A DNA stretch of 64,000 nucleotides, taken from assembly GCF_002094305.1 (NCBI RefSeq), contig NZ_LWTX01000014.1:1-64000 (forward strand). The letters run 5' to 3'. This DNA is from Prescottella equi. Its GTDB lineage: Bacteria; Actinomycetota; Actinomycetes; Mycobacteriales; Mycobacteriaceae. The position numbers were made by a program, and so were the translations under genes. Below the pieces are notes generated by a model that saw only the letters and a list, made by a program, of their open reading frames with translations, was not told the origin of the DNA and did not search any database. Positions 1 to 64,000 of the stretch are shown piece by piece. Each line of letters opens with the position of its first letter. The first letter of the stretch is position 1.

Positions 1-54
1 GTAGGCTCGACCAACCTGATCCACGTGCACCGGATCGGGGAGGAAGACCACTAG
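1..54 (+). CDS. pyk: C-terminal end of probable pyruvate kinase (partial)
   Basis: Seventeen sense codons and a TAG stop enter from the left edge. The tail contains STNLIHVHR, which resembles the C-terminus of actinobacterial pyruvate kinase. The downstream gene is tesB, as after pykA in Mycobacterium tuberculosis (Rv1617-Rv1618), and only 15 nt separate the two, suggesting one transcript. The fragment is too short to assign alone, so the call rests mainly on gene order. Confidence 0.5.
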   Translation, partial: VGSTNLIHVHRIGEEDH

Positions 55-69
55 CGAGGGGACGCGCAC

Positions 70-966
70 GTGAACGAAGTGGGGGCAGCGTTACGACCGA
101 CGCGCTCGGCCGATCTGGAGACGCTGCTGGTCCTCCTCGATCTCGAACAGATCGGGGAGGACACCTACCTCGGACAGCATCCCGAGCAGGTCGCCAGCCG
201 GACGTTCGGCGGGCAGTTGGTCTCCCAGGCACTGGTGGCCGCGGGGCGCACGGTCGATGCCGGACGTCCCGTGCACGCCGTCAACGCCCACTTCATCCGC
301 GGCGGCGACGTCAAGGCCCCGATCGAGTACCGCGTCGAGCGGCACCGCGACGGGCGGGCGTTCGCGAACCGTCAGGTGACCGCATACCAGAACGGGAACG
401 TGGTGTTCTCGATGTTCGCGGCGTTCCAGGACTGGGGTGCCGGGCTCGAGCACAGTGTCGCGATCCCCGATGTCGACGGCCCGGAGCAGCTTCCTTCGCT
501 CGGTGATCACCTGGCCGGCTACGAAGACCGCCTCCCGACGTTCGTGGGCGCGCTCAAACCGATCGAGATGCGCTACGCGAACGATCCTGCCTGGGTCCTC
601 AAGGGCTCCGGTGAACGCCTCGAGCACAATCGGGTCTGGATGCGCACCGACGGGCAGCTCGGGGACGATCCCGGGGTGCATGCCGCCGCCCTCGCGTACT
701 CGTCGGACACCACCGTCCTGGACTCGGTGCTCACCACCCACGGGCTGTCCTGGGGGCTCGACCGGATCGTCGCCGCGACCGTCAATCACTCGATCTGGTT
801 CCATCGTCCGTTCCGGTTCGACGAGTGGGCGCTCTACGCGACGGAGTCTCCGGTCGCGGCCGGATCGCGTGGTCTCGCAACCGGTCGGTTCTTCACGCGC
901 AAGGGTGAATTGATCGCAACGGTGGTGCAGGAAGGCGTCATTCGGCACTTTCCGGCCCGGCGTTGA
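70..966 (+). CDS. tesB: acyl-CoA thioesterase II (TesB family)
   Basis: A 298-residue double-hotdog thioesterase that hydrolyses acyl-CoA to free acid and CoA in the cytosol. The N-terminal hotdog has RTFGGQLVSQAL, a hallmark of TesB. The C-terminal hotdog carries the SSDTTVLDSV stretch with the expected Asp/Thr, the HRPFR segment, and a late Gln in VVQEG, consistent with the Asp-Thr-Gln catalytic set known for E. coli TesB. Length is close to the usual 285-300 residues. The GTG start at 70 follows a GAGGGG Shine-Dalgarno-like stretch. It sits just behind the pyk end, matching the mycobacterial order, and is probably co-transcribed with it. Confidence 0.93.
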   Translation: MNEVGAALRPTRSADLETLLVLLDLEQIGEDTYLGQHPEQVASRTFGGQLVSQALVAAGRTVDAGRPVHAVNAHFIRGGDVKAPIEYRVERHRDGRAFANRQVTAYQNGNVVFSMFAAFQDWGAGLEHSVAIPDVDGPEQLPSLGDHLAGYEDRLPTFVGALKPIEMRYANDPAWVLKGSGERLEHNRVWMRTDGQLGDDPGVHAAALAYSSDTTVLDSVLTTHGLSWGLDRIVAATVNHSIWFHRPFRFDEWALYATESPVAAGSRGLATGRFFTRKGELIATVVQEGVIRHFPARR

Positions 967-1007
967 GCCTGTTCGGCCATGACGGTCCGCGGCCCCACCG
1001 CGGTGGC

Positions 1008-1013
1008 TAGAAT
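1008..1013 (+). promoter_or_regulatory. -10 element of the ABC exporter gene
   Basis: TAGAAT is a good actinobacterial -10 hexamer and lies 45 nt before the ATG at 1059. A short GC-rich hairpin (CCGCGG at 987-992 and 998-1003) precedes it. No convincing -35 is visible. Confidence 0.4.
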
Positions 1014-1058
1014 TCTGGTTCTCTGATCACGGCACGCCATCGGTGATGGGGGAGCCCC

Positions 1059-2912
1059 ATGCGAGACGAACCGATCGACTGGAACCACGAGGCCGTGGCC
1101 AGTCTGTTGTGGACCTCCCGAGCATTCCTGATCGCGCTGGTCTGTTTCGTCGTGATCGGTGCGGTGCTGGCCCGGCGCACCGAATGGGGGCGCCAATTCT
1201 GGCGAATCACCGGGCCCTACTTCTCCAGTCGCGACAGCTGGCGGCCGTGGGCGCTGATCCTGGCGCTGTTGTTCCTGACGATTCTCGGTGTGCGGATCCT
1301 GGTCCTGCTCTCGTATCAGGGCAACGAGATGTACACCTCACTGCAACTGGTGGCGCAGGCGCTCGAGGCCGGTGACGCCGCGGCACTCGACGGTGCGAAG
1401 TCGATGTTCTGGCGTTCGATCGTGGTTTTCGCTGTGCTGGCCACCGTGCACGTGGTGCGGTCGCTACTGGCGCAGTACACCGGCCAGGCGCTCGAGATCT
1501 TGTGGCGCACGTGGCTCACCGACCGGGTCACGACCGACTGGCTCGACGGGCGAGCGTACTACCGAGGAAGATTCATCGACGGTTCGATCGACAACCCGGA
1601 CCAGCGGATCGAGTCCGACATCACCGAAGTCGCGACGACGTCGCAGACGCTGTCGATGGGTTTGGTCAGTTCGGTGGTGTCGGTGGTGTCGTTCACCGGG
1701 ATCCTGTGGGACCTGTCGGGGCCGATGAGTGTGTTCGGCGTGGAGATTCCGCGCGCGATGGTGCTCCTCGTCTACGTCTACATCCTCACGGCCACGGCGA
1801 TCGCGTTCTGGATCGGCCGACCGCTGATCGGCCTGAGCTTCCTGAAGGAACGCCTGACGGCCAACTTCCGCTACGCACTCGTGCGTCTGCGCGACAGCGC
1901 GGAGAACGTCGCGTTCTATCGCGGTGAGGAAGTCGAAAGACAGGGCCTGCTCGGACGATTCGCCGCCGTCATCGCGAACGCGTGGCAGATCGTGTTCCGG
2001 ACACTGAAGTTCAATGGATTCAATCTGGGCGTCAGCCAGGTTGCCGTCGTCTTCCCGATCGTGATCCAGGCACCGAGGTTCTTCGCCGGCACCATCACGC
2101 TCGGCGACATCACCCAGAGCGCGCAGGCATTCGGCCAATTGTCCGATGCGCTGTCGTTCTTCCGGCAGTCCTATGACCAGTTCGCGGTGTACCGCGCCAG
2201 TCTGATTCGTCTCGACGGGCTGCTGAGCGCCGACGAACGTTCCCGGCAGTTGCCCTCGATCCGGACCGAGGGTCGGGACCGGGTGGTGGACCTGGACAAG
2301 GTATCCGTGCGCACCCCGGACGGCAGACTGCTGATCGACACACTCGATCTGCGCCTCCTCCCCGGGGAAGCCCTACTGGTGAAGGGATCGTCGGGGAGTG
2401 GCAAGACGACGCTGCTCCGTACGCTCGCGGAGATGTGGCCGTTCGCCGCCGGCAGCGTGGCCCGGCCGGTGGGACCCGACGCACTCTTCCTGTCACAGCT
2501 ACCGTATCTGCCGTTGGGGGATCTCCGGAGCGCCGTGGCGTATCCGGGCCACGTGCAGGACCTTTCCGACGACCGGATCGCCGCGGCGCTGCGCGACGTC
2601 CACCTGGGGAACCTCGTCGGACGACTCGACGAGCGCGCCGACTGGGCGAAGATCCTTTCCCCGGGGGAGCAGCAGCGCATCGCGTTCGCCCGCGTCCTGC
2701 TGATCAGGCCGCAGGTGGTGTTCTTGGACGAGGCCACGTCGGCCGTGGACGAGGGACTCGAATACTCTCTCTACCAGATGATTCGGGATCGAGTCCCCGA
2801 CAGCATCCTGTTCAGTGTCAGCCACCGGAGCACGGTCGACCAGCACCACACCCGCCAGCTCGAACTGCTCGGGGGCGGGCCCTGGCGCCTGTCCGCGGTC
2901 AGCGTCGGCTGA
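1059..2912 (+). CDS. SbmA/BacA-type ABC transporter, fused permease and ATPase
   Basis: A 617-residue inner-membrane protein with an N-terminal permease half and a C-terminal ABC ATPase. Hydrophobic segments occur near residues 22-45, 65-88, 122-140, 200-225 and 238-262. The ATPase shows Walker A GSSGSGKTT (about 451-459), signature LSPGEQQR, and Walker B VVFLDEATSAVD. The architecture fits the ABC_membrane_2 group (YddA, BacA, M. tuberculosis Rv1819c), whose members move peptides, bleomycin or cobalamin; the substrate here cannot be read from sequence. The ATG at 1059 follows GGGGGAG. It stands alone between tesB and a convergent gene, with a strong terminator after it. Confidence 0.88.
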   Translation: MRDEPIDWNHEAVASLLWTSRAFLIALVCFVVIGAVLARRTEWGRQFWRITGPYFSSRDSWRPWALILALLFLTILGVRILVLLSYQGNEMYTSLQLVAQALEAGDAAALDGAKSMFWRSIVVFAVLATVHVVRSLLAQYTGQALEILWRTWLTDRVTTDWLDGRAYYRGRFIDGSIDNPDQRIESDITEVATTSQTLSMGLVSSVVSVVSFTGILWDLSGPMSVFGVEIPRAMVLLVYVYILTATAIAFWIGRPLIGLSFLKERLTANFRYALVRLRDSAENVAFYRGEEVERQGLLGRFAAVIANAWQIVFRTLKFNGFNLGVSQVAVVFPIVIQAPRFFAGTITLGDITQSAQAFGQLSDALSFFRQSYDQFAVYRASLIRLDGLLSADERSRQLPSIRTEGRDRVVDLDKVSVRTPDGRLLIDTLDLRLLPGEALLVKGSSGSGKTTLLRTLAEMWPFAAGSVARPVGPDALFLSQLPYLPLGDLRSAVAYPGHVQDLSDDRIAAALRDVHLGNLVGRLDERADWAKILSPGEQQRIAFARVLLIRPQVVFLDEATSAVDEGLEYSLYQMIRDRVPDSILFSVSHRSTVDQHHTRQLELLGGGPWRLSAVSVG

Positions 2913-2925
2913 GGCATCCCCACCG

Positions 2926-2968
2926 GAAGGGACCGTTCGTGCGCCCCGGGCGCACGAACGGCCCCTTC
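2926..2968. terminator. bidirectional terminator hairpin
   Basis: Twenty-base arms (2926-2945 and 2949-2968) pair with a single mismatch around a 3-nt loop. The hairpin sits between the convergent ABC exporter (ends 2912) and rpf-like gene (ends 2982), so it can serve both. Confidence 0.8.
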
Positions 2969-2981
2969 GCTCAGGTGTGCA

Positions 2982-3743
<762 letters not shown>

Positions 3744-4406
3744 TCAGAAGGCTGACCGGAGCGCACCGCCGACTTCTGCTGCGGTCATGGGCACGACGCC
3801 GATGGACCGTGCGTCGGCCAGACGCTCGTCGCTCACCTGTGACGTCGCGTCGGTCACGAGCACTGTCCGCAGGTCGCGGCTGCTCGCGTCGAACAGGGTG
3901 GCCCGCGGGCAGTTCGGCAGGTTGCACCCCGCGACGACGATGGTGTCGACGCCCGCTCCTGCGAGATGGGCTTCGAGCCCTGTGCGGTGGAAGGCGCTCC
4001 AGCGTGGTTTCCACAGCGCGGCCTCCGCGTCGCCGAACGGCTGCAATTCACCACGCAGGAGAATGTCCGGATCGAGTTCAGGGGCTCCGTGCGGGAGCAG
4101 CTGGGGTGGGATTCGGGACCCCTCGGTGCCGGGGCGGACGATGCGGGCGTCGTCGCGCGTGACGGCGGTACGACGGACCGGATCCACGTCGTCGCCGTCG
4201 TAGATCCGGACCACGTGCACGATCGGCCGGTGCGCACGGCGGAAGGCCCCCACCAGCTCGACCAGCCGGGGAAGTACCGCCGTGGTGCCCGGCACCGGCA
4301 GCGGTCCGCCGTCGAGGAAGTCGTTCTGCACGTCGATGACGAGCAGTGCCGACGAGTCCAGGTGCGGCCGCACGTGCTCGTCGATGGCATCGAGGTCGGT
4401 CATCAC
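3744..4406 (-). CDS. isochorismatase-family cysteine hydrolase
   Basis: A 220-residue protein with the full catalytic triad of the cysteine hydrolase superfamily: Asp in DVQNDF (residue 25), Lys in LWKPRWSAF, and the nucleophilic Cys in GCNLPNCPRAT. Members hydrolyse amides or vinyl ethers (nicotinamidase, N-carbamoylsarcosine amidase, isochorismatase); the substrate here is not evident. Start is either GTG 4406 or the adjacent ATG 4403; neither has a strong ribosome site. It faces the rpf-like gene's leader and runs in the same direction. Confidence 0.82.
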   Translation of the reverse strand: MMTDLDAIDEHVRPHLDSSALLVIDVQNDFLDGGPLPVPGTTAVLPRLVELVGAFRRAHRPIVHVVRIYDGDDVDPVRRTAVTRDDARIVRPGTEGSRIPPQLLPHGAPELDPDILLRGELQPFGDAEAALWKPRWSAFHRTGLEAHLAGAGVDTIVVAGCNLPNCPRATLFDASSRDLRTVLVTDATSQVSDERLADARSIGVVPMTAAEVGGALRSAF

Positions 4407-4496
4407 TCGAACCTAGCTGGTGCACAGGGGCTTCGGGAAGAAGGAAGAGCTCCCGTCCGCGAGGGCGGGAGCTCTTCGAGACGACTTCTCCGAGGG

Positions 4497-5690
4497 TCAG
4501 ACCGAGACGATCACCGACGAGCCGTGGCCGAACAGGCCCTGGTTGGCGGTGATGCCGACGCGGGCACCCTCGACCTGGCGGCCCTCGGCCTGTCCACGCA
4601 GCTGCCACGTGAGCTCGCAGACCTGGGCCAGTGCCTGGGCGGGGACCGCCTCACCGAAGCAGGCAAGGCCGCCGGACGGATTGACCGGGATGCGGCCACC
4701 GATCGTCGTGTCGCCGGCGCGCAGCAGGTGCTCGGCCTCGCCGCGCTTGCACAGGCCCAGGTCCTCGATCCAGTCGAGTTCGACGGACGTGGCGAGGTCG
4801 TAGACCTCGGCGACGTCGACGTCCTCGGGCGAGATGCCGGCCTCCTCGTAGGCGGCGTCTCCGATCGACTCCTTGAACGTGCGCTCCGGCGCGGGGACCG
4901 CGGACGCCGACTCCGTGGAGAAGTTCGGCATGTCCATGATCGTCTGCGGGAACGTGGGCGTGACCGTCGAAATCGCCTTGATACGAACAGGATCGACGAT
5001 GCCCTTCTTGCGGGCGTACTCCATCGACGTCAGGATGATCGCCGCACCGCCGTCGGAGGTGGCGCAGATGTCGAGCAGGTGCAGCGGATCCGCCACCATC
5101 GGCGACGCGAGAACGTCGGCGGCGGCCACCTCCTTGCGGTAACGCGCGTACGGGTTGTTCAGGCCGTGCTTGGAGTTCTTGACCTTGACGGCCGCGAAGT
5201 CCTCGACGGTGGCGCCGTACAGGTCGATACGACGGCGGGCGTTGAGCGCGAAGTAGCCGGGATTCGTCATGCCCATCAGGCGGAAGCGCAGCCAGTCCGG
5301 ATCGTCCCAGCGCTCACCGGCGTTGGGAGCCAGGAAGCCCTTGGGGGTGGTGTCGGCGCCGACGACCAGGGCCACATCGGACAGGCCGGCGAGGATGCGC
5401 GCACGAGCCGTGTCCAGGGCCTGTGCACCCGTGGCGCACGCCGCGTACGACGTCGCGACGCGGGCGCCGTTCCAGCCGAGGGCCTGTGCGAAGGTGGCAC
5501 CCGCGACGTAGCCGCCGTAGCCGTTGCGGACGGTCTCGCCGCCGACGATCAGGTCGACGTCCTTCCAGTCGACTCCGGAGTCGGCGAGCGCGGCGCGGGC
5601 CGCGGCGACGCCGTACTTGACGAACGAGTGGCCCCACTTGCCCCACGCGTGCATGCCGACGCCGAGGACGGCCACATCGTTGTTGCTCAT
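4497..5690 (-). CDS. lipid-transfer protein / SCP2-type thiolase
   Basis: A 397-residue thiolase-fold enzyme of the non-specific lipid-transfer type, orthologous by position to Rv1627c. The reactive Cys lies in YAACATGAQ near residue 90, and C-terminal blocks NPSGGLACFGE and GHGSSV fit the family. Relatives act in retro-aldol or thiolytic steps of steroid and lipid breakdown, usually bound to a DUF35 partner. Its ATG overlaps the stop of the upstream Zn-ribbon gene (TCAT at 5687-5690 on the plus strand), so translation is probably coupled and the two products likely form a complex. The ATG at 5690 is the natural start; longer readings merely run through the upstream gene in another frame. Confidence 0.87.
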   Translation of the reverse strand: MSNNDVAVLGVGMHAWGKWGHSFVKYGVAAARAALADSGVDWKDVDLIVGGETVRNGYGGYVAGATFAQALGWNGARVATSYAACATGAQALDTARARILAGLSDVALVVGADTTPKGFLAPNAGERWDDPDWLRFRLMGMTNPGYFALNARRRIDLYGATVEDFAAVKVKNSKHGLNNPYARYRKEVAAADVLASPMVADPLHLLDICATSDGGAAIILTSMEYARKKGIVDPVRIKAISTVTPTFPQTIMDMPNFSTESASAVPAPERTFKESIGDAAYEEAGISPEDVDVAEVYDLATSVELDWIEDLGLCKRGEAEHLLRAGDTTIGGRIPVNPSGGLACFGEAVPAQALAQVCELTWQLRGQAEGRQVEGARVGITANQGLFGHGSSVIVSV

Positions 5691-6139
5691 GCCTGTGCCC
5701 CGTTCTCTGCTGCCGCGAGCGGCTTCCAACGCCAGATGCTGCGGTCGCCCGACTCGTCCGTGTAGAGGGTCTCGACGACCAGCTCCACCGGGTTGCCCAC
5801 CTTGAGGTCCGCGACGCCGAAGCCGTCGGCCACCTGGCCGAGGACGACGAGACCCTCGGGCAGTTCGACGGCGGCGAGCGCGAACGGCACGTACGGATCC
5901 GTCGTGGGGATGTACGGGGCCGGCGGCTTGTACTGCGCGTCGGTGTACGACCACACCTTGCCGAAGCGGGACAGCTCGACGTCGTCGAACTCCTCGCCGG
6001 AGCACGCCGGGTTCTTGCAGAAGGTGGTCTCCCGCGGGAACGAGATCGTGCCGCAGGACCGGCACTTGGTGCCGATCAGGGCCGGCTCCGGCCCGGTGGT
6101 GAACCAGCCTTCGACGGCCGGTGTGGCGGTGTCGCTCAT
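5687..6139 (-). CDS. Zn-ribbon OB-fold protein (DUF35), thiolase partner
   Basis: A 150-residue protein with an N-terminal rubredoxin-like zinc ribbon (CRSCG, then CKNPACSG; residues about 25-45) followed by an OB fold. Such DUF35 proteins bind acyl-CoA and pair with SCP2-type thiolases or MaoC-type hydratases. It is the first gene of a two-gene unit with the thiolase and corresponds to Rv1628c. ATG 6139 has a GAGG ribosome site; an upstream extension of 26 codons lacks one and would precede the conserved region. Confidence 0.87.
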   Translation of the reverse strand: MSDTATPAVEGWFTTGPEPALIGTKCRSCGTISFPRETTFCKNPACSGEEFDDVELSRFGKVWSYTDAQYKPPAPYIPTTDPYVPFALAAVELPEGLVVLGQVADGFGVADLKVGNPVELVVETLYTDESGDRSIWRWKPLAAAENGAQA

Positions 6140-6511
6140 GCAAACCTCATCTGCTTGTCGAGCCTGATCGGCCGGTCGAGTGGGTGACCGGCAAGAGAAC
6201 GGGTTGCAGTATGGCATGAGTTAACTGATTCCCGACGTGCGATCCCATCCACCGGACGGCGGTGCGGCCTCGTGCCCGGCGGCGGGCCGCGGAACATGTC
6301 GAACGTCCGGCCAGCGGGACCGGGCGCGAAGAGTGACGCCCCTGCGAAGAAGACCAAACGACCGAAACGGACGACACGGGCCTACCTGGAGGAAGGCCGA
6401 AAACGGCGGGTCCGGGCCGTGCCGGCGAACACGCGTCGAATCCCGGCGGTGAAGTCCGTCACTGTCGGGCGACCGACCGTTATCGTGATGGCGACTCGTC
6501 GGAGGTGCGTT
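6140..6511. other. divergent intergenic region
   Basis: This 372-nt stretch separates the leftward DUF35-thiolase pair from the rightward alpha/beta hydrolase. It contains a palindrome AGTTAACT (6219-6226) and a TATCGT -10-like hexamer (6481-6486) that would suit the hydrolase. I see no KstR or KstR2 operator and no convincing small gene. Confidence 0.4.
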
Positions 6512-7387
6512 GTGCCCAGAGTGACTGTCAGGCCCGAGGATCGGGTGATCAGTCTGCGTGACGGTCGGTCGATGGGATTCGCCGACTACGGTCCCGCAGA
6601 CGGCTTCGTCGTGGTCAATGCCCACGGGGGACTGTCCTGCCGACTCGACATCCGAGCCGCCGCCCCGGTCGCCGAGGCGGCCGGGATCCGCCTCATCTCA
6701 CCGGATCGCCCTGGAATCGGGCTGTCCGATCCGAGCCCCGGACGGACAGTGCTCGACTGGGCGTCCGACGTCGAACAGCTGGCCGATCAGCTCGGCGTCG
6801 AGCGGATGGGCGTGCTCGGGTGGTCCATGGGCGGGCAGTATGCGGCCGCGCTCGGATACGCGCTGTCGTCCCGCATCAGTCGGATCGCGATCGTGGCGGG
6901 CGCGCTGCCGCTGACCGAGGCGGGGACGTTCGCGCGGTTGCCCCGGATCGATCGGCTGTTCACGCGGATGTCGGTGGGTTGTCCGGGGCTCGCGGAGGCG
7001 TCCTTCCGCGGTCTGTCGGTGCTCGCCCGAGCGATGCCGCGGCAGTTCGCGCGGATCTCGTCGCGCACGCTCGCCCCCGCCGACGCGGAGTTGGTCGACA
7101 GCGAACCGAGGGTGTTCGCGGCCATGATCGACGAGGGGCTCAGGAATCCGGCGGGCGTCGTCGAGGAATACCGGGCGTGGATGCGGCCGTGGGGCTTCGA
7201 GCCGGAGGATCTCGAGGTGCCGGTCGACGTATGGTGGGGCGACGCGGACCAGTTGATTCCGCGGGAATGGCCGGCCGAACTCGCGACGCGAATCCCGAAG
7301 TCCACGTTGAACATCGGGACGGGCGGCCACTTCATGGCGCACCTGCACTACCGGGCCATCCTCGACTCGCTCGCGGACGTCGCCTGA
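6512..7387 (+). CDS. alpha/beta hydrolase
   Basis: A 291-residue alpha/beta-fold hydrolase. The oxyanion region is NAHGG, the nucleophile elbow GWSMGGQ (Ser near residue 107), an acidic residue in WWGDADQL, and the catalytic His in GTGGHFMAH. No signal peptide is evident, so it is likely cytosolic; substrate unknown. The GTG at 6512 is selected because GGAGG lies 6 nt upstream; a longer in-frame reading from 6272 has an arginine-rich, non-conserved extension. It stands alone, divergent from the lipid-transfer pair. Confidence 0.8.
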   Translation: MPRVTVRPEDRVISLRDGRSMGFADYGPADGFVVVNAHGGLSCRLDIRAAAPVAEAAGIRLISPDRPGIGLSDPSPGRTVLDWASDVEQLADQLGVERMGVLGWSMGGQYAAALGYALSSRISRIAIVAGALPLTEAGTFARLPRIDRLFTRMSVGCPGLAEASFRGLSVLARAMPRQFARISSRTLAPADAELVDSEPRVFAAMIDEGLRNPAGVVEEYRAWMRPWGFEPEDLEVPVDVWWGDADQLIPREWPAELATRIPKSTLNIGTGGHFMAHLHYRAILDSLADVA

Positions 7388-7539
7388 GGCGGAGAGCGTC
7401 GCGTCGGTCACTCGGGCCCGCCGGACACCGGTCGTCGATACGTGACTTCCTCCGGGAAATTGGTGGTCGAGGCCCGCACGTCGAGCGCGGTTACGAGTGC
7501 GTCGAGGCCGCGCGCGGCATTTTCACCATCGATTTCACA

Positions 7540-7645
7540 CTTGTACGTAGTGGGCGCACCCGCAGAGTTGTGGCACTCTGGAGTTGCTCCTTTTGGTAGG
7601 GGAGACCGAGAAGGCCCCGGGATCGCGAGATCTCGGGGCCTTACT
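7540..7645 (+). ncRNA. candidate small RNA ending in an intrinsic terminator
   Basis: A strong hairpin (7611-7619 with 7634-7642, followed by TTACT) lies about 220 nt after the hydrolase stop, far for a gene-end terminator. The sequence before it contains further short inverted repeats, such as GGAG-TTG-CTCC near 7581, and no reading frame. An independent short transcript would fit, but no clear promoter is visible; it could also be the hydrolase 3' end. Confidence 0.25.
7611..7642 (+). terminator. intrinsic terminator hairpin
   Basis: AAGGCCCCG at 7611-7619 pairs perfectly with CGGGGCCTT at 7634-7642 around a 14-nt loop. Confidence 0.65.
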
Positions 7646-7750
7646 CGTAGGAATCACTCGTGGGAGTCGTCGATCGGAACCGTCGATCGACATCGTTCCC
7701 GGCGACACGCCGAGGTAGCCGAATGGTCCCGCCGAATTCCGGAAGTTGTG

Positions 7751-7827
7751 TGGTGCCCTCGGTGAGACTCGAACTCACACTGCACGGGTTTTGAATCCGT
7801 TTCCTCTGCCAATTGGGATACGAGGGC
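7751..7827 (-). tRNA. tRNA with CAA anticodon (tRNA-Leu-like), short variable arm
   Basis: The minus strand folds as a cloverleaf: 7-bp acceptor stem GCCCTCG/CGAGGGC, discriminator A, encoded CCA (7751-7753), T arm GTGAG-TTCGAGT-CTCAC, and anticodon arm with loop TTCAAAA, giving anticodon CAA. The variable region is only five bases, whereas bacterial tRNA-Leu is normally type II with a long arm. The D stem is weak (three pairs and a C-A mismatch), and the anticodon stem closes with an A-C mismatch. It lies just upstream of pdtaR on the opposite strand. It may be a specialised or decayed tRNA-Leu. Confidence 0.75.
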
Positions 7828-7933
7828 GTCCTGCGGGTTCCTACTCTAGAAGATCACGGAGCACAGTCAAACCACCGGTACCCTCGAAGCGTTCGCGCCC
7901 CGATTCGGCGGGCGCCGACCCCCGAGGAGACAG

Positions 7934-8560
7934 GTGACCATGAACGCTCCCGCCGCGCAGGGCACGGAACGACGGCCGCGGCGCGTGGTGGTGGCGGAAG
8001 ACGAGGTCCTGATCAGGCTCGACCTGGTCGAGATGCTCCGCGAGGAAGGCTACGACGTCGTCGGTGAGGCCGGCGACGGCCAGCGCGCCGTGGAGTTGGC
8101 GGAAGAGCTCCGTCCGGACCTGGTGATCATGGACGTCAAGATGCCCCGACGCGACGGCATCGACGCCGCCTCCGAGATCGCCGCGAAGCGCATCGCGCCC
8201 GTGGTGATCCTCACCGCATTCAGCCAGCGCGAACTGGTGGAGCGGGCCCGCGACGCCGGTGCGATGGCGTACCTCGTCAAGCCGTTCTCGAAGTCGGATC
8301 TGGTGCCGGCAGTCGAGCTGGCGGCAAGCCGCTTCGTCGAGATCTCGCTGCTCGAGCGGGAGGTCGCGAACCTGTCCGATCGACTCGAGACGCGCAAGGT
8401 CATCGAACGTGCCAAGGGAATGCTGATGCAGTCACAGAACCTGTCGGAGCCCGAGGCGTTCAAGTGGATCCAGCGGGCCGCGATGGATCGCCGGACGACC
8501 ATGAAGGCCGTCGCCGAGGTGGTCCTCGACACTCTCGGCGGAGGCAGTTCCCCCGCCTGA
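7934..8560 (+). CDS. pdtaR: response regulator with ANTAR RNA-binding domain, PdtaR
   Basis: A 208-residue ortholog of M. tuberculosis Rv1626. The receiver domain (about 18-135) has acidic pocket ED (22-23), phospho-acceptor Asp67 in VIMDVKMP, Thr94 and Lys116. The C-terminal ANTAR domain (about 145-200) has the conserved Ala/Arg helix around KVIERAKGMLM. With the kinase PdtaS, encoded elsewhere, it acts by binding RNA and antagonising termination. GTG 7934 lies 4 nt after AGGAG; the second candidate, ATG 7940, has a 10-nt gap. No kinase gene is adjacent, as in mycobacteria. Confidence 0.95.
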   Translation: MTMNAPAAQGTERRPRRVVVAEDEVLIRLDLVEMLREEGYDVVGEAGDGQRAVELAEELRPDLVIMDVKMPRRDGIDAASEIAAKRIAPVVILTAFSQRELVERARDAGAMAYLVKPFSKSDLVPAVELAASRFVEISLLEREVANLSDRLETRKVIERAKGMLMQSQNLSEPEAFKWIQRAAMDRRTTMKAVAEVVLDTLGGGSSPA

Positions 8561-8610
8561 GCGGGTTTGCGGGGGTTCCGGTCGGCGACGCGCGGGGACG
8601 AGGGGCCGTG

Positions 8611-8633
8611 GTGTCGGCCCTCCTCCCTAGACT
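8611..8633 (+). promoter_or_regulatory. RecA-NDp/PafBC-type promoter of polA, leaderless
   Basis: GTGTCGGCC (8611-8619), eight spacer bases, then TAGACT (8628-8633) matches the RecA-NDp pattern tTGTCRGtg-N8-TAnnnT apart from flanking bases. The GTG start of polA is eight nucleotides after the -10, so the transcript should begin at or next to the start codon. Confidence 0.55.
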
Positions 8634-8641
8634 GGTCAACC

Positions 8642-11380
8642 GTGAGCCCCGCAACCACGTCCTCGTCCACCACTCCCGCTACCGCCGACGCGTCCGGTTC
8701 CGACCGCCCGACGTTGATGCTCCTCGACGGGCACTCGCTGGCGTACCGCGCGTTCTTCGCCCTGCCGGCCGAGAACTTCAAGACGCAGAGCGGTCAGGCC
8801 ACCAACGCGGTCTACGGGTTCACGTCCATGCTCATCAATCTTCTGCGCGACGAGCAGCCCACGCACGTGGCCGCCGCATTCGACGTCTCCCGGCAGACGT
8901 TCCGCGCCGAGGCGTTCCCGGAGTACAAGGCCAATCGCAGCAAGACCCCGGACGAGTTCAAGGGGCAGGTCGAGATCACCAAGGACGTCCTCGCGGCGAT
9001 GGGCATCCCGGTGATGGCGATCGAGGGATTCGAGGCCGATGACGTCATCGCCACCCTCACCACGCAGGCCACGGCGCTCGGCTACCGGGTGCTGGTCGTG
9101 ACGGGCGACCGCGATTCGCTGCAGTTGGTCACCGACGACGTCACGGTGCTCTACCCCCGCAAGGGTGTCTCGGATCTGACGCGCTTCACTCCTGCGGCGG
9201 TCGAGGAGAAGTACGGCCTCACCCCGCAGCAGTACCCCGACTACGCGGCGCTGCGCGGCGACCCGAGCGACAACCTGCCCGGCATCCCCGGTGTCGGGGA
9301 GAAGACCGCGGCCAAGTGGATTCGTGAGTACGGCTCCCTCGAGAACCTCGTCAACGACGTCGACAAGGTGCGCGGCAAGGTGGGGGATGCATTGCGCGCC
9401 AACGTCAACAGCGTGCTCCTCAATCGGCACCTCACCGAGATGGTGCGCGACGTCGCGGTGCCCTACACGCCGGACCAGTTGGCGCTCGCGCCGTGGGACC
9501 GCGAGCGTATCCACGCGCTGTTCGACGACCTCGAGTTCAAGGTGCTGCGCGACCGGTTGTTCGCGACCCTCAGTTCCACCGAACCCGAGGCCGAGGAAGG
9601 CTTCGAGGTCAGCGGACGGGCTCTCGCGCCGGGTGAGGTCGCGGCGTGGATCGCCGAACATGCGTCCACCGGGGAGCGGCACGGGCTCTCCGTCGTCGGC
9701 ACCACCACTCCCTACGGCGGTGACGTGACCGCCGTCGCGATCGCGGCGCCCGACGGCGAGGGGGCCTACATCTCGACCACGACGGCGACGCCGGAGGACG
9801 AGGCGGCACTCGCGGACTGGCTTGCGGATGCCGGCCGGCCCAAGGCGCTGCACGAGGCGAAGCGGGCGATGCATGCGCTGCGCGGACGCGGCTGGACGTT
9901 GGCGGGTCTCACCAGCGACACCGCACTCGCCGCGTACCTCGTGCGTCCCGGCCAGCGGAGCTTCAACCTCGATGATCTGTCGCTGCGCTACCTCAAGCGC
10001 GAGCTTCGGGTGGAAGAGTCCGGCCAGCAACAGCTTTCGCTCCTCGACGACGAGGATGCGGCCGACGCGGAGGCGGCCGAGGGTGAGATCCTGCGTTCGC
10101 GGGCGGTCCTCGATCTCGCCGCGGCGCTCGACACCGAACTCGCCGACATCGAGGCCACCGGCCTGCTCGCGGACATGGAACTGCCGCTGCTCGAGGTGCT
10201 CGCCAACCTCGAGTCGACGGGCATCGCGGTCGACACCACGCATCTGCACGACCTGCAGTCGGCGTTCGCCGCGCGCGTCGCCGAGGCGGCCGAGGCTGCC
10301 TACGCGGTGATCGGCAAGCAGATCAACCTGGGTTCGCCGAAACAGTTGCAGGTGGTGCTGTTCGACGAACTCGACATGCCGAAGACCAAGAAGACGAAGA
10401 CTGGATACACCACCGACGCCGATGCGTTGCAGTCCCTGTTCGAGAAGACGCAGCACCCGTTCCTCGAGCACCTGCTCGAGCACCGCGACGCGACGCGGCT
10501 CAAGGTGACGGTCGACGGTCTGCTCAAGACGGTGGCCGAGGACGGACGGATCCACACCACGTTCAACCAGACCGTGGCGGCGACCGGACGACTGTCGTCG
10601 ACCGAGCCGAACTTGCAGAACATTCCGGTTCGCACCGACGCGGGCCGTCAGATCCGCGACGGGTTCGTCGTCGGCGAGGGCTACGAGACGCTGCTGACCG
10701 CCGACTACAGCCAGATCGAGATGCGCATCATGGCGCACCTGTCCGGTGACGCGGGGCTGATCGAGGCGTTCATCACCGGCGAGGATCTGCACAGCTTCGT
10801 CGGCTCGCGCGCGTTCGGTGTACCGATCGAGGAGGTCACGCCGGAACTGCGGCGACGCGTGAAGGCGATGTCGTACGGTCTCGCCTACGGGCTGAGCGCG
10901 TTCGGGTTGGCGGCGCAGCTGAAGATCTCCACCGAGGAAGCCCGTCAGCAGATGGACGCGTACTTCGCACGCTTCGGCGGGGTCCGCGACTACCTCCACG
11001 AGGTCGTCGAGCAGGCCCGCAAGGTGGGTTACACCGAGACCCTGTTCGGCCGTCGGCGTTACCTGCCGGACCTCAACAGCGACAACCGTCAGCGTCGGGA
11101 AGTGGCCGAGCGCGCCGCTCTCAACGCGCCCATCCAGGGCACCGCTGCCGACATCATCAAGGTCGCGATGATCGACGTCCAGCGCGCACTCCGCGAGGCC
11201 GGGCTGGCGTCGCGGATGCTCCTGCAGGTACATGACGAACTCGTCCTCGAGGTCGCCGCGGGCGAGCGTGAGCGGGTCGAGCAGCTGGTTCGCGAGAAGA
11301 TGGCGGCGGCGATCGATCTGTCGGTGCCGCTCGAGGTGTCGGTGGGCACGGGACGCAGCTGGGACGCCGCGGCGCACTGA
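8642..11380 (+). CDS. polA: DNA polymerase I
   Basis: A 912-residue DNA polymerase I for gap filling and primer removal. The N-terminal 5' nuclease domain (about 20-310) begins LMLLDGHSLAYRAF and includes the helix-hairpin-helix GIPGVGEKTAAKW. The middle domain (about 330-530) lacks the acidic residues of a 3'-5' exonuclease, as in mycobacterial PolA, so proofreading is not expected. The polymerase domain shows motif A DYSQIEMR, motif B RRRVKAMSYGLAYG and motif C VHDELVLE. GTG 8642 is chosen because MSPAT matches the mycobacterial N-terminus and it lies properly after a -10 element; a longer frame begins in non-conserved sequence. A perfect terminator follows. Confidence 0.97.
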   Translation: MSPATTSSSTTPATADASGSDRPTLMLLDGHSLAYRAFFALPAENFKTQSGQATNAVYGFTSMLINLLRDEQPTHVAAAFDVSRQTFRAEAFPEYKANRSKTPDEFKGQVEITKDVLAAMGIPVMAIEGFEADDVIATLTTQATALGYRVLVVTGDRDSLQLVTDDVTVLYPRKGVSDLTRFTPAAVEEKYGLTPQQYPDYAALRGDPSDNLPGIPGVGEKTAAKWIREYGSLENLVNDVDKVRGKVGDALRANVNSVLLNRHLTEMVRDVAVPYTPDQLALAPWDRERIHALFDDLEFKVLRDRLFATLSSTEPEAEEGFEVSGRALAPGEVAAWIAEHASTGERHGLSVVGTTTPYGGDVTAVAIAAPDGEGAYISTTTATPEDEAALADWLADAGRPKALHEAKRAMHALRGRGWTLAGLTSDTALAAYLVRPGQRSFNLDDLSLRYLKRELRVEESGQQQLSLLDDEDAADAEAAEGEILRSRAVLDLAAALDTELADIEATGLLADMELPLLEVLANLESTGIAVDTTHLHDLQSAFAARVAEAAEAAYAVIGKQINLGSPKQLQVVLFDELDMPKTKKTKTGYTTDADALQSLFEKTQHPFLEHLLEHRDATRLKVTVDGLLKTVAEDGRIHTTFNQTVAATGRLSSTEPNLQNIPVRTDAGRQIRDGFVVGEGYETLLTADYSQIEMRIMAHLSGDAGLIEAFITGEDLHSFVGSRAFGVPIEEVTPELRRRVKAMSYGLAYGLSAFGLAAQLKISTEEARQQMDAYFARFGGVRDYLHEVVEQARKVGYTETLFGRRRYLPDLNSDNRQRREVAERAALNAPIQGTAADIIKVAMIDVQRALREAGLASRMLLQVHDELVLEVAAGERERVEQLVREKMAAAIDLSVPLEVSVGTGRSWDAAAH

Positions 11381-11388
11381 CCGTGCAG

Positions 11389-11429
11389 GGAAACGCCGGG
11401 CGCACCCGATCGGTGCACCCGGCGTTTCC
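11389..11429. terminator. bidirectional terminator between polA and thioredoxin
   Basis: Eighteen-base arms at 11389-11406 and 11412-11429 pair with one G-U-type mismatch over a 5-nt loop, between the convergent polA (ends 11380) and thioredoxin (ends 11451) genes. Confidence 0.85.
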
Positions 11430-11450
11430 GTCTCTCGTGGCGTGCCGGGG

Positions 11451-11816
11451 TCAGTTCCCCGTCTGCGATGCGATCTCCGCGCGGACCGCGTCCATGTCGA
11501 GCGCCTTGACCTGGGTGATCAGGTCTTCGAGCGCGGCCGGCGGCAGCGCACCCGCCTGGTTGAACACGAGCACGCCCTCGCGGAACGCCATGATCGTGGG
11601 AATCGAGCGGATCCCGGCGCCGGCGGCGAACTCCTGCTCGGCCTCGGTGTCCATCTTGCCGTGCACGACGTCGGGGTGCTTCTCCGACGACGCATCGAAC
11701 GTCGGCGCGAAGTTGCGGCACGGGCCGCACCACGACGCCCAGAAGTCGACGAGCACGATGTCGTTGTCCTCGACGGTCTGCTTGAAGTTCTGCTGGGTGA
11801 GGGTCTGGGTAGCCAC
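11451..11816 (-). CDS. thioredoxin
   Basis: A 121-residue cytosolic thioredoxin with the redox site WASWCGPCRNF near residues 28-38 and the cis-Pro segment IRSIPTIMAF. It reduces protein disulfides using thioredoxin reductase. GTG 11816 is preferred because AAAGGA precedes it at good spacing and it gives the standard length; an upstream ATG would add 9 residues (MTTPPKGPF). No reductase gene is adjacent. It is one of probably several thioredoxins, so no specific symbol is given. Confidence 0.92.
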   Translation of the reverse strand: MATQTLTQQNFKQTVEDNDIVLVDFWASWCGPCRNFAPTFDASSEKHPDVVHGKMDTEAEQEFAAGAGIRSIPTIMAFREGVLVFNQAGALPPAALEDLITQVKALDMDAVRAEIASQTGN

Positions 11817-11953
11817 GAAGGGTCCTTTCGGGGGAGTCGTCATCGATATCCGCTGACTCGGGATATCCGCTGATTGGCCGGTACAACGCTCCGTCGGCCC
11901 GAATTCTTCCGGATCGCGAAACACGCCCGGCCGCCGCGGTCTGTTTCCACTGC

Positions 11954-12483
11954 TCAAGGGTGACGTGTGATTCGCCACTCACGTTTGTCGTCGGAGTCCC
12001 ACCGCCGGATTCCCGCCGAGGTGCCGACCACGTCGCGACTACCGGCACGCGTGACGACGACGGCGGTACCGAGATCGGTGGACTGGATGCGGCGCGCGAC
12101 AGCGTGACGTGCGGCGTCCACTCGCCGGGCACGATGTGCGGGGGCACCCCTTCGCAGTCCGCGATCAGCTCGTAGACGATCCGCTGCAGTGTGAGGAGTT
12201 CCGTGGTCGGGACCACCAGCCGCGCCAACGTGAGCCGCCGGCCACCGAACACCACGACGCCGCCGAGCCGGATCGGGAGTGGGGCCGACGGAAGTTCCCG
12301 CACCAGCGCGTCCTCGATGTCGTCGGGGATATGGCTGGCCACCCCCATCGTGACGTGCGGCCGGTTCGACTCCGCGGTGATGCGGTCCTGGCTGGGCAGG
12401 CGCGCGGACGAGAGCCGGCGCCATTCGGCACGCACGGTTGCGTCGATGTCGGGGTCGAGCAGCAACTCCACGGACTGGACCAT
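11954..12483 (-). pseudogene. 2'-5' RNA ligase-like phosphoesterase, frameshifted
   Basis: The first 130 codons from ATG 12483 encode a LigT-like 2H phosphoesterase with both catalytic HxT motifs, RPHVTMG and TPHVTLSR. After LSR the reading frame loses family similarity, but the neighbouring frame supplies the expected C-terminus, GIRRWDSDDKREW, ending in a stop at 11954. The break lies in GCGGCGCGCGA (plus strand 12089-12099) and needs one inserted or two removed bases to restore a protein of about 175 residues. Without repair the first frame stays open past the thioredoxin gene. The 2H fold hydrolyses 2',3'-cyclic phosphates; substrate unknown. Confidence 0.7.
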
Positions 12484-12489
12484 CGTGAG

Positions 12490-12495
12490 TAATGA
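12490..12495 (+). promoter_or_regulatory. -10 element, leaderless start of dehydrogenase gene
   Basis: TAATGA lies 7 nt before GTG 12503, the spacing expected for a leaderless mRNA. The divergent 2'-5' RNA ligase-like gene starts at 12483, so the two promoters must overlap or lie inside each other's coding sequence. Confidence 0.45.
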
Positions 12496-12502
12496 TTGTC
12501 GC

Positions 12503-13600
12503 GTGGGGAGCGTCAGCACAGGAGATTTGCGGAATCTGCGTCTCGGTTCGTTGCAGGGCGACGGCATCGGACGGGAGATCGTGCCCGCCGCCCGGGACGT
12601 CGTGGACGCCGCGATGTCGGCCGCAGGGCTTCCGGAGGTCGAGTGGGTGCCACTGCCGATCGGGCTCGACGCGATCGAGTCGCACGGGTCACCGATGCCG
12701 GAGAGCACCCTCGTCGCCCTGGCCGAACTCGACTCGTGGATCCTCGGCCCGCACGACAGCGCGTCCTATCCGGACCCGTTCCAGATGCAGCTGACCCCGG
12801 GCGGCACGATCCGCAAGCGCTTCGACCTGTACGCCAACATCCGGCCGGCGCGGGCCCTGCCCGGCGTACGCGCGGTATCGCCGCGCATGGATCTGGTCAT
12901 CGTCCGGGAGAACACCGAGGGCTTCTACGCCGACCGCAACATGTTCGTGGGCAGCGGTGAGTTCATGCCTACCCCCGATGTGGCGATGGCCGTCGGCGTG
13001 GTGACTCGACAGGCGTGTGAACGCATCGCCCACACCGCCTTCGGGCTCGCGATGCGCCGGCGCAAGCGGGTCACCGTGGTGCACAAGGCGAACGTGCTGG
13101 CCACCACCACCGGTCTGTTCCGCGACGTGTGCCGAGACGTCGCCGCGCACTATCCGGACGTCCGCCTGGACGACGAGCACGTCGACGCGATGGCCGCATA
13201 CCTGGTGCGGCGCGGGGAGGACTACGACGTCGTCGTCACCGAGAACATGTTCGGCGACATCCTGTCCGATCTCGCCGCCGAGTTGTCCGGATCACTCGGG
13301 ACCGCCGCCTCGATCAACGCGTCCGAGACGAAGGCGATGGCGCAGGCCGCGCACGGTGCGGCCCCGGACATCTCGGGCCGCAACCGCGCGAACCCCGTCG
13401 CGCTCTTCCTGTCGGCCGCGATGCTTCTCGACTGGATCTCGGCTCGCCGCAGCGAACCGGCGTTCGCCGCCGCGGCCGAGCGCATCCGTAGTGCCGTCGA
13501 GCGAACCGTGGAGTCGGGCGTCGCCACTGCCGACCTCGGTGGGCTGGCGTCGACCAGCGAGTTCACCGAGACCGTGATCGCCCGGGTGTTCCGGCGGTGA
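12503..13600 (+). CDS. isocitrate/isopropylmalate dehydrogenase-family enzyme
   Basis: A 365-residue NAD(P)-dependent beta-decarboxylating dehydrogenase. Visible family blocks are LQGDGIGREIVPAA at the N-terminus, the substrate loop with KRFDLYANIRPAR, RENTEGFYADR, and the metal-binding block TENMFGDILSDLAAE. It oxidises a malate-type substrate; isopropylmalate, tartrate or isocitrate cannot be told apart here, and no leucine genes are adjacent. GTG 12503 fits a leaderless start; GTG 12485 is an alternative adding six residues. It is divergent from the frameshifted 2'-5' RNA ligase-like gene. Confidence 0.8.
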   Translation: MGSVSTGDLRNLRLGSLQGDGIGREIVPAARDVVDAAMSAAGLPEVEWVPLPIGLDAIESHGSPMPESTLVALAELDSWILGPHDSASYPDPFQMQLTPGGTIRKRFDLYANIRPARALPGVRAVSPRMDLVIVRENTEGFYADRNMFVGSGEFMPTPDVAMAVGVVTRQACERIAHTAFGLAMRRRKRVTVVHKANVLATTTGLFRDVCRDVAAHYPDVRLDDEHVDAMAAYLVRRGEDYDVVVTENMFGDILSDLAAELSGSLGTAASINASETKAMAQAAHGAAPDISGRNRANPVALFLSAAMLLDWISARRSEPAFAAAAERIRSAVERTVESGVATADLGGLASTSEFTETVIARVFRR

Positions 13601-13685
13601 TCGCGGACCGCGTTCGCTACCTGCACCGCTCAGGCAGTAGTGTGTCCCGGGTTCGCCGGTCGGGAAACGGAGGTTCGAGGCGCGC

Positions 13686-14582
13686 GTGTTCGCTCGATTC
13701 GCAAGGTGCGTGACCGCTGCCGTCGCGACATCCGTCTTGGCCTTCGGGGCCGTGGGATGTGTCACGAACGACGAGGGGTTGGTTCCGGTCCTGCCGGACA
13801 TCGACGTGCAACGGGTCGCCGCGATCGCCGACCAGTTGCCCCCGGACGTCGCAGCCTCCGGCGAGCTTCGTATCGGCACGAATCCGCCCTATGCCCCCAA
13901 CGAGTTCAAGGACGAGTCGGGAGCGATCGTGGGCTTCGACGTGGACCTGATGGAGGCAGTGGGCGCGGTCCTCGGCCTGACGCTCGACCTCAAGCAGACC
14001 GATTTCGACAAGATCATCCCGGCCGTCCAGGCCGGGACCCTCGACCTCGGTATGTCGTCGTTCACCGACACCCTCGAGCGTGAGAAGAGTGTCGACTTCG
14101 TCACCTACTACAGCGCCGGAGTGCAGTGGGCGCAGCGGGCGGGCGACGACATCGACCCGGACGATGCGTGCGGCCTGCGCGTCGGGGTGCAGACCACCAC
14201 GATCGAGGACATCGACGAGGTGCCCGCGAAGAGCGCGGCGTGCGTCGCGGCCGGGAAGCCCCCGATCCGCAAGATCAAGTACGACAGCCAGGACGACGTG
14301 GCGAACGCCCTCATCCTCGGGCGGGTGGACGCGCTGTCGGCCGATTCGCCGGTGACCGCGTACGCGATCAAACGCAGTGACGGCCGCATGGTGCCCGCGG
14401 GCGGTGTGTACGACGCCAGTCCGTACGGATGGGTGGTCGCGAAGGGTTCGCCGCTCGCCCCGGTGCTGCAGCAGGCGGTCCAGTACCTCATCGACGGCGG
14501 TCAGTATCAGGCCATCGCCGAAGCATGGGGTGTCGAGGCGGGGATGATCGACACATCGGTCGTCAACGGCGCAACGAACTGA
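13686..14582 (+). CDS. amino acid ABC transporter, substrate-binding lipoprotein
   Basis: A 298-residue lipoprotein with N-terminal signal and lipobox GAVGC (Cys near residue 25), followed by a type-II periplasmic binding fold. Conserved features are IGTNPPYAPNEF, VGFDVDLMEAVG and LGMSSFTDTLER, typical of polar amino acid receptors (glutamate/glutamine/aspartate group). It would capture substrate at the outer face of the membrane for the permease and ATPase encoded next. GTG 13686 is preceded by GGAGG and GAGG. It is the first gene of a three-gene unit. Confidence 0.9.
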   Translation: MFARFARCVTAAVATSVLAFGAVGCVTNDEGLVPVLPDIDVQRVAAIADQLPPDVAASGELRIGTNPPYAPNEFKDESGAIVGFDVDLMEAVGAVLGLTLDLKQTDFDKIIPAVQAGTLDLGMSSFTDTLEREKSVDFVTYYSAGVQWAQRAGDDIDPDDACGLRVGVQTTTIEDIDEVPAKSAACVAAGKPPIRKIKYDSQDDVANALILGRVDALSADSPVTAYAIKRSDGRMVPAGGVYDASPYGWVVAKGSPLAPVLQQAVQYLIDGGQYQAIAEAWGVEAGMIDTSVVNGATN

Positions 14583-14602
14583 ACACAGGAGAGAACACAG
14601 TA

Positions 14603-15546
14603 ATGCCAGCCAACGAGAGCCGACCACCGGACGCAGTGGTCGCCTCCGAGCCGGAACCCATCAAGGCGGTCCCGTTGCGGCACCCCGGCCGCTGGGTCGC
14701 GGCGGTCGTCGTGCTGGCGCTGTTCGGCCTGTTCGTCTACGGCGCCGCGACCAACGAGGCCTTCCACTGGGACGTGTACGGGCAGTATCTGTTCGACAAG
14801 CGCATCACCGCCGCCGCATGGAAGACCATCCAGTTGACGGTTCTGGCCATGGTGATCGCCATCGTGCTCGGGGTGGTCCTCGCCGTCATGCGCCTGTCGC
14901 CCAACCCGGTCCTGCGTTCCGCCGCGTGGGTCTACCTGTGGGTGTTCCGCGGAACCCCGGTGTACGTCCAGTTGGTGTTCTGGGGCCTGTTCCCGTCCAT
15001 CTACAAGACGATCGACGTGGGCATCCCGTTCGGGCCCCAGTTCGCGCACTTCGACATCCAGGCGCTCGAAGCGGCCTTCCTGTTCGCGGTCATAGGCCTG
15101 GCGCTCAACGAGGCGGCGTACATGGCCGAGATCGTTCGAGCCGGTGTGGGCTCGGTGAGTGAAGGCCAGACCGAGGCGTCCACCGCTCTGGGCATGTCGT
15201 GGGCGCAGACCATGCGGCGCACGGTGCTTCCGCAGGCGATGCGGGTCATCATCCCCCGACCGGCAACGAGCTGATCAGCATGCTCAAGACCACGTCGTTG
15301 GTCGCCGCGGTGCCGTACAGCCTGGAGTTGTACGGCCGGGCCCGCGACATCTCCGGCGCCAACTTCTACCCGGTGCCGCTCCTGCTCGTCGCCTCCACGT
15401 GGTACCTGGCGATCACCAGCATCCTGATGGTCGGTCAGTACTACATCGAGCGCCACTACTCGAAGGGCGCTTCACGCACCCTCACCGCCGGGCAGCTGCA
15501 GGCGCTCGCCAAGGCCCAGCGCCGCGACGAAGGGGGAGCGGTGTGA
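14603..15546 (+). pseudogene. amino acid ABC transporter permease, frameshifted
   Basis: A His/Glu/Gln-type permease with an N-terminal cytosolic extension, hydrophobic segments and the EAA loop ([14 protein letters not shown]). At MRVIIP the frame breaks: the run of five Cs at 15253-15257 gives a stop at 15274, leaving 223 residues. Adding one C restores [16 protein letters not shown] and a C-terminus ending at 15546, for 314 residues, in exact continuity with the family. The lost part contains the last membrane segments, so the unrepaired product should not work. Homopolymer position makes a sequencing error plausible. ATG 14603 has AGGAGA upstream. The restored end overlaps the ATPase start by GTGA. 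Confidence 0.85.
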
Positions 15547-16307
15547 CCACCCCCATGGTCCGCGCCGACCGAGTCTGCAAGAACTACGGCGCGCTACAGG
15601 TGCTCCGCGGCATCACACTCGAGATCCCGCGCGGCCAGGTGCTGTGCCTGATCGGTCCGTCCGGCTCCGGCAAGTCGACCTTTCTGCGCTGCATCAACCA
15701 CCTCGAACGCGTGGACGCCGGCCGCCTGTACGTCGACGGTGAACTCGTCGGCTACGCGGAGCGCGGCGGCAAACTGCACGAACTGAGCCCGCGGGCGGCG
15801 GCGAAGCAGCGCCGCGACATCGGCATGGTCTTCCAGCACTTCAATCTCTTCCCGCACCGCACGGTCCTGGACAACATCGTCGAGGCGCCGGTCCTGGTGA
15901 AGAAGGTGCCTCGCGCGAAGGCCGTCGCGCAGGCCCGGGAACTGCTCGACCGGGTGGGTCTGTCGTCGAAGGCCGACGCCTATCCCGTGCAGCTGTCCGG
16001 CGGTCAGCAACAGCGCGTCGCGATCGCGCGCGCCCTCGCGATGGAACCGAAACTGATGCTGTTCGACGAGCCGACGTCGGCCCTCGACCCCGAACTGGTC
16101 GGCGAGGTGCTCGGTGTCATGAAGGAGCTCGCCAGGGACGGCATGACGATGGTCGTCGTCACCCACGAGATGGGCTTTGCCCGGGAGGTGGCCGACCAAC
16201 TCGTGTTCATGGACGGCGGTGTGGTCGTCGAAGCCGGAAATCCCCGGGAGCTGCTGGCCAACCCGCGGCAGGAGCGGACCAGGGCTTTCCTGTCGAAGCT
16301 GCTGTGA
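15543..16307 (+). CDS. amino acid ABC transporter ATP-binding protein
   Basis: A 254-residue GlnQ-type ATPase that powers the importer encoded with it. It has Walker [11 protein letters not shown]-loop [10 protein letters not shown], signature LSGGQQQR, Walker [13 protein letters not shown] and switch His in [12 protein letters not shown] 15543 overlaps the restored permease stop (GTGA), supporting coupled translation; ATG 15555 is an alternative. The gene ends 3 nt before the convergent methyltransferase gene. Confidence 0.92.
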
Positions 16308-16310
16308 GGA

Positions 16311-17159
16311 TCAGGCCGGCTTGCGGGTGACGAAGATGGCGGTGCCCGGGAACAGCTGACCCCGCAGCGGACTCCACTGTCCCCACTCGCGGTCGAGCCA
16401 CTCCGGCCACTCGGGCTCGACGATGTCGCGCACCTCGAGACCGGCCGCGACCGCCTCTCGCACGCGGTCCCCGATGGTGCGGTGGTGCTCTACGTACGTC
16501 GGGACGCCGTCGTCGTCGACTTCGACGTACGGCGTCCGGTCGAAGTAGGGGAGCGTCGCGGTGAGACCGCGCGGGCCGGGATCGTCGGGGAAGATCCACC
16601 GGATCGGATGATTGACCGCGAAGATCCACAGACCGCCCGGGCGCAGGACGCGCGCCACCTCCGCCATCACCCGGGCCGAATCCGCGACGAACGGAACCGC
16701 ACCGAAAGCCGAACAGGCGGCGTCGAAGCTCTCGCCCCGGAACGGGAGCGTCTCGGCGCCGGCCTGGACGAGGGGGACTCGTGAACCGGCCTCGTCCATC
16801 GCAGCCACCCCGCGGGCCAGCATCCCCATCGACAGATCGAGACCGACGACGTCGGCGCCCTGGGACGCGAGCCACCGGGCACACGGTGCAGATCCGCAGC
16901 CCACTTCGAGGATGCGCTTGCCGGCGACGTCGCCGAGGAGGTGCACGTCGCCCTCGTGGAGACCCTCCGGGCACCACACGAATTCGCCGGCGCTCGAGTC
17001 GACACCGAGGAACTCGCCGTGCGTGCGGTGGTAGTCGTCGGCGTCGGCGTCCCACCACGCGCGGCTCGCGCGTTCGCTGGCGTCCGAACCGATGCGGGTG
17101 CGGGCGACCCCGCTGGTCCCGAGGGTGGAGATGGCGGCGGCGTGACGATCGTCGGACAT
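16311..17159 (-). CDS. class I SAM-dependent methyltransferase
   Basis: A 282-residue protein with a Rossmann methyltransferase core: motif I LEVGCGSAP (about 100-108), acidic motif II VVGLDLSMGML, and the post-motif FDAACSAFGAVPF. It resembles UbiE/type-11 methyltransferases; substrate unknown. ATG 17159 has no Shine-Dalgarno but lies 8 nt after a TAGGCT -10, so it is probably leaderless. It converges with the ABC ATPase gene and is divergent from rpsA. Confidence 0.85.
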   Translation of the reverse strand: MSDDRHAAAISTLGTSGVARTRIGSDASERASRAWWDADADDYHRTHGEFLGVDSSAGEFVWCPEGLHEGDVHLLGDVAGKRILEVGCGSAPCARWLASQGADVVGLDLSMGMLARGVAAMDEAGSRVPLVQAGAETLPFRGESFDAACSAFGAVPFVADSARVMAEVARVLRPGGLWIFAVNHPIRWIFPDDPGPRGLTATLPYFDRTPYVEVDDDGVPTYVEHHRTIGDRVREAVAAGLEVRDIVEPEWPEWLDREWGQWSPLRGQLFPGTAIFVTRKPA

Positions 17160-17167
17160 GGAGGTCA

Positions 17168-17173
17168 AGCCTA
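17168..17173 (-). promoter_or_regulatory. -10 element, leaderless start of methyltransferase gene
   Basis: TAGGCT on the minus strand is followed after 8 nt by the ATG at 17159. The arrangement matches that of polA. Confidence 0.5.
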
Positions 17174-17240
17174 GATGTCGCGCCGGGATGGTCGTCTGCC
17201 CGCCCGTCGGCGGCCGCGGCCGGGCCGGTGACGGCAGGGT

Positions 17241-17270
17241 TTGCCCAGCTAGCCGTAGGTCGCGTACCCT
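17241..17270 (+). promoter_or_regulatory. probable rpsA promoter
   Basis: TTGCCC (17241-17246) and TACCCT (17265-17270) are spaced 18 nt apart, a near-standard housekeeping promoter. It predicts an untranslated leader of about 180 nt before rpsA. No known riboswitch was recognised in that leader. Confidence 0.5.
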
Positions 17271-17459
17271 GTTGCTCGCGAGTGTCTTCGGTGCGGATCG
17301 CCACCGGCCGAAGTTTGGTCGGCGGAGTCGTCGGAAGACCTCGTGGTGGACCGGAAGATCGGTCGGATCCGGCATTACGTCGGAACGTACGGCATCCCGA
17401 TCCGCCTGTCTGACAAACACCATCAACCGACTAACAACCCGTCCGGAGCAACTCAACAC

Positions 17460-18932
17460 ATGCCCTCCAACACCGTGACCTCGCCGCAGGTAGCCGTCAA
17501 CGACATCGGCTCCGCCGAGGACTTCCTCGCCGCCATCGACGCCACGATCAAGTACTTCAACGATGGCGACATCGTCGAAGGCACGATCGTCAAGGTCGAT
17601 CGCGACGAGGTCCTTCTCGACATCGGTTACAAGACCGAAGGCGTCATCCCTTCCCGTGAGCTCTCCATCAAGCACGACGTCGACCCCAACGAGGTCGTCT
17701 CCGTGGGCGATGAGGTCGAAGCCCTGGTCCTCACCAAGGAGGACAAGGAAGGCCGTCTGATCCTGTCGAAGAAGCGCGCTCAGTACGAGCGTGCCTGGGG
17801 CACCATCGAGGAGCTCAAGGAGAAGGACGAGGCCGTCAAGGGCACCGTCATCGAGGTCGTCAAGGGTGGCCTCATCCTCGACATCGGCCTGCGTGGCTTC
17901 CTTCCCGCTTCGCTCGTCGAGATGCGTCGCGTCCGCGACCTCCAGCCGTACGTCGGCAAGGAGATCGAGGCCAAGATCATCGAGCTCGACAAGAACCGCA
18001 ACAACGTGGTCCTGTCGCGTCGTGCATGGCTCGAGCAGACCCAGTCCGAGGTCCGCAGCGAGTTCCTGCACCAGCTGCAGAAGGGCCAGGTCCGCAAGGG
18101 CGTCGTGTCCTCGATCGTCAACTTCGGTGCGTTCGTCGATCTCGGCGGCGTCGACGGTCTGGTCCACGTCTCCGAGCTCTCCTGGAAGCACATCGATCAC
18201 CCGTCCGAGGTCGTCGAGGTCGGCAACGAGGTCACCGTCGAGGTTCTCGACGTCGACCTGGACCGCGAGCGTGTCTCCCTGTCGCTGAAGGCGACGCAGG
18301 AGGACCCGTGGCGTCAGTTCGCCCGCACCCACGCGATCGGCCAGATCGTTCCGGGCAAGGTCACCAAGCTGGTTCCGTTCGGCGCGTTCGTCCGCGTCGA
18401 GGAGGGCATCGAGGGCCTGGTGCACATCTCCGAGCTGGCCGAGCGCCACGTGGAGGTTCCGGACCAGGTTGTGGGCGTCGGCGACGATGCGCTCGTCAAG
18501 GTCATCGACATCGACCTGGAGCGTCGCCGCATCTCGCTGTCGCTGAAGCAGGCGAACGAGGACTACAACGCCGAGTTCGATCCGTCCAAGTACGGCATGG
18601 CCGACTCGTACGACGAGCAGGGCAACTACATCTTCCCCGAGGGCTTCGATCCCGAGACCAACGAATGGCTCGAGGGCTTCGACAAGCAGCGTGAGGAGTG
18701 GGAGTCCCGCTACGCCGAGGCGGAGCGTCGCCACAAGATGCACACCGCTCAGATGGAGAAGATGGCTGCCGACGAGGCTGCCGAGGCTGCGGCCGGCGCT
18801 TCGGGCACCAACTACTCCTCGGAGTCGGGCTCGGACGAGGGCGCTGCCGCGTCCACCGAGTCCGCCGGTGGCTCGCTGGCGAGCGACGCACAGCTCGCTG
18901 CACTGCGCGAGAAGCTGTCGGGCAACGCCTGA
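17460..18932 (+). CDS. rpsA: 30S ribosomal protein S1
   Basis: A 490-residue S1 protein with four S1 RNA-binding domains at about 36-105, 123-190, 209-277 and 294-364; the last two show the classic FGAFVDL/FGAFVRV strands and end VSLSLK/ISLSLK. It binds mRNA on the small ribosomal subunit. The tail (about 370-490) is acidic, then Ala/Ser-rich, as in mycobacteria. ATG 17460 is chosen because MPSNTV precedes the conserved region and GGAG lies about 12 nt upstream; a longer frame lacks conservation. A perfect terminator follows. Confidence 0.96.
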   Translation: MPSNTVTSPQVAVNDIGSAEDFLAAIDATIKYFNDGDIVEGTIVKVDRDEVLLDIGYKTEGVIPSRELSIKHDVDPNEVVSVGDEVEALVLTKEDKEGRLILSKKRAQYERAWGTIEELKEKDEAVKGTVIEVVKGGLILDIGLRGFLPASLVEMRRVRDLQPYVGKEIEAKIIELDKNRNNVVLSRRAWLEQTQSEVRSEFLHQLQKGQVRKGVVSSIVNFGAFVDLGGVDGLVHVSELSWKHIDHPSEVVEVGNEVTVEVLDVDLDRERVSLSLKATQEDPWRQFARTHAIGQIVPGKVTKLVPFGAFVRVEEGIEGLVHISELAERHVEVPDQVVGVGDDALVKVIDIDLERRRISLSLKQANEDYNAEFDPSKYGMADSYDEQGNYIFPEGFDPETNEWLEGFDKQREEWESRYAEAERRHKMHTAQMEKMAADEAAEAAAGASGTNYSSESGSDEGAAASTESAGGSLASDAQLAALREKLSGNA

Positions 18933-18967
18933 TAGCGCCGGCCTGATCATTCAGGCCTGATCGACCG

Positions 18968-19004
18968 GAAGACCCCGACCCTGACTCTCAGGGTCGGGGT
19001 CTTC
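18968..19004 (+). terminator. rpsA intrinsic terminator
   Basis: Seventeen-base arms (18968-18984 and 18988-19004) pair perfectly around CTC, followed by TGTCTTTCC. Confidence 0.92.
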
Positions 19005-19041
19005 TGTCTTTCCGTCCCCACCTTTGTCCGTCCCCCCCCTC

Positions 19042-19105
19042 CGCGTTTTGCGCACTTATCGCGCCGACACGCCGGCCCCTGCGCGCGATAAGTGCGCAAA
19101 ACGCG
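19042..19105. repeat. 23-bp perfect inverted repeat, extragenic palindrome
   Basis: Arms at 19042-19064 and 19083-19105 are exact reverse complements separated by 18 nt. The arms contain TTTTGCGCACTTATCG. It lies between the rpsA terminator and the terminator of the opposing small gene, so it is not needed for either; a dispersed palindromic element is a fair guess. Confidence 0.65.
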
Positions 19106-19154
19106 GGTCCGGAGAGGGCGGGGGGAACCGGGCAGGGATGACGGGGGAGAGACG

Positions 19155-19190
19155 ACTGTGGCCCGATCCCGGCGGGGATCGGGCCACAGT
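19155..19190 (-). terminator. terminator of the 70-aa gene
   Basis: Sixteen-base perfect arms (19155-19170, 19175-19190) around a 4-nt loop, 19 nt after the stop of the leftward small gene. Confidence 0.75.
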
Positions 19191-19209
19191 GCGTGTCCTG
19201 TGCGGGTGG

Positions 19210-19422
19210 TCAGCCCGCCGCGGCAGGCACCCATCGGGTGGGCATGGTCGCCGTGCGCTTCTTGATGGTCGCGAAGCTGTGGCGAGCGGGGCTCAGGATA
19301 CTGGTGAACCAGTTGCGACGGTGCTCTGCGAGCGCCGTGGCCACCTCGGGGATGAGGATGGCGTGAATGCCGTTCTCCATGCCGAGACGGTGCCGACCGG
19401 GACGGGTGGGATGGCTGCTCAT
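19210..19422 (-). CDS. conserved-looking 70-residue protein of unknown function
   Basis: A small basic protein without signal peptide, cysteines or clear membrane segment. I do not recognise a family. Support for it as a gene is the AGGAGA ribosome site 6 nt before ATG 19422, the strong terminator after its stop, and its separate placement between rpsA and coaE. Its sequence has several Arg/His-rich patches (RHRL, EHRRNW, IKKRT) that could suit nucleic acid binding, which is speculation. Confidence 0.65.
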   Translation of the reverse strand: MSSHPTRPGRHRLGMENGIHAILIPEVATALAEHRRNWFTSILSPARHSFATIKKRTATMPTRWVPAAAG

Positions 19423-19548
19423 GCGCTTCTCCTACTCGATTCAATCGGCTGTTCGTACGGTCTCCGAAAGGGTATCTGACCAGGTCGAAGAACCCCGTCA
19501 TTTGGTGCGTAGATGATCTTCGGCGTGTTTGGTGAGAGACTGGTCGGC

Positions 19549-20772
19549 GTGTTGAGAGTGGGCCTCACAGGAGGCATCGGAGCCGGCAAGTCGACCGTGT
19601 CGAAGGTCCTCGCGGAATTGGGTGCGGTGATCGTCGACGCCGACCTGATCGCCCGCGAGGTCGTCGAGCCGGGCACCCCGGGGCTCGCGGCCCTGGTCGA
19701 CGCGTTCGGCGACTCGATTCTGCACGACGACGGTTCGCTGAACCGTCCGGCGTTGGCGGAGAAGGCATTCGGCAGCGACGACTCCCGGATGCTGCTCAAC
19801 TCGATCCTGCATCCGCTCATCGGGGCGCGCACCACGGAACTCGTCGAGGGTGCCCCCGCCGACGGAATCGTCGTGCAGGACATTCCGCTGCTCGTCGAGG
19901 GCCGCATGGGTCCCGCGTTCAATCTCGTCCTCGTCGTGTACGTCGACGAGGAGGAACGAGTCCGACGTCTCGTCGAACTGCGCGGCATGCCGGAGCCCGA
20001 CGCCCGGGCACGGATTGCGGCGCAGGCCACCGACGCGCAGCGCCGCGAGGCCGCCGACGTCCTGCTCGACAACAGCGGTACTCCCGAGATGATCCGGGAG
20101 CAGGTCCGCGCGCTGTTCACTGATCGCCTGGTCCCCTTCGAGGCCAATCTGCGAACCGGGACGGCGGTGTCGGTGCCACCGGTCGTGCGCCCGGCGGATC
20201 CGGACTGGGCGGCGCAGGGCCGGCGGCTGGTCGAGCGACTGCGACTGGTGTGCGGAGACCTGGCCACGCGGATCGATCACGTCGGGTCCACGGCGGTTCC
20301 GGGTCTGGATGCCCGCGACCTCGTCGACGTCCAGATCACGGTGAAGGACCTGGCGGCCGCGGATGCACTGGCCGGACCGCTCGCCGCAGCGGGGTTCCCG
20401 CGCATACCGGACGACGATCGGGACCTGCCGAAGCCGACCTACGGTGTCGGGGGCGAGGCGGATCCCGGGCTGTGGGACAAGCGCACGCACGGCGGCGCCG
20501 ACCCCGGACGGCCGGTGCACATCAGCATCCGTGTCGCGGGGTGGCCCGGTCAGCAGTTCGCACTGCTGCTGCGCGACTGGCTGAGTGCGGACGTGGACGC
20601 GCGTGCCGAGTTCCTCGAGGTCAAGCAAGCCGCGTCCGCCACGGCCGCCGAGAATACGCGCGAGGCCGACGCCGACGTTGCGTACGCCGAAGCGGTCGCG
20701 CCCTGGTTCGACCAGGGGTATCAGCGAGCCTGGGCGTGGGCGGAGGCAACGGGTTGGACGCCCGGCGATTGA
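19549..20772 (+). CDS. coaE: dephospho-CoA kinase fused to GrpB-like (UPF0157) domain
   Basis: A 407-residue two-domain protein, the same length as M. tuberculosis CoaE (Rv1631). The N-terminal kinase (about 1-200) has the P-loop GLTGGIGAGKST and DADLIAREVV, and performs the last step of CoA synthesis, phosphorylating dephospho-CoA. The C-terminal GrpB/UPF0157 domain (about 215-407), a nucleotidyltransferase-like fold with HVGSTAVPGL, is standard for actinobacterial CoaE and proposed to aid folding or regulation. GTG 19549 gives MLRVGLTGG, matching the family; upstream codons are not conserved. Confidence 0.95.
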   Translation: MLRVGLTGGIGAGKSTVSKVLAELGAVIVDADLIAREVVEPGTPGLAALVDAFGDSILHDDGSLNRPALAEKAFGSDDSRMLLNSILHPLIGARTTELVEGAPADGIVVQDIPLLVEGRMGPAFNLVLVVYVDEEERVRRLVELRGMPEPDARARIAAQATDAQRREAADVLLDNSGTPEMIREQVRALFTDRLVPFEANLRTGTAVSVPPVVRPADPDWAAQGRRLVERLRLVCGDLATRIDHVGSTAVPGLDARDLVDVQITVKDLAAADALAGPLAAAGFPRIPDDDRDLPKPTYGVGGEADPGLWDKRTHGGADPGRPVHISIRVAGWPGQQFALLLRDWLSADVDARAEFLEVKQAASATAAENTREADADVAYAEAVAPWFDQGYQRAWAWAEATGWTPGD

Positions 20773-20778
20773 CGAGCG

Positions 20779-21363
20779 TCAGCGCCAGCTGATCGGCATG
20801 CCCTTCGACGCGAGCCACGCGTCCAGGTCGTGGCCGTGGGCAGCGATCCCGTCGACGGCGGCCACCGCACGCTGCACCGCGCGGTCGGCGGTGCGCGGGG
20901 AGATGTATCCGTGCGCGGTTGCGGAGATCAACTCGTCGACGTCGAGGAGCTCGGTTTCGCGCCCCGTCCGGACGACGAGATCCAGGTAGTGGTCCTCCGA
21001 TTTCCACACGTCCGGTCCGCGCGTGAAGTCGCCGATGTCGATGTAGTGGTCCTGATCGCGATCGTGGTACGGGTGGAAATGGAAGATCGACGCGCGGATT
21101 CCCAGGTCCGGGATGATCCAGGACTCCAGGTAGTGGAACTGCGGGTGGTCCGCTGTGCGCGCCATGTACAGGCCCCACGGCTCGAGCCGGTAGTGGTCCA
21201 CCGGCCGGACGAATCCCTTGGGATCGGTGTTGGTGCACTCGGTGACGTTGAAGTACTCGATCTTGGGCCGGTGTGCCGGAGCCAGGTCGACCGTGGGTAC
21301 GTAGACGGCTGCGGGGGCTGCGGGCGGCGTGGCCGCAGCGAGGCCCGGTTCGACGTTCTCCAT
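20779..21363 (-). CDS. DUF402-domain protein
   Basis: A 194-residue protein of the DUF402 (FomD/Ntdp-like) family. Recognisable are the strand [13 protein letters not shown], the motif [14 protein letters not shown], and the acidic cluster DHYIDIGDF with YLDLVV, which in relatives binds metal for nucleotide or phosphonate hydrolysis. Its specific substrate is unknown. ATG 21363 has no Shine-Dalgarno but lies 8 nt from a TACTTT -10, so a leaderless message is likely. It converges with coaE and is divergent from uvrB. Confidence 0.8.
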
Positions 21364-21371
21364 AAAGCAAG

Positions 21372-21377
21372 AAAGTA
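21372..21377 (-). promoter_or_regulatory. -10 element, leaderless start of DUF402 gene
   Basis: TACTTT on the minus strand is followed after 8 nt by ATG at 21363. Confidence 0.45.
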
Positions 21378-21437
21378 CCGGCAAACGTGGCGCCGGGCAG
21401 CGGCGATCGACCGGGCCTCGGACAGCGTTATCAGAAC

Positions 21438-21460
21438 TTGTCGGAACCGGCGCATACCCT
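21438..21460 (+). promoter_or_regulatory. RecA-NDp/PafBC-type promoter of uvrB
   Basis: TTGTCGGAA (21438-21446), eight spacer bases, TACCCT (21455-21460) fits tTGTCRGtg-N8-TAnnnT with two changes at the weakly conserved end. The uvrB ATG is 6 nt later, so transcription probably starts at the start codon. Confidence 0.65.
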
Positions 21461-21466
21461 GGGGAC

Positions 21467-23623
21467 ATGGCGTTCGCATCCGAGCACCCCGTGGTTGCCC
21501 ATTCCGAGTTCCGACCGGTCAGCGAGATCGAGCGGTCCGACGCGCGCTTCCAGGTCGTCAGCGAGTACGAGCCTGCCGGTGACCAGCCGCAGGCCATCGA
21601 CGAGCTGGAGAGGCGGCTCCGAGAGGGCGAGAAGGACGTCGTCCTGCTCGGTGCTACCGGCACCGGTAAGTCGGCGACGACGGCTTGGCTGATCGAGCGG
21701 GTCCAGCGGCCCACTCTCGTGATGGCGCCGAACAAGACTCTCGCCGCGCAGCTCGCCAACGAACTCCGGGAGATGCTGCCGAACAATGCCGTCGAGTACT
21801 TCGTCTCGTACTACGACTACTACCAACCCGAGGCGTACATCGCGCAGACGGACACCTACATCGAGAAGGACTCGTCCATCAACGACGACGTCGAACGGCT
21901 CCGCCACTCGGCCACCTCGAGCCTGCTGTCCCGACGGGACGTCGTCGTGGTCGCGTCGGTGTCGTGCATCTACGGTCTCGGCACCCCGCAGTCGTATCTG
22001 GATCGGTCGATCCAGCTCGAGGTGGGCGTGGAGGTCGACCGGGACGCCCTGCTCCGGCTCCTCGTCGATGTCCAGTACAACCGCAACGACATGGCGTTCA
22101 CCCGCGGATCGTTCCGCGTCCGCGGCGACACCGTGGAGATCATTCCCTCGTACGAGGAACTTGCCGTGCGGATCGAGTTCTTCGGCGACGAGGTCGAGGC
22201 GCTGTACTACCTCCACCCCCTCACCGGGGACGTCGTGCGCCAGGTCGACACCGTGCGGATCTTCCCGGCGACGCACTACGTGGCCGGGCCGGAGCGGATG
22301 GAACGCGCGGTCCAGGACATCGAGGCGGAGCTCGAGGAACGCCTCGCCGACCTGGAGAACCGCGGCAAGCTGCTCGAGGCGCAGCGTTTGCGGATGCGGA
22401 CGCAGTACGACCTCGAGATGATCAAGCAGGTCGGATTCTGTTCCGGCATCGAGAACTACTCGCGGCACATCGACGGTCGCCCGGCAGGTTCGGCTCCCGC
22501 CACGCTGATCGACTACTTCCCGGAGGACTTCCTCCTGGTCATCGACGAGTCGCACGTGACGGTGCCCCAGATCGGTGCGATGTACGAGGGCGACATGTCC
22601 CGGAAGCGGAATCTCGTCGAGTTCGGCTTCCGGCTTCCGTCGGCGACCGACAACCGGCCGTTGACCTGGGAAGAGTTCGCCGGCCGGATCGGTCAGACCG
22701 TGTACCTGTCGGCCACACCGGGCGCGTACGAGCTCGGCCAGGCCGGCGGCGAGTTCGTCGAACAGGTGATCCGCCCCACCGGGCTGGTCGACCCCGAGGT
22801 GGTCGTGAAGCCGACCAAGGGACAGATCGACGACCTCGTGCACGAGATCCGCGAGCGTTCCGAGCGCGACGAGCGGGTGCTGGTCACGACGCTCACCAAG
22901 AAGATGGCCGAAGACCTGACCGACTATCTGCTCGAGCTCGGAATCCGGGTGCGATACCTGCACTCCGACATCGACACCCTCCGACGCGTCGAGCTGCTGC
23001 GACAGCTTCGGCTCGGGGAGTACGACGTCCTCGTGGGCATCAACCTGCTCCGCGAGGGTCTCGACCTGCCGGAGGTTTCGCTGGTCGCGATTCTGGACGC
23101 CGACAAGGAGGGCTTCCTGCGTAGCACCACCAGTCTCATCCAGACCATCGGACGCGCGGCCCGCAACGTGTCCGGGCAGGTGCACATGTACGCCGACAAG
23201 ATCACCGACTCGATGCAACGAGCCATCGAGGAGACCGAGCGTCGGCGCGAGAAGCAGATCGCCTACAACCTCGAGAAGGGCGTCGATCCGCAGCCGCTGC
23301 GGAAGAAGATCGCCGACATCCTCGACCAGGTGTACGAGGAGGCCGAGGACACCGAGGTCGGCGTCGGCGGTTCCGGTCGCAACGCCAGTCGCGGGCGGCG
23401 GGCGCAGGGCGAGGCCGGTCGTGCCGTCAGCGCCGGCATCTACGAGGGTCGGGACGTGAAGTCCATGCCGCGAGCCGAGTTGGCGGATCTCGTCAAGGAG
23501 CTCACCGATCAGATGATGAACGCCGCACGCGATCTCCAATTCGAGCTGGCCGGCCGGTTGCGGGACGAAATCGCGGACCTGAAGAAGGAGTTGCGCGGGA
23601 TGGACGCGGCGGGCCTGAAGTAG
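21467..23623 (+). CDS. uvrB: excinuclease ABC subunit B
   Basis: A 718-residue UvrB, the damage-verifying helicase of nucleotide excision repair. Walker A is [10 protein letters not shown], the beta-hairpin region [14 protein letters not shown], the DEAD-like box IDESHV, motif [11 protein letters not shown], and the C-terminal UVR motif (about 672-707) that binds UvrC. ATG 21467 is preferred over a longer frame because it lies directly after the promoter and near the family start. Genes for its partner uvrA lie at 36281 in this window. Confidence 0.97.
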
Positions 23624-23630
23624 AGGTCAG

Positions 23631-23636
23631 TACGCT
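23631..23636 (+). promoter_or_regulatory. -10 element, leaderless start of SCO6745-family gene
   Basis: TACGCT is followed after 8 nt by ATG 23645. Confidence 0.45.
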
Positions 23637-23644
23637 TCCGGGAC

Positions 23645-24517
23645 ATGGACGTACATCTCGCCGGACGCACTGCTCGGTCGCTCGAACTTCTGCATTCGCT
23701 CGCCTACTTCGCACCCGAGGTCGAGCGGGAACTGGTCGGGAGCGGGCTCGAACCGGGCGGAATGACGTACTTCGCCGGACGTTCCGCACCGATGGGAGCG
23801 GTGTCGGCGGGGGTCGTCGCCGCCGTGTTCTACAACTTCAACCCGTCGCTGATCTCCGACGTGCTCCCGCGTGCCTGGACCCTCGCGGACCCCGCGGAGA
23901 TCGTGAAGGCGCGGTATCGCGGCGTCGATGCGGCCTACCGCTCGCTGCTCGGAGAGAAGGTGATCGCGTCGCAGCAGATGTCGGAGGCCGCACAGCTCGC
24001 CGCGATTGCGGCGCAGGCGATCCCGGGCGTCGACGGTCGCCCGCTGTATGCGGGGTATGCCGCACTGGACTGGCCGGACCAGCCGCATCTGGTGCTGTGG
24101 CATGCGCTGACGCTGCTACGCGAGTACCGCGGGGACGGTCACGTGGCAGCGCTGCAGACCGCCGGATTCAGCGGGCTCGAGGCGCTGATCACGCACACCG
24201 CCGCGGGAATCGGTTTCCGGAAGTCGTTCGCGCAGTCGCGTCGTGGCTGGAGCAGCGAGGATTGGGCGTCGGCGGCGGCCGACCTGGTCGACCGGGAGTT
24301 GCTGACCCCCGACGGCGAGCTGACCGCCGACGGCCGTGAACTACGCGAGGTGGTCGAGGATCTCACCGACGAGCTCGGGTCGGCGCCGTGGACCGAACTT
24401 GGGGAGGACGGAGCAGCCCGCCTCGCCGAACTCGCCACGCCGTGGTGCCGGTCCGTACGCGATTCGGGTCTGTTCCCGGAATCGCTGTTCGGCCCGCGGT
24501 ACGGCGAGTCCCGCTGA
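23645..24517 (+). CDS. SCO6745-family protein
   Basis: A 290-residue, largely helical cytosolic protein of the actinobacterial SCO6745 family, whose function is not established. Visible features are an N-terminal ALAYFAPE-like helix, a central WHALTLLREYRGDGH block, and the C-terminal wHTH-like GRELREVVEDLTDE segment. The WHALT...GDGHV...GLEA pattern is typical of the family. It begins 22 nt after uvrB but has its own -10 element and no Shine-Dalgarno, so it is probably a separate leaderless transcript. Confidence 0.75.
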   Translation: MDVHLAGRTARSLELLHSLAYFAPEVERELVGSGLEPGGMTYFAGRSAPMGAVSAGVVAAVFYNFNPSLISDVLPRAWTLADPAEIVKARYRGVDAAYRSLLGEKVIASQQMSEAAQLAAIAAQAIPGVDGRPLYAGYAALDWPDQPHLVLWHALTLLREYRGDGHVAALQTAGFSGLEALITHTAAGIGFRKSFAQSRRGWSSEDWASAAADLVDRELLTPDGELTADGRELREVVEDLTDELGSAPWTELGEDGAARLAELATPWCRSVRDSGLFPESLFGPRYGESR

Positions 24518-24716
24518 CAGCGCGACCCGCGCGGTGGAATCCCGTGGTGAAATGGTCGCAGGGGTGGATCCGTCCACCGGGGGATGAAGCATGTTGTGCC
24601 GCAATTCCACCTGACGTCGCGCCGATGCGGATAGTGTCAGCGCAGCGAACGGGAATCTTCGGTCGAACAGGGCATGCAGCCGGAGTCCTCGAACGAACGC
24701 ACACATGGAGGAATCA

Positions 24717-25169
24717 ATGACCGCGTATCGGACCGTCGTCGTCGGAACCGATGGATCGGACTCGTCGTACCGCGCAGTCGACAAGGCTGCTGCCCTTGCC
24801 GGTGCGGCAGATGCGAAGCTCGTGATCGCGTGCGCCTACTATCCCGCGGATCCGAAGGACACCGAGGCGGCGCAGGACACCCTGCGTGAGGACGCCTACC
24901 AGGTGACCGGATCTGCCCCCACCTACGAGATCCTCCGGAGGGCGCGCGAGCGTGCCTTGGGTGCGGGCGCCAAGGACATCGTCGAACGCGCCGTCGTCGG
25001 CGCGCCGGTGGATTCGCTTCTCGCACTTGTCGACGAGGTGGAGGCGGACCTCCTGGTCGTCGGCAACCGCGGACTCAACACCCTGACGGGGCGTCTGCTG
25101 GGTTCCGTGCCGTCCGACGCGGCACGCAAGTCGACGTGCGATGTCCTCATCGTGCACACGGTGCGCTGA
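24717..25169 (+). CDS. universal stress protein, Rv1636-like
   Basis: A 150-residue single-domain USP with GTDGSDSS at the N-terminus and the nucleotide-binding signature G-x2-G-x9-GS in VVGNRGLNTLTGRLLGS. The position and length match M. tuberculosis Rv1636, which binds cAMP and ATP; cAMP binding here is inferred. ATG 24717 follows GGAGG by 5 nt. It is monocistronic, with 199 nt of upstream sequence showing no other gene. Confidence 0.92.
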   Translation: MTAYRTVVVGTDGSDSSYRAVDKAAALAGAADAKLVIACAYYPADPKDTEAAQDTLREDAYQVTGSAPTYEILRRARERALGAGAKDIVERAVVGAPVDSLLALVDEVEADLLVVGNRGLNTLTGRLLGSVPSDAARKSTCDVLIVHTVR

Positions 25170-25173
25170 CCGG

Positions 25174-25590
25174 TCAGCAGAAGTCGTTACGCGTCGAATC
25201 GAGCAGTAGCCGGGTGGCCCGCTCGGCGGTGAGCACGCCGCCGGACTGGCTCGCCGCGTAGGCGGCCGTCGGCCCTAGGTGCGTCAGAATCTCGGAATCG
25301 GGTGTGCCGGCCGCGATCTGCCGGCACACCCCGTCCGCGAGGGCGAGCAGCGTCGGGTGAGGAACGACGGCGGGGAATCCTCGGGCCGCAAGCACCTGCG
25401 AGAGATGTTCGGTGCGGACGTCGGCCACGGTCGCGACAGTGGACGGCTCGGGCGGATCCGCCACTGTCTCGGCAGGAGGGCCGGCAGGGTTCGTGGCGCC
25501 GCAGGCCCCGAGCGTCACCGCAATCGCGCCGGCAGTCAACGCGATGGGCAGTGCGCGCACTGCGCGTCCCCGCAGACGCGATCGGATCAC
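25174..25590 (-). CDS. DUF732-like lipoprotein
   Basis: A 138-residue exported lipoprotein: basic N-terminus, hydrophobic core, lipobox LGAC (Cys30), then a Pro/Thr-rich linker (about 31-57). The C-terminal domain has LADGVCRQIAAG and a final Cys, suggesting a disulfide, as in DUF732 proteins of mycolic-acid bacteria. Function is unknown. GTG 25590 follows AAGGAAG. It converges with the stress protein gene, the stops being 5 nt apart. Confidence 0.75.
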   Translation of the reverse strand: MIRSRLRGRAVRALPIALTAGAIAVTLGACGATNPAGPPAETVADPPEPSTVATVADVRTEHLSQVLAARGFPAVVPHPTLLALADGVCRQIAAGTPDSEILTHLGPTAAYAASQSGGVLTAERATRLLLDSTRNDFC

Positions 25591-25671
25591 GGTCTCTTCC
25601 TTCTGCAGTCGACGATTCGGTGCCCAGGCACCGTACCGCCTCGACGTTCTCGCCCACGAGCGGTTCGGCGA

Positions 25672-27951
25672 TCAGGCCCGTGTGCAGACGGATTCGTCGA
25701 GCGCGTCGAGCACACTCGGCAGCGGCCCAGCGTGGACGATGCCGAGACGCTGCGTCGCTCGCGTCAGCGCGACGTAGAGGTCGTTCATGCCGCGCGGGGA
25801 CTCGTCGAGCAGATTCTGCGGTTCGACGATGATCACCGAATCGAACTCCAGGCCCTTCGCGTCCTTGACGGTCAGCACACTCACGTCGTCGGAACGCAGA
25901 TCGGCGAGCTGCGCGACGTGCTCGTGTCCGGCGAGGACGGCCGTCAGTCCCGGCCCGGACTCGGCGGCGACACGTCGACGGACCTCGTCGAGAACCTCGG
26001 TGGCGTCGACGCACTGGGCCCACGGCGCGTGGCCCGACGCACGGACCGACCGCGGCACCGTCTGGTTCGGGTCGATCTCTTCGAGGACCTTGTGCGCGAG
26101 CTCCATGATCTCGGCGGGCGTGCGGTAGTTGACGGTGAGCTCGGTCAGCTTCCATCGCTGCGCTACATACGGCCCGAGCACGTCCTGCCACGAGGAGCTG
26201 CCCGCCGGATCGCCGGTCTGGGCGGTGTCGCCGACGAGGGTCATCCACCGGTTGGGGATGCGGCGCATCAACATTCGCCACGCCATCTCCGACAGCTCCT
26301 GCGCCTCGTCGACGATCACGTGGCCGTACGTCCACGTCCGGTCGCCGGCGGCGCGCTCCGCGGTGGTCCGGTGGCGGCCGAGGTCCTGGCGCTCGGCGAG
26401 CTGGCTGGCGTCGATGAGGTCGTAGGCCATGAGGATCTCGGGATCCATCTCGTCTTCGAGGTCCTGGGGCGCCGAACCGGTCAGGATGTCGAGCGCGCCC
26501 TGGGCGTCGGCGATCTGGGCCCGCCAGCGGCGCCCTGCGCGTTCGCGTTCGGCGGCGTCGTCGATACCGAGAAGCTCGGCGAGCTCGTCCAGCAGCGGCG
26601 CATCGGCGGCACTGAACCCGACCCCCTCGGTGCGGAGCAGTACGTCGCGTTCGGAGTCGGAGAGTTCGGGGGCCGCGGATGCCAACCGTTCGGGGGAGCG
26701 GAGAAGATCGGTCAGGACCTGCTGCGGCGTCAGTTCGGGCCAGAGCGCGTCGAGAGCTGCCATGATCGCTGGGTCTTCGCGCATCTCGTCGCGCATGTCG
26801 GCGATGTCGTCGCGGCTGAGCAGGTTCGAGCCGTCGAGCACGTTGCGCCCCAGGGTGGCCGCGAGCTGGTCGGCGAGCGCCTCGATCGCGGCGGACACGA
26901 AGATCGGCCGCGCGAGGTTGTGGGGGCGACGAGACGAGCGCGCGCGTCCGCGGGCGCGGGTGACGATCTTCCGGTCGAGCGTGATCGGGTAGGTGTCGAA
27001 CCGCAGCTCGATCGGTGACTTCGGCACCTCCTGGCGGTCGCGGACCGCCTTCTTCAACACGTCGATCATCGCCAGGGAGCCCTTGAGCTCGCCCTCTTCC
27101 AACGAGTCCTCACGGGTCGCGCGGACGCCCGGATACAGATCGCCGATCGTCGACAGCAGGACTCCCGTCTCACCGAGCGAGGGCAGGACCTGACCGATGT
27201 AGTCGAGGAACGTGGCGTTGGGTCCGATGATGAGGACGCCGGCCCGGTCCAGCTGCTGCCGGTACGTGTAGAGCAGATAGGCGGCGCGGTGCAGGGCCAC
27301 GGCGGTCTTGCCCGTGCCAGGTCCTCCCTGCACGACCAGGACACTGCGGTGGTTCGACCGGATGATGGCGTCCTGCTCGCTCTGGATGGTTTCGACGATG
27401 TCGTGCATCTGCCCGGTCCGGGCCGCGTTCAGTGCGGCCAGCAGTGCGCTCTCGCCGGCGACACCGCCCGCTCCGCCGCCGTCGCCGTGAGCCCGCGCTG
27501 CGTCGAGGTCGAGGTACTCGTCGTTGATCGCGGTGACCGACCGCCGCCGGGTGCGGATGTGGCGCCGGCGGGTGACCCCCTCCGGGGCGGCCGGGGTCGC
27601 GAGGTAGAACGGCCGGGCGAGAGGTGCTCTCCAGTCGAGGAGGAGCGTCTCGTAGTCGCCGTCCTCGTCGAGGATGCCGACGCGTCCGACGTAGCGCGAT
27701 TCTCCGTCGACGTCGATCCGGCCGAAGCACAGGCCGTTCTCCGCTGCGTCGTAGCGGGCGAGGTCCTCGGTGTACATCTGGGTGAACGACTCGCGCTCGC
27801 TCCGCGCCTGCGGGGTGCCACCGCCCTCGAGGAGGACTCGGCTGAGCCGGTCGGAGGCGTACGTGCGCAGGCCGTCGAGGCGCTCGTACAGCATCGACAC
27901 ATAACCCTGCTCGTGGTCGAGTTCGGGGTGGATGTGGGCCTCGTCGGGCAA
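25672..27951 (-). CDS. HelD-like UvrD/Rep-family helicase
   Basis: A 759-residue superfamily-1 ATPase of the HelD type, which removes stalled RNA polymerase from DNA; some actinobacterial members (HelR) give rifampicin tolerance. An N-terminal coiled arm (about 1-70) precedes Walker A GGPGTGKTAVALHRAA, Walker B VIVDEAQEL, and motif VI YVALTRATQ, with VKDAKGLEFD before it. TTG 27951 is chosen because AGGAGA lies 5 nt upstream and the usual N-terminal arm starts there. A TAGACT -10 at 27993-27998 (minus) fits. No rifampicin-associated element was found upstream. Confidence 0.85.
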   Translation of the reverse strand: MPDEAHIHPELDHEQGYVSMLYERLDGLRTYASDRLSRVLLEGGGTPQARSERESFTQMYTEDLARYDAAENGLCFGRIDVDGESRYVGRVGILDEDGDYETLLLDWRAPLARPFYLATPAAPEGVTRRRHIRTRRRSVTAINDEYLDLDAARAHGDGGGAGGVAGESALLAALNAARTGQMHDIVETIQSEQDAIIRSNHRSVLVVQGGPGTGKTAVALHRAAYLLYTYRQQLDRAGVLIIGPNATFLDYIGQVLPSLGETGVLLSTIGDLYPGVRATREDSLEEGELKGSLAMIDVLKKAVRDRQEVPKSPIELRFDTYPITLDRKIVTRARGRARSSRRPHNLARPIFVSAAIEALADQLAATLGRNVLDGSNLLSRDDIADMRDEMREDPAIMAALDALWPELTPQQVLTDLLRSPERLASAAPELSDSERDVLLRTEGVGFSAADAPLLDELAELLGIDDAAERERAGRRWRAQIADAQGALDILTGSAPQDLEDEMDPEILMAYDLIDASQLAERQDLGRHRTTAERAAGDRTWTYGHVIVDEAQELSEMAWRMLMRRIPNRWMTLVGDTAQTGDPAGSSSWQDVLGPYVAQRWKLTELTVNYRTPAEIMELAHKVLEEIDPNQTVPRSVRASGHAPWAQCVDATEVLDEVRRRVAAESGPGLTAVLAGHEHVAQLADLRSDDVSVLTVKDAKGLEFDSVIIVEPQNLLDESPRGMNDLYVALTRATQRLGIVHAGPLPSVLDALDESVCTRA

Positions 27952-28131
27952 GAGGTCTCCTAGATCGAGGGACGGCAGAAAAGCGCCCAAGCAGTCTAGT
28001 GCGCGGGGGATGCTCGCGCAGATTCGCTGGTCGAGGGCCCTTCGTCGGTCGCGGCCCGGATGCGTGAGCGTGGCGTGCAGTGGGTAGTCGGAGAGTGGAC
28101 CGATTCCGCCCACAACCGGAGAGGGGAGAGC

Positions 28132-29595
<1,464 letters not shown>

Positions 29596-29609
29596 GAGGG
29601 GAGGTATTC

Positions 29610-30270
29610 GTGACCGCCTCACGGTCGGACACCGACGTGGTCCGCGACCTCCTCGACCGGGCTGGCCGAACCTTCGCGGAGGAGGCGCGTATCACGCTGA
29701 AGGACACACCCAAACCGTTGTTTCAGCTGCTGGTGCTGTCCATGCTGCTCAGCTCCCGCATATCGGCCGACATCGCGACGCGGGCGGCCCGAGAGTTGTT
29801 CGCCGCAGGATGGCGGACGCCGGACACGATGGAGGCCGCACCGCGGGCGGAGGTGATCGCGGCGTTGCAGCGAGGTCGATACACGCGGTACGACGAGAGC
29901 ACCGCGACCCGCCTGAGGAAGATGGCCCACCGCGTGACGGCCGAATACCGTTGGCGATCTGCGCGAGCTCGCGCAGCGAAGCGATCACGACGCGGGCGCG
30001 GCCGCACGGCTGCTGGAGGAGTTCGACGGCATCGGCCCGGTGGGCGCCGAGATCTTCCTCCGCGAGGTTCAGGACACGTGGACGTGGCTCCGGCCGCATC
30101 TCGACGACCGCGCCCTCGACGGTGCCGAGGCGCTGCATCTGCCGCGGGACCGCGGGGGACTCGGCGCGTTGGCCGGGACGCGGGGGATGGCACCGCTCGC
30201 CGCAGCGCTCGTCCGGGTGACCATCGACTCGCAACTCCGGGACGAGCTCTCGGGATCGGGCGAACGATGA
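29610..30270 (+). pseudogene. HhH-GPD DNA glycosylase/endonuclease III-like, frameshifted
   Basis: From GTG 29610 the protein reads as an endonuclease III-like helical domain up to AEYR. An extra T in CGTTGGCGA (29951-29952) then shifts the frame into arginine-rich nonsense. Removing one T gives EYRGDLRELAQ and the HhH-GPD region FDGIGPVGAEIFLR, ending at 30270, for about 219 residues. The ribosome site GAGGGGAGG precedes the start. Repaired, it would excise damaged bases; in this sequence the DNA-binding hairpin is lost. No iron-sulfur cysteines are visible in the repaired C-terminus. Confidence 0.8.
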
Positions 30271-30287
30271 CCGTGCCGAATCCGAAA

Positions 30288-30327
30288 CGGGCGGCACGTC
30301 ACCGGAATTCCGGTGACGTGCCGCCCG
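30288..30327. terminator. bidirectional terminator, 20-bp perfect palindrome
   Basis: The arms 30288-30307 and 30308-30327 are exact reverse complements meeting at GAATTC. It separates the rightward glycosylase from the leftward DoxX-like gene. Confidence 0.85.
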
Positions 30328-30363
30328 ATATCGGTCGTCCGGCGTCAGCGTGACGACGGGCGA

Positions 30364-31278
30364 TCAGTCCTGCAGTTCGGCGGCCTTCGCGCGCGCGGCC
30401 GCGAGAGCATGCTCGGCCTTCTTGCGGGCCTTCTTGCTCACGACCTCACTCTGCTCGCCGGCGGTCGCCAGTGCGTGTTCCGCCTTCTTGCGGGCCCGCT
30501 TGCTCAACACCTCGCCCTGCTCGCTCGCCGAGGCCGCCCATTCCGTTCCCCGGTCCCGGGCGAGGTGGGCGAACTCGGTTCCGCGCTCGCGCGCGAGTTC
30601 GGCGAGTACCGGTCCGCGTTCGCGGGCCACTTCGCTCAGCTCCGCACCGCGTTCCTTCGCGAGGTGCGCCAGTGCCGACCCTCGGACACGGGCCGCGTCG
30701 AGAAGTTCGCCGCCACGCTCACCGGCCTGCTCGGCCGCCGACCGCGCCCGCTCGGACACCACGTGCATCGTGTGTTCGGCATCCGAACCGTTTGCGCTCG
30801 AGAACGCTTCGGCGACCGAAGCCTGAGCCTTGCGGGCGGCGCGCCGGCCGCGCCAGCCCAGCGACGGCTTGCCCTCGGTATCGACAGCAGCGATGAGCAG
30901 CCCGCCGAGCATCGTCATGTTCTTGAAGAACTGCATCCGCTGCATCGCGCGCTGCTGCGGGTCGTCGACGTTCCAGAAGTCGTGCCCGGCGAGCGTGGTC
31001 GGAACGAGCGTCCCGGCCAGGACCAGCGAGGCTGCACGCGGCGCCTTGCCGACCGCGAGCAGTGCACCCGCCCCGACCTGGAGCGCGGCATTGATCTTGA
31101 CCAATGTCTCGGGGTCGGACGGCAACTTGTCGGTGACGGCACTGGGAAGCGTCCCGACGGATTTCTCGATCAGCGCCCCGGCGGCGTCGGCTTTGGGAGC
31201 CGGACTGCGCAGGGAATCGATGCCACCGGCGATGAACACGGTGGACAGGAGCGGGCGGGCAATTCTTCGAACGATCAT
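30364..31278 (-). CDS. DoxX-like membrane protein with 11-residue-repeat tail
   Basis: A 304-residue protein. The N-terminal part (about 1-140) has four hydrophobic segments and resembles the DoxX family (PLLSTVFIAGGIDSL, GLLIAAVDTEGKPSLGWR). From about 184 to the end, eleven 11-residue units follow without gaps, such as VARERGPVLAE, LARERGTEFAH and LARDRGTEWAA; units 7-8 are duplicated as 9-10 (RKKAEHALA twice). Such 11-mers form amphipathic helices in apolipoproteins and LEA proteins, suggesting lipid-surface contact. ATG 31278 has a GGAGT-type site. No partner gene is adjacent. Confidence 0.8.
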   Translation of the reverse strand: MIVRRIARPLLSTVFIAGGIDSLRSPAPKADAAGALIEKSVGTLPSAVTDKLPSDPETLVKINAALQVGAGALLAVGKAPRAASLVLAGTLVPTTLAGHDFWNVDDPQQRAMQRMQFFKNMTMLGGLLIAAVDTEGKPSLGWRGRRAARKAQASVAEAFSSANGSDAEHTMHVVSERARSAAEQAGERGGELLDAARVRGSALAHLAKERGAELSEVARERGPVLAELARERGTEFAHLARDRGTEWAASASEQGEVLSKRARKKAEHALATAGEQSEVVSKKARKKAEHALAAARAKAAELQD

Positions 31279-31354
31279 GGGCGGACTCCCTACCTCGATT
31301 GTCCCTCCACCGTATCCAGGCGAGCGTGATCCGGCACGGCACGAGCCGATTTGT

Positions 31355-34300
31355 CTACCCGAGCCGAATCGAGCCCCCGGGGTGCAGTTGCGCCACCTGT
31401 CCACGGCATTCGACCTCGATCGACGGCTGACTGCCCGGCGCGGCGCTCACCTCGACACGACGACCGTCGACGGTCAACCAGAGGCGATTACCCCGATAGA
31501 AGATCGGGAACTGCAAGGTGCCCAGGCTCGAGGGCCAGTCGGGAGAGAACACCAGTCGGTCGCCGCGCACCTCGAGTCCGGAGAAGCACCGCTGCATCAG
31601 ATCCACGCTGCCCGCCATCGCGGCGAGATGGATACCCTCCGCGGTGGTCCCGCCCTGGATGTCGGCGACGTCCGATGCGAGCACTCGGTCGAAGAATTCC
31701 ATCGCGCGATCTCGGCTGCCACGGGCCAGGACCCAGGAATGGACGACGCCGCTCAGTGTCGAGCCGTGCGAGGTTCGTTCGATGTAGTAGTCGATGGTGC
31801 GGGGAATGGCGTCTGCGGGGAAGGTGTATCCGAGCCGCTGGAGCAACTCCCGGAGTTCGTCGGCCGACAGCAGGTAGAAGAGCATGAGCACGTCCGCCTG
31901 TTTCGATGCACGGTACCGATTCACGTCGTCGCCCTCGGCCTCGAGAATGCGGTCCAGCCGCTGAATGTTGCCGTACCGCCGGCGGTACCTGCTCCAGTCG
32001 AGCTCCGCGAGGTCGCCGTACCCCTCGAATTGGCTGATCACCCCGTCGTGGAACGGGACGAACATACGGCGGCTGACGTCTTCCCAGCGAATGATCTCCT
32101 GGGTCGGCAAACCCAGAGCCTGAGTGAGATCCGAGCGGATCTGCCGCGGGATCACCTCGAGGGTGTCGATGACCCGCAGCAGCACCCACACCGCCATGAC
32201 GTTGGTGTACGCGTTGTTGTCGATGCCGTCGAAGGGGGCTTCCGGGTAGCCGGCGTGGAACTCGTCGGGGCCGATGACACCGCGGATGACGTAGCGGCCG
32301 CGACTCTCGTCCAGGTCGGCGAGTCCGGCGTAGAACCGTGCGATCTCGATCAGCATCTCGGCGCCGAATTCGATCAGGAACTCGAGGTCACCTGTGACCT
32401 GGTAGTACTGCCACACGTTGTAGGCGACCGCGATCCCGGTGTGAAGTTGATGGCGGCTCGGGTCCGGGTTCCATCGCCCGGATATCGGGTTGAGATGCAG
32501 CCGGGGGCTCTCCTCACGTCCGTCGCTGCCCGACTGCCACGGGAACATCGCGCCGGTCCGCCCCGCCTCCCGCGCCGCTCGGCGGGCCTCGCGCAGCCGG
32601 CGATAGCGGTAGCGCAGGAGCGATTTCGTCAGTGTGGGCAACCGAAGGTTCAAGACCGGGAACACGAACAGCTCGTCCCAGAAGATGTGGCCGCGATACG
32701 CCTCTCCGTGCAGTCCCCGTGCCGGCACACCCGCGTCCAGGTCGCCGGTGTTCGGTGACACCGTCTGGAGGATCTGCAGGAGATGGAAGCGAACGATCCG
32801 CAGCGCGTGGCCGTGGCCCTCGAGCTCGATACCGAGACTGTCCCACAGCCGAGCCCACGCCAGGACGTGACCGTCGAGTACCTCGTCGAACCGGCCGAGG
32901 CGTGTGAGCCAACGCGCCGACTCGTCGGCCGGTTCCGACACTGCGGGATCGCGGCCCGTGAACAAGGTGACCATCTTCTCCGCAGTGACGGACTCCCCGG
33001 CATCGAGGTCGATCGAGATGTCGTGCCCGATCCGGCCGTCCCCTTCGATCAACCGGTACGTGGGGGAGGGCTGCTCGTGATCACGCCGGAGGGTCGTCCG
33101 GGCGGCGATTGCCACGAGGATGCGGGAATTGCTGGTGCACACGGAGATCAGCACCGACCCGGCGGCCAGTTCGGTGGCCTGCACCGGCTCGAGGTGCCTG
33201 CTCCCGAGCGCACGGTACCGCTCGACCAGAGTGTTCTCGACAGCGCCGTCGACCTCCGAGCGGATGTCCAGACGCCCCGACCAGTTCTCGGCCGAGATCG
33301 TCGTCTCCAGCGCGCCGACGTGCGGCAGATGCATGGCTACGAATCGGCGTTGAATCAGAGAGGTGATGCGGCCGGCAGCATCGCGTGAGCGCAACCTCCG
33401 AACGAAGACCGCGCGACGCAGGTCGAGGTGCTGGCGGTACTCGAGCAGCTCGGTCGTGTCGACGTCGAACCAGGGGCCGCCGTCGATCCTGAACGTGAGC
33501 GGGAGCCAGTTGGGCAGATTCACCATGCTCTCGTTGTCGACGGCGGTGCCTGCCATCTCCTCGCGGAGCCGATCGAAGATGCCGGCCGCATACGTGCCGG
33601 GATAGTGGATTGCGCCCGCTCGCGCCTCGGGCGCGCACCCGCGGGTGGCGAAGGCGCCGTTGCCGACCGTGCACAGTGCCTCGCGCAGCTTCTCGACGGA
33701 CGGGTCGTAACCCTCGAAGAACACCGTCCACGGGTCTTCCGGCGGGGGTGCGGTGCGCGGATCGCTGCCCACCAGATCGGCGATTCGTTGGAGCAGTTCG
33801 TGTACCTGCGCGGGCCCGTCCACCGCGAATCGCGCCGCCGACCGCCTGTCGCCGTCCTCGGTGTGGCGCACCACGACCCCGAACCCGCTGTCCTCGATCG
33901 CGTCGAACGCGTCCTCGTCGGTCAGGTCGTCGCCGACGTAGATCGGCAGCACGTCGGACGATGCGCCGACGTGGCCGAGGGCCCACACCAGTGCCCGGCC
34001 CTTGTCCCAGTCGACATCCGGACGGATCTCGACGATCTTGCGGCCGCTCGTAAGCCGCAATCGAGGTTCCTCTGCTACGGCCGCACGCACCGTCGAGATC
34101 ACCTCGTCGACCCGCTCGGCGTCCACATTGCGGTAGTGGACCGACACGGCGAAACGTTTACCTTCCACCAGGACCCCGGGAACCGTGCCCAGGCGTTCGC
34201 ACAGCGTCGACGTGATCCGGACGAGGTCCGGTTCGGCGTCCGACGCCTCCTGGTTCTCGTAGTGCTGACCGTCCGGTCCGACGAGCTCGAAGCCGTGACT

Positions 34301-35266
34301 GCCCGCGTACCAGAGGCCGGGCACTCCGACGCGGGCTCGGACGTCCGCCAAATCCCTGCCGCTGATGATCCCGACCGGACAGTGCCGGGCCAGCCGCGCG
34401 AGCTCGGACGCCACGCCTTCGACGAGGGTTGCCGCGGTGGGCTGGGCCACGATGTCGGCTATCGTCCCGTCGAAATCGAGGAACACCGCCGGATGTCGCG
34501 ACCGCAGGAGCGCCGCCGACTGGTGGCGTGAGGTGAGAGCATCGGGAATCCGGGAGAGGGGACGTGTCCCGGAACGAAACCCGATCCGCGCCACGTCGGT
34601 CACCACCACGTGGGCACCGGCGCGGCGCAGGAGTTCCTCGTCGCCGGGGCGGGCCACGCCGATCACGAGCGCAAATCCGCCGCGGCGGGCGGCCGCGAGA
34701 TCCGACGGACCGCCCACCACGACGGCCGTGCGAGCGGGGTCCGCCCCGAGCCGACGTACGGCTTCGTCGAGCGTCCGGGGCTGCGCCTCGACGGCGAGCA
34801 TCGTCTCGGCGCCGAAGATGTCGCCACCGATCGCGTCGAGGATCGCGGTGCGGCGAGGTTCTGCGCAGTACACCGCGATCCGCAGGCCCGCACCGCGGAC
34901 CCGCCGAGCGAGGTCGACGGCCGCGTCCTGCACCGGGATGCCGCCGCGAGCGATACGGTCCGCGAACTCCCGATCCAACAGGCCCGCAATGCCCCGTGCC
35001 GCTTCGGCGGTGGGCGAGCCGGAGGGGGCGCCCTCCGGCAGCGGGACACCGACGCCGGCCAGCCCGTCCGCGATCGCGTCGGTCAGCGAGGTGTCCGCGA
35101 CGATCCGAACGTAATCGTGTCCGGGCAGGGGCGGGTGGTCCGGAAAGCGCTCGCGGTAGAAGTGGTCCCACACTTCACCACGGAGGTCGGCGGTGCCGAC
35201 GAAAACACCCTCGAGCGCGAAGGCGACGGCGTCGAGACGCCGGGGATCGATCACCGCGCGGGTCAT
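31355..35266 (-). CDS. otsB1: OtsB1-like trehalose-phosphatase/GH65 multidomain enzyme
   Basis: A 1303-residue protein with the order of M. tuberculosis OtsB1 (Rv2006). Residues about 1-245 form a HAD domain of the beta-phosphoglucomutase type, but its motif I reads AFALEGVF, lacking the catalytic Asp pair. Residues about 255-490 are a trehalose-6-phosphate phosphatase domain with intact FLDFDGTIAD and YVGDDLTDEDAF. Residues about 510-1303 are a GH65 glycosidase/phosphorylase domain with catalytic Glu in GPDEFHAGYPE. It likely turns over trehalose or trehalose phosphate in the cytosol; the actual activities are unproven. ATG 35266 lacks a strong ribosome site. Confidence 0.9.
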   Translation of the reverse strand: MTRAVIDPRRLDAVAFALEGVFVGTADLRGEVWDHFYRERFPDHPPLPGHDYVRIVADTSLTDAIADGLAGVGVPLPEGAPSGSPTAEAARGIAGLLDREFADRIARGGIPVQDAAVDLARRVRGAGLRIAVYCAEPRRTAILDAIGGDIFGAETMLAVEAQPRTLDEAVRRLGADPARTAVVVGGPSDLAAARRGGFALVIGVARPGDEELLRRAGAHVVVTDVARIGFRSGTRPLSRIPDALTSRHQSAALLRSRHPAVFLDFDGTIADIVAQPTAATLVEGVASELARLARHCPVGIISGRDLADVRARVGVPGLWYAGSHGFELVGPDGQHYENQEASDAEPDLVRITSTLCERLGTVPGVLVEGKRFAVSVHYRNVDAERVDEVISTVRAAVAEEPRLRLTSGRKIVEIRPDVDWDKGRALVWALGHVGASSDVLPIYVGDDLTDEDAFDAIEDSGFGVVVRHTEDGDRRSAARFAVDGPAQVHELLQRIADLVGSDPRTAPPPEDPWTVFFEGYDPSVEKLREALCTVGNGAFATRGCAPEARAGAIHYPGTYAAGIFDRLREEMAGTAVDNESMVNLPNWLPLTFRIDGGPWFDVDTTELLEYRQHLDLRRAVFVRRLRSRDAAGRITSLIQRRFVAMHLPHVGALETTISAENWSGRLDIRSEVDGAVENTLVERYRALGSRHLEPVQATELAAGSVLISVCTSNSRILVAIAARTTLRRDHEQPSPTYRLIEGDGRIGHDISIDLDAGESVTAEKMVTLFTGRDPAVSEPADESARWLTRLGRFDEVLDGHVLAWARLWDSLGIELEGHGHALRIVRFHLLQILQTVSPNTGDLDAGVPARGLHGEAYRGHIFWDELFVFPVLNLRLPTLTKSLLRYRYRRLREARRAAREAGRTGAMFPWQSGSDGREESPRLHLNPISGRWNPDPSRHQLHTGIAVAYNVWQYYQVTGDLEFLIEFGAEMLIEIARFYAGLADLDESRGRYVIRGVIGPDEFHAGYPEAPFDGIDNNAYTNVMAVWVLLRVIDTLEVIPRQIRSDLTQALGLPTQEIIRWEDVSRRMFVPFHDGVISQFEGYGDLAELDWSRYRRRYGNIQRLDRILEAEGDDVNRYRASKQADVLMLFYLLSADELRELLQRLGYTFPADAIPRTIDYYIERTSHGSTLSGVVHSWVLARGSRDRAMEFFDRVLASDVADIQGGTTAEGIHLAAMAGSVDLMQRCFSGLEVRGDRLVFSPDWPSSLGTLQFPIFYRGNRLWLTVDGRRVEVSAAPGSQPSIEVECRGQVAQLHPGGSIRLG

Positions 35267-35434
35267 CGATCCCGTCCCGGAGTCGTCTGCATGGCCGTTC
35301 GCCTTCCGCCTGCCGGCCGCTGACCGAACGAAAGACCCGGGCGTCGATACCGCTCACCACGCTGCAGGTTTCGCCGGTGTCCTCAAACTACGCCGGTCCC
35401 ATCGGCCGAGGGGTTCGACCGATGGAACCGATCG

Positions 35435-36127
35435 TCACCAGCCGCGTTCGCGCCATTCGCCCAGGTGGGGCCGCTCGGCACCGAGCGTGGAGTCCTTGCC
35501 GTGGCCGGGGTAGAAGACGGTCTCGTCGGGGAACCGGGCGAAGAGCTTGCTCTCGACGTCGTCCATGAGCGAGGCGAACCGTTCGGCGTCCGGAGTCTTG
35601 CCGACACCGCCGGGAAACAGCGAATCGCCCGTGAACAGATGGACGCGGCCGTTGCCGCCGTTCTCGGTGAGCGCGAGCGTGATGCCGCCCGGCGTGTGCC
35701 CGCTCAGATGGATCACCTCGAGCGTGAGATCGCCCACGGTCACGGTGTCGCCTCCCTCCAGGCTGCGGGTCGGAGCCACCGACAGGATCTCGGAGTCGAG
35801 CGGGTGTGCAGCGGTAGGCACACCGGTCTTCTCGGCGACCTCGGCGAGCGCGAACCAGTGATCGTGATGCTGATGCGTCGTGACGATCAACTCCAGTTCC
35901 GGCGCCTGTGCGTCGAGGAGCTGCAGGATTCGTCCCGCGTCGTTCGCGGCATCGATGAGCAGCGACTTTCCGGTGGCAGAGCACGTGATCAGGTAGGTGT
36001 TGTTGTCCATCGGGCCGACGGACATCTTCGTGATCGTGGCGCCCGGGACAGTCCGTCGCTGGGCCGCGGAACTTCCGGACAGGTCGCCGGTGTAGTCGTC
36101 GTCGATGCTGATGCTCTGCTGCTCCAT
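35435..36127 (-). CDS. metallo-beta-lactamase-fold hydrolase, Rv1637c-like
   Basis: A 230-residue glyoxalase II-like hydrolase with metal motif [24 protein letters not shown] and YPGHGKDS. The position next to divergent uvrA matches Rv1637c. It probably cleaves a thioester or related bond; substrate unknown. ATG 36127 has no Shine-Dalgarno but lies 7 nt after a TAGCCT -10, pointing to a leaderless message. Confidence 0.87.
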
Positions 36128-36134
36128 GATCGGG

Positions 36135-36140
36135 AGGCTA
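36135..36140 (-). promoter_or_regulatory. -10 element, leaderless start of MBL hydrolase
   Basis: TAGCCT on the minus strand precedes ATG 36127 by 7 nt. Confidence 0.5.
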
Positions 36141-36204
36141 CCGTCGAATCGCGGCACCGACGCCTGCTGCCGTCGATCCTCGGGAAACCTGCTGGTCGGC
36201 GAGT

Positions 36205-36227
36205 TTGTCGGTGCCCGCGCCTACCAT
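36205..36227 (+). promoter_or_regulatory. RecA-NDp/PafBC-type promoter of uvrA
   Basis: TTGTCGGTG (36205-36213), eight spacer bases, TACCAT (36222-36227) is an exact match to tTGTCRGtg-N8-TAnnnT, the LexA-independent DNA-damage promoter read by PafBC in mycobacteria. It lies 54 nt before the uvrA GTG. Confidence 0.8.
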
Positions 36228-36280
36228 GGGCTTCGCCCGGACGAGTGTCCGACGACGGCTGTACCGAGAAGGGAATACGT

Positions 36281-39253
36281 GTGGCGGATCGCCTGATCGT
36301 GCAAGGTGCGCGGGAGCACAATCTGCGAGGGATCAATCTCGATCTGCCCCGGGACAGCCTGATCGTCTTCACCGGGCTGTCCGGCTCCGGAAAGTCCAGC
36401 CTCGCGTTCGACACCATCTTCGCGGAGGGGCAGCGGCGCTACGTCGAGTCGCTGTCGGCGTACGCGCGGCAGTTCCTCGGCCAGATGGACAAGCCCGACG
36501 TCGACTTCATCGAGGGTCTGTCGCCCGCGGTGTCGATCGACCAGAAGTCCACCAACCGCAATCCGCGCTCGACAGTGGGCACCATCACCGAGGTGTACGA
36601 CTACCTGCGCCTGCTGTATGCGCGTGCGGGCACGGCCCACTGCCCGGTGTGCGGCGAGCAGATCGCACGCCAGACGCCGCAGCAGATCGTCGACCAGGTG
36701 CTCGACATGGAGGAGGGAACCAAGTTCCAGGTCCTCGCACCCGTCGTCCGGACACGCAAGGGCGAGTTCGTCGATCTGTTCGAGCAGCTCAACACACAGG
36801 GCTACTCGCGCGTGCGCGTGGACGGTGTGATCCACCAGCTCACCGATCCGCCCAAGTTGAAGAAGCAGGAGAAGCACGACATCGAGGTGGTCGTCGACCG
36901 TCTCACCGTCAAGGCGAGCGCGAAGCAGCGGCTCACCGACTCCGTCGAGACGGCACTGCGTCTGGCCGACGGGATCGTCGTGCTGGACTTCGTCGATCGC
37001 GACGAGGACGCTCCCGACCGGGAGCGGCGGTTCTCCGAGAAGTTGGCGTGCCCCAACGCGCATCCGCTGTCGATCGACGACCTCGAGCCGCGGTCCTTCT
37101 CGTTCAACTCTCCGTACGGCGCCTGCCCCGAGTGCACCGGTCTCGGCATCCGCAAGGAGGTCGACCCCGACCTGGTCGTGCCGGACCCCGAACTGAGCCT
37201 CGAGGACGGCGCCATCGCCCCGTGGTCGATGGGCCAGAGCTCGGAGTACTTCGGGCGCTTGCTGTCCGGCCTGGGCGACATCATGGGCTTCGACATGGCC
37301 ACGCCGTGGAACAAGCTGCCCGCCAAGGCGCGCCGCGCGATCCTCGAGGGCAGCACCGAACAGGTCCACGTCCGGTACAAGAACCGCTACGGACGCACCC
37401 GCTCCTACTACGCCGAGTTCGAAGGCGTCATGCCGTTCCTGCACCGTCGGCTCGAGCAGACCGAGTCCGAGCAGATGAAGGAGCGCTACGACGGCTACAT
37501 GCGCGACGTCCCGTGCCCCGCGTGTGACGGCGCCCGCCTGCGGCCCGAGATCCTCTCGGTCACCATCTCCTCCGAGACCTACGGTCAGAAGTCGATCGCG
37601 CAGGTCTGTGAGCTCTCGATCGCCGAGTGCTCGGCGTTCCTCAACAGCCTCACGCTGGGCGCCCGCGAGGAAGCGATCGCGGGCCAGGTCCTCAAGGAGG
37701 TGCAGGCGCGCCTGGGCTTCCTGCTCGACGTCGGGCTCGAATACCTGTCGTTGGCGCGTGCCGCGGGCACCCTGTCGGGCGGTGAGGCCCAGCGCATCCG
37801 GCTCGCCACCCAGATCGGGTCCGGGCTCGTCGGCGTGCTGTACGTGCTCGACGAGCCGTCCATCGGCCTGCACCAGCGCGACAATCGTCGTCTCATCGAG
37901 ACGCTCACCCGGCTGCGGGACCTCGGCAACACCTTGATCGTCGTCGAGCACGACGAGGACACCATCCGGACCTCGGACTGGGTCGTCGACATCGGCCCCC
38001 TCGCGGGTGAGCACGGCGGTCGGGTGGTGCACAGCGGTACGTACAAGGAACTTCTCGGCAACACGGAGTCCCTCACGGGCGCGTACCTGTCCGGCCGCAG
38101 TGTGATCGAGGTGCCGGCCGAGCGGCGTGCGGTGGACCGCAAGCGGCAGATCACTGTCGTCGGCGCCCGGGAGAACAACCTTGCGGGTATCGACGTCAGC
38201 TTCCCGCTCGGCGTCCTCACCTCCGTCACGGGCGTGTCCGGCTCCGGCAAGTCGACATTGGTGAACGACATCCTGGCCACCGTGATGGCGAACAAGCTCA
38301 ACGGCGCACGGCAGGTGCCGGGTCGGCACACCCGCATCAACGGCCTCGATCAACTCGACAAGCTGGTTCAGGTGGACCAGTCGCCGATCGGGCGGACCCC
38401 GCGGTCGAACGCGGCCACCTACACCGGTGTCTTCGACAAGATCCGGACGCTGTTCGCCGCGACCACCGAGGCCAAGGTCCGTGGATATCAGCCGGGACGA
38501 TTCTCGTTCAACGTCAAGGGCGGTCGCTGCGAGGCGTGCTCCGGTGACGGCACCTTGAAGATCGAGATGAACTTCCTGCCGGACGTCTATGTGCCGTGCG
38601 AGGTCTGTCACGGCGCCCGCTACAACCGCGAGACGCTCGAGGTGCACTACAAGGGCAAGACCATCGCCGAGGTGCTCGACATGCCGATCGAGGAGGCCGC
38701 CGAGTTCTTCGAGCCCGTCACCTCGATCCACCGGTACCTCAAGACCCTCGTCGAGGTGGGCCTCGGCTACGTCCGGTTGGGCCAGCCGGCGCCCACGCTC
38801 TCGGGTGGTGAGGCGCAGCGGGTCAAGCTGGCGGCGGAACTCCAGAAGCGGTCCACCGGGCGCACGGTCTACGTGCTCGACGAGCCCACGACCGGTCTGC
38901 ACTTCGAGGACATCCGGAAGCTGCTGAAGGTCGTCAACGGTCTCGTCGACAAGGGCAACACCGTGATCGTCATCGAGCACAACCTCGATGTGATCAAGAC
39001 GTCCGACTGGGTGATCGACATGGGGCCCGAGGGCGGCTCCGGTGGCGGCACCGTGGTGGCCGAGGGAACTCCGGAAGACGTCGCGGCCGTGCCGGGCAGC
39101 TACACCGGGCGGTTCCTGGAGGAAGTGCTGTCCGCGCCGCCGGCGACGAACGGAGCAGCGCCCCGGAAGTCCGGAGTGAACAAGGCGTCCGGAGCGACCA
39201 AAGCCAAGGCCGCGCCGCGAAAGCGTGCGCGGAAGGCCGCGACGGTCGGCTGA
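36281..39253 (+). CDS. uvrA: excinuclease ABC subunit A
   Basis: A 990-residue UvrA, the damage-recognition ATPase of nucleotide excision repair. It has two ABC modules: Walker [10 protein letters not shown] (about 32-40) and GVSGSGKST (about 650), signatures [12 protein letters not shown] and [12 protein letters not shown], and zinc-binding cysteine pairs including [10 protein letters not shown] and [11 protein letters not shown] with [10 protein letters not shown]. The last about 35 residues form a Lys/Ala-rich tail not needed for the fold. GTG 36281 follows GAGAAGGGA. A perfect hairpin terminator follows. Confidence 0.97.
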
Positions 39254-39281
39254 CCGAAGCCTGTCGACTCAGAACGAGCGA

Positions 39282-39315
39282 ACGGCGGTGGGAAACCGAG
39301 GTTTCCCACCGCCGT
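39282..39315. terminator. uvrA terminator
   Basis: Fifteen-base perfect arms (39282-39296 and 39301-39315) with a CGAG loop, between uvrA and the convergent first micro-protein gene, so it may serve both. Confidence 0.85.
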
Positions 39316-39335
39316 CAAGCTGTCAGCGGACCGAA

Positions 39336-39458
39336 TCAGGACGGCTGCTGCTGCTCGGACGAACCGCCGAGCAGCGAGCCCAGCAGTGCGGTGATGTCGA
39401 GGTCACCGCTGCTCAGCGCGCTGATGAGGCCCGGAAGAATTTCGCTGATCGATCCCAT
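39336..39458 (-). CDS. 40-residue micro-protein A, paralog of B
   Basis: ATG 39458 follows a strong AAGGAGAG ribosome site and opens a 40-codon frame ending at the TGA at 39336. The peptide begins MGSISEILPGL, has GDLDITALLGSLL in the middle, and ends EQQQPS. It is amphipathic and acidic, with no signal peptide. About 63% of residues are identical to the second micro-protein encoded 350 nt upstream, and the conserved positions are spread over the length, which shows that the frame is real. Family unknown; short channel peptides (corynebacterial PorA/PorH type) or a small regulatory peptide are possibilities only. Confidence 0.75.
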   Translation of the reverse strand: MGSISEILPGLISALSSGDLDITALLGSLLGGSSEQQQPS

Positions 39459-39512
39459 GTATCTCTCCTTCGAATCGGTCCTTCGGGGGGGAAGGTCCAG
39501 GTGGGGGTATGC

Positions 39513-39526
39513 GTGATCTGGATCAC
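39513..39526. promoter_or_regulatory. CRP/GlxR-like site in leader of micro-protein A
   Basis: GTGATCTGGATCAC matches the GTGA-N6-TCAC core exactly. The corresponding place before micro-protein B (39987-40000) reads GTGATCTGAACCAC, with one changed base. Both lie after the candidate -10, which would suit repression. Confidence 0.4.
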
Positions 39527-39760
39527 TTTCCGATCACGCGACGGTGACGCTACCAACACGGCGGGGTGATTCGGGGCGCTTTTCGCAAACTTGTTTTCCG
39601 TCATCGAACGCGGAGTTTGTGCAGGCCAGCGTGGAAGTCGGACATCTGTCCAGAAACTGCCTGGTGGCGGCCCTGTGGGCGCGCGGGACGCGGCGTTCGG
39701 CGGCGGAAGCAAAGTTCGGGCGCGCAAGTGGGACTCGGGGGTCCTCCGGGCAAAAGAAAC

Positions 39761-39789
39761 GGCGGCGGGGGCTGATTGCCCCCGCCGCC
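39761..39789 (-). terminator. terminator of micro-protein B
   Basis: Twelve-base perfect arms (39761-39772, 39778-39789) with a 5-nt loop; on the minus strand it is followed by GTTTCTTTTG. Confidence 0.85.
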
Positions 39790-39805
39790 GGAAAGTTCCC
39801 GGACC

Positions 39806-39937
39806 TTACTGGCCGCCGCCGCCCTGCTGCTGCTCGGCGGAGCCGGCGAGGAGCTGGGTGAGCAGTGCGGTGATGTCGATGTCACCGTTGGTGATGGCGC
39901 CGAGCAAGCCGCTGAAGATGTCGCCGATCGATCCCAT
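39806..39937 (-). CDS. 43-residue micro-protein B, paralog of A
   Basis: ATG 39937 follows AAGGAGAACG and opens a 43-codon frame ending in TAA at 39806. It begins MGSIGDIFSGL, contains GDIDITALLTQLL, and ends EQQQ plus a Gly-rich tail. It shares the MGSI start, GDxDITALL core and EQQQ segment with micro-protein A. A strong intrinsic terminator follows, so it is a complete transcription unit. No cysteines, no signal peptide, net negative. Function unknown. Confidence 0.78.
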   Translation of the reverse strand: MGSIGDIFSGLLGAITNGDIDITALLTQLLAGSAEQQQGGGGQ

Positions 39938-40077
39938 TCGTTCTCCTTAGGTCGTCCCCGGGTGAGGACTCTGGTGGGGGAGTTGCGTGATCTGAACCAC
40001 GCGAAGGGGACGCTACCAATGTGACGAGTGTGGCGCGAGGGGAATCAGTGCATCGGGTTTGCCGGCTTTGCCGCTGA

Positions 40078-40455
40078 TCAGTAGACCGGGCCGGTGTACT
40101 TCTCGCCGGGGCCCTTGCCGGGCTCGTCGGGGTGGGCCGATGTCTCACGGAAGGCGCGCTGCAGGGCCTGGAGTCCCTCGCGGATCGGACCGGCGTGCGG
40201 ACCGAGGTATTCGACGGAGGCGGTGACCAGCCCGGCGAGCGCAGTGATCACGCGGCGCGCTTCGTCCAGATCCAGGTTGGGGCTGGTCTCCGGGTTCTCG
40301 TCGGACAGGCCCAGCTTCTCGGCGGCCGAGCTCATCAGCATGACGGCGGCGCGGCTGATCACCTCGATGGCGGGAACATCCGCGAGCTCGCGGATGTCGT
40401 CGAGGTCGTCCTCGGCGTGCTGAACGGCTTCGGCCGGGTCGGGATTCTGCGTCAT
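40078..40455 (-). CDS. DUF1844-domain protein
   Basis: A 125-residue protein with the DUF1844 core ISRAAVMLMSSAAEKLGL (about 34-51) followed by LDEARRVITALAGL. The N-terminus is acidic and the C-terminal tail is Gly/Pro-rich. Function is not known; actinobacterial members often lie next to infC, as here, divergently. ATG 40455 has no strong ribosome site. The 140 nt between it and micro-protein B hold only that gene's leader. Confidence 0.78.
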   Translation of the reverse strand: MTQNPDPAEAVQHAEDDLDDIRELADVPAIEVISRAAVMLMSSAAEKLGLSDENPETSPNLDLDEARRVITALAGLVTASVEYLGPHAGPIREGLQALQRAFRETSAHPDEPGKGPGEKYTGPVY

Positions 40456-40844
40456 GCTCTCAGGATTCCACCCGTGATCGCGCTCGGGGGTGACCGGGTC
40501 GGGACACGGAGCGCGATTCGATTCCCGGCGGGGGAGGTGTTAGGCTATTCGTCACGACCGCCCTCGGCTTCGGCCAGGGCAGCAAAGTGGAGTCCGACTC
40601 CCACCTCTGCGCGGCACCGACGGTGCAGTTCAGTGGTCCGGTCGCCGGACGGCAGCAGTGCCGGACGGCTCCCTCGGGTAATCGAGGGGACGCAAGGTCC
40701 GAGGTCTCGGATCCGGCGTCGAACCGGTCGACATCGGGCCCCGCACGACGAAACACTCGTCGACGCGGGGCTTTCTTGTTGGGGTAGAGGGCGCACGGGC
40801 TGCGGCGCGGTCAACGGACTGCACCGTACTACCTAGGAGGCCCC
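40456..40844 (+). promoter_or_regulatory. infC promoter and long leader with attenuator
   Basis: A TAGGCT -10 at 40541-40546 predicts a leader of about 290 nt before infC. It ends in a hairpin (GCCCCGC 40738-40744 with GCGGGGC 40765-40771, inner CGACG/CGTCG) followed by TTTCTTGTT, an intrinsic terminator inside the leader. Premature termination controlled by L20 or IF3 is known for infC operons in other bacteria; the mechanism here is inferred. Confidence 0.55.
40738..40780 (+). terminator. attenuator in the infC leader
   Basis: Seven-base outer stem plus a five-base inner stem, then a T-rich run, located 65 nt before the infC start and therefore inside the transcript. Confidence 0.65.
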
Positions 40845-41450
40845 ATCAGCACCGAGACCCGCATCAACGAGCGCATCCGCGTCCCCGAGGTTCGCCTCAT
40901 CGGACCGGGTGGTGAGCAGGTTGGGATCGTGCGTGTCGAGGATGCGCTTCGTGTCGCTCTCGAGGCCGACCTCGACCTGGTCGAGGTGGCTCCCGACGCC
41001 CGCCCGCCGGTCTGCAAGATCATGGATTACGGCAAGTTCAAGTACGAGACGGCGCAGAAGGCGCGCGAGTCGCGGAAGAACCAGCAGCAGACCGTGATCA
41101 AGGAGCAGAAGCTTCGGCCGAAGATCGACGATCACGACTACGAGACGAAGAAGCGCAACGTCATCCGCTTCCTCGAAGCGGGATCCAAGGTCAAGGTCAC
41201 GATCATGTTCCGTGGTCGTGAGCAGTCCCGTCCCGAGCTCGGTTTCCGCCTGCTGCAGCGCCTCGGTGCCGACGTCGCCGATCTCGGCTTCGTGGAAACG
41301 TCCGCGAAGCAGGACGGTCGCAACATGACGATGGTGCTGGCGCCGCACAAGGGTGCGAAGACGCGCGCCAAGGCGCAGGAAGAGGTCCAGGCTGCACAGC
41401 CGAAGCTCGCTGCCGGTGAGGATGGCACCGCCTCCGCGCCGAGCGCGTAG
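40845..41450 (+). CDS. infC: translation initiation factor IF-3, non-canonical ATC start
   Basis: A 201-residue IF-3 that binds the 30S subunit and checks start-codon choice. The conserved N-terminus [19 protein letters not shown] begins at an ATC codon (40845) 4 nt after a perfect AGGAGG. No in-frame ATG, GTG or TTG exists before 40929, which would cut off conserved residues. Rare start codons in infC allow IF-3 to repress its own translation. The N-domain ends near residue 75, the linker is [11 protein letters not shown], and the C-domain contains [10 protein letters not shown]. The extra Ala/Glu-rich tail is common in actinobacteria. Confidence 0.95.
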
Positions 41451-41509
41451 CCGGCCGACCGGACCACTTCACGAAGACCGAAGTACAGAACACAAGAACT
41501 GAGGACTCC

Positions 41510-41704
41510 ATGCCCAAGTCGAAGACCCACAGCGGCACCGCGAAGCGATTCAAGGTGTCCGGTAGCGGAAAGATCCTGCGCCAGAAGGCGGGACGTCGCC
41601 ACCTGCTCGAGCACAAGAGCTCGCGTGTGACCCGCCGCCTCGACGGCGTCGCCGTCGTCGCCGACGTGGACGCGCCGCGCATCAAGCGCCTGCTCGGCAT
41701 CTGA
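41510..41704 (+). CDS. rpmI: 50S ribosomal protein L35
   Basis: A 64-residue basic ribosomal protein beginning [14 protein letters not shown], of standard length. It is the second gene of the infC-rpmI-rplT unit, 59 nt after infC. ATG 41510 has TGAGGA upstream. Confidence 0.97.
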
Positions 41705-41767
41705 TTTCTTCCCTTACTCGACCGCACGGGGTGTGTCTGCGCCCCGACAGATTGACAGGATTTTGCA

Positions 41768-42157
41768 GTGGCACGCGTAAAGAGGGCAGTCAACGCCCAG
41801 AAGAAGCGTCGTTCGATTCTCGAGGCCTCGAGCGGCTACCGCGGACAGCGTTCGCGCCTGTACCGCAAGGCCAAGGAGCAGCAGCTCCACTCGCTGACGT
41901 ACGCCTACCGTGACCGTCGTGCGCGCAAGGGCGACTTCCGCAAGCTGTGGATTGCTCGCATCAATGCTGCGGCCCGCGCCAACGACATCACGTACAACCG
42001 CTTCATCCAGGGCCTGAAGGCTGCGGGTGTCGAGGTCGACCGCAAGATCCTCGCCGAGCTGGCGGTCTCCGACGCCGCCGCGTTCGCCGGCCTCGTGGCG
42101 GTCGCGAAGGCTGCTCTGCCGGCCGACGTCAACGCTCCGGCCGGAGAAGCGGCCTGA
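41768..42157 (+). CDS. rplT: 50S ribosomal protein L20
   Basis: A 129-residue L20 with the start [15 protein letters not shown] and the central [19 protein letters not shown]. It binds 23S rRNA early in large-subunit assembly and in many bacteria represses its own operon. GTG 41768 has an ACAGGA site. An Ala-rich extension at the C-terminus is typical of the group. Confidence 0.97.
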
Positions 42158-42180
42158 GTCAGCAGTTCCGGAATCGACCC

Positions 42181-42981
42181 GTGGACCCGTTCACCGAACG
42201 GACTCCGCGGGTCGTTTCTGCTGTCAAGCTCCTGCGCGGCGCAGAGCGCAGGAAGACGGGCCGGTTCCTCGTCGAGGGCGAGAACGCGGTCGCCGAGGCG
42301 CTGATCGCCGGGCCCGTGCACGAGTTGTTCTTCACCGAGCAGGCCGCCGAGCGCTACCCCCACCTGATCGAGCGGGCCGTTGCCGACGGCGTTCGTGGTT
42401 CGCTGGTCACGGACCGGGCGATCCGGGCGCTGAGCGACACCGTGACACCTCCCGGCGTCGTGGCCGTATGCGATCTGCTCGACGTGCCGCTGGCCACCGC
42501 GGTGACGTCGCGGACCCGGCTCCTGGCAGTTCCCGTGGCGATCGGTGAGCCGGGCAATGCCGGCACGGTCATCCGGGTTGCCGACGCGGTCGGTGCCGAT
42601 GCGGCGATCCTCGCCGGTGACAGCGTGGACCCCCACAACGGCAAGTGTGTGCGGTCCTCTGCCGGCAGCCTGTTCCACATCCCGATCGTGCGGGAGCGCA
42701 ACGTCGACGCCGTGCTCGACGCTCTGACGTCGGCAGGCATCCAGATTCTGGCAACCGCGGCCGACGGCGAGGTCGATCTCGACGAGGCCGACGACCTGTT
42801 GGCCCGCCCCACCGCCTGGTTGTTCGGCAACGAGGCCCACGGACTCGACGCCGCGGTGGCGCGGCGAGCCGATCATCGGGTGCGGATCCCGATCCGCGGC
42901 CGGGCCGAGAGCCTGAACCTGGCCACGGCGGCGTCGATCTGCCTGTACGCCAGCGCGCGGGTGCAGGGCCGGCAGTCCTGA
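42181..42981 (+). CDS. tsnR: TrmH/SpoU-family rRNA methyltransferase
   Basis: A 266-residue RNA 2'-O-ribose methyltransferase of the SpoU class. The N-terminal substrate-binding domain carries RRKTGRFLVEGENAV. The knotted SAM domain shows GEPGNAGTVIRVADA, the LFGNEAHGL motif, and LNLATAASICLY at the end. Position after rplT matches Rv1644 (tsnR). It probably methylates 23S rRNA; the exact nucleotide is unknown. GTG 42181 has only a weak ribosome site 23 nt after rplT, so translation may rely on coupling. Confidence 0.88.
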   Translation: MDPFTERTPRVVSAVKLLRGAERRKTGRFLVEGENAVAEALIAGPVHELFFTEQAAERYPHLIERAVADGVRGSLVTDRAIRALSDTVTPPGVVAVCDLLDVPLATAVTSRTRLLAVPVAIGEPGNAGTVIRVADAVGADAAILAGDSVDPHNGKCVRSSAGSLFHIPIVRERNVDAVLDALTSAGIQILATAADGEVDLDEADDLLARPTAWLFGNEAHGLDAAVARRADHRVRIPIRGRAESLNLATAASICLYASARVQGRQS

Positions 42982-44157
<1,176 letters not shown>

Positions 44158-44187
44158 TCGCGACGAGAACGAGAGAGCTGAGAAGAC

Positions 44188-46677
44188 GTGCGAGTAGCGC
44201 AATCGTGGCTGACCGACATCCTGCAGCGGACCACCCCTGAGTGGCAGGTGAGCCCCGAGGAACTTGACGCGGGGTTCGTCCGGGTGGGGCTCGAGGTCGA
44301 GGAGGTCGACACTCTCGAGCCCGTGACCGGGCCGCTGGTGGTGGGCCGGGTGCTCGAGATCGAGGAACTCACCGAGTTCAAGAAGCCGATCCGCTTCTGC
44401 AAGGTGGACGTCGGCGCAGACGAACCGCAGGAGATCGTCTGCGGCGCCCGGAATTTCGCTCAAGGCGACCTCGTGATCGCCGCGCTGCCGGGTGCCGTGC
44501 TGCCCGGCGGATTCGCGATCGCGTCCCGCAAGACGTACGGCAAGGTGTCGAACGGCATGATGTGCTCGGCGTCCGAGCTGGGTATCGGCAAGGACCATTC
44601 CGGCATCCTCGTGCTCGAGCCCGGTACAGCCGAGCCCGGTACCGACGCCAACGTCCTGCTGGGTCTCGACGACACCGTCATCGAGCTCAACATCACGCCC
44701 GACCGCGGCTACTGCTTCTCGGTGCGCGGACTGACCCGCGAACTGGCGTGCGGGTTCGACCTCGAGTTCGCCGATCCCGCGGCGATCGCGCCGCTGCCGT
44801 CCGACGGCGGCGAGGCGTGGCCGATCACACTCGAGCCGGAGTCCGGGGCCACCCGGTTCACGGCGCGCCGGATCACCGGTATCGACCCGAAGGCCGTCAG
44901 CCCGTGGTGGCTGCAGCGTCGTCTGTTGATGTCGGGGGTGCGGCCGATCTCGCCGGCCGTGGACGTCACCAACTACGTGCTGCTCGAGCTCGGGCAGCCG
45001 CTGCACGCGTTCGACGCCGCGAAGGTCCAGGGCGGGCTCGTCGTGCGCCGCGCTCAGGCGGGGGAGAAGCTGACCACCCTCGACGGCATCGAGCGGGCAC
45101 TCGACGCCGAGGACGTGGTGATCGCCGACGACTCGGGCGCGGTATCGCTCGCAGGCGTCATGGGTGGTGCCTCCACCGAGGTCCACGACGGCACCACCGA
45201 CATCCTGCTCGAGTCCGCCACGTGGGATCCGCTGGCAGTGTTCAAGACGTCGCGTCGGCACAAGCTGATCAGCGAGGCCAGCAAGCGCTACGAGCGCGTC
45301 GTCGACCCCGAGGTGGCGCTGCCGGCACTCGACCGTGCCGCCGCGCTGCTCGTCGAGATCGCGGGCGGCACCGTCGAACCGGTCCTCACGGACATCGGTG
45401 GCGTGACGCCCGCCGGGCAGATCCGCATGGACATCGACCTGCCGGACCGGGTGGCCGGTGTGGCCTACCCGAACGGTACGGCCGCGCGCCGTCTGACACA
45501 GATCGGCTGCACCGTCGAGGTCGGCGTGAGCGAGACCGGGCACGGTCAACTCGTCGTGACGCCGCCGTCGTGGCGTCCGGACCTGACGCAGCCCGCCGAT
45601 CTGGTCGAGGAGGTGCTGCGCCTCGAAGGTCTCGAGCAGATCCCGTCGGTGCTGCCGCACGCTCCCGCCGGCCGCGGTCTGACGCCGCAGCAGCGCCGTC
45701 GCCGCGCGGTGGGCCGAATGCTGGCGGCGTCAGGGTGCGTCGAGGTCCTGCCCCCGGTGTTCCTCCCGCACGCCGTGTTCGACACCTGGGGTCTCGACGC
45801 GGACGATCCCCGTCGCAACACCACCAAGGTGCTCAACCCGCTCGAGTCGGATCGTCCCGAGCTGGCCTCGACGCTGCTTCCGGGCATGCTCGAGGTGCTG
45901 GCACGCAACGTCGCTCGCGGTCAGCGGGACGTCGCGTTGTACGGCGTCGCTCAGGTCGTCCAACCGGGTCCCGAGACCAAGCCGGTCGAGGCACTGCCGG
46001 TCGATCGTCGGCCCACCGACGAGCAGATCGCCGAACTGATGGGGTCGCTGCCCGCGCAGCCGCTGCACGTGGCAGTCGTGTTGGCCGGCCTGCGTGAGCC
46101 GTCGGGTCCGTGGGGGCCGGGTCGCGCCGTCGAAGCGGCGGATGCCTTCGCGCTCGTCCGGACCATCGCCGACGCCTGCGGTGTCACCGTGGAACTGCGC
46201 GCCGCGCAGTACCTGCCGTGGCATCCGGGTCGCTGCGCGGAGGTCGTGTTCGACGGCACCGTCGTCGGCCACGCCGGTGAGCTGCATCCCGCGGTGCTCG
46301 AGCGCGCCGGGTTGCCGGCCCGCACGTGTGCGGTGGAGATCGATCTCGACGCGCTGCCCGTGACCGAAGTGCTTCCGGCCCCGCGGATCTCGCCGTTCCC
46401 GGCGGTCCTGCAGGACGTCGCGGTGGTCGTCGACGCCTCGGTGCCCGCGGCTGCGGTCGAGGCGGCGCTGCGCAGCGGCGGCGGCGAACTGCTCGAGGAC
46501 ATCCGTCTGTTCGACGTGTTCGAGGGCGAGCAGGTGGGCGAGGGTCGTAAGTCGCTCGCCTTCGCGCTGCGATTCCGCGGTGCCGATCGCACGCTGACCG
46601 AGGACGAGGCCAGCGCGGCCCGAGACGCGGCGGTCGCGTCGGCGGCGGCTGCGGTCGGTGCCGTGCTGCGCGGCTGA
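44188..46677 (+). CDS. pheT: phenylalanyl-tRNA synthetase beta subunit
   Basis: An 829-residue subunit of the alpha2-beta2 enzyme. Domains in order: tRNA-binding EMAP/OB domain (about 40-155), B3/B4 editing domain (about 210-390, with [14 protein letters not shown]), B5 domain (about 405-480), class II-like core, and C-terminal ferredoxin-fold anticodon-binding domain (about 735-829). GTG 44188 has a GAGA-type site. Length is standard for actinobacteria. Confidence 0.96.
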
Positions 46678-46698
46678 CATTCGAGTTCGACCAGGGAG

Positions 46699-46741
46699 GG
46701 GCTCCTCTCGGTAGCCTGGACAGTGCTGTCGAGAGGAGCCC
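46699..46741 (+). promoter_or_regulatory. 12-bp inverted repeat over promoter and ribosome site
   Basis: Arms 46699-46710 and 46730-46741 are perfect reverse complements. The loop contains a -10-like TAGCCT (46712-46717), and the right arm contains the GAGGAG ribosome site of the gene at 46745. It could be an operator around a promoter or, if transcribed, a hairpin hiding the ribosome site. Confidence 0.5.
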
Positions 46742-46744
46742 TTC

Positions 46745-47182
46745 ATGGTTGACCCGGACGAGACACTCACCCGCCTACAGGGGCTGGACGACGCCGCGTT
46801 GTTGGAAGTGGTGCTCGCGGTCACGCACGGCCGGCCCGCCTTGGCTCCGGTGCACGCTGCGGCGGCGATGCTCGCGGCCGCCGGGGGCCACACCTCCGAC
46901 GTCCCACCGGACCCGTCGCGTCCCGCTGCGCCCCCGGACGTTCCGCCGCCCACGATGATCGGGACGGGTTCGCCGTCGGGGCTCGACTACACCGATGCGG
47001 GAGTGCCGACCTTCGACCGGGTGCGTGACCGGATCGAGGAACGCTTCGGTACGGCGATCGGGTCGGAGGAACTCGAACGAGAGAGCCGTACCGGCCGTGA
47101 CGTCGACGAGCAGTGGCAGGCACGGGAGAAGGCGGGCCGCGACCGGCTCGACGAGATCCGCCGATCGATGAAGGACGGATGA
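46745..47182 (+). CDS. hypothetical protein, 145 residues
   Basis: I do not recognise a family. Residues 1-48 look helical and hydrophobic-patterned (LTRLQGLDDAALLEVVLAV), 49-75 are Pro-rich, and 90-145 are charged and helical (RIEERFGTAIGSEELERE, then EKAGRDRLDEIRRSM). No signal peptide or membrane segment. ATG 46745 follows GAGGAG by 6 nt. The gene begins 67 nt after pheT, behind a 12-bp inverted repeat. A soluble adaptor or coiled-coil protein is a guess. Confidence 0.7.
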   Translation: MVDPDETLTRLQGLDDAALLEVVLAVTHGRPALAPVHAAAAMLAAAGGHTSDVPPDPSRPAAPPDVPPPTMIGTGSPSGLDYTDAGVPTFDRVRDRIEERFGTAIGSEELERESRTGRDVDEQWQAREKAGRDRLDEIRRSMKDG

Positions 47183-47253
47183 CCCGCGCGTCGACCGGGA
47201 CGGCGGAGTTCTAGGCTCGTCGCACAGGCGCAGCAGAGATGAGGGGGACCTTC

Positions 47254-48018
47254 GTGTTCAGTCGGTTCGTGGCGATCGGTGACAGCCAGAGCGAGGGACT
47301 CAACGACGGGGACGACGCCAGGGGCTACCGCGGCTGGGCGGACCGGTTGGCGGAACGTCTCGCGGAGATCGACCCCGGCGTGCAGTACGCGAACCTCGCG
47401 ATCCGGGGCCGGCTGGCCCGTCAGGTGCGGGAGGAACAGTTGGCCCCGGCGTTGGCGCTGCAGCCCGACCTGGCGTCCGTCGTCGCGGGTGTGAACGACC
47501 TGCTGCGTCCGAAGTTCGAACCCGTCGCGATCGCGGCGGAACTGGAGATCGCGTTCGAGGCGTTGTCCGCGTCGGGCGCCCGGGTGTTGACGATGGCGTT
47601 CCCGACGCTCGGTGCGGGCATGCCGGGCGGGCGCGCGATCATGGCCCGGATATCGGCGCTGAACACGGAGATCCGGAAGGCTGCGGCCCGACACGACGTC
47701 GCGGTGATCGACCTGGAGCTGTACCCGGTGTCGACGGACCCGCGGCTGTGGAGCTGGGACCGGCTGCACCTCAATGCCGACGGACACGACCGTCTCGCAG
47801 CCGCCGCGGCCACCGTGCTGGGGCTGCCCGGCACCGATCTGACCTGGCAGGACAGTCTGGGACCCCTTCCTCCGGCCACCGTGCCGGCGCGCCTGCGGGC
47901 GGATGCCGACTGGGCTCTGCGTTTCCTCGGGCCGTGGCTCGGCCGCCGACTGCGCGGAACGTCGTCGGGCGCCGGACGGGTGGCAAAGCGTCCCGAACTC
48001 GCACCCGTTCGGCCGTGA
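47254..48018 (+). CDS. SGNH/GDSL hydrolase
   Basis: A 254-residue hydrolase with block I AIGDSQSEG (catalytic Ser), block II Gly in LAIRGRLA, block III GVND, and block V DRLHLNADGH with the Asp-x-x-His pair. It would cleave an ester or acetyl group; no signal peptide is seen, so it acts inside the cell. GTG 47254 is favoured because GAGGGGGA lies 5-6 nt upstream; ATG 47239 would add five residues and overlap that site. Confidence 0.83.
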   Translation: MFSRFVAIGDSQSEGLNDGDDARGYRGWADRLAERLAEIDPGVQYANLAIRGRLARQVREEQLAPALALQPDLASVVAGVNDLLRPKFEPVAIAAELEIAFEALSASGARVLTMAFPTLGAGMPGGRAIMARISALNTEIRKAAARHDVAVIDLELYPVSTDPRLWSWDRLHLNADGHDRLAAAAATVLGLPGTDLTWQDSLGPLPPATVPARLRADADWALRFLGPWLGRRLRGTSSGAGRVAKRPELAPVRP

Positions 48019-48107
48019 TCGGCAGCGGGTCCGCCCTCGCGGGTGGGATGACCGGGCCGGTTAGCCGTCGCGCTGCGCGCCTGGGCCGGCCGTGCGCCGC
48101 CGCCGGA

Positions 48108-50456
<2,349 letters not shown>

Positions 50457-50460
<4 letters not shown>

Positions 50461-51376
50461 CCGAATCCATCGCGAACCTGACATCGAGCCAGAAGGCGTT
50501 CGTCCTCGCCGAGGCGCTGCCGTGGCTGCAGCGCTTCCACGACAAGGTCGTCGTCATCAAGTACGGCGGCAACGCGATGATCGACGACGAGCTCAAGAGC
50601 GCGTTCGCGGCCGACATGGCGTTCCTGCGCACCATCGGCATCCACCCGGTCGTCGTGCACGGTGGCGGTCCGCAGATCAACGCGATGCTGAAGCGGCTCG
50701 GCATGGAGGGTGAGTTCCGCGGAGGCTTCCGCGTCACCACCCCCGAGGTGATGGACGTCGTCCGCATGGTGCTGTTCGGTCAGGTCGGCCGCGAACTCGT
50801 CGGCCTGATCAACGCGCACGGTCCGTTCGCCGTCGGCATCTCCGGCGAGGACGCGCGGCTGTTCACCGCCACCCGGCGCACCGTGCAGGTCGACGGTGAG
50901 GCCACCGACATCGGGCTCGTCGGCGACGTCACCACCGTCAATCCCGCGGCGGTGCTCGATCTCATTGCGGCCGGACGCATTCCGGTCGTGTCGACGATCG
51001 CGCCCGACGAGGACGGCATCGTGCACAACATCAACGCCGACACCGCGGCCGCGGCGCTGGCGGAGGCGATCGGCGCCGAGAAGCTCGTCGTCCTCACCGA
51101 TGTCGAGGGGCTCTACACCAATTGGCCCGACCGCTCGTCGCTCGCGTCCGAGATCGACACGGCCGCGTTGCGTCAGCTCCTGCCTCGGCTGGACGCCGGC
51201 ATGGTTCCGAAGATGGAGGCCTGCCTGCGCGCCGTCGAGGGGGGCGTGCCCACGGCACACGTCATCGACGGTCGCGTCGCGCACGCGGTACTGCTCGAAC
51301 TCTTCACCGGCGAGGGCATCGGCACGATGGTCGTTCCCGCACCCGAACTCCAACTCGCATCCACGGAAGGACTGGC

Positions 51377-51380
<4 letters not shown>
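50457..51380 (+). CDS. argB: acetylglutamate kinase
   Basis: A 307-residue amino acid kinase phosphorylating N-acetylglutamate. It shows [17 protein letters not shown], and [12 protein letters not shown] near the nucleotide site. The N-terminal helix (about 1-25) is the one that forms the arginine-inhibited hexamer in relatives, so feedback inhibition is likely. ATG 50457 overlaps argJ by four bases. Confidence 0.96.
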
Positions 51381-54054
<2,674 letters not shown>

Positions 54055-54058
54055 CCAC

Positions 54059-54064
54059 TAGACT
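54059..54064 (+). promoter_or_regulatory. possible internal promoter -10 before argG
   Basis: TAGACT lies 5 nt after the argR stop and 39 nt before the argG ATG. It would let argGH be expressed apart from argCJBDFR. No ARG box was seen here. Confidence 0.35.
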
Positions 54065-54103
54065 CTTTCTCGAACACTTCTATCTCTAAGGAGCACACAC
54101 ACC

Positions 54104-55303
54104 ATGGCTGAACGCGTCGTACTCGCCTACTCCGGCGGGCTGGACACCTCGGTGGCCATCAGCTGGATCGGCAAGGAGACCGGCAAAGAGGTCGTCGCCG
54201 TCGCCATCGACCTCGGCCAGGGCGGCGAGGACATGGAGGTCGTGCGTCAGCGTGCCCTCGACTGCGGTGCCGTCGAGTCGGTCGTGGTGGATGCGCGTGA
54301 CGAGTTCGCCGACGAGTACTGCCTGCCGACGATCCAGGCCAACGCGCTGTACATGGACCGCTACCCGCTGGTCTCGGCCATCAGCCGTCCGCTGATCGTC
54401 AAGCACATCGTCGAGGCCGCGCGTGCGCACGGCGGCACCGTCGTCTCGCACGGTTGCACCGGCAAGGGCAACGACCAGGTTCGCTTCGAGGTGGGCTTCG
54501 GTGCTCTGGCCCCCGACCTCGAGGTGATCGCGCCGGTCCGCGACTACGCGTGGACCCGCGAGAAGGCGATCGCCTTCGCCGAGGAGAACAACATCCCGAT
54601 CAACGTCACCAAGCGTTCGCCGTTCTCGATCGACCAGAACGTGTGGGGCCGCGCGGTGGAGACGGGCTTCCTCGAGGATCTGTGGAACGCCCCCACCAAG
54701 GACGTCTACGACTACACGCAGGATCCGACCCTCAACTGGAACAGCCCCGACGAGCTGATCATCAGCTTCGAGGCCGGCAAGCCGGTTGCGATCGACGGCA
54801 AGCCCGTCACCGTGCTCGAGGCCATCCAGGAGCTGAACAAGCGTGCGGGCGCACAGGGCGTCGGCCGCCTCGACGTCGTCGAGGATCGTCTCGTCGGCAT
54901 CAAGAGCCGTGAGATCTACGAGGCCCCGGGCGCGATGGTCCTGATCACCGCGCACCAGGAACTCGAGCACGTCACCCTCGAGCGCGAGCTCGGGCGCTAC
55001 AAGCGTCAGATGGAGCAGCGCTGGAGCGAGCTGGTCTACGACGGCCTCTGGTTCTCGCCGCTCAAGGATGCGCTCGATTCCTTCGTCGCGAAGACCCAGG
55101 AGCGGGTCACGGGCGACATCCGCCTGTTCCTGCACGGTGGCGCGATCACGGTCAACGGCCGCCGCAGCCCGGAGTCGCTGTACGACTTCAACCTCGCCAC
55201 CTACGACGAGGGCGACACCTTCGACCAGTCGTACGCGAAGGGCTTCGTCAACATCCACGGCCTGTCCTCCAAGGTCGCGGCGAAGCGCGACCTGGGTCTC
55301 TAG
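54104..55303 (+). CDS. argG: argininosuccinate synthase
   Basis: A 399-residue ligase joining citrulline and aspartate with ATP. The ATP motif [10 protein letters not shown] opens the protein, and [13 protein letters not shown] and [14 protein letters not shown] are standard. ATG 54104 has AAGGAG 12 nt upstream. Confidence 0.97.
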
Positions 55304-56731
<1,428 letters not shown>

Positions 56732-56802
56732 GGAAATCGACGACGAGTCGGTGTGACCCGGCTTCCACGAACGCAGTAATGTGGAAGGCTCATCGAACAT
56801 GA

Positions 56803-56818
56803 TGTGATGTAAGTCACG
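56803..56818. promoter_or_regulatory. CRP/GlxR-like site before the Rv1683-type gene
   Basis: TGTGATGTAAGTCACG matches TGTGA-N6-TCACA at nine of ten positions, 25 nt before GTG 56843. The nearness to the start suggests repression or an upstream promoter overlapped by the site. Confidence 0.55.
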
Positions 56819-56842
56819 GTGAGTTGCTGGGGGAGTGCGCTG

Positions 56843-59827
56843 GTGAGTCTCGGTTCCGAGTACGTGGTGGGTTCGCTTCGGCGGGCCGTGGCCACGGCAC
56901 AGAACGGCCTCGAAGTTGTTCGACTCGGCGGTCTGGAAACGGGGGCGACCCCGTCCCCGTTCCAGATCGTCGAGCGTGCGCCGATGTACCGGCTCCGTCG
57001 CTACTTCGCGGACACCGAGCCCGCGGAGGCCGGTCCGCCGATCGTCCTCGTTCCGCCGATGATGATGTCCGCGGATGTCTACGACGTCACGCGGGACCAG
57101 GGCGCGGTCGGCATTCTCCACGAGATGGGCCTCGACCCTTGGGTGGTCGACTTCGGTTCGCCCGATGCCGAGGAGGGCGGCTGGAACCGCACGCTCGCCG
57201 ACCACATCGTCGCGATCAGCGAGATCGTCGAGCGGGTGCACGAGCACACCGGGCGCGACGTCCACCTGTCCGGGTACTCGCAGGGCGGCATGTTCTGCTA
57301 CCAGGCGGCGGCGTACCGCCGCTGCCGGAACATCGCCAGCCTCATCACGTTCGGCGCCCCCGTGGACACCCTGGCGGCGCTGCCGTTCAACATTCCTGCA
57401 GGGCTCGCGACGAAGGGCGCGGACCTGCTGGCCGACCACGTCTTCAACCGGCTCTCGATCGCCGGGTGGATGGCGCGCACCGGGTTCCAGTTGCTGGATC
57501 CGGTGAAGACCGCCAAGTCCCGGTTCGATTTCCTCCGCCAGTTGCACGACCGGGACGCGCTGCTACCGCGCGAGCAGCAGCGCCGGTTCCTGGCGCAGGA
57601 CGGCTGGGTCGCGTGGTCCGGGCCGGCCGTCGCGGAGTTGCTCAAACAGTTCATCGTCCACAACCGGATGATGACCGGCGGGTTCGTCATCAAGGACACC
57701 GCCGTCAGTCTGGCCGAGCTGTCGTGCCCGATCCTCGCGTTCGTCGGCGAGGTCGACGACATCGGCCAGCCCCTCGCCGTACGGGGCATCAAGCGGGCGG
57801 CCCCTCGCGCCGAGGTGTTCGAGTCGACCCTCCGTGCAGGGCATTTCGGTCTGGTGGTCGGATCGGCGGCCGCATCGCGGACATGGCCGACCACGGGTGA
57901 ATGGGTGCGCTGGCGCGAAGACATGGGCCCGCGCCCGGAAGCGGTCGACGTGATGATCCACGACGAGCCGTCCGGTCAGGACAGCGGCGTCAGCCTCACC
58001 AATCGCATCACTCACACGGTCGCGTCGATCGCCGAGGTCGGCGTCGGCGTCGGGAAGGGCATCGCCGACTTCGCGACCGACACCGTGCGAGGGACCCGCG
58101 AGATCTCGATAGAGGCGGCGCGGGCATTGCCCCGACTGGCTCGCCTCGGGCAGTTGCAACCGCATTCCCGGATCTCGCTGGGTCTGCTGCTCGCCGAGCA
58201 GGGCAGGCAGGCGCCGAACGGCGAGTGCTTCCTGTTCGACGACCGGGTGCACACCAATGCGGCTGTCAACACCCGCATCGACAACGTCGTCCGCGGGCTC
58301 GTGCACGCCGGCGTCCGGCCTGCCGCGCATGTCGGCGTGCTGATGGCGACCCGGCCGAGTGCACTGGTCGCGATCGCGGCGCTGTCGCGGCTGGGCGCGG
58401 TCGCGGTGCTGCTGCCGCCCGGCGGGGATCTCGACGAGGCGGTCCGGCTGGGTCGGGTCGACAGGATCGTCGTCGATCCCGACCACCTCGAGGATGCGGT
58501 TGCCACGGGCCAGAAGGTTCTCGTGCTCGGTGGTGGCGAGTTCCGCGGCCTGGCGGTGGAACTGGGCCCCGATGTCATCGACCTCGAGCAGGTCGACCCG
58601 GATGCGGTGACCCTGCCCGGGTGGTACCGCCCGGATCCCGGCCTGGCCCGCGAGTTGGCGTTCGTGATCTTCAGTGGGTCCTGCGGCAACCTCGAAGCCA
58701 AGTACATCACCAACTTCCGGTGGGCGCTGTCGGCGTTCGGCACCGCCTCGGCTGCCTCGCTCAGCCGGAGCGACACCGTCTACTGCCTTGCGCCACTGCA
58801 TCATTCGTCCGGGTTGATGGCGACCCTGGGTGGCGCGATCGCCGGTGGCGCACGCATCGCCCTGTCCCGCGGCCTCGATCCGGACCGCTTCGCGGAGGAA
58901 GTCCGCCGTTACGGTGTGACGGTCGTGAGCTACACGTGGACGATGATGCGCGAGATTCTCGACGCCAAATCCCTTCCGTTGGAGGAAGGACATCCGATCC
59001 GGTTGTTCATCGGGTCGGGAATGCCGCCCGGGCTCTGGCGGCGGATCTCTTCCCGTTTCGCGCCGGCGCGGGTGCTCGAGTTCTACGCATCCACCGAGGG
59101 TGACGTGGTGCTGGTCAACGTCTCGGGCGCGAAGGTCGGCTCGAAGGGACGGCCGCTGCCGGGCAGCGCGGAGGTACGGGTCGGCGCGTACGACCCGATC
59201 GAGGGACGGTTCCTCGAGGATGCGCGCGGGTTCGTGCGCGAGTGTGAGGACGACGAGGTGGGCCTCCTGCTGGGCAGGCCCGGCGCTCGAACCGAGGCGG
59301 TGCCGGGCGTCATGCGGGGTGTGTTCGCGGCCGGTGACGCGTGGGTGCCGACCGAGAATCTCTTCCGTCGCGACGCCGACGGTGACTTCTGGCTCGTCGA
59401 TCACAAGCGGACGGTCGTCGACACGGTCCGCGGGCCGGTCTTCACGCAACCGATCGTCGACCTGCTCGGGGAAATGCCGCAGGTGGACCTTGCGGTCGCC
59501 TACGGTGTGCCGACGGGCGAGCGCCAGGTACCGGTGGCCGCGATCACCGTCCACGACGGCCGCGTCCCGAGCGCCGCCGAGGTCACGGCCGCTCTCGGAC
59601 AGTTGCCGATCGAGCAGTGCCCGGACATCGTCCACGTCGTCGACCGGATTCCGCTGGGCCCGTCGTACCGGCCGCAGGCGACCGAACTGCAGGCCGCCGG
59701 GCTGCCGAAGCCGAGTGCTCGTTCGTGGTGTCTCGATGCCGAGACGGGCCGCTACAAGCGATTCACCAAGGCTGCGGCCGCCCGGTACGGCGGCAGCCCG
59801 GAGGGGCCGGGTGGGGTGCCCGCGTAG
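56843..59827 (+). CDS. bifunctional PhaC-like hydrolase/acyl-CoA synthetase, Rv1683-type
   Basis: A 994-residue two-domain protein. Residues about 20-370 are an alpha/beta hydrolase like class III poly(hydroxyalkanoate) synthases, with nucleophile elbow GYSQGGMFCYQ; Ser replaces the Cys of true PHA synthases. Residues about 430-980 are an AMP-binding acyl-CoA synthetase, with the P-loop as FSGSCGNLEAK instead of the usual SGTTGxPK, and FYASTEGD. In M. tuberculosis the ortholog is linked to triacylglycerol metabolism; a lipid-turnover role here is inferred. GTG 56843 follows GGGGGAG by 7 nt; GTG 56819 is the longer alternative. Confidence 0.88.
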   Translation: MSLGSEYVVGSLRRAVATAQNGLEVVRLGGLETGATPSPFQIVERAPMYRLRRYFADTEPAEAGPPIVLVPPMMMSADVYDVTRDQGAVGILHEMGLDPWVVDFGSPDAEEGGWNRTLADHIVAISEIVERVHEHTGRDVHLSGYSQGGMFCYQAAAYRRCRNIASLITFGAPVDTLAALPFNIPAGLATKGADLLADHVFNRLSIAGWMARTGFQLLDPVKTAKSRFDFLRQLHDRDALLPREQQRRFLAQDGWVAWSGPAVAELLKQFIVHNRMMTGGFVIKDTAVSLAELSCPILAFVGEVDDIGQPLAVRGIKRAAPRAEVFESTLRAGHFGLVVGSAAASRTWPTTGEWVRWREDMGPRPEAVDVMIHDEPSGQDSGVSLTNRITHTVASIAEVGVGVGKGIADFATDTVRGTREISIEAARALPRLARLGQLQPHSRISLGLLLAEQGRQAPNGECFLFDDRVHTNAAVNTRIDNVVRGLVHAGVRPAAHVGVLMATRPSALVAIAALSRLGAVAVLLPPGGDLDEAVRLGRVDRIVVDPDHLEDAVATGQKVLVLGGGEFRGLAVELGPDVIDLEQVDPDAVTLPGWYRPDPGLARELAFVIFSGSCGNLEAKYITNFRWALSAFGTASAASLSRSDTVYCLAPLHHSSGLMATLGGAIAGGARIALSRGLDPDRFAEEVRRYGVTVVSYTWTMMREILDAKSLPLEEGHPIRLFIGSGMPPGLWRRISSRFAPARVLEFYASTEGDVVLVNVSGAKVGSKGRPLPGSAEVRVGAYDPIEGRFLEDARGFVRECEDDEVGLLLGRPGARTEAVPGVMRGVFAAGDAWVPTENLFRRDADGDFWLVDHKRTVVDTVRGPVFTQPIVDLLGEMPQVDLAVAYGVPTGERQVPVAAITVHDGRVPSAAEVTAALGQLPIEQCPDIVHVVDRIPLGPSYRPQATELQAAGLPKPSARSWCLDAETGRYKRFTKAAAARYGGSPEGPGGVPA

Positions 59828-59891
59828 CCGGTGCTGCGGCGACTTGTAGCCTGGACCGGCCGAGATCGACGGACGGCCCGAGAGGACTGAA

Positions 59892-60107
59892 GTGGCTATT
59901 GATCCCACCCTGCTCAGCATTCTGGCGTGCCCGCAGGACAAGGGGCCGTTGCTGTTGGTCGGTGACGAGGTGCTCTACAACCCGCGCCTGCGCCGCGCGT
60001 ACCCGATCGAGAACGGCATTCCCGTTCTGCTGATCGACGAGGCGCGCGACGTCACCGAGGCCGAGCACGAGGATTTCGTCGCCCGGGGCGCGGCGGCCGA
60101 GTCCTGA
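59892..60107 (+). CDS. Trm112-family small protein
   Basis: A 71-residue protein of the Trm112/YcaR type (Rv1684 position), with ILACPQDKGPLLL and AYPIENGIPVLL. Eukaryotic Trm112 activates methyltransferases; bacterial members are of uncertain role. Only one Cys remains, so the zinc site is absent, as often in bacteria. GTG 59892 follows GAGAGGA. Its last 56 nt overlap the end of the convergent tetR gene. Confidence 0.85.
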   Translation: MAIDPTLLSILACPQDKGPLLLVGDEVLYNPRLRRAYPIENGIPVLLIDEARDVTEAEHEDFVARGAAAES

Positions 60108-60723
60108 CCGTAGCGTCGAGTGGGCCGGTGAGATAGGCCTGCAGCGTCGGTGCCACCAGTCGGGCGGCCTCGTCGGTCGACAGATCGGCGAGCGCGCCGA
60201 CGTCGAGGAGGTGGCGGGTGAGGAACAACCCCGCCATCTGCGACGCGACGAGCGCCACGCGAAGTTCACCGGTTCCCGGTGGTGAGTCGACTCGCGGCAC
60301 GACGTCGCGGAGTGCGACTTCCAGCAGGAAGCTGCGGAGCAGTCGTTCGCGGCCGCCCGTGAGCGCCGACCGTACCGCCGCGACCACCGCCGGTTGGTGC
60401 GGCGAATCCCAGATACCGATCACCGTGCGGGCGAGCGCCTCACCGAGTTCGTGCACCGGCACGGCTTCGAACGATCCGGCGATCGACGCCGGGTCCATCG
60501 GTAGGGCCACGGCTTCGACGAGCAACTGCTGCTTCGTTCCGAAGTAGTGGTGTACCAGCGCCGAGTCGACACCGGCATCGGCTGCGATCGCTCGGATCGT
60601 CGTGTGGTCGAACCCGTTGTCGGCGAAACGCTCCCGCGCCGCGCTCAGGATCCGGTCGCGTGTGGTCGACGGGCCGGGGCGACGCCCGGGCCGGGTCGGG
60701 GGCACCGCGGGGTCCACCGTCAT
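60052..60723 (-). CDS. TetR-family regulator of the adjacent ABC exporter
   Basis: A 223-residue TetR-type repressor: the N-terminal HTH (about 20-65) holds TTIRAIAADAGVDSALVHHYFG, followed by a helical ligand domain. It is the third gene of a unit with the two ABC genes, starting ATGA-overlapped with the permease stop. The final about 20 residues (RPPRPGRRNPRARPR) are arginine-rich and overlap the Trm112-like gene on the other strand, so the original stop may have been lost. It likely controls the palindrome before the ATPase gene. Confidence 0.87.
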   Translation of the reverse strand: MTVDPAVPPTRPGRRPGPSTTRDRILSAARERFADNGFDHTTIRAIAADAGVDSALVHHYFGTKQQLLVEAVALPMDPASIAGSFEAVPVHELGEALARTVIGIWDSPHQPAVVAAVRSALTGGRERLLRSFLLEVALRDVVPRVDSPPGTGELRVALVASQMAGLFLTRHLLDVGALADLSTDEAARLVAPTLQAYLTGPLDATVRTRPPRPGRRNPRARPR

Positions 60724-61481
60724 GGCGTGCGTCGACGTAGCGTCGCGGCGCCGAGACCCAGCGCGACCACGACGAACGACGCGACGATGCCCAAGTCGCG
60801 CCACATCAGCGCGGTCGTTCCCGGATGGGTCGCCACCTGTTGCAGTGCCTCGACCGCGTAGCTGAGCGGGAGCACGTTGCTGATCCACTCGAGCCACTGC
60901 GGCAACTGGTTGCGCGGCACCAGCAACCCGCACAACAGCAGCTGCGGGATCACGATCACCGGCATGAACTGCACGGCCTGGAACTCGGTGCGCGCGAATG
61001 CGCTGCACAACAGGCCGAGGGCGACGCCGAGGACCGCGTTCAGCACGGCGATGAGGATCACCCAGAACGCGTTGCCCTGCGTGGTCAGGCTCAGGAACCA
61101 GAACGCCACTCCGCACGCCAGCGCGGCCTGTGCCGCCGCGGCGATCGAGAAGGCTGTCCCGTAGCCGGCCAGTAGGTCGAGCTTCGACAGGGGAGTGGTC
61201 AGCAATCGCTCCAGCGTTCCGGAGCTGCGCTCGCGCTGCATCGCGATCGACGTCACCAGGAACATCACTATGAAGGGGATGATGCCGAGCATCGTGATCG
61301 CGATGCGGTCGAACAGTGGAGTCTGACCGGGCGGAGTCGGGACGTTCTGATACAGGAAGTACAGCAACACCATGATCAGCGACGGCACGAACAGGATCAT
61401 CGCGACCGTGCGCCGGTCCGTGCGGAGTTGCCGGAGGATGCGAACGGTGCTCGCGGCATAGATACGTGAATTGACGATCAC
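60720..61481 (-). CDS. ABC-2 type transporter permease
   Basis: A 253-residue membrane protein with about six hydrophobic segments (for example 25-45, 62-85, 110-135, 142-165, 170-190, 225-245) and the family element MQRERSSGTLERLLTTPLS. It forms the exporter with the preceding ATPase. The ATG 61481 overlaps the ATPase stop (61478-61481), and its own stop overlaps tetR. Substrate unknown; Rv1686c is the positional ortholog. Confidence 0.9.
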   Translation of the reverse strand: MIVNSRIYAASTVRILRQLRTDRRTVAMILFVPSLIMVLLYFLYQNVPTPPGQTPLFDRIAITMLGIIPFIVMFLVTSIAMQRERSSGTLERLLTTPLSKLDLLAGYGTAFSIAAAAQAALACGVAFWFLSLTTQGNAFWVILIAVLNAVLGVALGLLCSAFARTEFQAVQFMPVIVIPQLLLCGLLVPRNQLPQWLEWISNVLPLSYAVEALQQVATHPGTTALMWRDLGIVASFVVVALGLGAATLRRRTP

Positions 61482-62239
61482 GGCTGTACTCCGACCTGCT
61501 GGTCCCGGATGAGGACGAGGAAAGCCTCTTCCAGATTCGACTTGCCGGTTCGTCGGCGCAGCTCGTAGGGCGATACGTGGGCGAGCAGCCGACCTTCGCG
61601 GAGAAGCAGCAGGCTCTCACAGTGGTCCGCCTCGTCCATCACATGACTCGACACCAGCAGCGTCGCCCCCGACGCCGCCAGGTCCGCGAAGTGATCCCAC
61701 AACTCCGCGCGCAACACCGGATCCAGGCCGACCGTCGGTTCGTCCAGGACCAGTACGTCGGGCCGCCCCACCAGCGCGCACGCCAGCGACACCCGGCCGA
61801 GCTGGCCGCCGGACAGGTCCCCGGCAGCGTGATCGGCGTGCGTACTCAGACCGACCGCCTCGATCGTGTCCTCCACCGCGTCGTGCCCGCGTCCGTAGAG
61901 CGAGGCGAAGTACCGCACGTTGTCCCGAATGGAGATGTCGAGATAGACGCTGGGCTCCTGCGTCACATACCCGACCCGGTGGCGCAGCGGCGTCGAGCCC
62001 GCCGGCCGACCGAGCACGGTCACCGTGCCGGACTCGATGATCTGGGTCCCGACGACGCACCGCATGAGGGTGGTCTTTCCGCAGCCCGACGGTCCCAACA
62101 GTCCGGTGATCGAGCCGCGGGGGATCGACAGGTCGACATCCCGCAGCGCGGGGGCACCTCCACGCGTCACGTTCAAGCCCTGGATCACGACGGCGGACGA
62201 CGCCGGCGGATCGGCGGAGTGCTCGGATGGTGCGGTCAT
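61478..62239 (-). CDS. ABC transporter ATP-binding protein
   Basis: A 253-residue ATPase with Walker [10 protein letters not shown], signature [12 protein letters not shown], Walker [13 protein letters not shown] and switch His in [11 protein letters not shown]. It is the first gene of a three-gene unit with the permease and TetR regulator, all with four-base overlaps. ATG 62239 has a GAGG site. A nested palindrome lies 10-45 nt upstream. Confidence 0.92.
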
Positions 62240-62249
62240 ACCGACCTCG

Positions 62250-62283
62250 ATTCATCGAGTGATGAACTCATCGCCCGATGAAT
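62250..62283. promoter_or_regulatory. nested palindrome, probable TetR operator
   Basis: ATTCATCG (62250-62257) and CGATGAAT (62276-62283) are inverted outer arms, and GATGA-AC-TCATC (62261-62272) is a smaller inner palindrome. It sits between the ATPase gene start and mpg, where an autoregulating TetR protein would bind. Confidence 0.55.
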
Positions 62284-62348
62284 TCTCTGCCCGCTCCCGC
62301 CGGCCGGTCAACCGTTGCCGTGCACCGAATGCGTATCCGTGCACAATC

Positions 62349-62972
62349 GTGACCGTGACTTCCTCCGGCCGGGCCGTCCTTCGCGACGCCGAGGATCCGC
62401 TCGCCGCCGCGCGCGCGGTACTCGGCGGGATGCTGACTGTCGGTGCAGTGCAGGCACGGATCGTGGAGGTCGAGGCGTACGGCGGGGATCCGTCGGGGCC
62501 GTGGCCCGATCCGGCGGCACACTCCTTCCGCGGGCCGACTCCCCGGAATTCGGTCATGTTCGGCCCGCCCGGACACCTCTACGTCTATCGCAGCTACGGC
62601 ATGCACTTCTGCGCCAACGTCACGTACGGACCGGACGGCGTGGCCGGGGGAGTGCTGCTGCGGGCCGCGGAAGTCGTCGAGGGGCACGAGCTGGTGGCCT
62701 CGCGGCGTCCCGCCGTCCGACGTCCCGTCGACGCGGCACGCGGTCCCGGAAACCTGGGCGCGGCGTTGGGGTTGACGCTCGACGACGACGGCCTCGACCT
62801 GTTCGGCGAGGAGTCGGGGGTGAGTCTGGAGCTGTGCGCGACGGACGTCTGGAACAGCGGTCCGCGCGTGGGGATCTCGGTGGCTCCGGACTGGCCGTGG
62901 CGGCTGTGGATACCCGGTTCTCCCGCCGTCTCGTCCTATCGCCGCAGCCCGCGCGCACCCGCCCCGACCTGA
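62349..62972 (+). CDS. mpg: 3-methyladenine DNA glycosylase
   Basis: A 207-residue AAG/MPG-family glycosylase removing alkylated purines. It shows [10 protein letters not shown] with the catalytic Glu, [22 protein letters not shown], and ARGPGNL. Length matches the mycobacterial protein (203). GTG 62349 or GTG 62355 may be the start; neither has a strong ribosome site. tyrS follows after 18 nt. Confidence 0.92.
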
Positions 62973-62990
62973 CGGTGGGATGATCGGGTC

Positions 62991-64000
62991 GTGACTGAGA
63001 ACATCCTTGACGAACTGACCTGGCGGGGGCTCATCGCCCAGTCGACCGATCTGGACGCACTGCGTCGCGAGACCGAGGCCGGTCCAGTCACGTTGTATGC
63101 CGGCTTCGATCCGACCGGGCCGAGTCTGCATGCCGGACACCTGGTGCCACTGCTGGCACTCAAGCGCTTCCAGCGGGCCGGCCACCGCCCGATCGTGCTG
63201 GCCGGCGGCGCCACCGGCATGATCGGTGATCCGCGCGACGTCGGCGAGCGGGTCATGAACACCGCGGACACCGTCGCGGACTGGGCCGACCGCATCCGCT
63301 CACAGCTCGAGCGATTCGTCGACTTCGACGAATCGCCCACCGGCGCCGTCATCGAGAACAACGCGAACTGGACGTCGAAGCTCACCGCGATCGACTTTCT
63401 GCGCGACATCGGCAAGCACTTCTCGGTGAACGTCATGCTGGCCCGTGACACCGTCAAGCGCCGACTCGAAACCGACGGCATCTCCTACACGGAGTTCAGC
63501 TACATGTTGTTGCAGGCCAACGACTTCGTGCACCTGCGCCGCAACTACGGCTGCACCCTGCAGGTCGGAGGCTCCGACCAGTGGGGCAACATCATCGCCG
63601 GCGTCGACCTGAACCGGAAGCTCGACGGCGAGTCGGTCCACGCCATGACGGTGCCACTCGTGACCTCCGCCGACGGCAAGAAGTTCGGCAAGTCCACCGG
63701 TGGCGGCAGCCTGTGGCTCGACCCGGAGATGACCAGCCCGTACGCCTGGTACCAGTACTTCGTGAACACCGGCGACGCCGATGTCGTGAAGTACCTGCGG
63801 TGGTTCACCTTCCTCACCCAGGAGGAGCTGGCCGAGCTCGAGGTCGCGACGGCCGAACGCCCGCAGGCACGCGAGGCGCAGCGCCGGCTCGCGGCCGAGA
63901 TGACGACCCTGGTCCACGGTCAGGCCAACACCGATGCGGTCGAACTGGCGAGCAAGGCACTGTTCGGTCGTGCCGAGCTGACCGATCTGGACGAGTCGAC
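62991..64000 (+). CDS. tyrS: tyrosyl-tRNA synthetase (partial, runs off the window)
   Basis: The first 336 residues of TyrRS, which charges tRNA-Tyr. The class I HIGH motif appears as HAGH in [13 protein letters not shown], the tyrosine pocket as QANDF, and the KMSKS loop as KKFGKSTGG. The C-terminal S4-like anticodon domain lies beyond the window. GTG 62991 gives MTENILDEL, matching the family start. Confidence 0.96.

Follow-up and report, generated by a model that had tools for sequence, protein, structure and literature searches.

The stretch of DNA analysed here (the window) covers 64,000 nt of Prescottella equi and carries, between uvrA and a gene for a DUF1844 protein, two short tandem genes encoding peptides of 40 residues (copy 1) and 43 residues (copy 2), both of which begin with MGSI (Table 1). 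A first-pass annotation of the sequence had proposed both frames, and both were recovered at the same positions; we can add that they lie on the minus strand and point towards uvrA, with which they are convergent. The similarity of the two products that had been noticed there holds, with 24 of 38 aligned residues identical, and a search of the same genome with copy 1 (E ≤ 1) returned copy 2 as its sole other match (E 1.6e-9). Neither peptide contains Lys or Arg, each has a net charge of -4 and, judged by eye, neither has a basic residue at the N-terminus or a signal-like start.

Table 1. Genes and leader features at the uvrA/DUF1844 locus (positions in the window).
Feature	Position	Strand	Basis or remark
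Copy 1, gene for 40-residue MGSI peptide	39336..39458	-	Frame, own-genome search, 8/14 genus genomes, codon changes
Copy 2, gene for 43-residue MGSI peptide	39806..39937	-	Frame, genus search, codon changes
DUF1844 gene, flank of the conserved slot	40078..40455	-	Upstream neighbour of the pair
Ribosome site AAGGAG, copy 1	39465..39470	-	Invariant in 11 leaders
Ribosome site AAGGAG, copy 2	39943..39948	-	Invariant in 11 leaders
TTGGTAGCGT, extended -10 promoter-like element, copy 1	39547..39556	-	Conserved among leaders
TTGGTAGCGT, extended -10 promoter-like element, copy 2	40010..40019	-	Conserved among leaders
Leader hairpin 1 / GTGA-N6-TCAC palindrome, copy 1	39511..39539	-	Leader fold
Leader hairpin 1 / palindrome, copy 2	39985..40002	-	Leader fold
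Leader hairpin 2 before ribosome site, copy 1	39476..39499	-	Fold; covariation among leaders
Leader hairpin 2, copy 2	39952..39971	-	Covariation; minimum-energy fold of this leader pairs differently
Terminator-like hairpin 3' of copy 2, tail T-rich	39760..39790	-	13-bp G+C stem
Long hairpin between ends of copy 1 and uvrA	39282..39315	.	By eye

Both leaders run through one series of blocks: TTGGTAGCGT, then a palindrome of the GATCACGCA type, a C-run, a hairpin and finally AAGGAG. Since they align block by block, it is the whole units that were duplicated, as had been suggested. The ribosome sites, which had been called near-ideal, read AAGGAG and stand 6 nt before the ATG in copy 1 and 5 nt before it in copy 2. 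The promoter-like element TTGGTAGCGT is present in 9 of 11 aligned leaders, the G173 leader having TTGTGTAGCGT and the G118 leader the second half alone, and the motif TTGnTAnnGT occurs twice in the 64-kb window, once at each copy. A simple sigma-70 scan found no promoter at the pair, so the assignment of this element as a -10 rests on its conservation. Hairpin 1 is part of the minimum-energy fold in 9 of the 11 leaders (it is absent from G130 and G142) and hairpin 2 in 10 of them, the exception being copy 2 of the window; the z-scores of the leader folds range from +0.1 (G130) to -4.1. The arms of hairpin 2 covary, with 84% of cells pairing versus 66% when the 3' arms are redealt and none of 5000 redealings as good, a result softened by the hand-picked arms and the relatedness of the leaders. 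The palindrome could serve as an RNA stem or as a CRP/GlxR-like operator; GTGA-N6-TCAC fits what we take to be the CRP/GlxR motif in several leaders, not in those of G173, G118 and G130. As for the intrinsic terminator that had been assigned to copy 2, a G+C stem with a T-rich tail is indeed present, but a terminator scan found one terminator-like site versus 0.8 in shuffles and is therefore, taken alone, no evidence. The long hairpin between copy 1 and uvrA, by eye without a clear T-run, is probably a transcription end common to the two genes, and several homologues also appear by eye to have a similar hairpin 3' of the gene.

A comparison of silent with replacement changes in related genomes, which had been proposed as a check on the frames, shows few replacements in copy 1. 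Between G000 and G009, the most changed orthologue pair, copy 1 differs by 11 silent codons and 1 replacement codon (dN 0.012, dS 0.50), the differences falling 0, 1 and 11 times on the three codon positions; 8 silent and 2 replacement codons separate G000 from G039, and 4 and 1 separate G039 from G009. Purifying selection is less clear-cut on copy 2, for which G000 and G039 differ by 4 silent and 2 replacement codons (dN 0.024, dS 0.20) and G000 and G009 by 8 and 9 (dN 0.18, dS 0.39). The family does diverge, replacements being common when the two copies, or distant homologues, are compared (dN up to 0.54), while the start, ribosome site and frame are maintained. A search with the A2 profile found homologues in 8 of the 14 genus genomes, all with E ≤ 3.1e-10; three of these genomes have two copies and the other five a single one. 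Met1, Gly2, Ser3, Gly18, Asp21, Leu29, Ser33 and Gln36 are invariant in ten aligned sequences; the G173 and G118 homologues are shorter, and in the alignment G173 is without nine residues of the first half. Since selection acts on the frame and the genus conserves it, the pair is beyond chance, and both frames are very likely real protein genes.

The window family itself was not found outside the R. equi-group genus in a search of 301 genomes of the taxonomic family. The A2 profile reached 34 of the 301 at E ≤ 0.1, but the 26 further genomes had E values of 0.006-0.1, the matches listed for them lie in open frames of 89-906 residues, and they were rejected. We also dropped a P0002 match outside the genus (G254, E 0.007), which lies in a 484-residue frame, and did not count as homologues the P0001 matches in G058 and G183 (E 0.66 and 0.92). 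Pfam gave no match for either window peptide, PADLOC none, and a PDB search with the family profile returned weak matches alone (best E 0.53). In the literature searched, which included few subscription journals, nothing turned up that describes such peptides from Rhodococcus, Nocardia or R. equi-group bacteria. Together with NCBIfam (see below), these searches agree with the earlier impression that the pattern belongs to no described family.

When residues 3-31 are treated as one helix at 100 degrees, only 3-6 of 2000 shuffles are as amphipathic as the two window peptides, and five of eight homologues reach the same level (≤ 6 of 2000). The G142 homologue is weaker (51 of 2000) and has a net charge of 0, and the same single-helix test shows no amphipathicity for the G173 and G118 homologues, which are shorter. 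With the codon changes and the occurrence in the genus, the result for the window peptides supports the first-pass view of a real family of small amphipathic peptides. A potential turn is formed by Ser16-Ser17-Gly18 in copy 1, where copy 2 has Thr16-Asn17-Gly18. In both peptides the Gln tail is preceded by a Gly/Ser stretch that contains the invariant Ser33; the sequence is compatible with one continuous helix or with two helices joined by a turn.

The place of the genes is more widely conserved in the genus than the family. We located DUF1844 in all 14 genomes and examined as much as 1500 nt beyond it; in 12 of them, one to three small signal-less peptides led by a ribosome site lie between DUF1844 and uvrA. 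(The slot of G183 was placed by the coordinates of its MGS-pattern sites and DUF1844, and the G163 gene, at the edge of its stretch, is known from the profile search and leader alignment.) In G058 and G153 the slot contains three peptides, two of them an MGSL pair unrelated in sequence and the third with an FGS end; G183 shows the two MGSL starts at the corresponding position, and the G075 peptide behind DUF1844 (L112) has LGSLTSLL repeats and no MGS start, with the same promoter-like motif. In the form TTGn(n)TAnnGT, this motif accompanies 17 of 18 slot peptides. The presence of unrelated peptides in one slot indicates that the place is conserved while the peptides change. The two smallest genomes, G091 and G105, have no slot peptide, the stop codons lying 72 and 36 nt apart, and apart from the peptide genes we saw nothing conserved in the slots that were read. 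Four slot frames had been dropped because they were Arg-rich or lay on the opposite strand to uvrA.

Small genes of this architecture are not confined to the slot. The pattern AGGAG-N4-9-ATGGGNTCNNTN, a ribosome site then ATGGGNTC, has 66 sites in the 14 genus genomes versus 1 for the reversed pattern. Six are in the genome of the window, namely the pair itself and four sites on contig C2, three of which are clustered; such clusters include signal-less neighbours, not selected by the pattern, that start with MSS, MTS or MDFGS. Across the taxonomic family 152 of 301 genomes have a site, chance sites included, and tandem MGS pairs occur in genus g22 and MGS-MTS-MGS triplets in g21 and g23; many single matches in other genera start long proteins and were set aside. 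An order-wide control of 170 genomes outside the family gave 125 sites by hand count, or 0.74 per genome and at most 3. Within this one family, then, MGS peptides are concentrated in particular genera, and the class reaches beyond the genus of the window.

From the MGS loci examined we took 105 distinct short peptides and removed 4 that were Arg-rich. The remaining 101 are 25-65 residues long (median 39) and entirely free of Cys, with charges from -8 to +1 (81 are net negative) and with Leu, Gly, Ala and Ser making up about half of the residues. An internal GS followed by a hydrophobic residue occurs in 68 of the 101 versus 21 in shuffles, a count in which related sequences are not independent. 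The promoter-like motif stands 60-140 nt upstream of 22 of 117 MGS genes versus 0.2 in shuffles, counted over 300 nt upstream of each gene with operon-internal genes included. The window pair shares the features of the class (MGS after a ribosome site, 25-65 residues, no Cys, charge ≤ +1), a membership that is partly circular because the class is defined by the MGS pattern; likewise, the hhalign probabilities of 52, 55 and 33 between the window family and A5, A6 and A7 are carried by the class-selected N-terminus. NCBIfam recognised none of 20 MGS-class peptides, giving one weak unrelated match, and the peptides apparently form an undescribed class of tiny proteins.

Some of these peptides are encoded beside a mycoloyltransferase. 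The contig C2 cluster (L083:5186-8160, about 99186-102160 of the contig) encodes six signal-less small peptides, and its MGS genes flank a PF00756 protein (secreted by eye) downstream of a WS/DGAT acyltransferase; the cluster is conserved in part within the genus and in other genera. A PF00756 protein adjoins an MGS pair in four g22 loci as well, with WS/DGAT next to it in both loci where the neighbour was tested. A7, the second gene of the enzyme-linked MGS pair, was found in 40 of the 301 family genomes, from five genera; among the 23 whose A7 loci were examined (10 of g1, 11 of g22 and 2 of g23), 22 have a mycoloyltransferase in the flank, and the one miss, G165, is an incomplete locus. The best solved match of the own-cluster enzyme is Cmt1/MytC of C. 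glutamicum (E 1.3e-49), with PS1 close (1.1e-44), and that of the g22 enzyme is Cmt1 (E 5.8e-69 versus 5.6e-43 for PS1); matches to antigen 85 are at about 1e-25 and 1e-33, respectively. The genome of the window has 15 PF00756 matches, and its closest Cmt1 homologue (L206, E 2e-80) is not the cluster enzyme. On contig C5 (L205:2390-2530), a 46-residue MGSS peptide with a GS-repeat end, found without the MGS filter, is convergent with a second mycoloyltransferase-type gene and lies about 70 nt beyond the end of that gene; in this check small peptides of the MGS kind stood beside 2 of the 15 PF00756 loci. No mycoloyltransferase was found in the 64-kb window, and the other MGS loci examined away from the cluster (L084, L086-L090, L092-L094, L096-L101) gave no match to the enzyme; overall, 41 of 194 loci examined gave an enzyme match, and most of the 41 are either A7 loci or duplicate, overlapping stretches of one cluster. 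We infer a link between the window pair and the enzyme-linked pair from their common architecture, promoter type and genome rather than from proven homology.

Small signal-less proteins that are substrates of such an enzyme have been described in corynebacteria. PorA (45 residues) and PorH (57 residues) of C. glutamicum are reported to lack a signal sequence (PMC11927696), and their O-mycoloylation is reported to require MytC, that is, Cmt1 (PMC11927696, PMC11066868, PMC5310785). According to one of these reports MytC mycoloylates PorA directly, at a Ser15 that a model puts in the linker between two helices (PMC11927696), and the mycoloylated serines are described as lying among Gly, Ala and Ser with no strict motif (PMC11927696, PMC11066868, PMC5310785). 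PorACj, of 40 residues, is reported to form channels by itself, for which an amphipathic helix and an oligomeric pore were proposed (PMC3792995). Orthologues of mytC are listed in Nocardia, Gordonia and Rhodococcus, not all of them active in C. glutamicum, and protein mycoloylation outside Corynebacterium was stated to be an open question in 2017 (PMC5310785).

The window pair resembles PorA/PorH, compared here by description, in that the genes are small and adjacent, the products have no signal sequence and fall, at 40 and 43 residues, within the size expected of small porins (about 40-57 residues), and the genome encodes a Cmt1/MytC homologue; it differs in its genomic place, MGS start, Gln-rich tail and acidic charge. 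The amphipathicity of residues 3-31 in the two window peptides, the turn at residues 16-18 and the Gly/Ser stretch around Ser33 would also suit such a comparison. With PorACj of Corynebacterium jeikeium (NF038022) it shares length, a small single polypeptide and a predicted amphipathic helix. However, the gene for PorACj lies between groEL2 and the polyphosphate kinase gene, a location of PorA/PorH-type genes where the window pair, between uvrA and DUF1844, is not found, and PorACj is anion-selective whereas the window peptides are acidic. Comparison at the sequence level was through NCBIfam alone: the PorACj_fam profile scored copy 2 at 12.4 bits (residues 3-16) against a cut-off of 28, did not match copy 1, and matched nothing in a search of the same genome at E ≤ 1. 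Given the acidic charge, the MGS start, the place and the lack of a significant profile match, the analogy should be read as 'works like PorA/PorH', not as 'a PorA'. MspA-like channels (PF09203), cell-wall channels of the same kind of bacteria, are reported in some Rhodococcus species (PMC9233653), so a role as small porins is perhaps unneeded there; they differ from the window peptides, which have no PF09203 match, in having 540-702-bp genes with signal peptides and products of about 200 residues.

We consider it likely that the window peptides are mycomembrane peptides. The fuller proposal, that they are signal-less, helical, O-mycoloylated, pore- or coat-forming and PorA/PorH-like as a whole, has in our judgement about an even chance of being right. 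The pair would then share the fate of the enzyme-linked MGS peptides: it would be exported by the route used by corynebacterial PorA/PorH, anchored through O-mycoloylation of serine by a Cmt1/MytC-type mycoloyltransferase, and assembled into homo- or hetero-oligomers as small helical pores or a lipopeptide coat. Serines that could carry the mycolate are Ser3 and Ser33, both invariant, and in copy 1 also Ser16/Ser17, which fall in its Gly-Asp turn. The membrane-active or channel-forming role that had been suggested at first is plausible by this analogy, the route being via PorA/PorH-like mycomembrane peptides, while the toxin- or signal-like role offered alongside it found no support in this analysis.

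Other explanations deserve consideration. The peptides might be mycomembrane lipopeptides that form no pore, acting in a surface coat or in adhesion and diversified by phage pressure, after the manner of C. glutamicum ProtX, which by description is very small, predicted to be helical, O-mycoloylated and of little-known function, and to which a phage of this species is reported probably to bind as its receptor (PMC9671496). The unrelated peptides in the uvrA slot of different species are what one would expect of a fast-changing surface part, but copy 1 is under purifying selection between close species, and we regard this explanation as rather unlikely, if worth keeping in view. We hold it still less probable that the peptides act in the plasma membrane or cytoplasm, as micro-proteins regulating a membrane enzyme or transporter or as a type I toxin. 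Micro-proteins of this kind are common in bacteria, and short, hydrophobic, tandem intergenic peptides with structured leaders would suit them; however, the window peptides have no Lys or Arg, inspection of their sequences shows no long uncharged stretch that could span a membrane, and their class is enriched in some genera and partly tied to an envelope acyltransferase.

Leaderless tandem paralogues of about 40 residues also resemble the leaderless two-peptide bacteriocins, and a pair of secreted bacteriocins or lytic peptides could look like this. Leaderless bacteriocins are usually cationic, though, and both window peptides are acidic; with no other conserved gene in the slot and no Pfam or PADLOC match, this is a very improbable account. 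That the frames are accidental, within conserved leaders or small RNAs, we think barely conceivable. The leaders do fold, and hairpin 2 covaries, but the changes in copy 1 fall at third codon positions, and the start, ribosome site and frame are conserved despite sequence divergence. Rfam moreover gave nothing above threshold at the pair: at gathering, the whole window has one tRNA, elsewhere, and positions 39200-40200 have a single match far below the gathering score (17.8 versus 40 bits).

Beyond this locus, the MGS peptides offer candidate small channels or surface peptides for the mycomembrane. More tentatively, and with somewhat less than even confidence, we suggest that outside Corynebacterium they are the protein substrates still missing for MytC-type mycoloyltransferases and belong to a large, overlooked signal-less mycomembrane lipopeptide proteome, found in the R. 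equi group and in genera related to it. The N-terminal M-[GTS]-S-hydrophobic stretch would then mark these peptides in common for targeting or modification, and the slot beside uvrA would be a fast-changing cassette of them. A set of tiny genes with one pair beside the enzyme makes mycoloylation outside Corynebacterium directly testable.

Some MGS loci have further peculiarities of arrangement or composition. L183 (G041:C1, about 3183300-3185200) has six tandem MGS[IV] genes spaced by about 370 nt, at least five of which are 31-residue copies. In L093:2571-2744 (G142), the second half of an MGSI peptide is a run of Gly-Gly-Leu-Gly repeats, and L153 (genus g4) and L170 (genus g21) have three or four small genes in a row with MGS and MTS starts.
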